From positions 17,779,971-17,843,970 of the forward strand of contig NC_003070.9 of assembly GCF_000001735.4 (NCBI RefSeq): a stretch of DNA of 64,000 bases. The letters are read 5' to 3'. Positions 1 to 64,000 of the stretch are shown piece after piece (within the stretch, counting starts at the first letter, position 1; the number at the start of each line of letters is the position of its first letter). The stretch is from Arabidopsis thaliana (Eukaryota > Streptophyta > Magnoliopsida > Brassicales > Brassicaceae). The position numbers and the translations under genes were made by a program. The notes beneath the pieces are model-generated. The model had not been told where the DNA came from, searched no databases, and was given only the letters and a program-made list of their open reading frames with translations.

Positions 1-530
1 TTGAAATAAACCAGAGGAAGACGAAGAATAATTAAGCAAAGAGAAGCGTTAAGCGGGAGCGAGAAAGGAAACGAGAGAAAGAGAGAGCTTCCAGATCCGA
101 CAGAAGTTTTCGGCTTCTTCTTTTTCGTTTAAGAACTTCTGATCCTCCTAGGTCTGTCCGAAGAACTAATCTTTTTGAGGTAACGACGCCGTTTTTCTCA
201 AAACATGGGCCCATTAACCATAGTCTCGGCCCAAACGAAACTTAATACGACAATGTTTGGGTGTAAACGCAAAGATTTTGTCGATTATCACAAGTAAAAA
301 AATAAATACAAACACTTGAGTCTCTCTAGACATCGTGCGTCGCCTTAGCTTTAAGTTTTTTCTCGAAACAAAAGAGTTATTTTATTTGAACTTTGAAGAT
401 TATACGAAGACACGTGGCGTGAACCCAATTCATAACAACGCCACGCTATACTCTTTTGCATGCACCTCAATTTGAACATCATCAAGTCTCTCTCTCTCTT
501 TTTCTGACTTTGATCCACGAACCTAACCAG
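1..530. promoter_or_regulatory. Upstream region of PER1, with possible leader of a divergent gene at the left edge
   Basis: No coding exon can be supported here. Positions 409-420 hold a G-box/ABRE core (CACGTGGC at 411-418) and 457-464 hold TGCATGCA, a perfect RY element. ABRE plus RY is the usual pair for ABI5/ABI3-type activation of seed-maturation genes, which fits the seed peroxiredoxin that starts at 640. A CT-rich tract (about 488-501) lies in the probable leader. A minus-strand open frame at 32-214 has no recognisable domain and probably belongs to the leader or promoter of a gene off the left edge. Confidence 0.5.
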
Positions 531-639
531 CTTGCGATCTCTATTTAATCGGTCCTCGACGCAACTTCAACTTCTACTACATCCATTCACATCAAATCAA
601 TACAGAAAGTTTTTTCTATATATAAATATAAAAGGTAAA

Positions 640-1530
640 ATGCCAGGGATCACACTAGGAGACACGGTGCCGAACCTAGAAGTGGAGACGACACATGACA
701 AGTTCAAACTTCATGACTACTTCGCCAATTCTTGGACCGTCCTCTTCTCTCATCCCGGTATATATGTTAATATATAGATCTTGAGTTCTTGACTTCTGTT
801 GCAATTCCTTTTTTGTTTTCTTGATTTTTGTTGACGGTCACACAGGGGATTTCACACCCGTGTGCACCACGGAGCTTGGTGCGATGGCCAAATACGCTCA
901 TGAGTTCGATAAGAGAGGCGTGAAGCTCCTTGGTCTGTCTTGTGACGATGTACAGTCACACAAAGACTGGATCAAAGATATTGAAGCCTTTAATGTATAA
1001 TTTAAATCTCATGCATGCATATACCAGACTAGCTAGAGATCATATTTTGGTTTTGATTAATTTGTTACATATGTATGATATAGCACGGAAGCAAGGTGAA
1101 TTACCCGATAATCGCTGACCCGAACAAAGAGATCATTCCTCAGCTTAACATGATTGATCCAATTGAGAACGGACCGTCTCGTGCCCTTCATATTGTTGGT
1201 CCTGACAGTAAGGTAATAATTTCATATATTATTGCATGTATGATTTTATTGGTTAATTGGATTTGTGATATATAGATAAAATTGAGCTTCTTGTATCCGT
1301 CGACCACGGGACGTAACATGGACGAAGTATTGAGGGCTTTAGACTCGTTGTTGATGGCGTCCAAGCACAATAACAAGATCGCCACTCCGGTTAACTGGAA
1401 GCCAGATCAACCGGTTGTGATTTCGCCTGCTGTGTCGGACGAGGAAGCCAAAAAGATGTTCCCACAGGGTTTCAAGACCGCCGATCTTCCGTCAAAGAAA
1501 GGCTATCTGCGTCACACAGAGGTCTCTTGA
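640..1530 (+). CDS. PER1: 1-Cys peroxiredoxin, seed type
   Basis: Exons 640-757, 846-994, 1084-1212 and 1276-1530 join in frame to 216 residues, the length I recall for Arabidopsis PER1. Known role of the family: thiol peroxidase reducing peroxides with a single peroxidatic cysteine, abundant in embryo and aleurone nuclei of dormant seed. The N-terminal thioredoxin-like domain carries the Prx6-type active site [10 protein letters not shown], with the catalytic Cys at residue 46; no resolving Cys pattern of the 2-Cys class is seen. The C-terminal 1-Cys domain ends in a lysine-rich stretch (about residues 192-213) with KK pairs. I chose the ATG at 640 because an in-frame ATG upstream (532) would add an unrelated leader peptide. 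ABRE and RY elements upstream predict ABA- and ABI3-dependent seed expression. Confidence 0.97.
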
Positions 1531-2030
1531 AAAGATAATAACAAAAGCCTACTATATAACGTACATGCAAGTATTGTATGATATTAATGTTTTTACGTAC
1601 GTGTAAACAAAAATAATTACGTTTGTAACGTATGGTGATGATGTGGTGCACTAGGTGTAGGCCTTGTATTAATAAAAAGAAGTTTGTTCTATATAGAGTG
1701 GTTTAGTACGACGATTTATTTACTAGTCGGATTGGAATAGAGAACCGAATTCTTCAATCCTTGCTTTTGATCAAGAATTGAAACCGAATCAAATGTAAAA
1801 GTTGATATATTTGAAAAACGTATTGAGCTTATGAAAATGCTAATACTCTCATCTGTATGGAAAAGTGACTTTAAAACCGAACTTAAAAGTGACAAAAGGG
1901 GAATATCGCATCAAACCGAATGAAACCGATATGAAACCGCATCAAACCGATATAGCGTGAACCAAAATGTGGATTAATGACATTTAGACCGGAGGAACAT
2001 AAGTGGGGACTATACGGCATCGTTTTAGTG
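1531..2030. other. Intergenic region with short AAACCGA repeats
   Basis: The first 150 bases are probably the PER1 3' UTR (AATAAAA at about 1669-1675). Between about 1905 and 1960 the block ATGAAACCG or CATCAAACCGA is repeated four times in tandem-like fashion. No open frame of interest is present. Confidence 0.45.
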
Positions 2031-2188
2031 TATAAGTGAATTCGCATATTCACGAGTTCCCCGTATTCACCGGTTGTTATATCGTCGATTCATCGTCGTC
2101 GACGGCGAGTACTTGTGACCTCCACACCCAGATTAATCTTCTATAACTGATTTTATCGCTTAGACGATCACGATCTCATCGATTAACT

Positions 2189-3426
2189 GTGAGTATAATC
2201 GATTCCTCCTCTTTATTTTGTGTGTTGTATCGATTTACGATAATTTTTTGGAGGAACATCTCCTTTCGGATCGGTTTTGTTGGGAATTTATATTTCTTTG
2301 CCATGGTTTTATCTTGATTTGGTGATTTACCTTGTGTTTGTTCTGGTGTACTATTTAGCTAATTTAGTATAAGCTTTCAGATGATTCTAGGAAACTTTTG
2401 TGCTACTGTTTTCGGTTTTTGGTGATAGAACTATGTAGTTTTAAGGAACCATATAAAAATTTCGTCTAGAAATGTTTCTATGGTTACTGATCAGTCATCA
2501 GTGGTAGCGATATGAAATTGGAATCCTGTTTTTTGTTACACGGTTCGATTCAGATGCTTTCGATTCAAATCCTGTTTAAGCAGCTCAGGTTCTTTAGAAT
2601 TCTTGTTTTTTAAATGCTTCTTGCCTGAATGTAAGGGATTTTTTTTGCTATTGCTTTGGTTCCTGTGATTGTTTTTCTTACCTCCTCTGATGTTACATGA
2701 TCAGCATTTGTGAATTTGGATTCTTGGAAGCTAACACAATTCTTAGGATTAAGTTTCGTATGGTCTGAGACTTTGAGTTCTTGACGTTTGGTCTGAGGAA
2801 CTGTTGGAACTCATTGATTTTGTATCGGTTCTGTAGCTTCAGTTCGGACTTGATCATCTCAGGAATTGGAAATTGTTTTTTTTTGATGTTACAATATTTC
2901 GGAGTCAGATAATTTTCAATTTCTTATTTTGTTTATCCCAGTCAGAGGTCATTGTCGAAAAAGTACGGATTGATCTGGATATAGCATGATGGTTTGAGTT
3001 GTATAAACTGGGTTACTGAGCTGTTCAGATTGTGCTAGATTCTAGTTTTACTTTGATGTTTGGAAATTATGTGCGCGTCTTTGTGTTAGTGAACATTACA
3101 CACTGAAACATGAAAATCCATTTGCTTTGTTGAGACTCCATCTAGTTACAACTGATAGCTATTATTGGTATATTTCTTATGGTTTGAGCTTGTGATCAAT
3201 TTTGGTGGGGTAAATGGGATGTTAATATTGCTCTTGAGGAATATATGTGTTGATCATGACAACTACGAAATTGTGAATAGTTCATTGATTTACTAGATTT
3301 TGTTTATTAGGCTCGCTGAGTGATTTCTTTTACATGCTCTACAACTTCTTGGAGAATGCTGTGATCGTCTATGCATTTCTATTCGCAGCTAACTTAAACT
3401 CTTTTACATAATTTTTTACTTTAAAG
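2189..3426 (+). other. Probable 5'-leader intron of the DPMS3 gene
   Basis: A donor at 2189 (CT|GTGAGT) and an acceptor at 3426 (TTAAAG|GACAA), only a few bases before the ATG at 3432, bound a T-rich stretch with no coding potential. The leader exon would lie at roughly 2070-2188. Long T-rich leader introns are common in constitutive plant genes and often raise expression. This is inferred from splice consensus only. Confidence 0.5.
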
Positions 3427-3431
3427 GACAA

Positions 3432-3944
3432 ATGAAGCATATAGTAAAGATCTTGAGCCTGTTGGTGGCTATCTCTGCCTTCTGGATTGGTCTTTTGCAG
3501 GCTGCAATTATTCCTCGAAGCCATACATGGTTGGTGAGTAACAAACAATTTTGTCCTCTTTTTTGGTTTCTTGCTTTTTTGAAATTAGGATTCTGTTCTG
3601 ATTTGGTATTATTGCCGGTCTGTCTTACAGCTACCGATCTACTTTGTTGTATCCCTCGGATGCTATGGCCTATTAATGGTTGGAGTCGGGCTCATGCAGT
3701 TTCCTACTTGCCCCCAAGAAGCAGTTCTGCTGCAGAAGGTACTTTTGAGACTAGCTCTTTGTTTGCCATAGTCGGCCTTGTTCTTATTTTTCATCCTGCT
3801 CTATACGGATTCGTGTTATCTAATGTTGACATCCTTCAATATTTTTGCTAATTTAGTGTCTTTTATCTGTTTCTTTGGTTGCAGGATATTGCAGAGGCTA
3901 AGGACTTCTTCAAGCACAAAGGGGTAGATGTTGGATCGAATTGA
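3432..3944 (+). CDS. DPMS3: Dolichol-phosphate mannose synthase subunit 3
   Basis: Exons 3432-3533, 3631-3738 and 3885-3944 give 89 residues, the family's usual size. Two hydrophobic helices (about residues 6-26 and 35-56) are followed by a short amphipathic, charged tail (DIAEAKDFFKHKG). This is the layout of DPM3: an ER membrane tether that holds the catalytic DPM1 subunit through its C-terminal tail, so that GDP-mannose is transferred to dolichol phosphate for N-glycosylation, GPI anchors and O- and C-mannosylation. All three exons end at codon boundaries. A frame that runs through intron 1 (3432-3851) is an unspliced read-through, not the product. I recognise the protein from sequence and size; the start is fixed by the immediate N-terminal helix. 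Confidence 0.93.
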
Positions 3945-4536
3945 CACAAAGGCTTTTATCAGACCATTCATCAGAGATATTTTTCGTTATTGACAAAAGA
4001 CTTAACTGTACTGTTTGGAATTTTTGAATTTAACAGTGTCACTGAGGTAAAACGCAAAAGCTTCGTATGCATCCAAAAGTAATCGCAAAAGTATAACAAA
4101 TATTCCAAATTGCAGAAACTTATTAGTAACAATAGAAGCATTTACATTTTCTTGTGGTGAATTACCATAAAGCTTTGGCCTTTGTGTCTAGTAAGTTCTC
4201 CAGGTATGCAAAAGAGATCGCATCAACAGATTGAATCAGGCTATCCTCTGTACGAAAACTCTGATATGCAACACACCAAGAAGGTATTAAGTCGCTCATA
4301 ACTGAGTAGGTTTCAAAAGATACAAATGAAACATTTGGAACCAAACCAGTTTTTAAAAGATACTAAGCAGGAAAATCAAAAGACACTGAACCAAAAAGAT
4401 CATAAAGATATGACTTTGATATTCAACTTGCATTTGCCTTCTCCTTTCTTTATCTGTCCACAACAACACCTAATTCAAACCAGCTGCTTTTCTGTGTGTT
4501 TATGGCTCTCCTTTCGTTCAACCATGCCACAGTTCT

Positions 4537-4997
4537 TTATGCCTTAAGAATACGCTCCTCTATCGACAATGCTAGCACATTCAGCTCTTGAAATCTCTTA
4601 TCAGTCTTGTCATTGTTATCAACATCACCTTCACCAAAATCATTGTTTCCCTTTTCAGAGTACTGCTCATTGGATTTCATAGTTTCTTCACTTCTGATGC
4701 TATCATCATGAAGCAAACAACAATCCTGTCCCTCATTTCCATCCCCTACAGCGATGTGAATGTTTGACTCATCAGATGACTTCAGAACCTTATGCTTATA
4801 TGCTTTTCTTGTTTCATCTCCATTCGTGCATCCAGAAGCAAACTTTTTATGAGGGCTAGATTTTTTTTGTTGTTGTCTGCCTTTAATGCTAGCACCTTCT
4901 CATGCATTGATCCTTCCATCAGCATCTTCCTTCTCTGCTTCATTACATCAAACACTTTGGTTCGAGCTTGAGCTCTCCTCTGCTGACCCTTCAACAA
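4537..4997 (-). pseudogene. Decayed charged/coiled-coil reading frame, unrecognised
   Basis: Two overlapping minus-strand frames look like one protein broken by a frameshift between about 4782 and 4893. The upstream frame (to 4997, without a convincing ATG; the first ATGs are internal) is basic and helical (RRAQARTKVFDVMKQRRKML). The downstream frame, which ends with a stop at 4537-4539, is acidic (GDGNEGQD, NDFGEGDVDNNDK) and ends in ELNVLALSIEERILKA. A third minus-strand frame at 4162-4344 may be more of the same. I do not recognise the family. It could be a gene relic or a gene with an intron I cannot define. Confidence 0.3.
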
Positions 4998-5331
4998 CTT
5001 TGTTGGAGCTTTTTTTTTGTGTTTGATCTTTTCTTCTTACTGTTTATGGTTGTTTGTCTGATATTGTTGTTGTTGTTTTGGTTAAGGAGGATGTGGGTGC
5101 TTGTGTTGTATTACTCTCCAAGTACGATCCTGTTTTTCTTCTTCTTTTCTCTTCTCTCATGCATAATCTGATTCTGAATTTATAGTGTTTGTGTTGATAT
5201 TTGATGATAACAGTTGTGATTAGATGCAATAATCTTGATGATCTTAATGAAAATGTTTGTTTGGTAAAAATTAAAAAAATTAAGTTTGACCGAGTCACAT
5301 GATAATACCGACATTAGTATTATCTAATCTC

Positions 5332-5339
5332 TATATATT
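5332..5339 (+). promoter_or_regulatory. TATA box of the MADS-box gene
   Basis: TATATATT lies about 90 bases upstream of the ATG at 5427 and is followed by a CT-rich leader, a normal plant promoter arrangement. Confidence 0.5.
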
Positions 5340-5426
5340 TGTGCTTTGCCTCTACTCTCTTTTCACTCTCTCTTTTTCTCTCGATTCCATTATCTCTCTC
5401 TGTAAGACACAAAACAAACCCTAATA

Positions 5427-6398
5427 ATGCAGTCGTCGAACGTAACTGATTGCACAATGAGGAAAAGAGGAACAAAAAGAAAGATTGAAATTGAGAAACG
5501 CATGACTAAACAACAACGATCCGTCGCTTGCAGCAAACGCCGTCCCACACTCTTCTCCAAAGCGGCTGATCTTTGCCTTCTCTCCGGAGCCAACATAGCC
5601 GTTTTTGTAACTTCTCCTGACGAGAACTCCGATGTCGTTTATTCATTCTCGGGCTACTCTCATGCCTCTGAAATTGTTGACTGTTACCTCAACAACAAGT
5701 CTCCTCCCAAGACTACTATTAACCCTGAATCAGCCAAGTTTTGGTGGGAAGAGCCCGATCTTTACCGTGATTGTGACGATCTGTCTGAGTTAAGAATCAT
5801 CGAAGATCGTTTGATGAGAACGAAGAAGCATCTCATGGATTATCTTGAGAAGAAAGAAAAATCACACTCTGTTTCTAAATCCGATCAAAACCCTAACAAC
5901 GACAGTGGGTCTTCTTCTTCGTCTTCTCAAATTGCTTCTGATTTTGGTCAAAACCCTAGTACCTTGTCTCCGTCTTCCTTAAAAATTGTTTCTTTTGATC
6001 AGAACTCTTACTCCTCACTTGAGCCTTCGTCACAAGTTACTACTTGTTTTGATCAAAACCCTGTTTTCTCTGTTGGCAGCGAGTCATCATCTGATCAATC
6101 TCGTTACTTGGTGAATGAAGATTCTGGATTTGTTGACGGCCTCTTATGTGAAACAGAGGAAGAGAATAACGGAATGCGTCTTCCCCAAGAAACACAAACA
6201 CAACCGATGTTCACAGAGGAGGATCAGAGCTTTTGGGAAAACCTAGATGTCGACGACGTGTTTGGTCTTTTTAAGGACGACAACAATCTTGAGGTTCCTC
6301 TTCAAGATCATTCCTCAACCAACGAAGACGACGAGTTATTGATCGACATAAGTGAATACTTAAGCGAAGAAGCAATGGAATGCCCATGTTTTAGTTAG
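5427..6398 (+). CDS. AGL74: Type I (M-alpha-like) MADS-box protein
   Basis: A single uninterrupted exon encodes 323 residues. Type I MADS genes are typically intronless; they act in gametophyte, endosperm and early seed, and many evolve fast. The MADS domain spans about residues 11-70 (KRKIEIEKR, CSKRRPTLFSKAADLCLLSGANIAVFV). It deviates from the class consensus: SVACSKRRPTLFSK stands where QVTFSKRRxGLFKK is usual. After it comes a WW-E-P segment (FWWEEPDLYRD, about residue 110) typical of this group, a short charged helix, and then a low-complexity Ser/Gln/Asn region with four DQN- or GQN-containing units. The C terminus is acidic and could activate transcription. There is no K-domain. A second ATG at 5457 would give a protein starting directly at the MADS domain. 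The symbol rests on memory of gene order and on the domain. Confidence 0.85.
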   Translation: MQSSNVTDCTMRKRGTKRKIEIEKRMTKQQRSVACSKRRPTLFSKAADLCLLSGANIAVFVTSPDENSDVVYSFSGYSHASEIVDCYLNNKSPPKTTINPESAKFWWEEPDLYRDCDDLSELRIIEDRLMRTKKHLMDYLEKKEKSHSVSKSDQNPNNDSGSSSSSSQIASDFGQNPSTLSPSSLKIVSFDQNSYSSLEPSSQVTTCFDQNPVFSVGSESSSDQSRYLVNEDSGFVDGLLCETEEENNGMRLPQETQTQPMFTEEDQSFWENLDVDDVFGLFKDDNNLEVPLQDHSSTNEDDELLIDISEYLSEEAMECPCFS

Positions 6399-6808
6399 TT
6401 CTCACAGCTTGATTAAGCACGATCTCATAGTTAATTACGGTTTTAGTTAGTTCATTAGGTAATTACCATTTATGTTGTTGTGTGTAACGATCTATAGATA
6501 TCTGTTTTATCTCAACTCTTTTGATTCTGTAATTTCGATTTTGGTTATGGCTGTGGTTAGTGAGACTAATTGTGGTGAATTACAATATCTTTATGTTCCC
6601 TTTTTAGGCATTCTTTCTTGTCTAATGTCAATGGATGATGCCAAAAAGAAGAAGTAGAATGGTGAAAACAAAGTAGCTTAGGGTTGAAAGAGACGATGTT
6701 CTATTTGAAACATTGTTACACCTGCAAACACCTTTGTGTTCTTCTCAGAAAGTTAAAGAGATTAAAAGCCATAAAATCTGATGAGAGAGAGGGAGGGCTT
6801 GGCTTGTT
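6399..6808. other. Convergent intergenic region, no gene seen
   Basis: This is the gap between the MADS gene and the 3' end of SRP19. It should hold both 3' UTRs. A 61-codon frame at 6472-6657 (+) has no recognisable domain. Confidence 0.5.
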
Positions 6809-8316
6809 TTATCTCTTCTTCTTGCCACCTTTGCCTGACTTTGAAGAAGTTCCAGAGGTTGAAGTTGTGGCCTGAGGTTCCTGCTTCTTCGCTTTCTGAG
6901 CTTCCTGCTTCTTTACTCTCTCTGGATGTCTTGGTACCAACTCTGCAATTTTCTGCATCAGATGCTTCCCTGCAAAATATATATCAACACAAGAGCACAT
7001 CATCATATGTCTGTAGGAAACAACTTGCAGTGTTCTCACAGGTGGACTCTTTTCGTTCAAAGCATGCAAAGCAGCAAGCCAAAAGTATATTCATATAATT
7101 ACACTTTCCTGGGCATGATAAGGATATAAGGTCAAAGTAAGCACAAACGTCTAAAAAACCAGCAATGTGGAAAATGGTTTTATCAACAGTATCAAATGCG
7201 TACGCATACACAAACACAAACACAAACACAAACGCATCTGAAGTCTTGCAATTTGTCAAAAAATGCTTGAAATAAACAAGTTCTATATAGGTTATTTCTG
7301 TATCTGAGTCTGCTGTGACCATATGCGACAATAACAACCAAAAAAATTCAAGATATAGCACAATGAATTGAAAAAGAATTTGTGAAGAAGAAAATCAGAT
7401 AAACTTAGCATAAGGTGATATTTCGGTAACACTATCATAACAAACATAAATATCTAAAGACTCAGATAATTGCTGCGGTAAGTTCCATGTGCATAGGATT
7501 GAAATATACATAATGTATAACAGCTTGTTTCCCCACATGAGAATAATGATACTGACCATAAATGAAAAATGTATGGATCCCTGGAACAGCTCATAAAGCC
7601 TCCAGATCAAAGATTGAAATTGGTGATGATGACTAAATTATCAATGAAAAAGTTTGATTCAGGGTTGTATGTGATAAAACAAAGCAGAAAGTTAAGATTA
7701 GCGACCAGAGATTTGATAACAAGCAGGCTAGTATCAGGCAACATTTGTCGGAAGATTGAAGAAGTCCAAACATGGGTAACAAGGAGAGATCTTAACAACA
7801 CAACAAGAGTAAGTAAAGTAAATAAAGCAGATTCCATTTTCTAGCTTAATCTGATTGATCACACTAGGATAACATTAAAAGAAAACACAAAAGACAAAAA
7901 TGTTCTACAGCGATCGGAGATATAATCAGGAGTACAGATGAGAGGTCTTACTTGAAGTAATGGCTGGATTGAGTAAAGTACCATCTTCTCTTTTCAATTG
8001 CACCCTCACTCTCCCTACTTGCATGAAATCTCGCGGGTATGCTTTGTCAATCTAACAAATACCAGAATATCTCAAATCAAAGACTGTGTTTAAAGACATA
8101 ACATTCTCCTATAACCCCAATTAGAAGAAGAAGAATTACCTCGACGGCACTAGGGAGTTTCAAATGCTTGCAACAATCACTAATCTCGATGCAATTCGGG
8201 TTCTCACATGACTTACTCACACTGATTCTTCTTCCCTCAGCTACAGTTTTCTTTGAGTTAATATAGACTGGATATATCACTACCCATTTCTTAATGTTTA
8301 TCGTTCCACTATCCAT
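6809..8316 (-). CDS. SRP19: Signal recognition particle 19 kDa subunit
   Basis: Exons 8316-8140, 8051-7952 and 6969-6809 (read on the minus strand) join to 145 residues. SRP19 binds the helix 6 and 8 tetraloops of SRP RNA and prepares it for SRP54, so the particle can target ribosomes to the ER. The N-terminal motif IKKWVVIYPVYINSKKT, the SENPNC-like CENPNCIEI segment and the exon 2 stretch VGRVRVQLKREDG are family hallmarks. The C terminus is a lysine/serine tail (KSGKGGKKKR), as in other eukaryotic SRP19 proteins. Intron 2 is unusually long for the gene (982 bases, 6970-7951) and contains no gene. The sequence just upstream of the ATG ends in TAG, so a leader intron may splice directly onto the start codon. 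The gene is divergent from the next one at 8840. Confidence 0.95.
7207..7233. repeat. ACAAAC hexamer microsatellite in SRP19 intron 2
   Basis: About four tandem copies of CACAAA lie inside the long intron. This is simple sequence with no sign of function. Confidence 0.7.
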
Positions 8317-8839
8317 CTACATATCAAGAACGAAGCAGATTAATCCAACTGCTCTTAAATCACAACAGAAAACGTTATGATTGGATAAAAGCAACATCAA
8401 AATCTGAACCCAACATTTGAAATCCACGAAATAGGCGATTAAATCCATAACAAATTATACAGATCTGTTTCGATCTCAAGCATAGAGAACCCAAATCGTA
8501 TACATGCGCAAGAAGAAAGATAACTACTATTTGACCCCACGAAAGATCAATGGATGCTGAATTTAACACAGAGAGAAGAGAAACGAACCAGGGATCAGAT
8601 TCGGAAAATTCAGGAAGTGAAATTGCTCGGATCAGAGATGCTCGTATCGCCGGAGAAGAGCAACGACGGAGAAAGAGGAATTTCGCAATTGAGATTTATA
8701 CCATCTAAAAACTTGAGCCGGTCTAAACCGTATTTAACCGTACCAAATCAGATTTAACCGGAGATGAAAAAGTGAAATTGATTTTCATAAGAAGAAGAAG
8801 AGCCAAAGAGGACCTGACTTTTCTCGGACTTGGGAGACA
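8317..8839. promoter_or_regulatory. Bidirectional promoter region between SRP19 and the PAC4-like gene
   Basis: The two start codons are 524 bases apart and face away from each other, so both promoters and leaders must lie here. The stretch around 8710-8760 has several AACCG/CCGG motifs (AAACCGTATTTAACCG). No TATA box is obvious, as expected for constitutive genes. No further gene is seen. Confidence 0.5.
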
Positions 8840-9665
8840 ATGGAGACTGAATACGACCAAGTTCTTCGATCCGTTGCTCAGGTGAACATCGCCGACCAAA
8901 TCGGAGAATCCGACGACGTAGAAAGAGACGGAAACGGCGTAAAAGTTTCGTGCTTCACTGAAGTTTTCGATGATGTTACTATCCAGTTCCAGATCATCCG
9001 TCTCGCGAAACAGGTTCCCGCCAATAAACTTAGCTTGGTCCTTTTAACCTAATTCTCAAGTCTTTGAGCTTCGTCGGAACTAAAATTGGACTTAATCGAA
9101 CTACAGATTTACGTATGGGTCGGTTGCAATTCCGCCAAATTTGGGAGTTTGTACGCAGCCGCTTCAACACGACCGGTGAGCTCAGTAAAAACCTTGATTC
9201 TAACTAAAGCAGCAATTTTTAGGGTTTCTGTTTAAATTGATGTTTTTTTTTGTTTCTATGGCAGAGCAATACAGTGAGTGTTACATCGGTACTTGGTGGA
9301 ACATCTGATAACACTGGATCTGGCATTGCGCGTAGATTAGGTTAGACTCTGATTATAACAATTCTTGCAATTTCAAATCCTTTTCTTTCTTGATGATTCA
9401 GTGTATTTTTCTGTGTTCTAGTGTTGAAGACTGGTCTCAATATAATACTGGCTTGCAACATCCCTAAAAACAATCCCTTGCTTGAGGTTCTTCTTTTTAC
9501 TTGAGCTATTGTATTATAGAAATGTGAAAGGGACTAGCTTTATTCGATAATACTCATTGTTTGTTTCTTGTTTGTGTTGTTGTGTAGGCAAAAGCTGAGA
9601 AAGTGTTGATTAGAAAGCTGATTGATCTTGGTTACACAATGTCAAAACCTGTAAGAGCAACATAA
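8840..9665 (+). CDS. Proteasome assembly chaperone 4-like protein
   Basis: Exons 8840-9013, 9107-9175, 9265-9340, 9422-9486 and 9588-9665 give 153 residues. The pattern, a short acidic N terminus followed by VKVSCFTEVFDDVTIQFQIIRLAKQIYVWVG, then NSAKFGSLYAA, TSVLGG, ARRLVLKTGLNIILACNIP and a final helix AEKVLIRKLIDLG, fits the small beta-barrel PAC4/PSMG4 family. These chaperones pair with PAC3 and help assemble the alpha ring of the 20S proteasome in the cytosol. The family call rests on remembered similarity, so I am surer of the gene structure than of the function. Splice phases agree at all four introns. It shares a bidirectional promoter region with SRP19. Confidence 0.8.
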
Positions 9666-10986
9666 CCCAATTTAGCTGTTTCTTGAGGTTGTTTCTCCTT
9701 CATTGTGTCCTACCCTTTTTATACGGAAATTTGTGACTGATTCTACTAAGGTATCTTGATCGATTGGCATGAAATGATCACTTTTTTTTTGGTTTTCGAT
9801 AAGTTTTCTTGGCATTGTATCTTGAAGATACTATCTTCTCCCCATTTCGTAGCTGCATTCATCTGCATAATGCTCGATGAGAAATGTTTAAAGCGTTTAT
9901 TACTTCGACCACAAAACAAAGAGAGAGTTGGTTCCTTGTTCATGACTTTCAAATGTGTTTGTTTTCTTATTCTTCTTGCCGATTTGGCGTGATTTCTTCA
10001 CCTAATTTGGAATATAGTTATGGTGATGCAATATTTGCATGTTTGATCTTTTGTTCGGTAAAAAGGCAAATCCTTTGGACATACCAAAGTGTCAAACTAT
10101 ATGATGAAACCATTCTTCTTTCCCTCTATATTTGTCACTTGATGATCTGTACTATTGAATTGATACAGAGTTACCACCAAGAATTAGATGATGTGTGTAT
10201 ATTGACGTCTATATAAAAATCAGAAGTTGTTTTGGCATCTAACCTTTAAATTTGTGAACTCTCTGACCAAATGTAAATAAAAAGAATTGATTTTTTTGGT
10301 TTGGTTCGGTTTGGCCTTACACACGGAAACTAATTGGACCCGAATAAACCGAAATTGAACAAAACCCTAAATTATGTTTTACTTCACTCTTCAATAAATC
10401 ATGATTTTCTTTTAAACTTTTTATATCCATAAACGACGACGTTTTGGCTGGCATATGGTTTGGGTTTTTCACAAAATTTAGGATTGATATTTTTAGTTTT
10501 TTATTCTCAGAGACGATTGTGAGGAAGCTTGTTGATCGTTGCGGTCTGAGTAAGCGAGTAGATCATTGGTTTGTCTCTTCTTTCTTACTTCGATTCTTTG
10601 CTTCATCCAGAATAATCACAGTTCCAATTCTATTACCTTTCTTTTTGGTGTTTGTGACTCTTATGTTCATAGCTCTTCTGTTGAATTCACAAGCATTGTT
10701 TTCTTTTTGATCTGATTCATCCCTGAGAGCATAATGTGATTAGTTGTATTCCTGACACTCCTCTGTTACGTGTATTTTACTATTTAGTTTCAGTTTTGGT
10801 AGACACATATAAACTGAGAACATTGCAAGTAAAAAAAAAAGAGTTTTCTTTGAGAAATTTCTCTTTAGAATGGATATGCCAAAGAGTATCCTGATCCTCT
10901 ACTTAGCTATATAACTAGGGATTTTTGAATCTTTGCTATCAGGTTTTGTTATTTACTTTCTCTGGCCAAGCCAACTATAAAAGTTA
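9666..10986. other. Intergenic region plus probable TAD2 leader
   Basis: There is a 3' flank of the upstream gene, AT-rich filler, and from about 10430 (AAACGACGACGTTTTGG) a likely promoter and leader of TAD2. Frames at 9884-10216 and 10444-10710 have no recognisable domain and are not called. Confidence 0.4.
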
Positions 10987-12096
<1,110 letters not shown>

Positions 12097-12554
12097 GGTG
12101 AACGTATCGTTAAAACTGAAGTTCTTCGGCTTCTGCAACAACAACAATCAGACCTGAAGATTACACTCACAGTCCAGTTCAAACAACAACAATCCAGAGC
12201 AGAAGCCATAATTTGGGACTCCAAAAGCTTATTTATTAGTTTTGGATTTTATTCACATATATGACAATCAAAATAACATGTTTTGTTATCAAATCATGGC
12301 TACTTCCTGCAAACGAGGACTGACTTTAACAAAACTAAAACATAAACAATTCAAGGGGTCTAAGATCAGGAGCTGAAATGCCAAATTGGTGGAACATATA
12401 ACATTCTTTAGAAGTAGAAATCAACTTCTGAGCTTACAACATATCTTAAAAAGTCTCCTGAAACATTATTCTTAAACAAAAGTCTTCCACTAGTAGCATA
12501 TTGTTCTCTAGATAGATAGATACTTTATTAAGAAGATAAAAAACATCTTCTTGC
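12097..12554. other. Convergent intergenic region, no gene seen
   Basis: This should contain the 3' UTRs of TAD2 (+) and of the minus-strand gene that ends at 12555. No open frame or repeat of note. Confidence 0.5.
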
Positions 12555-13747
12555 TTAATCCATGGATAGGCGTGGGACACAAAAATCAACAAGGTAATCT
12601 GTTCGCTTTATGCCCGTGTGTGTGCCATCCGGAGAGTATAACTGAAACCACCTGCTCATAGCCACTTTCAGAAATATGAACTTCTTGTACCATACCTTCA
12701 CAGTTCCAATAGACTTCCCTTGGATCTTCTCGACTCCAACGATGATGGCATCTCTAAGTCCGACATAGCTGGCTGGCTCACCTGACGTGCCACAGTAAAT
12801 GCCCTACCACACAAAAACACAAATATTATAGATCAAATGTCTCTCTCTCTCTCGTTTTATATTGAATCTTAACTAACAGTTATAGCACTTGCGTCTTGTT
12901 GAAGTTCAATGTGTGGCTTGAACACATGCAATTTTGCTCCTACTGGTTGATCCACCACCATGTCACATGCTTCCTCAATAGTCTGAGGCTCAATCACTTG
13001 TCCTTTCATCGAAACGAGATCAGGTTTATACGATGATGGGGGCGTTATCACAGATCCCAAGCGTGGCCAATCTTCTGCTTTCGGTATGCCGCCTTTGTTT
13101 AAGGCAAACTCAAGACAGTCTTTGACAGTGAGCTTGCGCCCACTGTGTGAGCCAGCAGCATTGTCCACCACATACTTAGCAGAGTACTCAGTATAGACAC
13201 TATCCAGCTTAAGTGCAAACCGTGCAGAGCTTATCAGATCAAGCGCTACAACAGCAGCAGAAGCAGATTCATCTGCAAAGACAAAAACACAAATGGAAAC
13301 ATGAATCAAAATCTGAACGTAATTCGCATGTTACCAAGATAAGAATATGATTTGAAAACATGATAAAACGTACAATGACAAGACACGTTAAGGGTCTAAC
13401 ACACAATATCTGAGAGAATCTAAAACCTATCATAGCAAACAAGTTATCATAGCCAACAAGAACAAAACTTAAGACATTGGTGTAAGAATATGAGCAGAAT
13501 CAACCTAATGGGTAAAGTTTTGGCTTGCACTAATATTCAGGCTAAAACTAAAGCAATGAGGCAAAGCATTGATTCAACAACATACTAGTTCTACAGCCAC
13601 AATTCACTCACATCTTGCAAAGCAGAGTAGCTATGTACTTTTATGAGTATGTTCTAGAGTGGCAATTTTACCGTAATCTTGGTGTTTCGCAATCGTGCCA
13701 AGAGAGAATGCAAATTTGAAATTGGGATCATAGGGTGGGAGTGCCAT
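12555..13747 (-). CDS. Papain-fold protein lacking the catalytic residues (predicted pseudoenzyme)
   Basis: Exons 13747-13672, 13272-12878 and 12803-12555 (minus strand) give 239 residues. I read it as a degenerate C1 (papain) peptidase domain. [20 protein letters not shown] aligns with the GAVTPVKNQGxCGSCWAFSAVAAVE region, [20 protein letters not shown] with the ALxYIxxNGGIxxExDYPY region, [17 protein letters not shown] with the AVANQPVSVAIDA region, and GIYCGTSG...[14 protein letters not shown] with GIYxGxCG...NHAVxVVGYG. The active-site Cys segment is deleted and the catalytic His position reads Asp (RDA). There is no signal peptide or pro-region and the protein is short for a cathepsin (usually about 340). 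It should therefore not be a protease; it may bind peptides or be drifting. Assignment is by eye. Confidence 0.7.
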
Positions 13748-13922
13748 CTGCAATTACTTAACCCTGAAAATTTCCAAGGTCAATAAAATACATTAATGAA
13801 ATGTGAACAGAGAAAATGGAAAGAACATTAACTAAGAAGGGATCCAAAGTGAAGCGGTTTGAACAAAGAGTTTATTGTTCAGAGGCAAGTAAAAACAGAT
13901 CGATGAGACGTTTGTGGCAAAT

Positions 13923-14430
13923 TCGAGAACCAATGTGATAGCTTATATACTAAAGAATGAGCAAACTACAGTAAAGGAGGATTAAACTCTAAAACCTAAC
14001 GAAGAAGCTCCTCACCGTTCACTAATCACACTAAAAATAAAAGGCAATGCACAAGCAAAACCCGTAACATACCAAAGCAAGAGCTAAACAAATCCCAACA
14101 ACTTAGAACAAAGAACCCTAAAAAAGACGACATTTTTATCGAAGAAATAGCAAAAGAAGATATTTTAATGACAAAAAGAAATGTGGCTAGATCGAGAACC
14201 AATGTGATAGCTTCTTTACCAAATAATGAGAAAACTAAAGGAGGATGTATTAAACGCTAAAACCTAACTAAAAGCTCCTCATTGATCACTGAAAAAGCAA
14301 AATGCACAAGCAAAAATCCGTAACAAACCCTAATACGTGACTAAAAGCTCCTCATTTGTTCACTAATCACACACTGAAAGGCAAAAACCGTAACAAAGCA
14401 AAACAAAATCCTAACTTAGAGAAAAAAACC
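13923..14430. repeat. Imperfect direct repeats upstream of the papain-fold gene
   Basis: A unit that starts GAGAACCAATGTGATAGCTT and runs through ACTAAAGGAGGATTAAAC and AAAACCTAACTAAAAGCTCCTC to CACTAATCACACTGAAAGGCAA occurs at about 13923-14125 and again at about 14192-14330. A third partial copy (CTAAAAGCTCCTCATTTGTTCACTAATC) lies at about 14341-14430. The block probably falls in the leader or a leader intron of the minus-strand gene that starts at 13747. The rest of 13748-14600 holds no gene. Confidence 0.6.
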
Positions 14431-14739
14431 TAAAATGTAACACTAATCGCACTTACAAAGGGAAACTCACAAGCAGAGGAAGCAGAGTAGTAACGCAAAG
14501 GAAGCTAAAAGGAATCGGTAGAACATTGTAGTATTTATAGACAAGAGAATGGGTTAATCGAAAAAACCCTAGAGAGAGGACAGATGTCATCATCTTGCGT
14601 TGTCAAACGTATCGAGGGCTGCGAGAATCGCTACTTTCTCCGTACAAGCAACTTTCATCACCTCCTTGCTATGTTTTTGTTTCGTCGTTTTCTTCCAACT
14701 TTTTTGAAGATGACCGTTGTGCCTTAGATGACGTCGCTT

Positions 14740-15645
14740 TAGTATTGGTCTTCATCTTTACCTGGCCCAAGACCATTCACTTGCTTCCAAAAGTTTCCCT
14801 TATAGTCATACCAATGGAAGAGTCCGTGAAACCTATAGAACAAGACGTTGTCTATCACACAACAAAACAACTATAGTACACTTCATTACTTATATTAATA
14901 TATAATCCTACCGGGTTCCATCTACCTTCTTTGGGATTGTAAACCACCGCAGACTTATCTGAGTCATAACCAAAGAGGTAGAATTTTCCACCAAGTCCCA
15001 AGCTTTTGTGTTCAGCTACACTTTCATTCCGTATCACCGCGCTAGGGCTAGTCACAGAGCTCCAAGTGTGAGTCTTTGGATCAAACCCTTAAACCCAGTC
15101 CACAGAATTGCGATCTTCACAACCTCCTGCTACATATATCTTCCCCTCAAGTAGACTTACAGTGGAGGAAGAGGAGCTCCGGTCCACCCGCATGCTTAAA
15201 GTTTGGTTCTATGTGTGAGACTTCCAATCCAAGACAGAGACTCTAGAAGAAGAAGGCACATCCCCGCCAATTTTGTACATCTTACAACGGTAACCATATG
15301 ATTCGAGGAATGCGATTGTGGAGGAGGAGAAGTGGGAGATGGTTGGATTAGGATTGGGACGTAAATTTTGCCACTTGAATTATTCTTCTTCATTCGGTTA
15401 GGTATTTGGCAGAGAGTGTACCAACGAGGGTTAGATTAGTGTCAGGAGGGAACCGTAAGCACAAATAGAGACAGCTCTCGGCGTGGCCTAGGAGAGAGCG
15501 GGTCTTGTAAAGCTCCGGTGAAGTTACGAGAGATCGAAAGCTCTTGGAGACTAAGGAAAGATTAGGATAGTACAATCTAGAAGACGTGTGCAATGCAGCC
15601 CAATAGCAAATCATAGGGAAGTGCCAGTTGCGTTGTCGTCGTCAT
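14740..15645 (-). pseudogene. F-box/kelch-repeat gene, frameshifted relic
   Basis: Reading the minus strand from an ATG at 15645, the F-box begins ([15 protein letters not shown]) and then shifts frame to [18 protein letters not shown] and [20 protein letters not shown], the hallmark N terminus of Arabidopsis F-box/kelch proteins. Another shift follows after FPPDTN (to [14 protein letters not shown]). Later frames contain kelch pieces: a GKIYVAGGCEDRNS segment, KFYLFGYDSDKSAVVYNPKEGRWNPVG (about 14905-15020) and GLFHWYDYKGNFWKQVNGL (about 14760-14820). At least three frameshifts or stops break the gene, so no full protein can be made. Intact members act as substrate receptors of SCF ubiquitin ligases. 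Confidence 0.8.
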
Positions 15646-16378
15646 TTTCTATCATAGGGTTTGATCAAACTTTTGATTTCTTCTACTTCTTCTTGAGAGA
15701 GTTGTCTAGGGATCGATCAATTTAGATATAGTTATCATTTACCAAAATACCGTTCATTTAATCTTAATAGGCCTCAAAACCTAAATCTGAAAATTCTTAG
15801 GTTAGAAATAAAGAGCCTTGGCTCACACGGTACATTGATTGATCGAATAATGGTTCACAAGTTTTGTGATTGGGTCACCAGATCGATCCGGCCTCCGATT
15901 ACATTATTAGTGATTTTCATATTTAACTTTTGTATTCATTACTTTTATATTTTAATTTTAGGAACATGCTTAATAAAGGTGGAGTTTTTTTAAATATTCA
16001 AAAAAAAAGGTGGAGTTTTTGCTGTCAAAATAATAATAATCTAATTTTAAGAAAACGACTTATGTCACATGTAGTTTATGTTAAGAAGATTTATATGATT
16101 AAAATGTATTTATCTAAAATATTAGCAAAATAAAATCCACTAAATATTAATTAAGTAATAATTAAATGAAAAAATATAAATATAGCATCATGATATTATA
16201 ATTTTGTTTAAATACAATTATAACTAAAACAATAAATATTAAAGATGATACTATCTTTCTTCAAAACATGTCATTTTAGTATTCAATGCTAGATTTTCTT
16301 CTGGTAATATATATAGATTATAGGTAGAAGAGATATACAAGTACATGCAAACAATATAATACTAGGAGAAGAGAAAAT
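15646..16378. other. AT-rich intergenic region, no gene seen
   Basis: From about 15900 the sequence is very AT-rich. A repeated GGTGGAGTTTTT pair occurs at about 15979 and 16009. The last 100 bases are the likely promoter of the CCCH gene (ATATATATAG at about 16308-16317). Confidence 0.4.
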
Positions 16379-16627
16379 ATGTCTGAAGAAAAATTCCCAG
16401 AACGTCCAGGCGAACCAGAGTGCAGCTATTATCTTAGAACTGGAAACTGTTATCTGAAACAAAACTGCAAATACCATCACCCGAAGAATATAACGCCGAG
16501 CGAGCCTCAATGTACTCTCAATGACAAGGGCTTACCATTAAGACCTGGTCAAGCCATTTGCCCGCATTACAGTCGCTTCGGCATTTGCAGATCCGGTCCG
16601 ACTTGTAAATTCGACCATTTTACCTAA
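16379..16627 (+). CDS. Short protein with two CCCH zinc fingers
   Basis: A single exon encodes 82 residues. Two fingers of the form C-x8-C-x5-C-x3-H are complete: CSYYLRTGNCYLKQNCKYHH (residues 15-34) and CPHYSRFGICRSGPTCKFDH (residues 61-80). Each is preceded by a conserved-looking lead: FPERPGEPEC and LPLRPGQAIC. This spacing and the PxRPGxxxC lead are those of the plant HUA1/ZFN-type RNA-binding CCCH proteins, which normally have five fingers in 350 or more residues. Here only two fingers remain, with a stop two residues after the second, so it looks like a truncated or shrunken derivative. It may still bind AU-rich or other single-stranded RNA. I see no neighbouring exons that would restore more fingers. 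Confidence 0.85.
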   Translation: MSEEKFPERPGEPECSYYLRTGNCYLKQNCKYHHPKNITPSEPQCTLNDKGLPLRPGQAICPHYSRFGICRSGPTCKFDHFT

Positions 16628-17099
16628 CCATCATCCTCAACTTGCAAATGATAAATTTGAAACTGATATTCCTTATCTCGTGTTTATTTTCAATAATATT
16701 CTAATATCTATGTTTTATTTACTCTTTATATGTATGAAAGGATGTTATTAATCTAAGGATCAAGTTAATCACCATGGTATCAAATTTTCATTTCATGTAA
16801 CAAAATTGGATTTTTCTTTTCAAGTTTACCCAACAAACAAGGCTTTGTCGTCTCCAAATTTTGGACTAATGGTACATAGTGAAAGCCTTAAGAATCAACC
16901 CAAAGGAGGGTCTTACCTTATTTTAGGAGCTTTGTCCATACCAGGAGGTACAAAAAAAAAAGATCACAACAACAGACAATAGATGCCAAACTAGTTTACA
17001 AGTGCAATTTATGCAAATGATGAGACTAAATGCTAATCTTTACTTTAGCCGAGTGAATAATTTGAAGTGAAATGAACCTACCAAAAATTTAACAACCTC
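16628..17099. other. Convergent intergenic region, no gene seen
   Basis: Likely 3' UTRs of the CCCH gene (+) and of the small minus-strand gene that ends at 17100. No repeat or frame of note. Confidence 0.45.
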
Positions 17100-17882
17100 T
17101 CATATCATGATCTTGGGAGTGGACACTTTAGAATCTTCCTTGGCTGTGTCACCTGGAAGAAAGAACATAAAACCAGTTAGTGAACACACAGCTAATCTCC
17201 GAAAGGCGGCTTCTAATCATGTTCATATCTATTTCCCTTCATGTTACACTCTAAATCATATCGATTCTAACCCCATTTCTCTTTGAATTCAATACGTGCG
17301 TCAGGTTTTCTTTATCAACCCCACCAATCTAGCCTAGTTTGTACTTGCACAGATGTAAATTGATGTATCAAACAGTGATACCTAACCACACATTCTCAAA
17401 CCAGTAAGCCCTCTTCTGTTGTTAAATCTAGGGAAAGTATTTGTTTGTTCTACAAGTGACATATAGACAAACATGACTACTCTAGTTTGTATAGATATGT
17501 AATAAACAAACATCTAAGAGAACAATTCTATACAGATAATTGCTGATACAAGCAAAAGAGAGGGCTGAGAGTAATCACCAGATTGATTGGTTGTGGTGGT
17601 AACTTCACCATAGATGGCCTTAAGCGTCGACAAAGGAACAACCGCGGCATTACCCGCAGAGGCAGCTTCAGCAAAGAGCTGCTGTTTCCACTCCCACATG
17701 GTGAGTTTCATTGCCTTATTAGACTTGAAGAGTGACTCCTTCTGCTCTGCTAAGGCCTCAACATACTTCTGCTGTTTATCAGATCTCAATCCCAAAACCA
17801 CAAACGATACTCCTAGACACGTGTTTATCACAGCATTGTTGTTCATTGCTTCCGAGAGAAACATTGCAATCTTGTTCGCCAT
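17100..17882 (-). CDS. Small conserved-looking protein of unknown function
   Basis: Exons 17882-17579 and 17152-17100 give 118 residues from the first ATG (MANKIAMFLSEAMNNNAVINTC). A hydrophobic stretch (about residues 20-33, TCLGVSFVVLGLRS) could be a membrane segment. It is followed by a charged, probably helical region (DKQQKYVEALAEQKESLFKSNKAMKLTMWEWKQ) and a Thr/Ser-rich tail. I do not recognise the family. The splice acceptor of an upstream intron (17885-18263) sits two bases before this ATG. The exon before it (up to 18345) is open in the same frame for 28 more codons and encodes a hydrophobic peptide, but has no ATG. The true N terminus may therefore be longer (see findings). Confidence 0.75.
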
Positions 17883-18352
17883 TCCTGTGTAGTCAAATCC
17901 ATCAGTCAAAGGAATACATATTAGCAACTATCAACCAAAACCATGCACTGTGAGCACAACAAACTCAGGTAAAGCTGAATATGAACACAGAGATTGTTGT
18001 ATCTAAGAACATTCAAACATTAGTTAAATGATGAAATCACCAAATTTTGTTGGAATCGATAACAAATGGTGTCATTTTGGCTACATACTCTATATTATGT
18101 GGAGATGGTGATGCTGATTTTACAATTAGAGATCAATCAGATCGATCAATAAGCTAAACAACGAATCCAGGAAACAAATAATGAAATTGAAGCAAGAAAA
18201 ACAAGGAATCTGGGAGGCTAAATCGGAATGAGTAACGAAGTTTAAGAACGAAGAAAGGCTCACCCGAAATGAAAGATGCGTTGACGGCTACGGCGGCGAG
18301 GTTTGATACGACGGCGACGAGAGAGAAATCGCTTCCGTTCCAATACTAAAGG

Positions 18353-19580
18353 TTGTTTTGGGGATATGACTGTAATTCTAAAACAATGTTAGGGGTATTT
18401 AGGTATTTCAACACTTTTGCCAAGTAAGTAAAGTACGCAACAGTGATCATTAAGATATTTGTTTTAAAAGTGTTAAAGACGATCATTCATCATCAACACT
18501 AACACTTTTTCAAATTGTCGTCTAAAGTCTCTAAAACCACCATCGAAGTCTTGACAGAGAGAATTCGAATCGGACAGAGAATTTCTTCCGTAGTTTTTCT
18601 TGTAAGCGAAAAAGGTAAATAAAAGCTTTTTCTTCTTCCTCTGTTACGAGTTTCTCTTTTTGGTACTTTCCTTAAATGTCAAAAACCCTTTTTTAAGAAC
18701 CGAGGGTTTCGAATTTCAGGTTGATTTTGATGATTAAAGGGAATATCGTAATTGATTTCATGTTTTTCAAGTTTGAAATCTGTATCCTAGGTTAAAACCT
18801 CGTTGACTTGTGAAAAGTCTAGGTCTACGGAACATAAAATGTCTCTTTCTTGTTGTTGGTGTTTGAGATTTTGATCGGTTCATCATGTAGATGAACAATG
18901 AACTATGTACTTCTTCTGATATTTGGCTTTATTTATGTGAATTTTTTTTGATTTTTCATAATTCTGTTTTTGTAAATGCTCAAAAACCTTATCCTTATAA
19001 CTATTCTTATTTTTGTTTTTACTGATAACTACTCTGTGAAGTTCTCTGAAAGTTTTCTTCTTTTTGGTTATTACTATGAGAAAATCTTGTTTTGCAACAC
19101 CATTTACTGAAAATTTGTGTCTGAATATGTTCATGTTCGTGCACACGGCATGATTAGCCAAATGCACAAGCTTACTCATTTGCACATCTTAGAGAAATTC
19201 TTCCAATCTTTTCTTTTTGGAAACTATTTGCTAGCTTTTGTTGGTAACATAAGTGCCTTTACCTTGTAATATTAAGCTTAGATAGCCGAATCGTGTTTGC
19301 AAAACTGTTTATTGTGCTTGTATTTTACCTTGTTTATATATATAGTTTCATAAACAGGAGATACTAGAATCTTACTCTGCAAAGCTGTTCATTTTTCTGT
19401 GTCTATTCTTCATGCCTATAGTTTGGTGCAAACTGTTTATTAGAGGTCTGTGTCTGAACAATCTCTTTGTTATCAATAAGTTTCAGAAGCTGCTCAAACC
19501 TTGTTTCTTACCACTGTTTTGTTGACATTTTGTCTTTTCTCTTTTAGAAGTTTAGTTAGCTCGTGTGAGAGAAGGGTGTA
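18353..19580. other. Intergenic promoter, leader and leader intron of the first Pti1-like kinase
   Basis: The promoter lies after 18353. A leader exon probably ends at about 18613 (AAAAAG|GTAAATAA) and the leader intron ends near 19548 (CTTTTAG). The stretch between is T-rich. The same donor context (GCAAAAG|GTAAAC) recurs upstream of the second kinase at about 22421, showing that the duplication included the leader. Confidence 0.5.
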
Positions 19581-21828
19581 ATGAGCTGTTTTGGTTGGTG
19601 TGGGAGTGAGGATTTTCGCAACGCTACTGACACTGGCCCAAGGCCAGCGCATAACCCAGCAGGTAGCTCAGTTCCTATTTCAACTGTATTACTTGTCAGT
19701 GTTTCTGTTAGTTTCCATCCTTTGGCATCCAAGTTAATGGGATTTTTAATTGTTATAAAGGTTACAATGGAGGCCACTACCAAAGAGCTGATCCACCCAT
19801 GAACCAGCCTGTTATTCCCATGCAGCCTATTTCTGTACCAGCCATTCCAGTGGATGAGCTGAGAGATATAACTGATAACTATGGTTCAAAGACCTTGATC
19901 GGCGAGGGTTCTTATGGAAGAGTGTTTTATGGTGTTCTTAAAAGCGGTGGTGCAGCTGCCATCAAGAAACTTGACTCTAGTAAGCAGCCAGATCAAGAAT
20001 TTCTTTCCCAGGTAGATACTATAAAGTATATCACTGCATTTTTTATCTTGTACAATATCGCCAAAAACAGCTTAACCTAGTTCTTATGTCCTATGTGCAA
20101 ATAGTCCAGCATCAAACCACTCCCTTGGGAATGTTCTGTCTACTTTTGTTTTGTTACTGACGTAGAAGCTTTTAACAGATATCAATGGTTTCGAGATTGC
20201 GACATGACAATGTTACTGCACTTATGGGCTATTGTGTTGATGGCCCTCTCCGTGTTCTTGCTTATGAATTTGCTCCTAAAGGATCTCTTCATGATACTCT
20301 TCATGGTGAGTGATTAAATGTGAACCGTTGCTTAGATATGGATTAGTCACTCAATACTTAACTATCTAGAAAGTAAGATACAGGAGGAAGAAACTAATGA
20401 AACGTGGTGACTCTTTGGTGCAGGCAAAAAAGGTGCCAAAGGAGCACTTAGAGGTCCTGTTATGACGTGGCAACAGAGAGTCAAAATCGCCGTTGGTGCG
20501 GCCAGAGGACTTGAGTACTTGCATGAGAAGGTGAGCCCTCAGGTTATCCACCGAGACATCAAATCCAGCAACGTACTTCTGTTTGATGATGATGTTGCCA
20601 AAATTGGTGATTTTGATCTGTCTGATCAAGCCCCTGACATGGCTGCTCGCCTTCACTCAACTCGTGTGCTAGGAACCTTTGGCTACCACGCTCCAGAGTA
20701 ACGTCTTTTTCAAGATTTTCTTTACCTTGAAAAGATTTTTTTCAGTTTCTTTCATTCAGACTAAACCATGGGTTACATGTCTTCATTCAAAAATGTTTGG
20801 TTCTCATGCTCTAATGTTATGAGTCACTTTTTCATTCACATGGATTTCGTTCCTCTTATCACTTTTTAATTACCCTTATGTGTCTATTGCATCTTTGACG
20901 AATCTATGCTTACACCTTTTTGTGTAATGTATTTCAGATATGCAATGACAGGAACGTTGAGCTCAAAGAGCGATGTGTACAGTTTTGGCGTTGTTCTGCT
21001 GGAGCTCCTAACTGGTCGTAAACCAGTCGATCATACCTTACCGCGTGGACAACAAAGTCTAGTGACATGGGTATGTTTAGTGCGATCTTCTCTGCTTCTA
21101 ATTCTGGTTTGCCGCATCGATAAGAGAGGCTTTTAAGAAGACCAAATTTATAATAAACTCATTTAGTCTGTTGAAAATTACAAAAATTGGGTCAAAACCT
21201 CAAAAGAACTTGGAAGAAAAAGCCCTCCATAATTAGGCCTATAGAATTGAAACTTGGGATGTTATAACAACTGAAGACGCTGGAAAAAGCCAGAATTTTG
21301 TACGAATAGATTAATGTGACTCTAAATGTTTCCTAGAAATGAGATAATACGGTTGCTCAGTAATAAAGATGTTGTGTGTTGTCGTCTCAGGCAACCCCTA
21401 AACTAAGTGAAGACAAAGTGAAGCAATGCGTTGATGCAAGACTACTCGGAGAGTACCCTCCCAAAGCTGTTGGCAAGGTATTAATCTCAAAATTGCTTTC
21501 CTCTCATTGTTTCAATAATGCGTAAAAGATTTAACTTAAGTGTATAACTTAAAAGACCAGTTTATCTTGTGAGTGCTGACATTAGAACCAACGTAGCGAA
21601 ACAAAACAAGTGATAAGCGCATTCATCTACATGATTGAAACATTTCATGAGTCTGATTTTATTTGCCATATGGTGTGATATAATGATCAGCTAGCTGCAG
21701 TGGCTGCACTCTGTGTGCAATATGAGGCAAATTTCAGACCAAACATGAGCATTGTGGTGAAGGCACTTCAACCTCTTTTAAACCCTCCTCGTTCTGCTCC
21801 GCAGACTCCACATAGGAACCCCTACTGA
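19581..21828 (+). CDS. Pti1-like receptor-like cytoplasmic kinase, copy 1
   Basis: Seven exons (19581-19662, 19761-20011, 20179-20305, 20424-20697, 20938-21070, 21391-21477, 21691-21828) give 363 residues. The N terminus MSCFGWCG has two cysteines suited to S-acylation, as in other Pti1 kinases that sit at the plasma membrane. The kinase domain is complete: glycine loop [11 protein letters not shown] (about 75-85), AAIKK lysine (96), HRDIKSSN (196-203), DFD in place of DFG (216-218), as is usual in Pti1-like kinases, an activation segment [12 protein letters not shown], and [22 protein letters not shown]. These kinases act downstream of OXI1/AGC kinases in oxidative and immune signalling. Adjacent tandem copy begins at 22893; exon lengths match except exon 4. 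Confidence 0.95.
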
Positions 21829-22892
21829 TCAAATATTCAATCCCCCATATCTCATCTTCTGATCATGATGATTCATCAAATGTGTATTATTCATTTTGGT
21901 TCTGTATTGTGTAAATTTATGGGACCTTATCTCATTAACTCTTCATTCTCAAGTCCCACTTTTCAAGACATGTGTATGTCTCTCCTCTATATCAATATAT
22001 TTTATGTTTTCCTGTGAATTCAGAAAACTCATTACTAAATTCTGATACTACATTTTCATTGAGATGATGTTTTTGCTACAGATCATAGGAATTTGCAATA
22101 CATGTTGCTATGCGATGCGACGGCGCCTAGAGAAATCTAGAGATCTCCTCTGTTTCAGTGCTTTGGCTGCCTGGGGGAATTTGAATGTGATTCACTGAAG
22201 CTGTATTTTAAGTATTTGACTCATATTAGACTTGTTCCAAGTAAAATAGCAACAAGGCAACAATGGTCATCTAGTTATTTAAAAAGTGGTTGACGATCAT
22301 TAAGACATTTTCAAAATTCTCATCTAAAATGGTAAACAACCATGAAAGATTCGACTCCCAATAGAGAGTTTCAAGTTCTCTCTTTCTCTTTCTCTCCTTT
22401 CCTAGTTTTTTCTTGTAGCAAAAGGTAAACCTTATGCTTCTTCTTCCTCTGTTGCGAGTTTCCCTTTTGGTACTTTGCTTAAATATCAAACAACCTTTTC
22501 AAAAAGGATCTTCCTTTCGAGGGTTAGAAAGGAGTTGATTGTTTCTAACTTTTCATGTTTGAAATCCGTATCCCTATGTTATATCTCGTTGACTTATGAA
22601 AATTCTAGGTTTAGGGAACATAATGTCTCAGTTGTTCGTGTTTGACAATTTAATTGCTTGAGTAATAAAGAGAGATAAGATCATTGATCTTACCATTTTA
22701 CTCTCTTCTCTTTGTCTTAGATAGGCAAATCTTGTTTTCAAAACTGTTTGTTGTCTATATTATCTTACACTTTCATAAGTAGGAGATAGAAGCTTAAGGT
22801 GCTATCAAACCCTTTTTTTATACCTTTTGTCACATTTTGTCTTCTGTACTATTACAGTTAAGTTAGCTCGTGTGAGAAAAGGGTGTAATATA
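21829..22892. other. Spacer between kinase copies, with duplicated leader
   Basis: Contains the 3' UTR of copy 1 and, from about 22290, a duplicated version of the upstream leader (GTTGCGAGTTTCCCTTTTGGTACTTTGC matches 18643 onward). GAATTTGCAATACA at about 22089 recurs in the repeats downstream of copy 2. No gene is seen. Confidence 0.5.
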
Positions 22893-24912
22893 ATGAGCTG
22901 TTTTGGCTGGTGTGGGAGTGAGGATGTTCGTAATCCTGCTGACACCGGACCAAGTCAAGCACATAACTCAATAGGTAGCTCACATATTTCAACTGCACCA
23001 CTTGTCTTTGTTTTTCTTATATTGTCCAGTTTTTGGCTTCTAAGTAAGTTAATAGGAATTGAATCGTTGTAAAGGTTACAATGGACGCCACCATCAAAGA
23101 GCTGATCCACCAATGAACCAACCAGTAGTTAACATGCAGCCTATCGCTGTACCAGCCATTCCAGTGGATGAACTGGAAGATATAACCGAGAACTTTAGTT
23201 CAGAGGTATTAGTCGGTAAAGGTTCATATGGAAGAGTGTTTTACGGTGTTCTTAAAAGCGGTAAAGAAGCTGCCATCAAGAAACTTTACCCTACTAAGCA
23301 GCCAGATCAAGAATTTCTTTCCCAGGTAGATACTAAAATTAAAGTACATCATTTCAGTTTTTACTAACCTTAGCTTAGACCGTATATATGGATCATTTGT
23401 TTAAATGGTCCAGCATCAAAACCACTCCTTTGGAAAATGTTCTGTTTTATGATATAGAAAACTTTAACAGGTATCAATGGTTTCAAGACTGCACCACGAA
23501 AATGTTGTAGCACTTATGGCCTATTGTGTTGATGGCCCTCTCCGTGTTCTTGCTTATGAATTTGCCACTTATGGAACTCTTCATGATGTTCTTCACGGTG
23601 AGTGTGGTTAACGTAAACCATTGCTCGGATACCGGATCACTCACTCAATAAAAACTAACATACAAGAGGGAAAAAACTATGCAATGTGGTGTTTCTTTGG
23701 TGCAGGTCAAACAGGTGTCATAGGAGCACTACAAGGTCCTGTTATGACGTGGCAACGAAGAGTCAAAATAGCTCTTGGTGCAGCCAGAGGACTTGAGTAC
23801 TTGCATAAGAAGGTGAACCCTCAGGTTATCCACCGAGATATCAAAGCTAGCAACATACTTCTGTTTGATGATGATATTGCCAAAATTGGTGATTTTGATT
23901 TGTATGATCAAGCCCCTAACATGGCTGGTCGCCTTCACTCATGTCGTATGGCACTAGGAGCATCTCGTTCTCACTGTCCAGAGTAATTCCTTTTAAATAT
24001 GTTCTCTATCTTGAACAGTTTGTTTGATTCAGATTAATCTAGAGGCTATATATAGACGTCTTCTTTGAACATTTTGAGTTATTTATTTCAGACATGCAAT
24101 GACAGGAATATTGACCACAAAGAGCGATGTCTACAGTTTTGGCGTTGTTCTGTTGGAGCTCCTTACGGGTCGTAAACCAGTAGATCGTACCTTACCGCGT
24201 GGACAACAAAATTTAGTGACATGGGTATTGTTAAGCGTAATCTTCTTTGTTTCTGATAATGGTTTGCTTGCAATGACAAGAGAAGCTTTTAAGATCAGTC
24301 TGTAAAAATAAGTAAAAAAAACTTCAAGAAATCTTGGAGTAAATTAAAACCCTTCTTAGGCATATAGAAATGTAACTTAGGACGTTAAAGTTAACAAGAA
24401 AGTAGCTGGAATTTGTGCAAATGGATAAAACTTTTATCATAAAAGTGAAATATTGCTGCTCAATGATAAACATGTTGTGTGTTGTCTCAGGCAACCCCTA
24501 AACTAAGCAAAGACAAAGTGAAGCAATGCGTTGATGCAAGACTACTTGGAGAGTACCCTCCCAAAGCTGTTGCCAAGGTATTAATCGCATAACATTGTTT
24601 TCCTCACATTGTTTCATTGCAGCAAAAATGATTTAACTTAGAAGACTAGTTTATCTGCTGGCATTAGAATCAAAGTAGCGATATTTGTTGTCCGCATTCA
24701 TCTCTCTGACAACTGAAACATTTCATGAGCCTGATTTCATTTGCTATATGCATATGGTCTGATACAATGATCAGCTAGCTGCGGTGTCTGCACGCTGTGT
24801 GCATTATGATCCAGATTTTAGACCAGACATGAGCATTGTGGTGAAGGCACTTCAACCTCTTTTAAACTCTTCTCGTTCCTCTCCTCAGACTCCACATTGG
24901 AATCCTTATTGA
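22893..24912 (+). CDS. Pti1-like receptor-like cytoplasmic kinase, copy 2, altered activation segment
   Basis: Seven exons (22893-22974, 23075-23325, 23471-23597, 23706-23982, 24092-24224, 24491-24577, 24775-24912) give 364 residues. Exon phases and lengths equal those of copy 1 except that exon 4 is one codon longer. The N-terminal cysteines (MSCFGWCG), glycine loop [11 protein letters not shown], catalytic lysine and HRDIKASN are kept. The activation segment is changed: [13 protein letters not shown] stands where copy 1 has [12 protein letters not shown], so the GT-FGY part of the P+1 loop is lost and APE became CPE. The final intron acceptor sites are intact, so the gene is still readable. 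It is either an impaired kinase, a decoy, or one with changed substrate binding. Confidence 0.92.
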
Positions 24913-25214
24913 CCAAATATTCAATCCCCCATATCTCATCTACGACTACTTCATGATGATTATCAAAGTGTATTATTCACTTTGAAGTATATTTATGTAA
25001 TTTTTTGGGACCTTATCTCATTAAATCTTCATTTTAAGACCCACTTTTCGACATTTGTGTATGTCTATATTTTATCATTATTATGTTTTATGTATTTTGT
25101 GATGTAGTTTGCAATACACATCAAAATAAATAAGCACCAAATTTTGTTTGTTCAAGGTAAAGTCATGAGTTAAAAAAAAAAAAAACTCGTTTCTAAATTC
25201 TGATACTACATTTT

Positions 25215-25360
25215 AATTCAGAGATTATAATAGGAATTTGCAATACACATCAAGATATATAAAAATTAACAGAATTTACTCACTGTTGTTAGTGAGATTA
25301 TAATAGGAATTTGCAATACACATCAAACTAAATAAAAAGTAACAGAATTTACTCCAAATT
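25215..25360. repeat. Short direct repeats downstream of kinase copy 2
   Basis: GATTATAATAGGAATTTGCAATACACATCAA followed by an A-rich tail and AACAGAATTTACTC occurs twice (from about 25224 and about 25296). A diverged copy of its core lies at 22089 after kinase copy 1 and another at about 25110. It is probably part of a small non-autonomous transposon carried through the tandem duplication. The stretch 24913-25700 otherwise has no gene. Confidence 0.5.
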
Positions 25361-25811
25361 GAAACAGAATTTACTGTGCGAGACAACAAAAAATTTATTA
25401 TAACAGAATCTAATCCAAATTGAAACATCAATAAAATGATTTTTTTTTTTTTTCAATTTTTTGTTTGATACTTTTTAAAAATAACATTTAAGTCCTCGTC
25501 AATGCACGCATCAAATTTGTATTATACGGTATTATCTAATAATATTTCGTATTAAATACGTATATAATTTTGATTTTGAAAAGTTGAGATATATAGTTTT
25601 GGAACATAATGGGCCCATTAATTCTAATTATTTCATAACTAATTTAAAAATATGCTGAAGTAAGTCCCCCGTCAAGGACATAAAACCATAACCGTTAGAT
25701 CAAAGATTTACGTCCTGCAAATTCATCTCCACCGTCGTTAGTTTCACCAATTTCATTATTTCTCTTATTTAATATTCTTTTCTTAATAATAAATCTCTCT
25801 CTTCTTCCGAT

Positions 25812-26000
25812 ATGCAGAGAGCATTATATGCACACAGTAGCAAAGCTCTCTCCAAGTTTCTGACTCACTTCACCTGCTTCATCGATTCGCCATTGAAGCT
25901 CTTACGCATTTATCATCGGCAAAACTTCTTGGAGTTATCGGAAAAGTTTCTTCATCAACGGTGGTTGAAGTATCTGATCCCTCTCGCTATGTTAAACTAG
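25812..26000 (+). promoter_or_regulatory. Upstream open reading frame (62 codons) in transporter leader
   Basis: An ATG at 25812 opens a 62-codon frame (MQRALYAHSSKALSKF to LIPLAMLN) inside the probable leader exon of the transporter that starts at 26294. A plausible leader intron (donor 26055, acceptor 26182) separates it from the main start. A second 17-codon uORF lies at 26192-26245, after the acceptor. Both would be expected to lower translation of the main frame if the leader starts before 25812. Confidence 0.45.
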
Positions 26001-26293
26001 ATTCGAACGTTTGTTCCCAAAGCCGAGATTCGCATTTCGGCTTCTCATTTCGAGGTAATGGTTTCTCTGGATCTGATTTGTGATCTATCGATTTCTCCTT
26101 TAGTGATTTTAGGATTTTTGGGGGTTTTTGTGTGTGTAAACTTAAATCTGAAGTTTCCGATTGATTTTGTTTTGGATTTCAGATTTCGTTTATGGAATCT
26201 CTGGATCTTATGTTGTGTGTGGGATTATACTTCCCTATATTGTAACTATCGAAAGAAAACTGCATCTACGGTGATTGCGGAGAGGAGAAAAAA

Positions 26294-28634
26294 ATGGCGA
26301 AGATGATAAACAAGACGCTTGTACTTACATATATCTACTTACTAATCTACATTATTCTTTCTTCTGGAGTTATACTATACAACAAGGTGATTGCAGATTC
26401 TACTTTATTTGTTTATCTAGATCTTCATATAGTTTGTGGATTTTTTGCATGTTGTAGCTTGTATAAACTAGGATTTGAGTTTAGATACGAATGTTGTGTA
26501 TATGAAATGAAACCATAGAGGAAGATCTTTGTGCTGTAGAGTAGTACTATTTCATAGACTTTGTTACTGATTATAGAGGCTGAGTTTAATTAGTATCTAT
26601 CGTTTTTTGGATTTCTCTTGCAGTGGGTTCTATCTCCGAAATACTTCAATTTTCCACTTCCTATAACATTGACAATGATCCATATGGGATTTTCTGGATT
26701 CGTGGCTTTCCTTCTTATTCGGGTATTCAAGGTACAGCGATTACACTTCCATTTAAGTGAATGTTACATTTGTCCACTTGTTTGGAGTATGCTACATGCT
26801 CGTCTTATGCTGAGTACTCCTTATAATAGGTAGGTAATAAGTATCTTTTTTGTGATGTAGGTTGTCTCTCCTGTTAAAATGACTTTCGAAATGTAAGCCA
26901 GCTTACTGTATTCTTTACTTCATTTTTTTGGCATCTGTACTTTTCATAATCTCTTTCTTTTCTTAACATGTTTTCTGGACTCCAGATATGTGACATGTGT
27001 GGTGCCTATAAGCGCATTCTTTGCATCCAGTCTCTGGTAAGTCTTTGGTCCATATACTTGTGCCACATATTAGGTTTATAGATGCTCTCTGTCCTGGACT
27101 CCTAGTACTGTAAATTTCATATTCTGAGTTTTGACATTGCGTCATACCTGCTGTCTGAATTGTTTCTTGAGTATTCTTTTACTCCTTTTTACAGGTTTGG
27201 AAATACTGCATATTTGCACATTTCAGTTGCTTTCATACAGATGCTCAAAGCACTAAGTATGTGAAAACACAAATTCTTTTTTGGCTCAAAACCTATATTA
27301 GTTTCTGAACTCTGATCATGTTGCAAAGCTTTTTAACACATGAATATGGAATGACAGTGCCGGTAGCAACATTTCTTATGGCCGTTGTTTGTGGCACGGA
27401 CAAAGCAAGGTGTGACGTGTTCATGAACATGGTGCTGGTGAGTGTTGGAGTTGTAGTATCCTCCTATGGGGAAATTAATTTCAATGTAATCGGCACGGTC
27501 TACCAGGTCATGGGAATATTTGCTGAAGCACTTAGACTGGTGCTAACTCAAGTTCTTCTTCAGAAAAAGGGCTTGACGTTGAACCCAGTCACCAGCTTAT
27601 ACTATATAGCTCCATGCAGGTACGCAGTCCTGACACAGCTCAAACCTTTCTTATTTAAATTTCAGCTTAAGATGAATACTTGTCCTAATACTTCGTCAGT
27701 TCGTTGACTTGATGTGACCTCGTGTTCGTGTTGTCTTATATTTTACTAAGTTGCATCACTGCATGCTTATTAAGACCATGTATTATTTCTAGCTAGATGC
27801 AAAGAATCTACTCTAGTGCACATTAAACTTAGGAATCTTTCTTGATTTTGTGCAGCTTTGTTTTCCTGTCCTTGCCTTGGTATGTGCTGGAGAAACCAAA
27901 TATAGATGTCTCGCAGATCCAATTCAACTTCTGGATCTTTTTCTCAAACGCTCTCTGCGCACTTGCCTTAAACTTCTCCATATTCTTAGTAATCGGAAGA
28001 ACAGGCGCTGTAACAATCCGGGTTGCTGGGGTTCTCAAAGACTGGATTCTCATAGCCCTCTCCACTGTCATATTTCCTGAGTCCACAATCACTGGGCTGA
28101 ATATAACTGGATATGCTATAGGTTTGTTTCTTCTATCACAAAAAGTAATTGGATGAGCTCTAAAAGTTGTGCATTGTTAACTATCTTCTCCTTATCATAT
28201 GTGTTTGGTGCAGCGCTCTGTGGTGTTGTAATGTACAATTACATAAAAATCAAGGATGTAAAAGCGATTCAACCAACCACTGACAGCCTCCCAGATCGAA
28301 TCACGAAGGTACAGGCCATTAATCTGTTTACTGAATTTTACTTGTTCATTCACTAGCTCTGGAGAGTAGAAAAGGGTGTTCAATCCAGGTCCAACTCGGT
28401 TTGTCGTTCCTGGAATTGTAGTCACCAAAGTAAAACCTAATCTTATGTTGCATCACCTATGTATATTTATATAAGGATTTGGTCCAAATAATTGAGCAGG
28501 ACTGGAAGGAGAAGAATTCGTCAGATGGGGGGAGCCCCAGAGGATTGGAGCTTAACGATGAAGAAGCCCCTCTGATAACGTCGCGGTTGTCGCATATTGG
28601 CCGGACTCAGCTTGGAAACCACACGGCAGTCTGA
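26294..28634 (+). CDS. Nucleotide-sugar/triose-phosphate translocator family transporter
   Basis: Nine exons (26294-26386, 26624-26731, 26861-26892, 26986-27036, 27195-27256, 27358-27619, 27856-28121, 28214-28308, 28500-28634) give 367 residues. About ten hydrophobic segments, the TPT-type core (LPITLTMIHMGFSG, VAFIQMLKALMPVATFLMA, SFVFLSLPWYVLEKP) and GAVTIRVAGVLKDWILIALS near the end place it in the KT/NST-type drug-metabolite superfamily, acting as an antiporter in Golgi or another endomembrane. The substrate cannot be told from sequence. The N terminus has no plastid transit peptide. The tail is acidic-hydrophilic (SPRGLELNDEEAPLITSRLSHIG), with a possible D/E-x-x-LI sorting motif (DEEAPLI). 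The gene is convergent with NPSN12. Confidence 0.93.
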
Positions 28635-29252
28635 GAATGACCGTTATGTTGTTTCACTTCTCAGGTGAAAATGTCTTTTATCTCTTTTGGAACCCAAACA
28701 GTTTTAAATAGAATTTACCTCGGATTACTTAACATTGTTAGTTCTACAAAAAAAAGAAACGCAAAATTATTTGTAGGGTCTCTGAAAGTTATAAATGTTT
28801 TCACTAGACAGCGTAGCTCCGGACCCGGCCTTGGTCTACTCTTTATGATCCAAACAGTTCTGACTTCTGAGTGTGTGGCCCTGTATTTGATATTTTCCCT
28901 TTCTATATTAGCTGGAAATACTATAAATTTTGTTTAACTGATTTTACAAATTTGTGGATCATTATAATGTTCAAAAAACTAAGGGTAGAACATATCTATT
29001 ACTATAATATGATTACCACTGGCTCCTTAGATGTCTTGGACAATAAAACGGATCTTATAAAATATATTGAACTTGGTATAAAATTATACAACATGTGGTC
29101 ATAAGTTAAAGAATGATGATATATGATACAAAACTCTAATGAAAGCTCAAATTTAAATGACATAAACAAGCCCTCTTTCATGAAAGAATGAACACACACG
29201 CAACAGCAAGTGTAATATGCACCAAACCTTCCCTCTCGGCCCTGCCAAAAGG
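28635..29252. other. Convergent intergenic region, no gene seen
   Basis: Holds the 3' UTRs of the transporter (+) and NPSN12 (-). A piece at about 28790-28850 is unusually GC-rich (AGCTCCGGACCCGGCCTTGG), but nothing coding is supported. Confidence 0.45.
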
Positions 29253-31686
29253 CTATTCTCTGAAGTACAAGAGCTTTCTCGATTGCGCTGGAGGAGCTAG
29301 TCCAGGGATGTCTCTGATGTCTTTGTTGTTTGGGTTCACGATCTGTGTTTTTATTTAAGCAGTGTTAAAACTTGCTTAAGGAATCATAGCTTTATTTGGG
29401 CCGTAATGAGAAAAGTTGGAGAGTGCAATGGTTACCTTCACAATGATTATAGCTATAACACCACAGACAATCAGAAACAGGAACGCCATTATGCATTTAT
29501 CTGTAGCTACCTGTGACAAGAAAGAATTGAGGTTGAAAGGAAACGGTGATAATAGTTAGACACAATTTTAGCTTTTGCAGTGTCTTAGAATCTTATGTCC
29601 TGTGAGAGATCATACAAACCTGTCTTCCTATCTCTTTCACCAGCTGCGAAGCTTTCTTAAGAGAGAACTGAATTGTGTCTAGGTCGTTTACAACGCGGCC
29701 CATTTGATCCGTCTGAAAATATTTAGGTCAGCATATTTGGAACTACACCTGATAAGAATATCGAGAAGAGATGGTGAATGCTTTGTGTTACCTGTCCCTT
29801 TAAGTTAGATGCAGTTTGAGTGCCAACTTCGAGTGTCTGATGCACAACCTGGAAAGAAACACTGGATGTTACTAGAGACATAGCATCAAAGACTGAGTGA
29901 GATATACTTCTTTCTGTAACTTACCTGTTTAGAACGTTCAATAGCCTGGTCAGTCTCGTCCATCCTTTTCATTCCAGCATCGACAAGCTCTTGGTTTGAC
30001 ATTGCTACATATATATAAACGATAAAACAAGAGTCAACATAAAGTTCCACACTTTTTCCACAGGATAGTTCAAGGACAATTATTCTTGGAACACATGTAG
30101 ATATTAGAAATCCAGCCACATATGATCCTCCACTAGAAATTTACTAACATCAAACCACCAACATAAACACATTAAAAGGTAAAGTAGGTAAACAGTTACT
30201 GTCATATATGTCTCTCCACTAGAAACTTACTGAAACACATCAAATGATACCAAACCATTAGCCAAAAGTGCAGGACTAACTATCCTACCCATTCTGATAT
30301 ATAGAAAACAGTTTAAGCTTCCAATGTGTCAAATTTTGGACTTTTTCTGGTTGCAGAAGAAAATCAACTGAATAGATGACATATTTAGACAGACTCACTT
30401 GAAGCCATTTGGACGTTTTCTTCAGCTGTGGGTTCACCGCTGACTCCAGCTCCAGTATCAAAAAGTTCAACTTTCTTGTTGCCGAGTGTATTCAAGTACC
30501 TGAAGTCACACAACAAATGGGAATGTATTAACACATACCGATCTATATCTCTATATAAAAAAACATACATTTGCTAAAAGGATTGGTATATGAGAAAATC
30601 AAATATAGGGACAGACAATGAAGCTCCTTGGAAGTAGACGTACTTACGTTTTTCTTAGTGCAACATAAGAGTTGAGTTCCTTAATCTGTCACATAAATCA
30701 CTGGAAATATCAACAAGCAGATTTTGAAAAGACATAACAACCAGATGCTAGCGAGAAATTAAGGTAGATAAATCGAGAGATTCACACAAAAACACTCAGA
30801 ATCTACATTGATATACCACTGAATCAACATGCTTTTCGATGGTGACCCAAAACTCAAGTGAGGCGAGAAAGCTGAACTTTATATTCCAATACTAACTTCA
30901 GAAATATCACACTAACACGAAGCTTAAAAAGTATCATGTCCTCCATAGATTTCATCAACACACAGATTATTATAAGTAATAAGAAGTAAACTCACCATAG
31001 ATTGTTTCTCATCATTCAATTGCTTATTTACTTGAGGAGAATTTCGAGCTTCCCCATCTTTGAGTTCACGATCAAACTCCTTAACCAACCTAACGTGAAG
31101 CGCAGAGATTTAAAAATCGTTGATCACCAAAAAAAACTCTTTCCTACTCATGATTACACATCTCATCCATCTCAAATAATACATTTTCCCACAATGCAAA
31201 AACATAATCACCAATAGACTTACAACATTTTAGTTCTCATGAAAAATTCAATCCCTCATCTAACACCGGAAAGTTCGAGTAGTAAAAAAACTGATATCTT
31301 GGAGAAAGTGAATACCTTTTACAGTCTCTCATCTTCTCAGCAAGTTCTTCGAGTTGCTTGCTTTGTCTACTAGAATCCTTGATCTTATCCAACCTCTGGA
31401 AGCCATTCCTGCATATCAATGTTGAATCTCACTTTTAAAGAAAAAAATCATAAGACTTGTGCCTCAGATTCACTATCCCAACTCTTATTTTCTCGTCTGT
31501 GAAACTCAAATTCAATCTCCTAACAAATCTAGTTCCCAAAAAATCTATAGTCTTGTCGATAACGTACACTCGAATGAAAAATTGAAGAGATAGTTAAGAG
31601 AAAGCATACGCGAGGGCTCGGAAATGGTCACGGATTTCTCCGTGAATCTGCTCCAAATGAGGGCTCATCGGCAATTCAGACGCCAT
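29253..31686 (-). CDS. NPSN12: Novel plant SNARE, Qb class
   Basis: Ten exons on the minus strand (31686-31610, 31408-31316, 31089-30996, 30685-30648, 30499-30399, 30004-29925, 29848-29792, 29712-29620, 29510-29436, 29342-29253) give 265 residues. The protein has an N-terminal helical region (HLEQIHGEIRDHFRALANGF, KQLEELAEKMRDCKRLVKEFDREL), a SNARE helix (about residues 126-200; MSNQELVDAGMKRMDETDQAIERSK) and a membrane anchor (CIMAFLFLIVCGVIAIIIVK, about 217-236) with a short luminal tail. NPSN proteins are plant-specific Qb-SNAREs found at the plasma membrane and cell plate, pairing with syntaxins such as SYP132 or KNOLLE, SYP71 and VAMP72. All splice phases agree. The start at 31686 gives the expected MASELPMSP N terminus. 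Confidence 0.95.
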
Positions 31687-32285
31687 ATCTGCCGGATTAT
31701 TTCAGGCTCCGGCGATTGAAAAGACAAAACCCTAAGAGCAAACCCAGAAATCCTTCCCCCTCAAAAAAAAAAAACTTTTTCACCGCATCAAAATCATTCC
31801 CAAAGACTGAAAAGAAAAACCCTAATTTGGAAGAGAAGAAACTGATAAAAATGGAAAAAGATCGGAGAACGAAAACGCGGCAGAGCTTAAGCTCTCATCG
31901 AACGGAAAAAAGGAAAGAGAGAATTGAAGTTCAGTGCGAGGCTAATCTCGTAATTATTTGCTTATTTGAAAAAGTATAATATTAGTTTGATTATTAAAAA
32001 AAACAGAGAGATTTGACAGCGAAGCTCCACCATGTTTTAGATCATATATAGCCGTTTGAAGAAAAAAACTGAAAATGTCGTCCACATTGTGCTACACTCT
32101 GTCCCTATAGGACCTACGCAACTTTTCTATAAGCCATATTTCAAATATTTCCGGTTATTTTTGACATCTTAATATATATATGACAGTTAAAAACAAGCAG
32201 ATTAAAAATATTTATTTTTAAAAAGTTCAACCAATCATAATAAAGACTACAGAATATAAATATTAAATAAAATATTAAAATAATA
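31687..32285. other. NPSN12 promoter region and AT-rich flank of the Mutator-like element
   Basis: Immediately upstream of NPSN12 there is a purine-rich leader on the + strand sense. From about 32120 the sequence is AT-rich. It may be the left half of an older MITE into which the Mutator-like element inserted, since AAACGGAGGGAGTAT at about 33989 looks like the right end of such an element. No gene is seen. Confidence 0.35.
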
Positions 32286-32295
32286 TATAATTTTT
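32286..32295. repeat. Left target-site duplication of the Mutator-like element
   Basis: TATAATTTTT, identical to 33913-33922 on the other side of the element. Confidence 0.85.
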
Positions 32296-33912
32296 GGGAA
32301 AAATGTTATTTAATACCTCAACTAACAAAAAATGGCCAAATTAACCGTGAACTCGTGAAATGGCCGTTTTAACTCTCAACAAAAAGTTGACTTCTGTTTT
32401 AACCTTTAAGTTTGCGTTGACTCGGCCTAATTAACCACCGTTAAAAATCCTTCTAACAGCGTAATTGACAGCCGTTATAGAACATCCGTTAAGGTGATAC
32501 GACGACGTTTTGTGCTATCAATACGACGACGTTTTGTGCTATCAATAGAACATCCGTTAAGGTGATACGACGATCATTTCGAGCTGCCTCTACTCTATCA
32601 TCATCTTCATCGTCAGAGGACAAAGGATCTGGAATCTTGTCTTCATCCCATATATCATCTCCGCCGTCATTGTCACTAGCTTCTTCTTCTCCATTAGCCT
32701 CTGGAAAATCTCTTTCCATGTCTAAGTTACCATCTTCTTCGACACCTAATCCAGCAGTATCATCTTCTTCTCTATTAGTATCTACTGCATCATCAACCTC
32801 ATCGCAGTCTTCATCTCCTTGGACTGCACAGTCATCGTCTTCATCAAGAGCAGGAACTTCAGCCTCTAAATCCTCCTCTTCTTCATCTCTGATTCTCCTT
32901 CGTTTACTTCGTCTAAGTGGAGCACGAACTTCAACGCCTGATTCAATGTGAGCTTCCTCGTGAGCTTCCTCTTCTCCGCCACAAGACGTTTCACCTAAAG
33001 CTTCCTCTTCCTCTTGTCCAATTTCACGACGAGTTGATTCTTCAACTGCAACATCAGCTTCCTCTTCCAATCTATTTTGCCTTCGTTTACTTCGCCTAAG
33101 TGGAGAACAAACTGCGGTTGCATTTCCCACATCAACGGACTGACCTCGAGCTTCTTCTCCAATTTGATTTGCTTCTCCTTCCGGCATTGGTTCAACTGCA
33201 TCGTGAGCTTCTTCTTCCAATCTGATTTGCCTTCGTTTACTTCGCCTAAGTGGAGAACGAACTTCGGCCACATCTGCCACATCAACATTTGATACTACAT
33301 TCGCTTGACCTCGAGCTTCTTCTCCAATTCGATCTGCTTCTCCTTCCGGCGTTGCTTTAGCTGCATCTTGTGCTCCCTCTTCTCCGCCACAAGACTCAGA
33401 TACCACATTCGTTTCACCCACAACTTCTTCTCCAATTTCATCTCTTTCTCCTCGCGGTAGTGCTTCAACTCCATCTCCCACCAAATTCTCTGATTCGTGA
33501 AGCATTGGAGATCCAATCATCATAACGACGCCATTCTTTCTAACTAATGGCATTTCAGAAAACGAATTGAAGCAATTAGGGTTTCGATTTTGATTTTGGG
33601 GGCAGGATTAGGTTTCGATTTGGGTTTAGGGTAATTGATTTTGTTTTGAGAAATTATATTCTCGATTTTGATTTCTCTTTAGCACGAAAACGGCGTCGTA
33701 AGACTATAGTAACAGATGCTTAACGGACTAAAACGGCTGTCAATTACGCTGTTAGAAGGATTTTTAACGGTGGTTAATTAGGCCGAGTCAACGCAAACTT
33801 AAAGGTTAAAACAGAAGTCAACTTTTTGTTGAGAGTTAAAACGGCCATTTCACGAGTTCACGGTTAATTTGGCCATTTTTTGTAAGTTGAGGTATTAAAT
33901 AACATTTTTCCC
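32296..33912. mobile_element. Mutator-like DNA transposon with 181-bp terminal inverted repeats
   Basis: The left end (32296-32476, starting GGGAAAAATGTTATTTAATA) and the right end (33732-33912) are inverted copies of each other over 181 bases; I find a single mismatch (CTA versus TTA near position 28 of the repeat). TATAATTTTT stands directly outside both ends (32286-32295 and 33913-33922), a 10-bp target-site duplication. Long inverted repeats with a 9- to 11-bp duplication define MULEs. The near-identity of the ends means recent insertion. The interior holds one open frame that encodes only the acidic N-terminal part of a MuDR-type protein, so the element is non-autonomous. A 45-bp segment (GAACATCCGTTAAGGTGATACGACGA) is repeated inside the left end at about 32482-32575. 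Confidence 0.9.
32489..33553 (-). CDS. MuDR-type N-terminal acidic protein fragment inside the element
   Basis: An uninterrupted 354-codon frame fills the element. It has three internal repeats, each with a basic PLRRSKRR motif (RSPLRRSKRRQIR, CSPLRRSKRRQNR, RAPLRRSKRRRIR) between acidic Glu-rich spacers (EEARGQ, PEGEA). It ends in GGDDIWDEDKIPDPLSSDDEDDD, the acidic block that precedes the DNA-binding and DDE regions in plant MuDR transposases. After that block the frame runs into the element's end, so DNA-binding, catalytic and SWIM domains are all absent. The basic motifs could be nuclear signals. It may be a leftover piece of a transposase gene or an independent non-enzymatic protein that has kept its frame. 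Confidence 0.7.
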   Translation of the reverse strand: MPLVRKNGVVMMIGSPMLHESENLVGDGVEALPRGERDEIGEEVVGETNVVSESCGGEEGAQDAAKATPEGEADRIGEEARGQANVVSNVDVADVAEVRSPLRRSKRRQIRLEEEAHDAVEPMPEGEANQIGEEARGQSVDVGNATAVCSPLRRSKRRQNRLEEEADVAVEESTRREIGQEEEEALGETSCGGEEEAHEEAHIESGVEVRAPLRRSKRRRIRDEEEEDLEAEVPALDEDDDCAVQGDEDCDEVDDAVDTNREEDDTAGLGVEEDGNLDMERDFPEANGEEEASDNDGGDDIWDEDKIPDPLSSDDEDDDRVEAARNDRRITLTDVLLIAQNVVVLIAQNVVVSP

Positions 33913-33922
33913 TATAATTTTT
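33913..33922. repeat. Right target-site duplication of the Mutator-like element
   Basis: TATAATTTTT, identical to 32286-32295. Confidence 0.85.
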
Positions 33923-34255
33923 ATAGAAACTTGAAAACAACTTATAAAGTAAAACAAAAAATTTGATCTAAAACAACTTATATTATGAAACGGAGGGAGT
34001 ATACTGATGTAATTACCACCTTAAAAAATGAATTGCTGCTATGAGCATCTTCATAAGGAGCCAGGTACATGAATTTAAAGAAGCTGTGTTACAAGAGCAG
34101 GACCGGTCCTGAACTAAGCTAATGAACTAACTAAAAATATACACAAAAAAATATAGTTTTTTGTACATAGATCCAGTGATCAAGAACATTGAAAATGTCT
34201 CTAGCATCCCGGATTCAAATATTTTAGAATAGGCTGACATAATTTCTGCTATTGG

Positions 34256-37200
34256 CTACGCTAAAAGCTCCTGTACTTGTGATGATGAGCCCAGCTCATT
34301 CAATAATCGCTCGTACAACTGCATCAACCGAAAACCATAAGTTATTTTGGGTCAAGATTGAATAAAAAGATCAACTAATGTTACAAGAGTGCATCATTAC
34401 CTGTTTATATAGAGACGAATCGCCATGTGATTTTCTTAGTTCAACCACATTCAGGGACGGACTTATCTCGAAAACCTCAGCCGTTACCGATAAACCGCAT
34501 TGCCTTTTTTGAGTGCTTTCTTCTTTGATTGCTTTTAACTGAAGCAACATCAGTTCAAGAAACACTTAAATTACTTAACTACAAAACCTCAAGCTATGTA
34601 GCATACAAGAGAAAGAAGAGAGCAAAAGATTCAAAAGATCTCACCTTTGCATGTTTCTTCTGTAAACAAAAGCCCATCTCCGTGAAAATCGTTTCGATGT
34701 TCTCCAACAAATCTTTAGCTAAACTATTTGACGTGAATCTTATCTGCCTCTCTGATAATTTCTGATCAGTGAACAAAGTAACAAACGTTTATTGAGAGCA
34801 AAGGACAATCTTGAAACAGAGTAAACGTGGACAAGAATGTATGGTTAGGTTACCTCTGTCTCAAAGAAACCTGAGAGGTCGAGAAACGAGGACATTCCAA
34901 TCAACTGAAAAGCGTTGATAATGGTTGGAGAATCAGGGCTCTTCTCTTCTTCATATTCCTTCATCATAAAAACCTATAAAGACAAGACTTTTCGAGTAAG
35001 GCTAATGCTCGATCTTGATCCAAATTCATAGGAACCAACATGATGAGATAGAAATAGATTCTTACATCTTCTTGGATCAAGTATACATCATCGTCGTCAT
35101 CGTAGTTTGAAGGAGTGTAGTCATGTTTAAACCAATCATGAGCCTTTATACCTGCGATTGTCACCCTCGTGACTGGATTAGGATCAAGCATTCTCTTGAT
35201 CATAGTTTTAGCTCCCAGTGATATCCATCTAGGTATTGGGGGATCCCCTTTGAATATCTGAAAAGAACCTTTGAGTATGTTTCTTCAAACAGAAACTAAA
35301 CAATCGAAAAAAGGAAAGAAAAAAGAGTGGTACCTTCCGGCAAATAACTGCAAGGTTTGCATCATCAAAAGGGAGACATCCCGTAAGAATAACATACAAG
35401 ATTACTCCACATGACCATATATCTGATGCTGCACCATCATAGCCCTCATTAGCTAGAACCTCAGGCGCGACATAGTTAGGACTACCACAAGTTGTATGTA
35501 GCAACCCATCTTCCTATCATGTCAAAACCAAACAAAAGTTTGAAACACGTTTTGCTGATGTATATACAAGGTTTTGAATATATGGTAAGAACCCTATAAT
35601 GTTGAGACAGAGCACTAAGGCCAAAATCAGTGATCTTAATGTGACCCTTTGCATCAAGAAGAACATTCTCTAGCTGCAAAACAGGAAACAATGATATCAG
35701 AACATGTGGCCAATCACTACAGAAAAAGTTTAAAGCTTTAATGGGTCAAGAAAACTTGTAAACATAAACCTTGAGATCCCTGTGAAAAACGCCCTTGTTA
35801 TGACAATAGCTGACTCCATCAATCAACTGCTGAAACATTTTTCGTCCTTGTGTTTCCGAAAGCTTTCCTTTCGAGACCTAATAAGACATCAGAGCATATT
35901 TTTAGACTATAAAGATTGGTATATAAAAACCAACCTCTTGCTAACTAACAAAACCGTCACCGGAGCTAATAGGAATCTTACAATTCTGTCAAATAAGTCT
36001 CCTCCAGTGACACATTCCAGAACCATGTAAATCTTGGTTTTGCTAGCCAAGACCTACAAGTGAACAATAAAGAATTGTGCATATCAAGGATATTATAATC
36101 TGCTTAGGCCTTTAGGGATGTTTTTGAAAGAGATAGGAGAATCCTAAATTAGGAAGAACAAACGTGATATATCTACACTAAAAAATAAAATTCCATTGTC
36201 AAAAAAAAAAACGAGGACCAAGTCTCCGTTAATTCAAAATCCAAACCTTATTGGTTGCTTGCAAGATAAGTAATCGTCAATGTAGACATTCTGATTTTGA
36301 AATTTTTTGAAGTCAACCACTATCATTCCAGCAAATACCATTTGAAAATATTAAAGTGTGTTCACGTAATTGAAATGTAGAAAACGAGTTTTGAGTAAGA
36401 TTTAACAGTTATCGCTTATGAGGTAAGCATGAAAAAGATTGGAATTTAATCCCAACGATAAGGAAATTGTGATGATGATTGCATTGCCATGGTCATTACC
36501 CCAAATGGGTCGATTTTTTGGGACCTACCTCATAATTGAATAGGTCATGGTCATCACATCTATTGTCGACTGCCAATGAATTAGTCAGGAGGACAAAGTA
36601 TTTGAAAATAATTATTGTATACGTTACGTAGGGCTAATAAGCAACGTGAAGAGGCAATTGCGTGGTCACGAATAAAACTAGTTACAAAAAAACAAAACGA
36701 AAAATAATATATTAATTTACCAAAATGACGGTTAACTTTTTAATATACTTCTACCGTTCTACGCAAGCTAACAAAAAAACTTTCATAGGTTTAATGTTTG
36801 GTCTTTCATCAAAACATTATTATCGTTTAATCAAAGTATATCTCAAAAATCTGATACCAAAATTTGAATCGAATTCATATTGCCTCGAGCAGTAATTGAG
36901 TTTCTACATAAAATGAAGCATTACAAGTAGTATTATTACCTCATGTAATCGGACAATGTTTGGATGCTTCAAAACTTTGAGTGTTCGAATCTCTCTCTTA
37001 ATCTATAAAAATCACAAAAAAAAATCAAGAGTAGGTAAGAGTTAAAATCCACCGTTAACCAAAAAGAGAAATAAAGATCGAAAATGGAAACCTGAAAAGA
37101 GACGTTAAGACGTGTGATACACGACTTCTCGATGATTTTGATGGCGAATGATTCGCCGGTAAGAGTATCTATAGCAAATTTAACTTTTGCGGAATTTCCC

Positions 37201-37256
37201 TCTCCGAGTGTCCTCCCAAGCTCGTACTTACCAACACGCATTCCCTTTATCACCAT
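34256..37256 (-). CDS. CIPK17: CBL-interacting protein kinase (SnRK3)
   Basis: Eleven exons on the minus strand (37256-37092, 37002-36940, 36053-35982, 35877-35770, 35673-35593, 35513-35334, 35257-35066, 34973-34854, 34761-34645, 34538-34401, 34318-34256) give 432 residues. The kinase domain shows GEGNSAKVK (18-26), catalytic Lys 40, HRDLK (132-136), DFG (152-154) and an activation loop that ends SPNYVAPE. The regulatory half has the NAF motif (Asn 307-Ala-Phe 309, within [15 protein letters not shown]), which binds calcineurin B-like Ca2+ sensors, followed by the PPI-like segment ([20 protein letters not shown]). CIPKs phosphorylate ion channels and transporters once recruited by CBLs. Intron 2 is long (886 bases, 36054-36939) with no gene in it. 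A DDDDD run precedes the NAF region. Confidence 0.96.
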
Positions 37257-37334
37257 CCAATTTAGACTTCCGGATAAAACAGAGAATCAAAATCAATAGA
37301 TGGATCAAAAGAGAGTATAAGTTTATGGTAATGT

Positions 37335-37361
37335 GTTTATATATATATATATATATATACA
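37335..37361. repeat. AT dinucleotide microsatellite in CIPK17 upstream region
   Basis: About eleven AT repeats lie 80 bases upstream of the CIPK17 ATG, in the promoter or leader. Length is likely to vary between accessions. Confidence 0.8.
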
Positions 37362-37499
37362 AGAACGAGATTAGAGGAGAAGAAGAGAAAAAGTGGCGGC
37401 TGAATATGGAGAGGGGAACACGCCACTATCTCTTTGCTTCCTCCTTCTCCCTTCTTCTCTACTTATTATTTTCTAGATTGATTGATTTTTTTTGTTTTG

Positions 37500-38460
37500 G
37501 ATAACGAAATTTCCATAATTAACAAAATGAAAAGAACCTTCCTTAACAATTTTTAGAAACAGATAAAACGTTATCTATGTTTTTAGTTTAAAATTATTTA
37601 TCCCATATATAGTCCATATGATTATTATGAACAGATATATGTCTTTTTATTTCTAGAAATATGATCAAAATAGCTATTTCATCATGTTTTTTTTTTCCTT
37701 TGATATCTTAATTTAGTGATATTAAACATTTTATTTCACTTTTATTTCCGACTCATAATGTATCCTCTTATATATTAAAAGAGAGTTTTGATGCTTATGT
37801 ATATCAAGCCTACAATTATTCTCATCTTTTTTATTGTTTTCATTTATTAAATTCTACTATCCATCTTGTCAAACACTTTTAATTCTATATACTTATCCTT
37901 ATTAACTAAACTTACCAAAATTAAATATCCCACATTTTTAAATAAGAAAAAATCTATATAAAGGTTTGTATATTAAATGCATTGTATTTTTCAATTGACA
38001 AAAATGTCGTTTAGGTTTTTTTGATACAGATTTTATACTAAATTTCAGTTTTGTCCCTGTGTTTCATAAAAAAATGTGTGAAAAAAGAAATACCAAAACA
38101 ACACTTTTTATGAAACAAAGGAATTTTGTCGAAACAAACATAAAAGATGAAAGATAGTTGTAACTACCCATAGAAAAGGATTTTTGTGTTAATTCTTTAT
38201 TTTTGTTTTTAAGTTTGGAAGTGATAAACGACAGAGCCAGAGTCCCATTAAAAACACTCCAAGATGGATGCATGTTTCACTCTCGATTAAAAAAATGAAA
38301 AATACAATGCTTTTGATAGTAAAATAATAGAATCCCAAATCAATAAGAAAACAAGACTTTTATAATGCAATTTTCCCTCTATCATTCGTTCTATTATTGA
38401 TGATACTTTTTTGGGGGATCACATCCATTATTGTTGATACTTAAATAGTATGAAACTAGA
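37500..38460. other. AT-rich intergenic DNA, no gene seen
   Basis: No frame over 70 codons with recognisable content; a run of T/A tracts. Confidence 0.4.
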
Positions 38461-38467
38461 AAGTAGC

Positions 38468-38712
38468 TACTCCTCCCTTTCATTATAAATGTAGTTTAAG
38501 ATTTCTTCAAGCATATTAAGAAAACAATTAAATTATTGCTTTACTTTTGATTAATATATATATCATACTATTTTTTTCATTGGACAATACATTGAAATAG
38601 TAAGGATAAAACTGAAAATCTTACCAAATATCTACATTAAAAATACAAAACGACTTATTTTAAAATAAAATTTGAAAATTAAAACGACATTCGAAATAAA
38701 ACGGAGGGAGTA
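38468..38712. mobile_element. MITE-like element (Stowaway/mariner-type ends)
   Basis: The left end TACTCCTCCCTTTCATTATA and the right end, whose reverse complement reads TACTCCCTCCGTTTTATTTC, form imperfect inverted repeats around a 245-base AT-rich core, with TA at both outer edges. CTCCCTCCGTTTCA is the common terminus of plant Stowaway-like MITEs. No coding capacity. A single similar right end occurs at about 33989. Confidence 0.6.
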
Positions 38713-39399
38713 CTGTACATCTACGTTTAAGAAACTTAAGAAGTGATAATTAAGGTGAAGGAGTGGGGATTCAACCCCAATAATTTATGAGAAACATGAC
38801 ACAATTTCCACTTCTTTGACATATCTTTAATGCTTGTTTATTCTGCTTCCTTAGTTTCATCAGTTCGATCATATTGACTTCAAGCTCTTGGTGTAGCATC
38901 TGTCTATATATAAGAGATATTTTGCCTTTCTTGTTAGCAGATTCTCTCTGTTAGGATTCGAGAGATCTAACATCTACATTTTTCCATAATTGTTTGCTTC
39001 ATCGACCGCCCCGACCTAACAATAAACAAATTAAAGCCTTAGGGCAAAAAACAATATATATCTTCAGCTAATTCAAAGCAAAGACGTTGAAATTGACACG
39101 ACGAAAGGGCTATCAGAGGGATCATTGTAAATATCAGATCGAGAATCCAAGGAAGTCACGAGGCGGTGAAGGGAGGTTGGCTAACAGTTACATAATTGAG
39201 GTTTGTAATTAAAATTGTGTGAATAAAAGAAATAAGAGTTAGGGTTCTAAAAAGACTCTATAGATAGAGTTGAGGTTGATTTTGGCCATTTTCTAGATGT
39301 AAGATATATCACTCAAATCTAAATAGAAAGAAAATCTATATAATATAACAATCTCAATAAATATATTTGTATTGTGTATTGTGTCTTTATATCACCGTC

Positions 39400-42300
39400 T
39401 TTCGATGAAAATATATATAAACTACAAAAATATATTACAATTGAGTTTTTTTAGAAAATTGCAATCCAAAATAAATTTTTTCTATGGCTGCAACTTTTTA
39501 TCGTAACTTTTCATAAACGAACTATTATAACCATTTAGTTGAATTATTGCAATATTTACTTTACTGGACAAACTATTGTAACTTTGGTTTATTCTATAAA
39601 ACTTTATAACATTTAATTATCTATAGTCACGTCTCTTGGCGAAAATTTTATAAATTATAATTTTTAGTTACTAATATATATTTCAATAAAATTACAACTG
39701 TTTAACTGAACCGTTCCAATATTTGGCTTATTTGACAAATCATTTGGTTTTGTTTTATAAACCGTTGTAATTTTTAGTTTATTTGACTAACCACTGCAAT
39801 TTTAGTAATTAATATATACGATCGCATCTTTGAGTATAACTTTTCTTTAATTTTTCTTATAATTTTTAATTACTAAAATATAAAAGTTTACAGAAAACTT
39901 GTTAGATTACGGTGAATGACAGAAATTCTACCATTTATTTAACAGAAAATTACCTAAATTGACACAAATGTAGTTAATAACAACTAGAATAACTCTCTAT
40001 TTGATTAGAGAACTAGATTGACACAAATTTTGTGTATAGTAACCAAAAACCCTTGGTCTGATTTTTTCTGATATTTTTAGCATTTAAAATTAATTTTATT
40101 TTGTAAAAATAAAATAAAAACAAATAAAATAAAAAAACGTGAGACCCAAAAATAAAATAAAAAAATGAGGCCCACACAATAAGAAGAAACAAAATCTGAC
40201 AACATAATAACATATGACTTCTATTGCTCCAAAACCCTAAAAGAGATTATCCCAAAAGAAAAAGATGAACAAGAGAAAAAACCCAAAAAAAAGAAATTAA
40301 AAAAAAGTTTCACGTTAAACAAAAGAGAAAGGAGGCCACGGTTTTTTGTAGAGAGGCTACGTTTTTTTAACAAAAACCCTAATGGTATCTCGATATTTAT
40401 TTCTCTACGAATTAAATATATGGTAACTTGTTTTAGTAAATCTGTCATAACAAGCTAAAAAGAAACAAAAACTGTTATAACAGTTAGTATTATTCTATTA
40501 CAAAAAATCATAGAAAAAGAAAAATAAAAATCGGTCACCATAAGGATTTCAAATTACAAATCTGTCGTAGCATAAAATATATTTAAGGTCATTCCAGCAA
40601 TTTATTTTCTTCTTTATTAAATCAGCCATCAAACAACAGATTTATTGTAAAATAAATTTCTCTATCACAACATAAAACAAGTCTGTCATAACACAAAACA
40701 TTATATTTTAGAAAACAAATTAGCCATCAAACGACAAATATTTTATAAAAGTACAAAAATCTGTTATAACATAAAATAAGTCTATCATAACCTTAAAAAA
40801 ATCGGTTATCGTTAGGCGTCATTCTAGTAATTAATTTTTTGACAACAAATCTGTTACAATATGAATTTTTTTTTTAACAATTATAAAACTGTCATCACTT
40901 ATCGTAAAAAAACATCCACAAAAATATAAATCTTTCAATTTATATGAAAGTCTGTGGTTAAATAAATAAAAAATTTGTCAGTCAAATTAAATCTGTTATA
41001 ATTTATAAATCTGTCATGACTATCTTATAAAATGTCTGTCGACCAAAAAAGTATGCCATAAAAAAATCTGTCGCAGTTAAACAAGTCTGCGGAATAAAAA
41101 TAAATCTGTCGTAACTAAACGATAGACTTTTATAAAATTGCTGGTATTATTTTTAAAGGGTATTTTTGCATTTATTTTATTTTCAACACGTAAGAAAAGG
41201 GTATTTAGACAAAAAAAAAATAACCAATTTAACTCCAATATTTTTTAAGACATTCTAGTAATTAATCTCATTATTTGGGTTAATCTAGTTTTTTCCATTT
41301 ATTTAATGGTTATATCTTTTAGTTTTTTTTTTTTTTTTTTATAATCTCTACAAGCTCAAGCCAACGCATGCAGTACCTTAAAATTCTCTCTCTCACCCCA
41401 AATAGTATCATAACCGGAGATAGTTTTTGGGTTTGCTCAACAATGACACTAAAGGGAATTCAAGTAACCATTTATTTGTCGTCGAATTCGATACAACACA
41501 AGGATTCAAAGATGGCTATGACAGAACATGCAACCATATAGGCATTAACTACAATAATCTCAAACCAAAAAAAAGTAAAAATATTATTTAGTTTAATTAA
41601 AGAACAGTTAATTTATTAAATACTAAATAAACATTATACTGAGATATGTGATCGTATATATTAAAAATTCCAAAAGTTGTAATCGTGAAATTGAACTAAT
41701 ATAACATTTAGTTTAATTGACGAACCATTGTACTCTTTTCTATAATAATAGCATTCTGAATAAATTCCTTCTACTGTTGCATCTTTTTATCGTAATTTTC
41801 ATAAGGTTATTTTTATTTTCAATACCATTGTATATTTAAATGAATTGTAGGAACCGTTTAGCTGAACAATTATAACGTCTCATTTTTAACGAATCATTGT
41901 AAAATATAACTATCAATAGTTTCGTCTTTTAATATAATATTGTAGCTACATAAATTATTATTTTTAATTTTTAAGTATTAAATCTATTTAAAGAATTTTT
42001 GTAACCGTTAGTTGAACTGTTGCAACTATGAGTTTATTTGATGTATCATTGCAATTTTTTGTTTTGTTTTATGAAAATTTGTAACCTTTAGTTTATTTGA
42101 CAAACTATTGCAGCTTTTGTTATATTTAATATATACTATCGCATCTCTCGCTCTTCATAAATTATTAGTTTATATGCTATTTTTAGTTACTAAAATATAT
42201 ATTGATTTTTTCGCAAACACTTAATTGAACTACTACAACATTTAGTTGAAAAAGTTGAATAAATTGGACTAATTATTGCAACTTTTTTGTTTATTTGACA

Positions 42301-42560
42301 AACCATTGTAACATTTAGTATTTATTATATTTATAGTTGCATATTTTTTTTGTAGAGATGTATATATATATAATGAATTGTTGCTACCGTTTAATTGAAT
42401 TAATGCCACTTTTTATATTATGAATATTTGTAACCTTTAGTTTATTTGGTGAACCGTTGCGTCATTTGATATATTTGATGAACTGATAAAATGTTTAGTA
42501 TATTTGATTAACTGTTGCAATAGTTGTTCTTTATAAATGACTTTTATGGGTAATAATTAA
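39400..42560. repeat. Large degenerate AT-rich repeat region
   Basis: Two outer blocks (about 39480-39900 and 41650-42540) repeat variants of GAACCATTGCAAC, TTGTAACCTTTAGTTTATTTGAC and ATATACTATCGCATCTCT many times. The middle (about 40440-41130) repeats AAATCTGTCATAACA and AAATCTGTCGTAAC variants. The middle block is bounded by AACTAGATTGACAC (40011) and an inverted partner, AATCTAGTT (about 41282), that could be the ends of an old DNA element inserted into the outer array. No gene can be supported. Copies are too diverged to define a unit length by eye. Confidence 0.5.
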
Positions 42561-44700
42561 AGACAAATACAATCAGAAAAAAATCACTAAATAAAAATAT
42601 TTTTGAAGAGAACTCGAAGCATTAAAACACTTTAAAAATGATATTGGTGAGATTATGTCGGTCCATAGTAACCATCATCTCTCTATTTGAAGGAATCTCT
42701 TCTAAGTTCTAAGCGTTTGTCACAAATTGAGTTTCTTAATTTTCCCTTAATCAACTAACCAACTAGGTTTGATATCAAAGTGATATTAGTAGATTTTATC
42801 AAACTGTTACCTGGATCGTGTGAAATAAGAGTAGTACCAAATGCATTACTACCATTTTTTATAAAAGTAGTAGTCCCAACAAATACCTTTAAAGATTTTA
42901 TTTTTTTGAATTATATATCTTTATATCTTATAAAACCATATAAATAATTGAATCGAGTCTCCGAGTATTGAGAAGTACCTTATAAACCTTATAAATATTT
43001 TCAAGTTTAGTGTAGGGCATTTATGAAAATGTACAGCTAAGTGGAATAGTTTTTGAAAATATGTACATTAAAAGGGAAAATGTCCCTTTTTTGTCAAGGA
43101 ATTTTTTTTTATAAAAATGTTTTAGAGAGTCACATTTCTTTCTGTTTTTAATTACAGATATTTTTTATGTACCTTTTAACTATGAACGTTCATTTACCAC
43201 TCATATGTTTTCAACTTTATTTATTGTTAATTTGATAAAAACATTATTTCACTTATACATACTAATTGTTTGAAAGTAGTAAACATATATATTTTTTTAA
43301 GATTGACTTGTTTTTAGAATTATTAATTTAAAAAAATACTTATGAAATTTAATTTTATCACTTTCCTAGAAATGTTTTCGGACTGTCTCATTTTTCTTAT
43401 AACTTTTTGTTATGTATTATTTCACTGATAAATATTTTACATGAAAACAATGTTTTAAACATCGTATTTTAATCAGAATTCTCTTGTTTTACATTTTTAT
43501 TCATAAAAGATGTTAGTATTTCAAATTTGAATTTATTATTAGAATTTGTTAGAATTTATGTAATATGTCAAATATTTGAATTCATTATCATAATAACTTA
43601 ATATTTCTTTTTTGTCGGCCATTTTTCATTATAAAGCCCAAAGACAATTACAGAAGGATTAGTTTAGTAGATACAAGCAAGTAAAACGGCCCATTTAATC
43701 ATAATTGAACACGTAAATGTTAGGCCCAACTATAATTAACTTAGAAACAACAAGTGTACAAGACGTGTCTACGCTTGACTTTGTGTCGTGAATGTGAGCA
43801 CCGCCGTCAATGAGTCGCCAAACATCACCGAGAGTACGATCAGCCGCTGCCAACCATCCATAGAGCGATGTGTATCCGCTTTCCTTCTACCGATCTCTAA
43901 CCGGATTGAGAAGTAGCACAGCTTCAAAAGTTTTTCTGAAATCGCCAATTCTGAGGAGGCTCCACCACCGACTACATCCACCTTGATGTAAATCTAAATC
44001 CAATTATGTTCTTATCTTGAGCAATTGGAGGTGATGAAGATGTTAATTCCTCAAGCAATTGGAGAGACAGAGAAGCTTTGAAGAGAATCAGTGAAAACAA
44101 TGAAGCGCCAAGGAATTGAGATCGAAACCTCGCTAAAGCGAGTTAGATCCGGATATTATCGGTAACAAAAGTCTAATGATATACGTCAGAATAATAACTT
44201 AATATATAAACACAATCAAATGTACTTTTGCAATACAAATTTTTTGTTGAAAAAGTTCCCCGGCAACATCATGGGGGCTTATAACCTAGTGTTAAAATGA
44301 GAGAAACACAATTATCCTATTCTTTTTGTTTTCAGTTAAGTGTCATTTTAGAATCTAAATTTTGTTTAAAATAATTCTCGATTTACATTTTGAATATCAT
44401 TTTATGATAAAATATACATTTTTATCCCTAGTGATTTAACGTATTGACCAATAAATTTTTCTGTCAAGTATATATATATTTCTGTCAAGCATATTATTAA
44501 AAAGGTAAAATTGATAAAATGATTTTTTTAATATGTGTGTCAAAACCTTAATTTGAAAACAGATGGAGTTATATAATACGTCGGTAATTGCTACAAGAGC
44601 TTGAAGTTAGCGTAACGATCAGATAGGGTTTTTTAATACATTTGAAGAAACAAATTTTTTTATTTTTTTTTACGACACATTTTATCACCTGAGCATAGGT
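42561..44700. other. AT-rich intergenic DNA with one ordinary-composition island
   Basis: The only part with normal base composition is about 43740-44170. It contains a 70-codon minus-strand frame (43769-43981, MDVVGGGASSELAISEK) without a recognisable domain and may be a captured gene fragment. The rest holds no frame or repeat I can name. Confidence 0.35.
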
Positions 44701-44836
44701 AAAAATCAGAGTAATGGTATCTCCAACTAGACTAGACGCAACAAAAAAAGATTGCTAGTTAGGGAACAGAAAAGGGAAGATGGCTAGACATCATCAGACC
44801 TAGAAAACAAGAAAGCTAAAGAGAATTACTAGATTT

Positions 44837-45389
44837 TGGCATGTGGGTATTCGGGTCGGGTTTTTCGGATTTAGAAATTTTGGACCTGTATGGTTATATT
44901 AACAATTTTGGGTCGGGTTCGGTTTGGGTTTACTTTGGGTCCGGGTAATTTTGGTATTACCTATAAATAACCAAAACTATCTCGGGTTTGAGTACTACTT
45001 ACCCAAACTTTGTCCAAATATACCCAAACATACATAAAAGTACCCATAAAACCCGAAAAATCCACAATTATAACAAGTTTTTTTTCTTAAGACAATAATA
45101 TAAAACAAGAAGTAAACCTTGTTTTGAACTTGTTCCAGAACTCAAATCATTAAACAAGTCACAGATTCAAGTTATTAGTGCATATATGTCCTCATATGTA
45201 TATATATGTTCGGGTAATAAAAAGTACCCACGAGTATCAGATTCGGTTCGGGTAATACCCGATACCCACAGTTATTTGAAAACAAAACCCGATCGGATAA
45301 TTAGCCGGAACCGAAATAAAACGGATTCAAGTATTTTGGGTCGAGTTCGGTTCGGTTCTTCGAGTTCGGGTATTATGCCCCAGGCCTAA
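44837..45389. mobile_element. Palindromic non-autonomous DNA element with CGGGTAxCCG-rich arms
   Basis: The left part (GGCATGTGGGTATTCGGGTCGGG, then TTTGGGTCGGGTTCGGTTTGGG) and the right part (GGTCGAGTTCGGTTCGGTTC ... GGGTATTATGCCCCAGGCCTAA) are made of GGGTTCGG and its complement CCGAACCC. The right end reads TTAGGCCTGGGGCATAATACCCG on the other strand. AGGCCTGGGCAxxCGGGTA ends are frequent in Brassicaceae MITEs, often assigned to hAT. It has no coding capacity. I could not identify an 8-bp target duplication with confidence. Confidence 0.5.
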
Positions 45390-45615
45390 GAATTACATCG
45401 GGATTCTCACACTCGTCATGCTTACGAGGACGAGCCTTGTTGTAGTTGCAACTTTTTTCCGTTTACTTGGTAGTACACCAATTAATTAGCTTCGTGTTAT
45501 AAATTGTAAACTTTATTTGGGCCGCATGTATCCACATCTTGGCCCATTACTGAATTAGGGTTTCTTTGTTTTCTTCGACCTAACTCCGCCGCTTTTCTCT
45601 TTCTCTTCTTCCTTC

Positions 45616-45627
45616 ATATTTATATAC
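45616..45627 (+). promoter_or_regulatory. TATA box of MIR161
   Basis: ATATTTATATAC lies about 110 bases upstream of the base of the miRNA hairpin, a normal position for a pol II pri-miRNA promoter in plants. Confidence 0.55.
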
Positions 45628-45751
45628 AACCTTCTCTCACTTATCTCTAACTCATCCTTCTCTTCTATGAAAATTCCATTGTTTCTGCCGAAGCTTTGAT
45701 CAGTACTTCTCTTTTGCTTGATCTCGGTTTTTGACCAGTTTATTGCGTCGA

Positions 45752-45772
45752 TCAATGCATTGAAAGTGACTA
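45752..45772 (+). ncRNA. Mature miR161.2
   Basis: 21 nt on the 5' arm, starting with U. It overlaps miR161.1 by 12 nt, so one hairpin gives two registers with different target spectra within PPR genes. Confidence 0.93.
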
Positions 45773-45781
45773 CATCGGGGT
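45761..45781 (+). ncRNA. Mature miR161.1
   Basis: 21 nt on the 5' arm with 5' U, suited to AGO1 loading. Identical to the miR161.1 sequence I know for Arabidopsis. Confidence 0.95.
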
Positions 45782-45889
45782 TCCGATTTTTTTTGTTCTT
45801 CATATGATGAAGCGGAAACAGTAATCAACCCTGGTTTAGTCACTTTCACTGCATTAATCAATGCATTTGTAAAAAGAGGGAAAAGCATT

Positions 45890-46651
45890 GAAATTGTGTA
45901 AGGAGATGGATATGATCCGATTGTTTTTATCTGTTGTTTATCAATTTACTATTATTCACTGATCGATTTGATTTAATTAGATTTCGCATGATGTGTTTTT
46001 GTTTTGTTCAATTGTTATTTTTCAGATGCGAGAAAGTTTTTAAAAGGATAAAGTTCACTTGAAACAAATAACAAAAAGTAAAAAAAAAGACATAACCAAG
46101 AAAAATGATTAGGAGGAGGTTTGTATACAGGTCAACTAGAGTTGATTATATTTGTGTGAAGTAGTCTATGTAGTAATGTTTTAAAGGCATCAGATTTCAC
46201 CTTTTTCTTGAAGTACATATTTGTTCAGTACTAATAGTACTAGAAAAAGTTTGTCACCTGTTTTTGTATAAAAATGTATTTGTTGTACTTTGTTTGAGAT
46301 TGCATCATTTGAATCTATAAAGTGTAATCATGCAGTAGTTCCTTTGATCTCTCGTGTCCAAAGAATGTTATTTTTGTACATTGACGAATGGTTGTGCTAC
46401 ATCACAAGAGAAGAAGAAGACAACATAGTGGTAGACTGGTAGTCATTAACATAAGGAATTTAAAGGCATAACAAAAATAACCTACCAATCTCCATCCAAA
46501 TGCTATGTATCATACGCCGTCTTCTTGTTATGGACCCATATTCATTTTTGAAAGGTTACTGTATTGCACAAACCACAGATGCAGCTTCTTTTATGGTCTC
46601 AATTGCATGCATTAGAGCTACAATATTCAAGTCTTTAAGTACATGACGCTC
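45890..46651. other. Intergenic region downstream of MIR161
   Basis: Probably includes the rest of the pri-miRNA (polyadenylation-type AATAAA sequence is not obvious) and the 3' flank of the F-box relic. No gene is seen. Confidence 0.4.
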
Positions 46652-48097
46652 TCACTCTGATCTCTGATCCATAAACATCAAACTAAATTGAGTAGGCACA
46701 AATTCACCCTTCTTAGGAACATAATGGTAATGTATACCTTTGATTTTAATCTCTCTAATATCATTACTTTGCAGATCACAACAAAGAATGTACAACATAT
46801 CAAACAAATAATCTGGTGTCATTATAACCTTGCCACTTTGAGTTATACCTTTTAACTCCAATCCAATCTAACGTTCTTGACCAAATGCAGCGGACAAGGT
46901 TGCAAAACCAGAGTTTTCGCCAACCACTCCTTTGTCCTGACATCTTCTAGAACCCATAAATTCACTGTACTCTTGTCTTCAAGATCGGTATGGTAAAAAA
47001 CAGTTACTTTTCCGCCATATTCTATAAGACACACCTTCTTGATGGCTCTATGCAGGCTCACATCTTCTTCCCTGTGAGGTACTCGATCATTTTGAATTCT
47101 TCATATCCGATGTCGAAGCTCACAACCATATAATTAGACGAATCAATCCAAGCCAGGTAATGTATAACCCCATTCAATGATAGTCCTTGTCTAAGAGGAA
47201 GGTGAGGATAAAAGTCCACGGGAGGCAAAGTCACCTTTTTCCACGAACCTCCAGGTTTTAGGTCAAAGACCCAATGGTCTGATGATAAAATAAAATATCC
47301 GACGACAACTGAGCAGAGTAACTTTGTACTGTTCGTTAATAGGGTAATGTCCAAAATAGTAACACCACTTCGACCTTTCTGGAGCCGAGGTTTTGGTTTT
47401 TAATTTTATGGTGGGCAAGGTCACAAGTTGTCTGGTGGTAGGGTTATACATTCGCGGTTTTTTCAAAAATGTGTAGCAGATGAAGCCACTAAGTTTTTGT
47501 AAGATCTTGCCTCCCCTATCTCGGATGGTCAACAACAAAGGAGGAAGATGGACTAGTAGCGGATGGAGCTAATGATAGGATTTTAGAGGGACGGTAGTCC
47601 TCGAAATGTGATACACAAATGTAAATTCGTTGAGATGGGACCTTAATGAAACGACTGGTAAAGTATGGACTATGGAGAGCGTATGATAGATGACCAGAGC
47701 TTTGAGACGCACTTGAATCCATTAGGGTTTTAACAGGGAATCTCGTAAGAATCTCTGTCACCACATCCGTTGGAATCTCCAGTAGTGCTTGGCTTCGTCT
47801 TCTTTTCTTCTTTCTCCACTGTTGGATCACTGTTAGACGAAAAGACAAACCCATCTCAATCCCCACCCGAGTTTGAAGACAGAGTCGTTCAGTCTTGGGG
47901 AGAAAGAAATCGCGGTGATCTCTAGGGTTTTGAAGATTGATACGAATTTTGTAATTCCTCTTTAGAAACGGCGCCGGTTTAAGTGATAGTATTTTCATAT
48001 GACTTACGTAACAAAACTCTTCAACATTGTCGTCCAAGAACTCCAAGTTCGTTAATTTCAAATCAAGATCAGAAGACCTCACAATAAAAAAGTTCAT
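46652..48097 (-). pseudogene. F-box (FBA-type interaction domain) pseudogene with multiple frameshifts
   Basis: Reading the minus strand, an F-box (EIPTDVVTEILTRFPVKTLM) is followed by pieces of the typical F-box-associated domain in changing frames: SPYFTSRFIKVPSQRIYICV, then DRGGKILQKLSGFICYTFLK with PRMYNPTTRQLVTLPTIK, then GYFILSSDHWVFDLKPGGSWKKV and SLNGVIHYLAWIDSSNYMVVSFDIGYEEFKMIEY, then IKKVCLIEYGGKVTVFYHTD and LWVLEDVRTKEWLAKTLVLQ, and a final piece, ELKGITQSGKVIMTPDYLFD. Frame changes occur near 47525, 47310, 47060 and 46860, plus a compensated pair near 47690. No intact protein can be produced. Intact relatives are SCF substrate adaptors, a family with many pseudogenes in Arabidopsis. 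Confidence 0.85.
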
Positions 48098-48343
48098 ACA
48101 AAAATAAATAAATTGTTAAGTTCGTGTTCCCAAAGAATGTTTCATATACATTGACAACCTGTTGTGCACCCCCCTTCACCATATCTAAGAGAGAAACACA
48201 AAACAAAACACACTTACTGATCCATGTAAACGGAAATTAAAGACAAAACAATCATAGAGGAAACTTACCAATCTCTCCATCCAAACGCTATTATCATCGC
48301 CGCCTTCTTGTTATCGGTCCAATGTATTAGTTGAAAGTTAGTG

Positions 48344-50244
48344 TCATTGCTGGTCCTCGGTCTTGAGTGATACCATTTCGCTTCGCTGTTGTTGTTGCTG
48401 ATGTAGAATCAGATGGTTTTTTGGTCTGAAATTGCTTGGAAGCCATCGATATAGCCGTTCTGGCAAGAATCTAGCAGACCAAGGGTTTCATAAAAATCAA
48501 GCTTCATTGATTATTGGGAATAATATAGCAAACCAAAGAGATCGGTGGTGACTTACAGCTCCAGTCTCTCATGGATTGCTCGACGCACTGAGCTGTTGAA
48601 ACCATAGGCTATTGAATTGAACAAGCCCTGAAAATACAACATTCAGAACATCGACTCGGGAAGAGCAAAGATGATCTATGGCGAATTTTATAACTTATTT
48701 ATTTGATAGGTTTGCTACCATTAGTGCAGCTGTCCCAACGTCAAGAACTGAGAGCCAGAAGATCTTATGCCCTGGCTCGATGAAATCATGGATACGGTTA
48801 ATAGTGCCGAATGCCCATGATCCTATTAGAATGAGTGGATAGTATCCCCATCTGTTCAACACCTGTGGTTTCAGGAAACAAGCAGTGAGGTTTTAATGAT
48901 GAAATCCAGCCACATGATACAGAACTAGTATTGGCAATAAAGACAGACCTTTAACTCTGCTCTATTATCAAATTGATCGACTCGGTCTGACATTCCAACT
49001 GCCATCTGAAATTAACATTGCCATTTCAGCACACAGCCAAGTGTATCAGTAACGTTTGTGAACTACTTTCAGAAGACAATGTTATTAGAGATGAGAGAGT
49101 TACATACACGTCTAGCATTTCTTAGCATCCGTATCACTTGGAAGTAAGTAAACCCATTGTAAAGAATGGCTCCCCAAAGAGGAGCGTAGAAAGTTAAAAA
49201 ATGAACAGCCTGCAAAATTCAAGAGGTGATATGAGTTCCAGTAACGAAGAATAAAATACTAGTCTACATTCATCTGGCCCAGCGTTGCAACAAAAAAGTT
49301 CAAATGCCTTTTGATAGGCATTGAAATCTTTATGCTCAACTAAGCATTCTCACTTGCCTTTCCCTTAAGACCAGTTTGCGTCCAGCACCATGGCCCCAAA
49401 TGTGAGTGGTTGTTACCAAAAGAACGTATGACAGTCACAACCAAGGAAGTCCCTGAGAAAAGTAACTAAAATCAGAGTCTTACTAAATCACCAAAGAAGA
49501 TACTAACACATTCTAATCCTTAACCCTAGGTGGATATAGTAACAATTGAGAACCGAAACCCACGAGTATCATTTTACATACCCCATACATACAAATGAAA
49601 CATTGCTTCCAAATCCTCCACATCAGTTTTATGCTTGACAACAGTACGATGAAGAGTGAAAGCAATTGTAGTTGTCCACAAGAACGAAGCAACGCAGAAG
49701 AAATGAGTAGTGTAGCCTTGTGCGTAACAAATGAACCCCTTTGAAGGATCCCTACAGTGATCAAGATGTAACAATCATCTTATCAAAATAATCTCAACAA
49801 GATTCACCAGAACCAATAGTAGTAGATAAACATACCCAACGATTAGGAAGAAACTGCAAAGCATATCCTGCAACAATTAAAAACATTGCCATTAGTCAGC
49901 AATAGAGCTCGAACCCTCACTACTCATCTCAGAACGCAATGGAACTTAACGTCTTAGCGATGTAACAATTCACAGTGAGAATAATCGAAGAAGAAGGAAG
50001 CAAAACAGTACATAATCCTAGATCTAGCACAATCAGCGAAAGGCAACAACGGGAAACTTACAGAGAGAGCAAGGTAGAAGACGAGCTTGAAAGAGAATTT
50101 TCGAAGTTCTTTGAAGAGGCAGTAGCAGAGAACGATGAAGGCTGAGCCGACGAATGAGAGACTCGAAGCGCCGGTGTTAATCGCCGTAATAATGCTGCGA
50201 TCCCCGGCAGTTAAGCCTCCGCCGGCTGTGAGAACCGCCGACAT
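48344..50244 (-). CDS. GCR1: Seven-helix G-protein-coupled-receptor-like protein
   Basis: Nine exons on the minus strand (50244-50062, 49867-49836, 49751-49582, 49452-49358, 49209-49108, 49005-48949, 48862-48719, 48627-48557, 48470-48344) give 326 residues. Seven hydrophobic helices can be followed, starting TAINTGASSLSFVGSAFIVLCYCLFKELR and ending WLSVLDVGTAALMGLFNSIAYGF. The sequence resembles Dictyostelium cAMP receptors. GCR1 is known to bind the G-alpha subunit GPA1 and to affect seed dormancy and germination, though its receptor status is debated. Cys pairs in the extracellular loops (CYAQG; GPWCW) are kept. The tail is Gln-rich and ends SEMVSLKTEDQQ. Intron 4 uses a GC donor (AAG|GCAAGT). 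An in-frame ATG lies 18 bases upstream (50262); I prefer 50244 because it starts the known N terminus MSAVLTAGGG. Confidence 0.96.
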
Positions 50245-50262
50245 TGTTATATGTGATTCCAA

Positions 50263-50665
50263 AACTGATCTGAGAGATTGAATTGACGATTTCCGCTGTT
50301 CGTGTTCGTCGTTTCCGTCGCGTGGTATCTTCCCCGACGGACGTTGCGTGGTGGGCTAACCTCTTACCCGGGTCGGATCGGTCGGGTCAAGTCGTGTCTT
50401 TTGAACCGGACTCCTCGTAGTGCACTTCTTTAGGCCCAGCCCAATGATTTTGTTAAGCATTAATTCATATATGCTATATTAATTATTAAAAACATTTATA
50501 TGATGTTATTTACATGTCAAGTTATCACATATTTTTGGAAAATTTTAATTTTATACATGTATGAATATTTAAATTATACTAGGTAATAACTTATGTTATG
50601 CACATGTAAATATTATACTATTTAATTTTATAATTAATCTTATTTATAGTATACTCTATATAAAA

Positions 50666-50702
<37 letters not shown>

Positions 50703-52900
50703 TAACAAATTATGTATACTATTGTTTTTAAATAAATTATCTACACGACTATACTATCAATCACCGAGCACAAAAATACCTAGGCATGGCCTTCTGACCC
50801 GTTTTGCCCCTTTCAAGTAAATGAATTTTGGACTTGTTATAACATATAAAATATGATTATTTGCTAAATAACTTGATTTGGCTTATTACTTGCTAAATAA
50901 TTTGATATTGCTTGTTACTTGTAAAATAATTGCAACTTGAATCGAAAAAAAATCTCATATACAATAGAAATTACAAAACATTCAAAGTTTCAAGCATCCT
51001 AAGCACAAAACATTCAAATAAAAATAAGTTATATATAAGCAAGTAATATATATAACAAGCTTGTACTTGCAAGTCATAAATTTATACTATTTATTAGCTG
51101 ATTATTAACGACAATTATTTGTTTTTCAAAACGAATATAAAACACGTACGTAAGAACTAATAATAAGCAAATAACGAGCATTGGCTAGGTTGTCAGAATG
51201 TTGAATAGAGGCGGCGAATAAGTCTAAGTGGCATTGCTATCTTGTTGAGTTAGTATAGAAGTCCACGATTGCTTTTACGTTTTTGCGTTAGTTCTCAGAG
51301 AAGTTGTAGACTTCTATCTTGAAGTTTTGTGGACGGATCTTGGATAGTTTTGCTCGTGGCAATTAAGATGATGATTCCAGTTCTTCGGTTTTGTGGCAAC
51401 CACACAATTTTCTGAGCTTCGCGGGTTCGGAATCGGTGTTTCTTTTTGCAATTTGGCTTTGACCACTTAGTAGTGATCCTTTGCATCTTGAGTTGTAATG
51501 TTGTTTTTATATTTACGTAGATTGCTTTAATCTGTTTCTAGTTTTCTCTGTAATTCTATCACAAACTAAAAATAGTATAAAATTTCACCTTTTACCAAAA
51601 AAAATAACAAGTATTAGTACCCTAATTTACGATAGTTAATGGCTGTAAGGCTAAAACTACCAAGCGGAGAAGACCATAAAAATTATAAAACATAAAAATA
51701 TAATATAATTAGGTTAATGATGGAGACATTCTTCCACACATTGACACATATTGCTTCTCGTGTCCTCACTCTTTGTATATATAAGTTCATGGATCTCCCT
51801 GATTATTATTTATGTATTGCTTTTGGTCGTAAACCCCGTGGCTAGACTTATCACAATTCGTAATATAATTTACGTATACATGTTATAATGACTGTTTATT
51901 ATATATATTAAATGATTTTCGTGTGCTAATTTACCCAATGACATATCATCTACTAAATGGCAACAAACGTACAAAAACCAAACAGACGAATTTTGTCAAT
52001 CCACACAAAATTACATAAATTTAATTAGTACAGCAATTACGAATTATCTTCATACATTGAAATTTTATGATGGCTTGTCTAAACATGTTAGTTACGTTGC
52101 AATATTATCCCGACCCGCTCAGACTGAGAATTACATAATAGCCTTTCTATAGTCAAATACAAATAGTTCATACACGAGGTGATTGTTAGTAATACATTAT
52201 TGTGAAGTACTGAAATTTTTTAGCTAATATTACTTACAAAATTCCTGGATTAATTCATTATCATGTCCGAATATATTCTAAAAAAAAACTTCTTGATGAC
52301 TTAATTAACAACGGATCAAAAAATTTATTCGTTAAACCATAAAATAAAAAAAATGGCAAATATATAAATAAACATTTACTATGAGTCTATGACATACTAA
52401 ATCATTGATATTGGCATAAATAACTCTGGAAATGTTTACTTCAATTGAGAGGTATACGGAAAAATACTCTTCCTCTAGGAACATGACCCATCATCTAATC
52501 CAATTTTCTAATTTGGATAATTTATAACACATGTCATTATCCTTTCGGTTTTATTCGATCTTTAGTTATAGTTTGCATACAAAAAGGGTACACCTGATTT
52601 TGTCCGTATTAAACTATTGTTTCATTCGTACTCCATTTATGAAATAGATCTCCATTTATGAAATAGACGTCTACATATGACTTACATATACATGATTTTT
52701 TTTTTGTTTCTTTCGTTTTCCTTATACTTTAATTATTAAACAATATTTTTCTTCCGGTTTCCCCAAGTTTTTAACCCTTCCAAGACATCTCTCGTACCAT
52801 TAAGCTTATATTATTATTTTTTATAAGAAATTCCATATAAGAAACCTATTCATTTTCATTCCTGCAGAGATATAAAGAACTCACATAGTCACATATGAAT
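50263..52900. other. GCR1 promoter, then AT-rich intergenic DNA with a possible LINE 3' remnant
   Basis: 50263-50450 is the GCR1 upstream region (GC-rich near 50320-50400). From 50460 the sequence is AT-rich, with a TA microsatellite at about 50667-50696. About 51230-51600 has ordinary composition and ends in an A-rich tail (TTTTACCAAAAAAAATAAC), as a truncated non-LTR retrotransposon copy would, but no reverse-transcriptase coding is left. The rest of the stretch holds no gene. Confidence 0.35.
50667..50697. repeat. TA dinucleotide microsatellite
   Basis: About 14 TA repeats in AT-rich intergenic DNA. Confidence 0.8.
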
Positions 52901-53040
52901 ATAATATCATCATATAAGAGCTGCATGTGTAATCAGCGAGCATCATCCTCATCATTAATGAGAATGTAAAGAGCTTTTTTTTTGGGGAAGACGACTATCA
53001 CCAGTATTCATCTTCCTTCTTCCAGAGTTTCATCTCCAAG

Positions 53041-55120
53041 GTACTATTTCTCTTTAATGCCTTAAGTGATATGTATCCTTCATCTGCCTCTCCATATCTC
53101 TTTTTGAAAATTAAGGAGAATAAACAGCGATTTCATTGATCTTTGGTCAATGTCTTTGTTGGATATATGGGTTTTAGTTTCTATTATATACAAACCCTAA
53201 ACTCTTTTTGTTTCACTAAACCACAGTTATCAATTTATCATCTGCGACCAAACTTGAATATATAGAAATCTCATGTTGTAGTTTTACCTATACTACATTG
53301 TGTTTCATTTTTTTTCTTTAATTACCCACTAATCTACAAATACGGAAGTTCTTTCGCACAACACACGCAAATTAATCTTAACGATTCTTACTTGAGAGCT
53401 TTACATGGTATATCATTTACGTATATCTATCTATCCTATTTTGAAATAACCATGTTATATATAGTACGTACTTATGATATCTTTTCTACACTAATGTAAT
53501 ATATACAATATACTTTGCTACGTTTCGGAATCAGGTTCGGAATTAACATTTATTTGTGTTCATATTTAATTCGATGATCAAGTATTATGTATATGTCTTA
53601 CTAAAACACAATATTTTAGTTTGTTTATTTATTTTATATAACTCTTTACTTCTTCTGCGTTTTCCTTAAAGATTACTTCATAAATTAAATATTATATCTT
53701 AAGAAAATTTTGAGGACATACTATATTTAATCATTAAACACAAACATATATAAACTTGTTTTTGCCAACCACACATCCATTTTAAAACAAACTCTATGAT
53801 TGGTAACAGTCCGGAAAAACAAAATTTACATCGGAAACAATACATCAAGATATCTTATTATATAGTTAGATGTTTAACAATATGCCTTAACATTAAAGAA
53901 CATAATCATATTTACAAATTTGGTTAAATATATGTTAACCTCCATTCTTCACTTTCAATTTTGATTATATAATCCTTTTTTTTTTATCATATGTAGTTAT
54001 GATATTCTCGTTTTCATCATATGGGAGTTATGATTTCCTATCTAATTAAGGCTTTTCCTTGCCTTTTAATTTTCTTTCCCGTATAGAACCCAATAAAATT
54101 GCAGATAGTTGCAAGTAGATTTACCTAGCAAGGCACAACTTCATAGCCCAATAATTGCCTTACGGACCAAATAATTTCTATATCATTATATGATCAAATT
54201 ATGATCAAAGTCTCCAAAATGCTCAAATAAGTCAATAACTTAACTTGTAAACCAATGGTCACTAACAGCTTTGAGTTTGAGTATGATTAGGACATACTCC
54301 TCAGTCCTCAATCTTCCCTTTTGTCTTAAACATGTTTTTCAAGCTTTTCTAATTAAATTCATCCCCCACATACATATAAATAAGCTATTCTTCTTTTTAC
54401 TTAATTTTAGTCATTCTTAATAACCATACAAACTTTTATTCCAAACATAATGGTCCCATCATAAACGTCAAATGCTCTTTGTTCCATTTGCAGCTCAACG
54501 TGAGACAAATTATTAGTGGGTCACTCTCGCTTAACTGATTCTTTAATATGCACAATAATCTGGTTTTCATTGTTTCAACTATTATGAGTATAAGCATTAT
54601 ATCGTTTAGGTTCATACCCTCCTCAATGATCTTGTAATGTTATAAATTTTGTATAAACCTTTATAGTTAGGTAAGTCATTTTATAATTTAAGGTAACACA
54701 TTGTAAATTTTAAAGGAAAATCAAACACATATTCATAGCCATAACTTTGTTTGGTTGCAAACTTGCAATTACACGCATACACCTATAAGCTATATCGATA
54801 CACGACACTTTTCTCTACTTTTTAAGTGTTAGGTTTCTGATGGCGCGTGGACAGGACGCGTCGTCATCTGAAAAACAAATGACAAAAAACAAAATTGGCC
54901 CACCACTAAATTCTTTTGTCTTATTCTCAAAGTCGTCAAAACATTTGGTGGGCCTCAAGCCCACTGTTTCCTCCAAACGGATCATTCCTTCATTATTTGC
55001 TTGATTAATAATTTATTAACGTTTAATGAACTAAGATTATTGAACTAAGATTAGTTGCATAAGATTATTGAACTAATGATTGGTGATTAATAATATTGTT
55101 GTTGTTTTCTTCTGCGACAG
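53041..55120 (+). other. Probable long leader intron of the CHUP1-like gene
   Basis: A donor at 53041 (CCAAG|GTACTATT) after a purine/pyrimidine-rich leader stretch and an acceptor at 55120 (TGCGACAG|CTTCGAAG) about 105 bases before the ATG bound 2,080 AT-rich bases without coding potential. The leader exon would be about 52950-53040. An alternative is that transcription starts near 55090 with no leader intron. Confidence 0.4.
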
Positions 55121-55225
55121 CTTCGAAGTCGTCTCTTGGATTTTTACAAGTCAAAAGCTGAGTAAGACGTTAACCACGAGTCTTCTCGCCGGCGACCGTC
55201 GTCAACGGCGGAGATTTTGTTAGTT

Positions 55226-57583
55226 ATGTCCCGCATTTCCACCACCTCCACTACTCCTTCACGCGTGAGAGCTGCGAATTCGCACTACTCAGTGATCTCT
55301 AAACCTAGAGCACAAGACGATAACGGTCTCACCGGAGGTAAACCGAAATCGTCAGGTTACGATGTGAAAAATGATCCAGCGAAACGGCGATCAATTCTGC
55401 TGAAAAGAGCGAAATCTGCAGAGGAGGAGATGGCGGTTTTGGCTCCTCAGAGAGCTCGGTCTGTGAATCGTCCGGCGGTTGTAGAGCAATTCGGTTGTCC
55501 GAGGCGGCCGATTTCTCGAAAAAGCGAAGAGACGGTAATGGCTACAGCGGCGGCGGAGGATGAGAAGAGGAAGAGAATGGAGGAATTGGAGGAGAAGCTG
55601 GTAGTGAATGAGTCGTTGATTAAGGATTTGCAGTTGCAGGTTTTGAATTTGAAAACGGAGTTAGAGGAAGCTCGTAATTCAAATGTAGAGCTTGAGTTGA
55701 ATAATAGGAAGCTTTCTCAGGATCTTGTTTCAGCTGAAGCTAAGATCTCATCTCTTTCTTCTAACGACAAGGTATGAAGAATCTTACTGTTGAATTGACT
55801 TAGTGTGACTACGGAATTAAGATTGCTTTTGATTCTGCTTCTGCACATAGTTTAGGCTTATGATAAGGTTATAATCTCTCAAGTGTTTTTGGTTGAATCA
55901 GCCAGCTAAAGAACATCAAAACAGCAGATTCAAAGATATCCAGAGGTTAATAGCTAGCAAATTAGAGCAACCCAAGGTTAAGAAGGAGGTAGCAGTAGAG
56001 TCATCAAGATTATCTCCACCATCACCTTCTCCTTCAAGATTACCGCCAACACCGCCATTACCGAAGTTTTTGGTGTCTCCAGCTAGCAGTTTAGGTAAAA
56101 GAGATGAAAATTCTTCACCCTTTGCACCTCCAACACCACCGCCTCCGCCGCCACCACCACCACCTAGACCTCTTGCTAAAGCAGCTCGTGCTCAGAAGTC
56201 TCCTCCAGTTTCACAGCTATTTCAGTTGTTGAATAAGCAAGATAATAGTAGAAACCTTTCTCAGTCTGTTAATGGGAATAAGTCTCAAGTTAACAGTGCT
56301 CACAACAGTATAGTCGGAGAAATTCAAAACCGTTCTGCGCATCTCATCGCTGTAAGTAACCAAATTTTCTTATATGGAGTCTGTTTACTTTAACCTGAGT
56401 CTTAGCTAATCTCATCTGACACTGTTGAGCTCCATTTTCTTCATCAGATAAAAGCTGATATAGAGACAAAAGGGGAGTTTATCAATGATCTTATCCAGAA
56501 AGTTCTGACCACTTGTTTTTCGGATATGGAAGATGTCATGAAATTTGTGGATTGGCTTGATAAAGAACTGGCAACTCTGGTAACTCCTAATTCCTCTTTC
56601 AACATTTTTTTACACAAGTGACAAGTTTTTGTAAACTCGGCCATGTTTTTGGTGTACTGAGACGAAAGTGTATCACTTATAAAATATATAAATGATCGGT
56701 TCTCCAAAATGAGTTTTGCATCATACTTATCTTACATTGTATGTGAATTCCTCTTTGCCTATTGCCTTACAGGCTGATGAGCGTGCTGTGCTTAAGCATT
56801 TCAAGTGGCCTGAGAAGAAAGCCGATACCCTGCAAGAGGCTGCAGTTGAATACCGTGAGCTAAAGAAACTGGAAAAAGAACTTTCTTCCTACTCTGATGA
56901 TCCGAACATTCACTACGGTGTTGCCCTGAAGAAAATGGCCAACTTACTAGACAAGTAAAACAAGTCTCGATTTTGATACTTATTTTAGATTCCCCAAAAT
57001 GTTAAAATTCTAAAATTTCGATTATGATAAGGTCGGAGCAGAGGATAAGGAGGCTAGTCAGATTACGTGGCTCATCCATGCGTTCTTACCAGGACTTTAA
57101 GATCCCAGTCGAGTGGATGCTTGACTCGGGAATGATATGCAAGGTATTGTTTTCTTTCGATGAGCTTTGTTTTCTCTCTAAGTAACTAATCGGTTACACT
57201 CTGTTTGTCCTCTGTTTAACATTGTTGTAATTCTGTAAATAGATCAAAAGAGCATCGATCAAACTTGCGAAAACCTACATGAATAGAGTAGCGAATGAGC
57301 TGCAATCAGCTCGTAACTTGGATAGAGAGTCTACTAAAGAAGCATTGCTTCTTCAAGGCGTCCGATTTGCTTACAGAACGCACCAGGTAATCTTAATAGT
57401 TACTAGCATTTACTCTGATTGAGCACGGTGCAATCGATGCTTGATATGTTGATCTTTTACATGTTTATTCAGTTTGCGGGAGGGCTCGATCCAGAGACAT
57501 TGTGTGCATTAGAAGAGATTAAGCAACGTGTTCCGAGTCATCTCCGGCTGGCACGGGGGAATATGGCCGGAAATCTGTCGTAG
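55226..57583 (+). CDS. CHUP1-like coiled-coil/proline-rich protein
   Basis: Seven exons (55226-55771, 55902-56351, 56448-56579, 56773-56954, 57032-57143, 57243-57386, 57473-57583) give 558 residues. Order of parts: basic Ser/Thr-rich N terminus (MSRISTTSTTPSRVRAANSH), an NDPAKRRSILLKRAKSAEEE block, a coiled coil (about residues 110-180, DEKRKRMEELEEKLVVNESL), a proline-rich stretch including a run of ten or more prolines (about 270-285), and a conserved C-terminal helical domain (SAHLIAIKADIETKGEFIND, LKHFKWPEKKADTLQEAAVE, FAGGLDPETLCALEEIK). The C-terminal domain is that of CHUP1, the chloroplast-positioning protein that promotes actin assembly. This one lacks CHUP1's N-terminal chloroplast anchor, so it more likely acts on cytoskeleton elsewhere, as IPGA1-type relatives do on microtubules. 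Confidence 0.92.
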
Positions 57584-57922
57584 AAAAGTAATCAGAGAAA
57601 TGTGAGGCATATGGGCTGTGGTTCTGGCTACAAAATTCGTTATTTGTGTTAATAGTGTTTGGTGAGTCAGGTTGTGTCCCATTTAATAATAATGTTATAA
57701 TGTATCTAAAATGTTCCTCCAGTGAATTACTCAATTAATTTTTGCGCTACATGACATAAATCATAAACATTTTAGAAGTTACTAGGTCGACACCAAAGCA
57801 ATATAGTTACAAAAAAAAAGAAAGAGGATTTAAAAACAAAAAGTATCTGTTTACAACAAACTAAAAAAAAATAAGGTGTTTATAGTAGATAGTATAATTA
57901 TAATTTTGTTTATTTGTTTAAG

Positions 57923-57927
57923 AACTT
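57923..57927. repeat. Left target-site duplication of the solo LTR
   Basis: AACTT, repeated at 58717-58721. Confidence 0.5.
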
Positions 57928-58716
57928 TGTAGGACCGCGAAATCCTGATTTGCAATAAATCAAAGATCTTTATAAAATGATTAGGAAAGACGGTTTTCGA
58001 CAACGAGTGAAGGCGAGATTTGATCTCTTTCCGTAATCCAAACTAGCTCCCGCAATGTGGCGGTTTTATGAGCAGCGGATCGCATGATACAATCACTATA
58101 AGACCGGTATTGCAACACTCGATAGCGGAATCTGCGAACTTGAAATAAACGATATACTCTTGACTTACTTTGAGAAGAAAGGGAGAGAGTTTCGTTTAGC
58201 TTGTAGCGAAAAACGAGTGAAGAGAATGAGAGGAAGAGGTGTTCCTTTTATAGGAGAGAGGTAAGATATGCGATCCGCAAATCGAGGGAGAGGTGAGATA
58301 TGCGATCCGCAAATCAAGGCGGAGATCGCGTGATTCAGAGTGATGCGCAAGTCCAAGACGTTGGCGTGATTAGCGTAGCCATTATCACAACCACTTAAAT
58401 TCGAATTAATATTCGGATATGCATTTAATAATCGAATATACTTTAATTATGCAAACGATATGGGCTTTCGTTTCTAGGCCAAAAACTATGTTGCAAATAT
58501 TACAAATAATGCAACAAAACCTCATAAGTATTTTCTCCAAAAAGAATTTGACCCAAGGCTAAGGCCAAGCCCGGCCCGGCTTGGCACGGCGGCGGCGGCG
58601 CGTGTGTGTGTTGTTGCATAAAGGACTTGCATCTCCTACACCATAGTGTCTCTTCCCAATAGCTAGTGAACCATGTTAAATGGGTAACACTTTATATACT
58701 AGAGGAGAGATCTTCA
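57928..58716 (-). mobile_element. Solo LTR of an LTR retrotransposon
   Basis: A 789-base block starts TGTAGGACCGCG and ends GAGATCTTCA on the + strand (TG...CA), and is flanked on both sides by AACTT (57923-57927, 58717-58721), the 5-bp duplication that LTR elements leave. Read on the minus strand it has a retroelement-like promoter: CTCCTATAAAAGG (58245-58257), about 30 bases before a probable transcript start. Upstream in U3 there is a direct repeat of TTTGCGGATCGCATATCTCACCTCTC (about 58261-58320). No internal coding region is next to it, so it is a solo LTR left by recombination. I do not name the family. Confidence 0.65.
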
Positions 58717-58721
58717 AACTT

Positions 58722-60600
58722 CATATGTGGGACAAATTTCAATATTTGTTATTGTAAGCTTTCAAGCTAACCACTTTGGACCTCAATTACTCATTCATAA
58801 TAACTTCAATTTTTACATATAACTACACTATGTTATAGTGCTCATTACAAGGAATCCAAAGACTCCATAATCCGGTCATTCCAGTGACGGACATTACCGA
58901 AAAAGTCGCCGGAAAGTTGGCTGAGCCACATATGTAAAATTGAGTTCCAACAAACTTAACTATTGTATATCCTTCATCATTGTTTTGCCATGAGAAATAC
59001 AAACAAAGTTTATCCACATAAATTCAAGATATAAGATAACATAAAGTTAAAAGATGGACCATGCTTTGTTAAAGGTTTAAAATGAATAGGCTAAACAATT
59101 CATAAACATTGGTTAATATAACTTGGTTCATGACTTAGTTCGAAAATTAAATTATTTTAAAGTTAAAAAATCTTCATGCTATTCAGATTTTAACGAACAA
59201 ACTTACACAAGAAAAAACTTCTACGTACTTAATTATTGTGATCTAATGGTAACAATTATTTTTGAAAAAAGAAAGACATATTAAATATTTTTACTATGAT
59301 TTCTAATTATGCTTGTCTAGCACAAATAATTTTAACAGAAGTAATCTAAGGTTTTTGAAATATAATAATGGATGGAAAATATTTACATATATCACAATAT
59401 AAAAACAAATTCAACATTTGTAGAAAGTTAAACATATACAAACACATCAAATAAAAAGATTAACTATACGGTATATTGTTTTGTAAAAATAAGATATTAA
59501 ATTATTTGTTAGTGTCTGCATATATAAAATAACAAAATAAAAATAATTAAACACGAGCAAAGGTAAAATGCAAAATCCGAAAAACCTTTTAAATTCTTAC
59601 CATAAACATATATATTAAAACAAAATTAATTTACAAAAATTACTTGCAGTGTAAACTACTTGTTAAATTCAACTCTTACATGTTAAATTCAGCTCATTTA
59701 TATTGTTTTCTAAAAAACCACTTAATGTCAACCAACTTTTTTAAAAAAAAAATATGTATTTTTTTTTTCTTTCTGAAATTTGTTATCATTATCAAAACAA
59801 TTGTGTATAACATTTGTTTTAATTAAATTTGTTGTATTTTTTAAATGATTTTTTTTGCTAAAAATGAAAATTGAAAAAAACTGATGTGGCATGCTGATGA
59901 ATTGATGTGGCAAGCTGGAGAGTTGTATTAATCAAAATATTTTCAGTGGATGATTTTAATAAGGTGTAGTTCACAAAAAAAAAAAAAAAAAAAAGATGTC
60001 AACCTGAGAACAACCCAGAATGTTGAGGTGTCAAGTCTAGAGAGATTCTTAGTGTTATTATTGTATTGATTCTTTTCGTGTAATCATTCTAATTAAATAT
60101 ATTATTTGATGCTAAAACATTTGATTGCTTATTGTTGGACAACAATTTCATCGAATGCATACGAATTTTCAGTATAGCAATGTTCTCACATGTAAATCAA
60201 TTTTTAACATATTGTATTGCCATTATTGCAGACAAATTATCATCTTCTCAGTTGAATACATACGATTAATAGAGAGTTATACAATTTGCAGGCTGGTAAT
60301 TGTGGTTTGCTTTTGGTGAATTTTATCCAATATGGAGTGTACAAAATGACTTCAAGAACATTAAATTTTTTGAGATTCCTAACAGCGGGAAGTCAAAGTT
60401 TAATCCTAGCATCCTATGGGTTCTAACAATGGGTAACAAGAAATGAAAATATGTTACCCATATAAAAATTGTTTGGTTTTTCAAAAATAAAAATGCATCT
60501 TTAGTTTTGTGTGAGCCGAACAAAATTCTATCTCTTTACAACAAGATTGTTTTACTTATTTGTGGCCAACAACTTTTTTCAAGTTTACCAAATCCATTTT
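58722..60600. other. AT-rich intergenic DNA, no gene seen
   Basis: A 64-codon minus-strand frame at 58823-59017 (IVKFVGTQFYICGSANF) has a faint cupredoxin-like look but lacks the copper ligands, so it is not called. TGATGTGGCAxGCTG occurs twice at 59882-59920. A 22-base poly-A stands at about 59975. There is no supported gene. Confidence 0.4.
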
Positions 60601-60836
60601 AGACCATCTCCATCAGAAAATCACTTTAAAAAATAATATAAATTTTATTATTATTTTACTGTTCAAATTTTTAATTATTATTTAAATCAATCAGAACAAA
60701 GTAAAGGTAGAAATGAGTTTCTCAAAGTTTCTCAGATGAAAAACGTTTCTGTTCTCTCTCCTCCTTTTTCTCATTTTTTATTCTGGTTTAATAGAAAGTC
60801 TCTCCTCTAGAGACTCCCAATGGAAATGTTCTTAGC
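60599..60836. mobile_element. Small MITE-like element
   Basis: The left end TTAGACCATCTCCATCAGA and the right end, reverse complement CTAAGAACATTTCCATTGGGAG, form imperfect inverted repeats around an AT-rich core with CTCTC tracts. GAxCATCTCCAATGG is a frequent terminus of short plant MITEs. Class not determined. Confidence 0.4.
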
Positions 60837-61630
60837 TGCATTGACTTAATGAGACTACAGAATGAGAAACGTATTTAACAGTTGAATATGGTGCAATGGT
60901 TGTTTTAATAAATGTTGTAAAGGATGTGGCAAATTTAGTGTTGTAATTTATCAATACCGTGAATTTGGTTGGGTGAGATTGTCTTTGTCTTGTGTTGTCT
61001 TTTCGGTCACTAAAATTTTTGACTTTTTTTTTCATCCCAATAATTTTTGAACTCAGTTAAGTTATAATAAAGTTTTTTATATACATAAATAATTTACACC
61101 AAAATTCACCATTTTTCTTATTTTATAAATAGACATTTGTTTCATTTGATTTGGATATAGAAAAAATTTCGCATTTTCTTACCGTAATAGTTATTATAAA
61201 AACCATTCTAGTATATGAAAGTAAATTGAATGTTGAATGATGATGTGTAGGGTGTTGTAATTTTAAACCAATGTAAATAGTCTTATGTGCATAGTTTAGG
61301 CTATAATAAAGTTCTAATCTCTCCACCCCGGTTTAGAGGGAGTGCTGACAGTGCTAGAGCACTAGGTCCACCTGTTTTTTCCATTTTTTCTATAGGTTTT
61401 AAAGTCCTAATTTTTTATATTTTTGTAAATAAAGTCCTAAAGTTTTAAAAGTGCAAATAAAGCATTAAGTTTTCAGGAAAAATAATTGGGCACTAGGTCC
61501 AACATAAACTTGAGCCCTCAAATGTATGAGTAAGCAAATGTTATGTCAACAAAAAGAAAACAAAGTTAAATGTTGTGTCCCACGTAATACTAATGTTAAA
61601 ATGTGTCTAAATATGTTCCTCCAATGAAAT
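60831..61630 (+). pseudogene. Decayed copy of non-coding parts of the CHUP1-like gene
   Basis: Three segments match the CHUP1-like gene in the same order and orientation. 60836-60870 (GCATTGACTTAATGAGACTACAGAATGA) resembles intron 1 at 55787-55820. 61284-61322 (GCATAGTTTAGGCTATAATAAAGTTCTAATCTCTC) resembles intron 1 at 55845-55882. 61568-61630 (TGTTGTGTCCCACGTAATACTAATGTTAAAATG) resembles the 3' flank at 57669-57730. The exons between are absent or unrecognisable, and unrelated sequence is interspersed. This reads as the remnant of a local duplication reduced by deletions. Confidence 0.5.
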
Positions 61631-61639
61631 AAAAGCTAT

Positions 61640-62342
61640 ATACATTTTTTTAGGACCAATTAAACTACAACAGCTTGTCGTCTACAACCTATGGAGGTAG
61701 AGAAACAATGTCCTTCACAATTCTCTTCGGGTTTCCGTCTCAGTGGTCTTTCGTATGATTGATCGTGAGTTGCTAACGTCATTTCGTCGAGAAGGCACAA
61801 GAATCGTTGGCGGGAGCTTATGGTGCTTTGGATCCGTTAGCTCTTCCCAAACCTTTTCAAGCTCTATTGTAATCTTATTTTTATTTCATTTTGTCTTGGT
61901 TGCTCTTCTTTGGTTTTCTCTTTGTATTACCTAAACTCATTTTATATGATATTTACAAGTTTAGCAAAAAAAACAAACTATATACTTAAATACAGAAATC
62001 ATACACATTTTAGAATCATATACTCTTTTCTCCAATTTACCGATTCCATGGGTATGTGATAGCTCCACTCTATCTAGTTATTTCTCGAATTTTGGGCTTA
62101 GTCTCATAAGCATCTTATCTTCTTTATTTACACAAATTCGTGAGGCCCAAAGCTCTGTATTCAAAAGAGAATTAAATATTATTTTATTGTTTCATGAGAT
62201 ATTATCACATAAAGTGAAGCGTGATCCACTCTACTTTTATCGGTTACCATCCCAACAATACCAAACCCAACAATTAAGTCACTTTAATTAAGCATTTTAG
62301 ACTGTTCTTTATCCTATCAAAATATTAATTCTATTTTTTAAA
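61640..62342. other. Possible LINE 3' remnant and intergenic DNA
   Basis: 61740-61970 has ordinary composition and ends in TTTACAAGTTTAGCAAAAAAAAC, like the 3' end of an Arabidopsis non-LTR element inserted in + orientation. No reverse-transcriptase motif is left. The rest is AT-rich with no gene. Confidence 0.35.
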
Positions 62343-62344
62343 GA

Positions 62345-64000
62345 GGAAAAATGTCATTAAAATCCCGAACTTTGCTAAAACATTGATTTAAATCCCAAAC
62401 TTTAGTTAAACGAAAAAAACATCGAACTTTTGTTGTCTTTTCTAATAAATCTTAAACTTGTGTTGACCGCGCCATTTTAGTCTTGCCGTTATCTGGGTTA
62501 ACAGACTTAATTGACAGGGTTAATTAGGCGTTAACAGAGACTTAATTTGCAAACGACACAGTTTCGTTTTTAGTAAACGACGTCGTTTTATCAAAAAGAC
62601 TGAACTTCCCCAATTCGATTTGAAAAATCACGAGCCTTAAAAAACAAAAATTCTCAATTCTCTTTTGTCGATCGAGGAAGGAAAATTCGAAACTGTAATG
62701 ATGAGAAAGAAGCTGCCTGCTGATGTCGACCCGCCTCCTCCTGTTGTTGAGCCGCCTCATGTTGTTGTCGAGCCTCCGTCTGCTTCTATCGAGCCTCCGT
62801 CTGCTTCCATAGAGCCTCCGTCTGTTGCTATTGAGCCTCCGTCTGTTGCTGAGCTACGACGTGCTTCTGTCGAGGCTCCTGCTATTCACGAGCCTTCTAC
62901 TAGGCCGTCTCATTCTGTCGTTGACAATAGGAGAAGAAAAAAATCGAAACAGAATGGTAACAGGTTAGATGGTGACAATAGAAGGAAAAAATCGAAATCC
63001 AAACAAAATGGTAACGAATCAGATGGTGAGGGCTTGAGTGAAAATGACTGTAATGTTACCGGTGATGATGATTTCGATGAAGTTCACTATGCTGACGAAG
63101 AAGATGGTAATCGGTTAGGTGTTACTGAAGAAAATTGTGAAGACTTTGAAGCACACTCTGGACCAGCAGCTAGAGATGATGGAGATGTGAGTGATGCGGA
63201 CAGTGGAGACGATATTTAACTTATGTCCAATTACTTTGCAGGGTTTAGTTAAAGCTATACACAACCGGATTCCAGCAGCTGAACATCGTCAATGTGCTAA
63301 GCACATAATGGACAACTGGAAGAGAAACAGTCACGACATGGAACTCCAGCGTCTGTTCTGGAAGATTGCAAGGAGCTACACCATTGGAGAATATACAGCT
63401 AATCTGGAGGAATTAAAGACTTACAATCCAGGTGCAGCTGCTTCTCTAATGAACACTAAACCAATGGAATGGTCTAGAGCATTTTTCAGAATTGGAAGCT
63501 GCTGCAATGATAACTTGAATAATCTCAGTGAATCCTTCAACCGGACAATCCGACAAGCAAGAAGAAAACCTCTACTGGATATGTTGGAGGATATAAGGTC
63601 TCAGTGTATGGTACGCAATGAGAAGAGGTACATTATTGCTGGAAGGTGGAAAAGCAGATTCACAAAGAGGGCACATGAGGAGATAGAGAAGATGATTGCG
63701 GGGTCTCAATTTTGTGAAAGAAGCATGGCAAGGCATAATAAGCATGAGATATCACATTTTGGTAGAAAATATTCTGTGGATATGAATGACAATACATGTG
63801 GTTGCAGGAAGTGGCAAATGACAGGTATACCTTGTGTTCATGCAGCCTCTGTTATAATTGGGAAAAAAACAGAAAGTAGAAGACTATGTGAGTGACTGGT
63901 ACACGACGAGGATGTGGCAGCTAACTTACAATGATGGTATTGCGCCGGTCCAAGGGCAGTTGTTGTGGCCTAGAGTGAATAGGTTAGGTGTCTTGCCACC
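62345..64000 (+). mobile_element. MuDR-type Mutator-like element, left part (continues past the window)
   Basis: The left end at about 62345 (GGAAAAATGTCATTAAAATCCC) resembles the termini of the element at 32296-33912 (GGGAAAAATGTTATTTAATACC). It is followed by about 300 bases in inverted-repeat-like style (GTTGACCGCGCC, GTTAATTAGGCGTTAACAG). An AAACGACGTCGTTTT palindrome (62575-62589) precedes the coding region, as in the first element. A broken transposase gene follows. The right end is beyond the window, so the target duplication cannot be checked. Confidence 0.7.
62665..64000 (+). pseudogene. MuDR-family transposase, internally deleted and frameshifted
   Basis: The first frame (62665-63219; first ATG with good context 62698-62700) encodes a Pro-rich repeat (EPPSASIEPPSVAIEPPSV), basic RRRKKSKQNGN motifs and an acidic end (DSGDDI). 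It then stops. A second frame (63191-63895) resumes at GLVKAIHNRIPAAEHRQCAKHI, the segment that surrounds the second catalytic Asp of the DDE domain, and includes the SWIM zinc finger CGCRKWQMTGIPCVHAASVI (about 63797-63860). About 300 residues, the DNA-binding region and first catalytic Asp, are missing between the two. A further frameshift in the A7 run at about 63862 moves the expected KVEDYVSDWY segment into another frame. The gene cannot make an active transposase. Confidence 0.85.

Follow-up and report, generated by a model that had tools for sequence, protein, structure and literature searches.

MIR161 of Arabidopsis thaliana as an inverted duplication of PPR coding sequence with a probable head-to-head join and a one-sided PPR-like tail

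The MIR161 locus and its surroundings

The window (the whole 64,000-nt stretch that was analysed, C1:17779971-17843970 of its own assembly) was searched against Rfam with cmscan and contained a single match above the gathering score, MIR161 (RF04079), at 45739-45867 on the + strand, with a score of 129.6 bits against a gathering score of 90 and an E value of 1.1e-30, which assigns it to the family by the covariance model. Folding of 45700-45900 gave a stable hairpin of -65.2 kcal/mol (z -6.53, none of 200 shuffles being equally stable), as befits a plant MIRNA gene, with arms at 45744-45782 and 45827-45865 of 39 nt each that are 82% complementary and lie 44 nt apart. The clean stem thus comprises 39 bp and is topped by a weak upper stem. 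Two overlapping 21-nt registers can be read directly in the sequence, both inside the 5' arm and on the + strand. The loop-proximal register, 45761-45781, which we take to be the one labelled miR161.1, starts 9 nt downstream of the base-proximal miR161.2. The locus is the well-known A. thaliana MIR161, and nothing counts against this identity; the initial annotation, which had called a known MIR161 hairpin with two overlapping registers offset by 9 nt, is borne out by the Rfam match, the fold and the direct reading of the registers. The features of the hairpin are as follows.

45739-45867, + strand: MIR161 precursor hairpin (RF04079); cmscan 129.6 bits, fold z -6.53
45744-45782, - strand: 5' arm, PPR-sense on minus (NPDVVTFNALIDA); nhmmer 31.1 bits, E 3.3e-9, for 45811-45744
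45752-45772, + strand: miR161.2 register, 21 nt, base-proximal; read in the sequence, letters matching those in an excerpt of PMC5396198
45761-45781, + strand: miR161.1 register, 21 nt, loop-proximal; read in the sequence, letters identical to miR161 in an excerpt of PMC3208272
45827-45865, + strand: 3' arm (miRNA* side), PPR-sense on plus (NPGLVTFTALINA); nhmmer 57.2 bits, E 3.6e-17, for 45801-45967

Upstream, a dispersed repeat at 45201-45398, which recurs at no fewer than 16 further genomic positions with up to 87% identity, ends about 340 bp before the hairpin. The region between them was searched for a PPR-derived promoter, and 45400-45743 listed only itself at E 0.01 when compared with the genome in a search that skips simple repeats and common words. 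Downstream, 52 bp at 46060-46111 match C1:24139449-24139499 (minus strand) with 85% identity; a search with 45868-46700 listed no further relative at E 0.01. Overlapping ORFs at 47058-48097 on the - strand resemble fragments of an F-box-type gene that is either broken or spliced; of these, 47061-47354 matches the F-box associated domain FBA_3 (E 3.2e-9) and 47519-48097 matches no Pfam family at 0.1.

PPR origin of the arms

Both arms were compared with their own genome using blastn and, among the matches listed, matched only the hairpin itself and PPR genes. The 3' arm matched C1:23987959-23988034 (78%, E 4.2e-9) and C1:23587522-23587573 (85%, E 2.7e-8), the best 3 candidates having been scored, and the 5' arm matched, on the minus strand, C1:23420362-23420408 (86%, E 3.5e-7; best 2 candidates scored). 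The ORFs at C1:23987959, C1:23587522 and C1:23420362 are 512, 303 and 629 aa long; the 512- and 629-aa ORFs are called PPR by Pfam and the 303-aa ORF aligns with both. The translations given in the initial annotation exist, ...NPDVVTFNALIDAI... on the minus strand and ...INPGLVTFTALINAFVKRGK... on the plus strand, and the best Pfam matches of these two peptides are PPR models, at E values of 0.0011 and 0.0023, respectively, and below the gathering cut-offs.

For closer comparison, 18 PPR copies chosen by their similarity to miR161 sites were used for the profile and the tests. The 5' arm is identical to the nearest of the 18 copies at 34/39 positions, with one base unseen among them that is a silent change, and the 3' arm is identical to the nearest copies at 32/39; these core identities are biased because of the way in which the copies were chosen, a bias that is not expected in the flanks. 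Blastn, alignment and the PPR profile agree that the arms carry PPR coding sequence in the claimed orientations, so that the arms resemble the target family in opposite directions, as in a MIRNA gene that originates by inverted duplication. From the peptides and orientations as read, it follows that the miRNA sits on the arm antisense to PPR mRNA and that the star arm is PPR-sense. The proposal that the regulator arose from its target is supported by this similarity and had been published previously.

The closest blastn genes differ between the two arms (best 3 and best 2 candidates scored), as they might if the arms derived from separate PPR genes, or from two repeats, that were brought together, an origin argued for MIR824 and MIR846 in an excerpt of PMC1790633. 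A search for a derived base common to both arms and absent from all 18 PPR copies found none, and in a tree of 68 columns containing the arms and 15 distinct PPR copies the arms were not sisters, the 3' arm grouping with the copy C1:23987993 (support 52) and the 5' arm elsewhere. Node support in this short alignment was only 51-52, however, and the A. thaliana arms, which agree with each other at 32/39 positions as against 36/38 core positions for the arms of the Rfam consensus, seem to have drifted apart. Moreover, where every one of the 18 PPR copies reads GAT or AAT, both consensus arms read GGT, which argues for a common source, although pairing constraint could be an alternative cause both of the agreement between the consensus arms and of their common GGT. 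We consider two parents rather unlikely and tentatively prefer a single PPR piece copied as an inverted duplication.

Extent of the PPR homology

The arms were aligned with 19 PPR copies, and profiles of 240 nt and 720 nt were built from 18 copies and from 17 (without L044), respectively. The truncated copy L041 entered only the 19-copy alignment and not the 18-copy profile; the alignments excluded L037, L042 and L048, which are other PPR genes or a second repeat within such a gene. When the 64-kb window was searched on both strands, the two arms were the only matches above the inclusion threshold. The 240-nt profile matched 45801-45967 on the + strand and 45811-45744 on the - strand (E values as listed above), and the 720-nt profile matched 45802-45966 and 45789-45744 (27.4 bits for the latter) and nothing further out than the shorter one. 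Resemblance to PPR thus runs in the 3' arm from the loop (45801) as far as roughly 45967, approximately 100 nt below the hairpin base; in the 5' arm it covers 45744 to approximately 45789 and is marginal deeper in the loop. The sequence below the base is listed here as a separate feature.

45866-45967, + strand: one-sided PPR-like tail below the hairpin base; masked profile E 0.0014, shuffles

With the mature duplex masked (45752-45781 and 45828-45857), no match in the 64-kb window ranked above 45858-45967 (E 0.0014, against 0.49 for the runner-up). Taken alone, 45868-45970 was reached by 0/1000 dinucleotide shuffles using either profile, most shuffles having no reported score. The first half, 45868-45922, gave no match with the 240-nt profile and was reached by 4/1000 shuffles with the longer one, and the second, 45923-45990, was reached by 1/1000 shuffles with the 240-nt profile and gave no match with the longer one. 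In a pairwise test, the best-gene score and the mean score were reached by 15/400 and 3/400 shuffles for 45868-45970, by 27/400 and 6/400 for 45868-45922 and by 55/400 and 4/400 for 45923-45990, the opposite-strand control giving 387/400 and 395/400. The 3' tail is significant as a whole, and each half is weak alone. On the loop side, the 3' arm is significant (1/400 shuffles on both best and mean), and the 5' arm is marginal, with 63 and 15 of 400 shuffles in one setting, 90 and 12 of 400 in another, and 59 and 12 of 400 for the reverse-complement control run beside it. The 5' flank had no PPR match, either at 45660-45743 (204/400 shuffles reaching the best score, 74/400 the mean) or at 45690-45743 (260/400 and 43/400).

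The initial annotation had held that the match of both arms to PPR genes extends beyond the mature miRNAs. Because of these tests on each side, the claim stands for the 3' arm, by profile and by shuffles, and is mostly wrong for the 5' arm, the loop side of which is marginal and the flank null. The alignment outside the mature miRNAs on which that reading had been staked is present, being found in the 3' arm. Could the similarity outside the mature miRNAs reflect chance or targeting constraint only? The 5' arm, which lacks clear significance alone outside its mature part, and the individually weak halves of the 3' tail would allow it, but the 3' loop side at 1/400 shuffles and the masked 3' flank (E 0.0014, 0/1000 shuffles) make it very hard to credit, as does a published test of similarity with the mature sequences deleted, in which MIR161 was among the loci that passed (PMC1790633, in excerpt). 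Descent from PPR coding sequence is accordingly retained as the source of the extended similarity.

Geometry of the join

Two features of the loop bear on how the copies meet.

45801-45806, both strands: CATATG, probable head-to-head centre of two PPR copies; each strand reads the PPR ATATGA... outward
45801-45826, + strand: PPR codons on the loop side of the 3' copy (ATATGATGAAGCGGA), 5 nt being inserted in comparison with PPR; alignment, profile, shuffles

Outward from CATATG, both strands are roughly colinear with the same PPR codons, the distance from the start of ATATGA to the start of AACCC being 20 nt in PPR, 23 nt in the 5' arm and 25 nt in the 3' arm. CATATG alone is weak evidence and proves nothing, because its six bases are palindromic; support for the centre comes from the palindrome together with one significant side (3', 1/400 shuffles) and one marginal side (5'). 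In the Rfam MIR161 consensus, the 3' loop side fits PPR (4/1000 shuffles on the best score, 6/1000 on the mean), and the 5' loop side reaches marginal significance with the centre (81/1000 and 26/1000) and none without it (209/1000 and 97/1000). CATATG is probably the meeting point of the PPR copies, and the arrangement around it points to an inverted duplication whose copies stand head to head with hardly any spacer or none, in which the 3' copy would be two to three times the length of the 5' copy.

Small RNAs from the stem

The initial annotation had further proposed that siRNA-like products could arise from the whole stem. This does not follow, because the PPR extension lies on the 3' side only and the 5' flank does not exceed shuffled sequence in complementarity to this extension, so that the proposal is unsupported as a hairpin mechanism. 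For a longer, decayed stem, the complementarity of 45700-45743 with 45866-45915 was reached by 455/1000 shuffles in alignment score and 314/1000 in duplex energy, and two other flank settings gave 816 and 831 of 1000 by alignment and 583 and 342 of 1000 by duplex energy, no better than shuffles in any of the three. Beyond the miRNA duplex no long near-perfect duplex was found, the hairpin offering 39 bp at 82% and imperfect, context-dependent tail pairing. In folds of 45700-45900, 45660-45990 and 45600-46000 the 3' tail forms imperfect pairs with sequence on the 5' side, for which reason the tail need not be single-stranded; the partners differ each time, and the 45660-45990 fold extends the stem imperfectly below its base with most of those pairs at a probability of about 0.4. 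We read the tail pairing in these predicted folds as ordinary AU-rich pairing.

Antisense-strand RNAs require an antisense transcript or an RNA-dependent polymerase and are not produced by the fold of one strand. If the MIR161 hairpin is, as we assume, 173 nt long, a density of 40.46 small RNAs per kb would equal 7 sequences. This density is given for antisense small RNAs of MIR161 in Table 2 of PMC2664332, where it is the highest MIRNA value, and an excerpt of PMC1790633 states that MIR161 was dropped at a filter because of bidirectional small RNAs. Both reports, together with the imperfect tail pairing in the longer folds, could be taken to favour a whole stem that acts as an siRNA-producing hairpin. 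We regard this as improbable, given the short clean stem (39 bp at 82% with a weak upper stem), the shuffle-like complementarity between 5' flank and 3' tail, tail partners that change with the stretch folded, and the antisense strand of the RNAs themselves, which one folded strand would not supply. The preferred reading remains a MIRNA hairpin in which the one-sided long homology limits what the fold can dice.

A different source may lie in the 3' arm, which retains a near-target of its own miRNAs (3 mismatches to miR161.1, 2 to miR161.2). With its PPR-sense 3' arm and tail, the MIR161 primary transcript still contains a site that resembles a target of its own miRNAs, and self-cleavage followed by RDR copying is thus one possible origin of the antisense RNAs. 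As a speculation from the sequence, to which we attach little weight, miR161 might cut its own precursor at the 3'-arm site and RDR6 might copy the transcript, which would account for the unusual density of antisense small RNAs described for MIR161. If this were true, MIR161 would act as a regulator and at the same time still belong, residually, to the family it silences.

Targets and proposed mechanism

Genome places within 3 mismatches of each register were scanned, with reversed patterns as the control. miR161.1 gave 15 such places (2 in the hairpin itself, 12 PPR and 1 non-PPR) and miR161.2 gave 27 (2 in the hairpin itself, 21 PPR and 4 non-PPR); the backwards patterns gave 0 and 5, respectively. 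L015, L039, L046, L047 and L050 are non-PPR by translation. The two registers read overlapping sites in the same PPR genes: of the 12 PPR places found with miR161.1, 11 also match miR161.2 with no more than 3 mismatches, and the scans combined yield 22 distinct PPR places. L041 (C1:23386189) is a PPR copy in which the frame breaks about 30-40 codons past the start of the miR161.2 site.

Processing, AGO1 loading, cleavage and phasiRNAs are taken from published work. miR161.1 and miR161.2 are described as products of a unique dual processing of a single precursor, loop-to-base and base-to-loop, both directions occurring in the MIR161 precursor (PMC9023350). Small RNAs do arise from 45752-45781, as the initial annotation required, 9191 reads having been reported for miR161 and the star also having been sequenced (PMC1790633). 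miR161 is enriched in AGO1 (PMC3276544), and miR161-targeted PPR mRNAs yield secondary siRNAs (PMC9994745, PMC1820830), whose role in defence against Phytophthora capsici has been studied by others (PMC11178217, PMC12840914).

Taken together, the locus is almost certainly explained as A. thaliana MIR161, born by inverted duplication of a PPR gene, diced in two directions, loaded into AGO1 and silencing PPR genes. We infer where precisely the copies join, and in what order the events took place, as follows. Part of a P-class (restorer-like) PPR gene would have been copied as an inverted duplication, the copies being joined probably head to head at CATATG with the longer copy on the 3' side. The transcript folds into a hairpin with its 5' arm antisense to the PPR mRNAs, and DCL1 dices the stem in two directions into the overlapping 21-mers miR161.1 and miR161.2. 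Once in AGO1, these 21-mers cleave many PPR-P mRNAs and trigger secondary siRNAs on those.

Relation to known systems

MIR161 is a textbook case in which a target gave rise to its own regulator, and its inverted-duplication origin and dual-direction processing are already known. Earlier work by Allen et al. in 2004 is said to have shown the inverted-duplication origin. A literature search found no description of a palindromic join at MIR161, and the 2004 study may contain one. The small additions made here, a probable CATATG join and a one-sided PPR tail, of which we have seen no earlier description, leave the identity of the locus unchanged and sharpen the geometry of its birth, in which a short copy on the 5' side probably meets a longer one on the 3' side head to head. 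Allen et al. are cited for MIR161 in PMC5775422 and other papers, and Fahlgren et al. (2007; PMC1790633) used MIR161 and MIR163 as controls, both having earlier been shown to resemble genes of their target families. miR161 is listed among three families in common only with other Brassicaceae (PMC9055812), and miR161.2 is reported at a low count in Cleome gynandra (PMC5396198), each according to excerpts of these papers.

MIR161 as published corresponds to this locus in its hairpin, its two overlapping registers and its PPR origin, with no difference in kind. With MIR163 it is one of the two first examples of target-born microRNA genes. MIR163 is likewise a young A. thaliana MIRNA gene whose arms derive from its target family (SAMT genes) by inverted duplication; its duplication took the parental promoter too (PMC1790633, in excerpt), whereas the sequence upstream of MIR161 at 45400-45743 listed only itself at E 0.01. 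MIR161 controls a fast-evolving PPR clade, and the miR173-TAS2 system and miR400 resemble it in acting on PPR transcripts of that same clade (PMC1790633, in excerpt).
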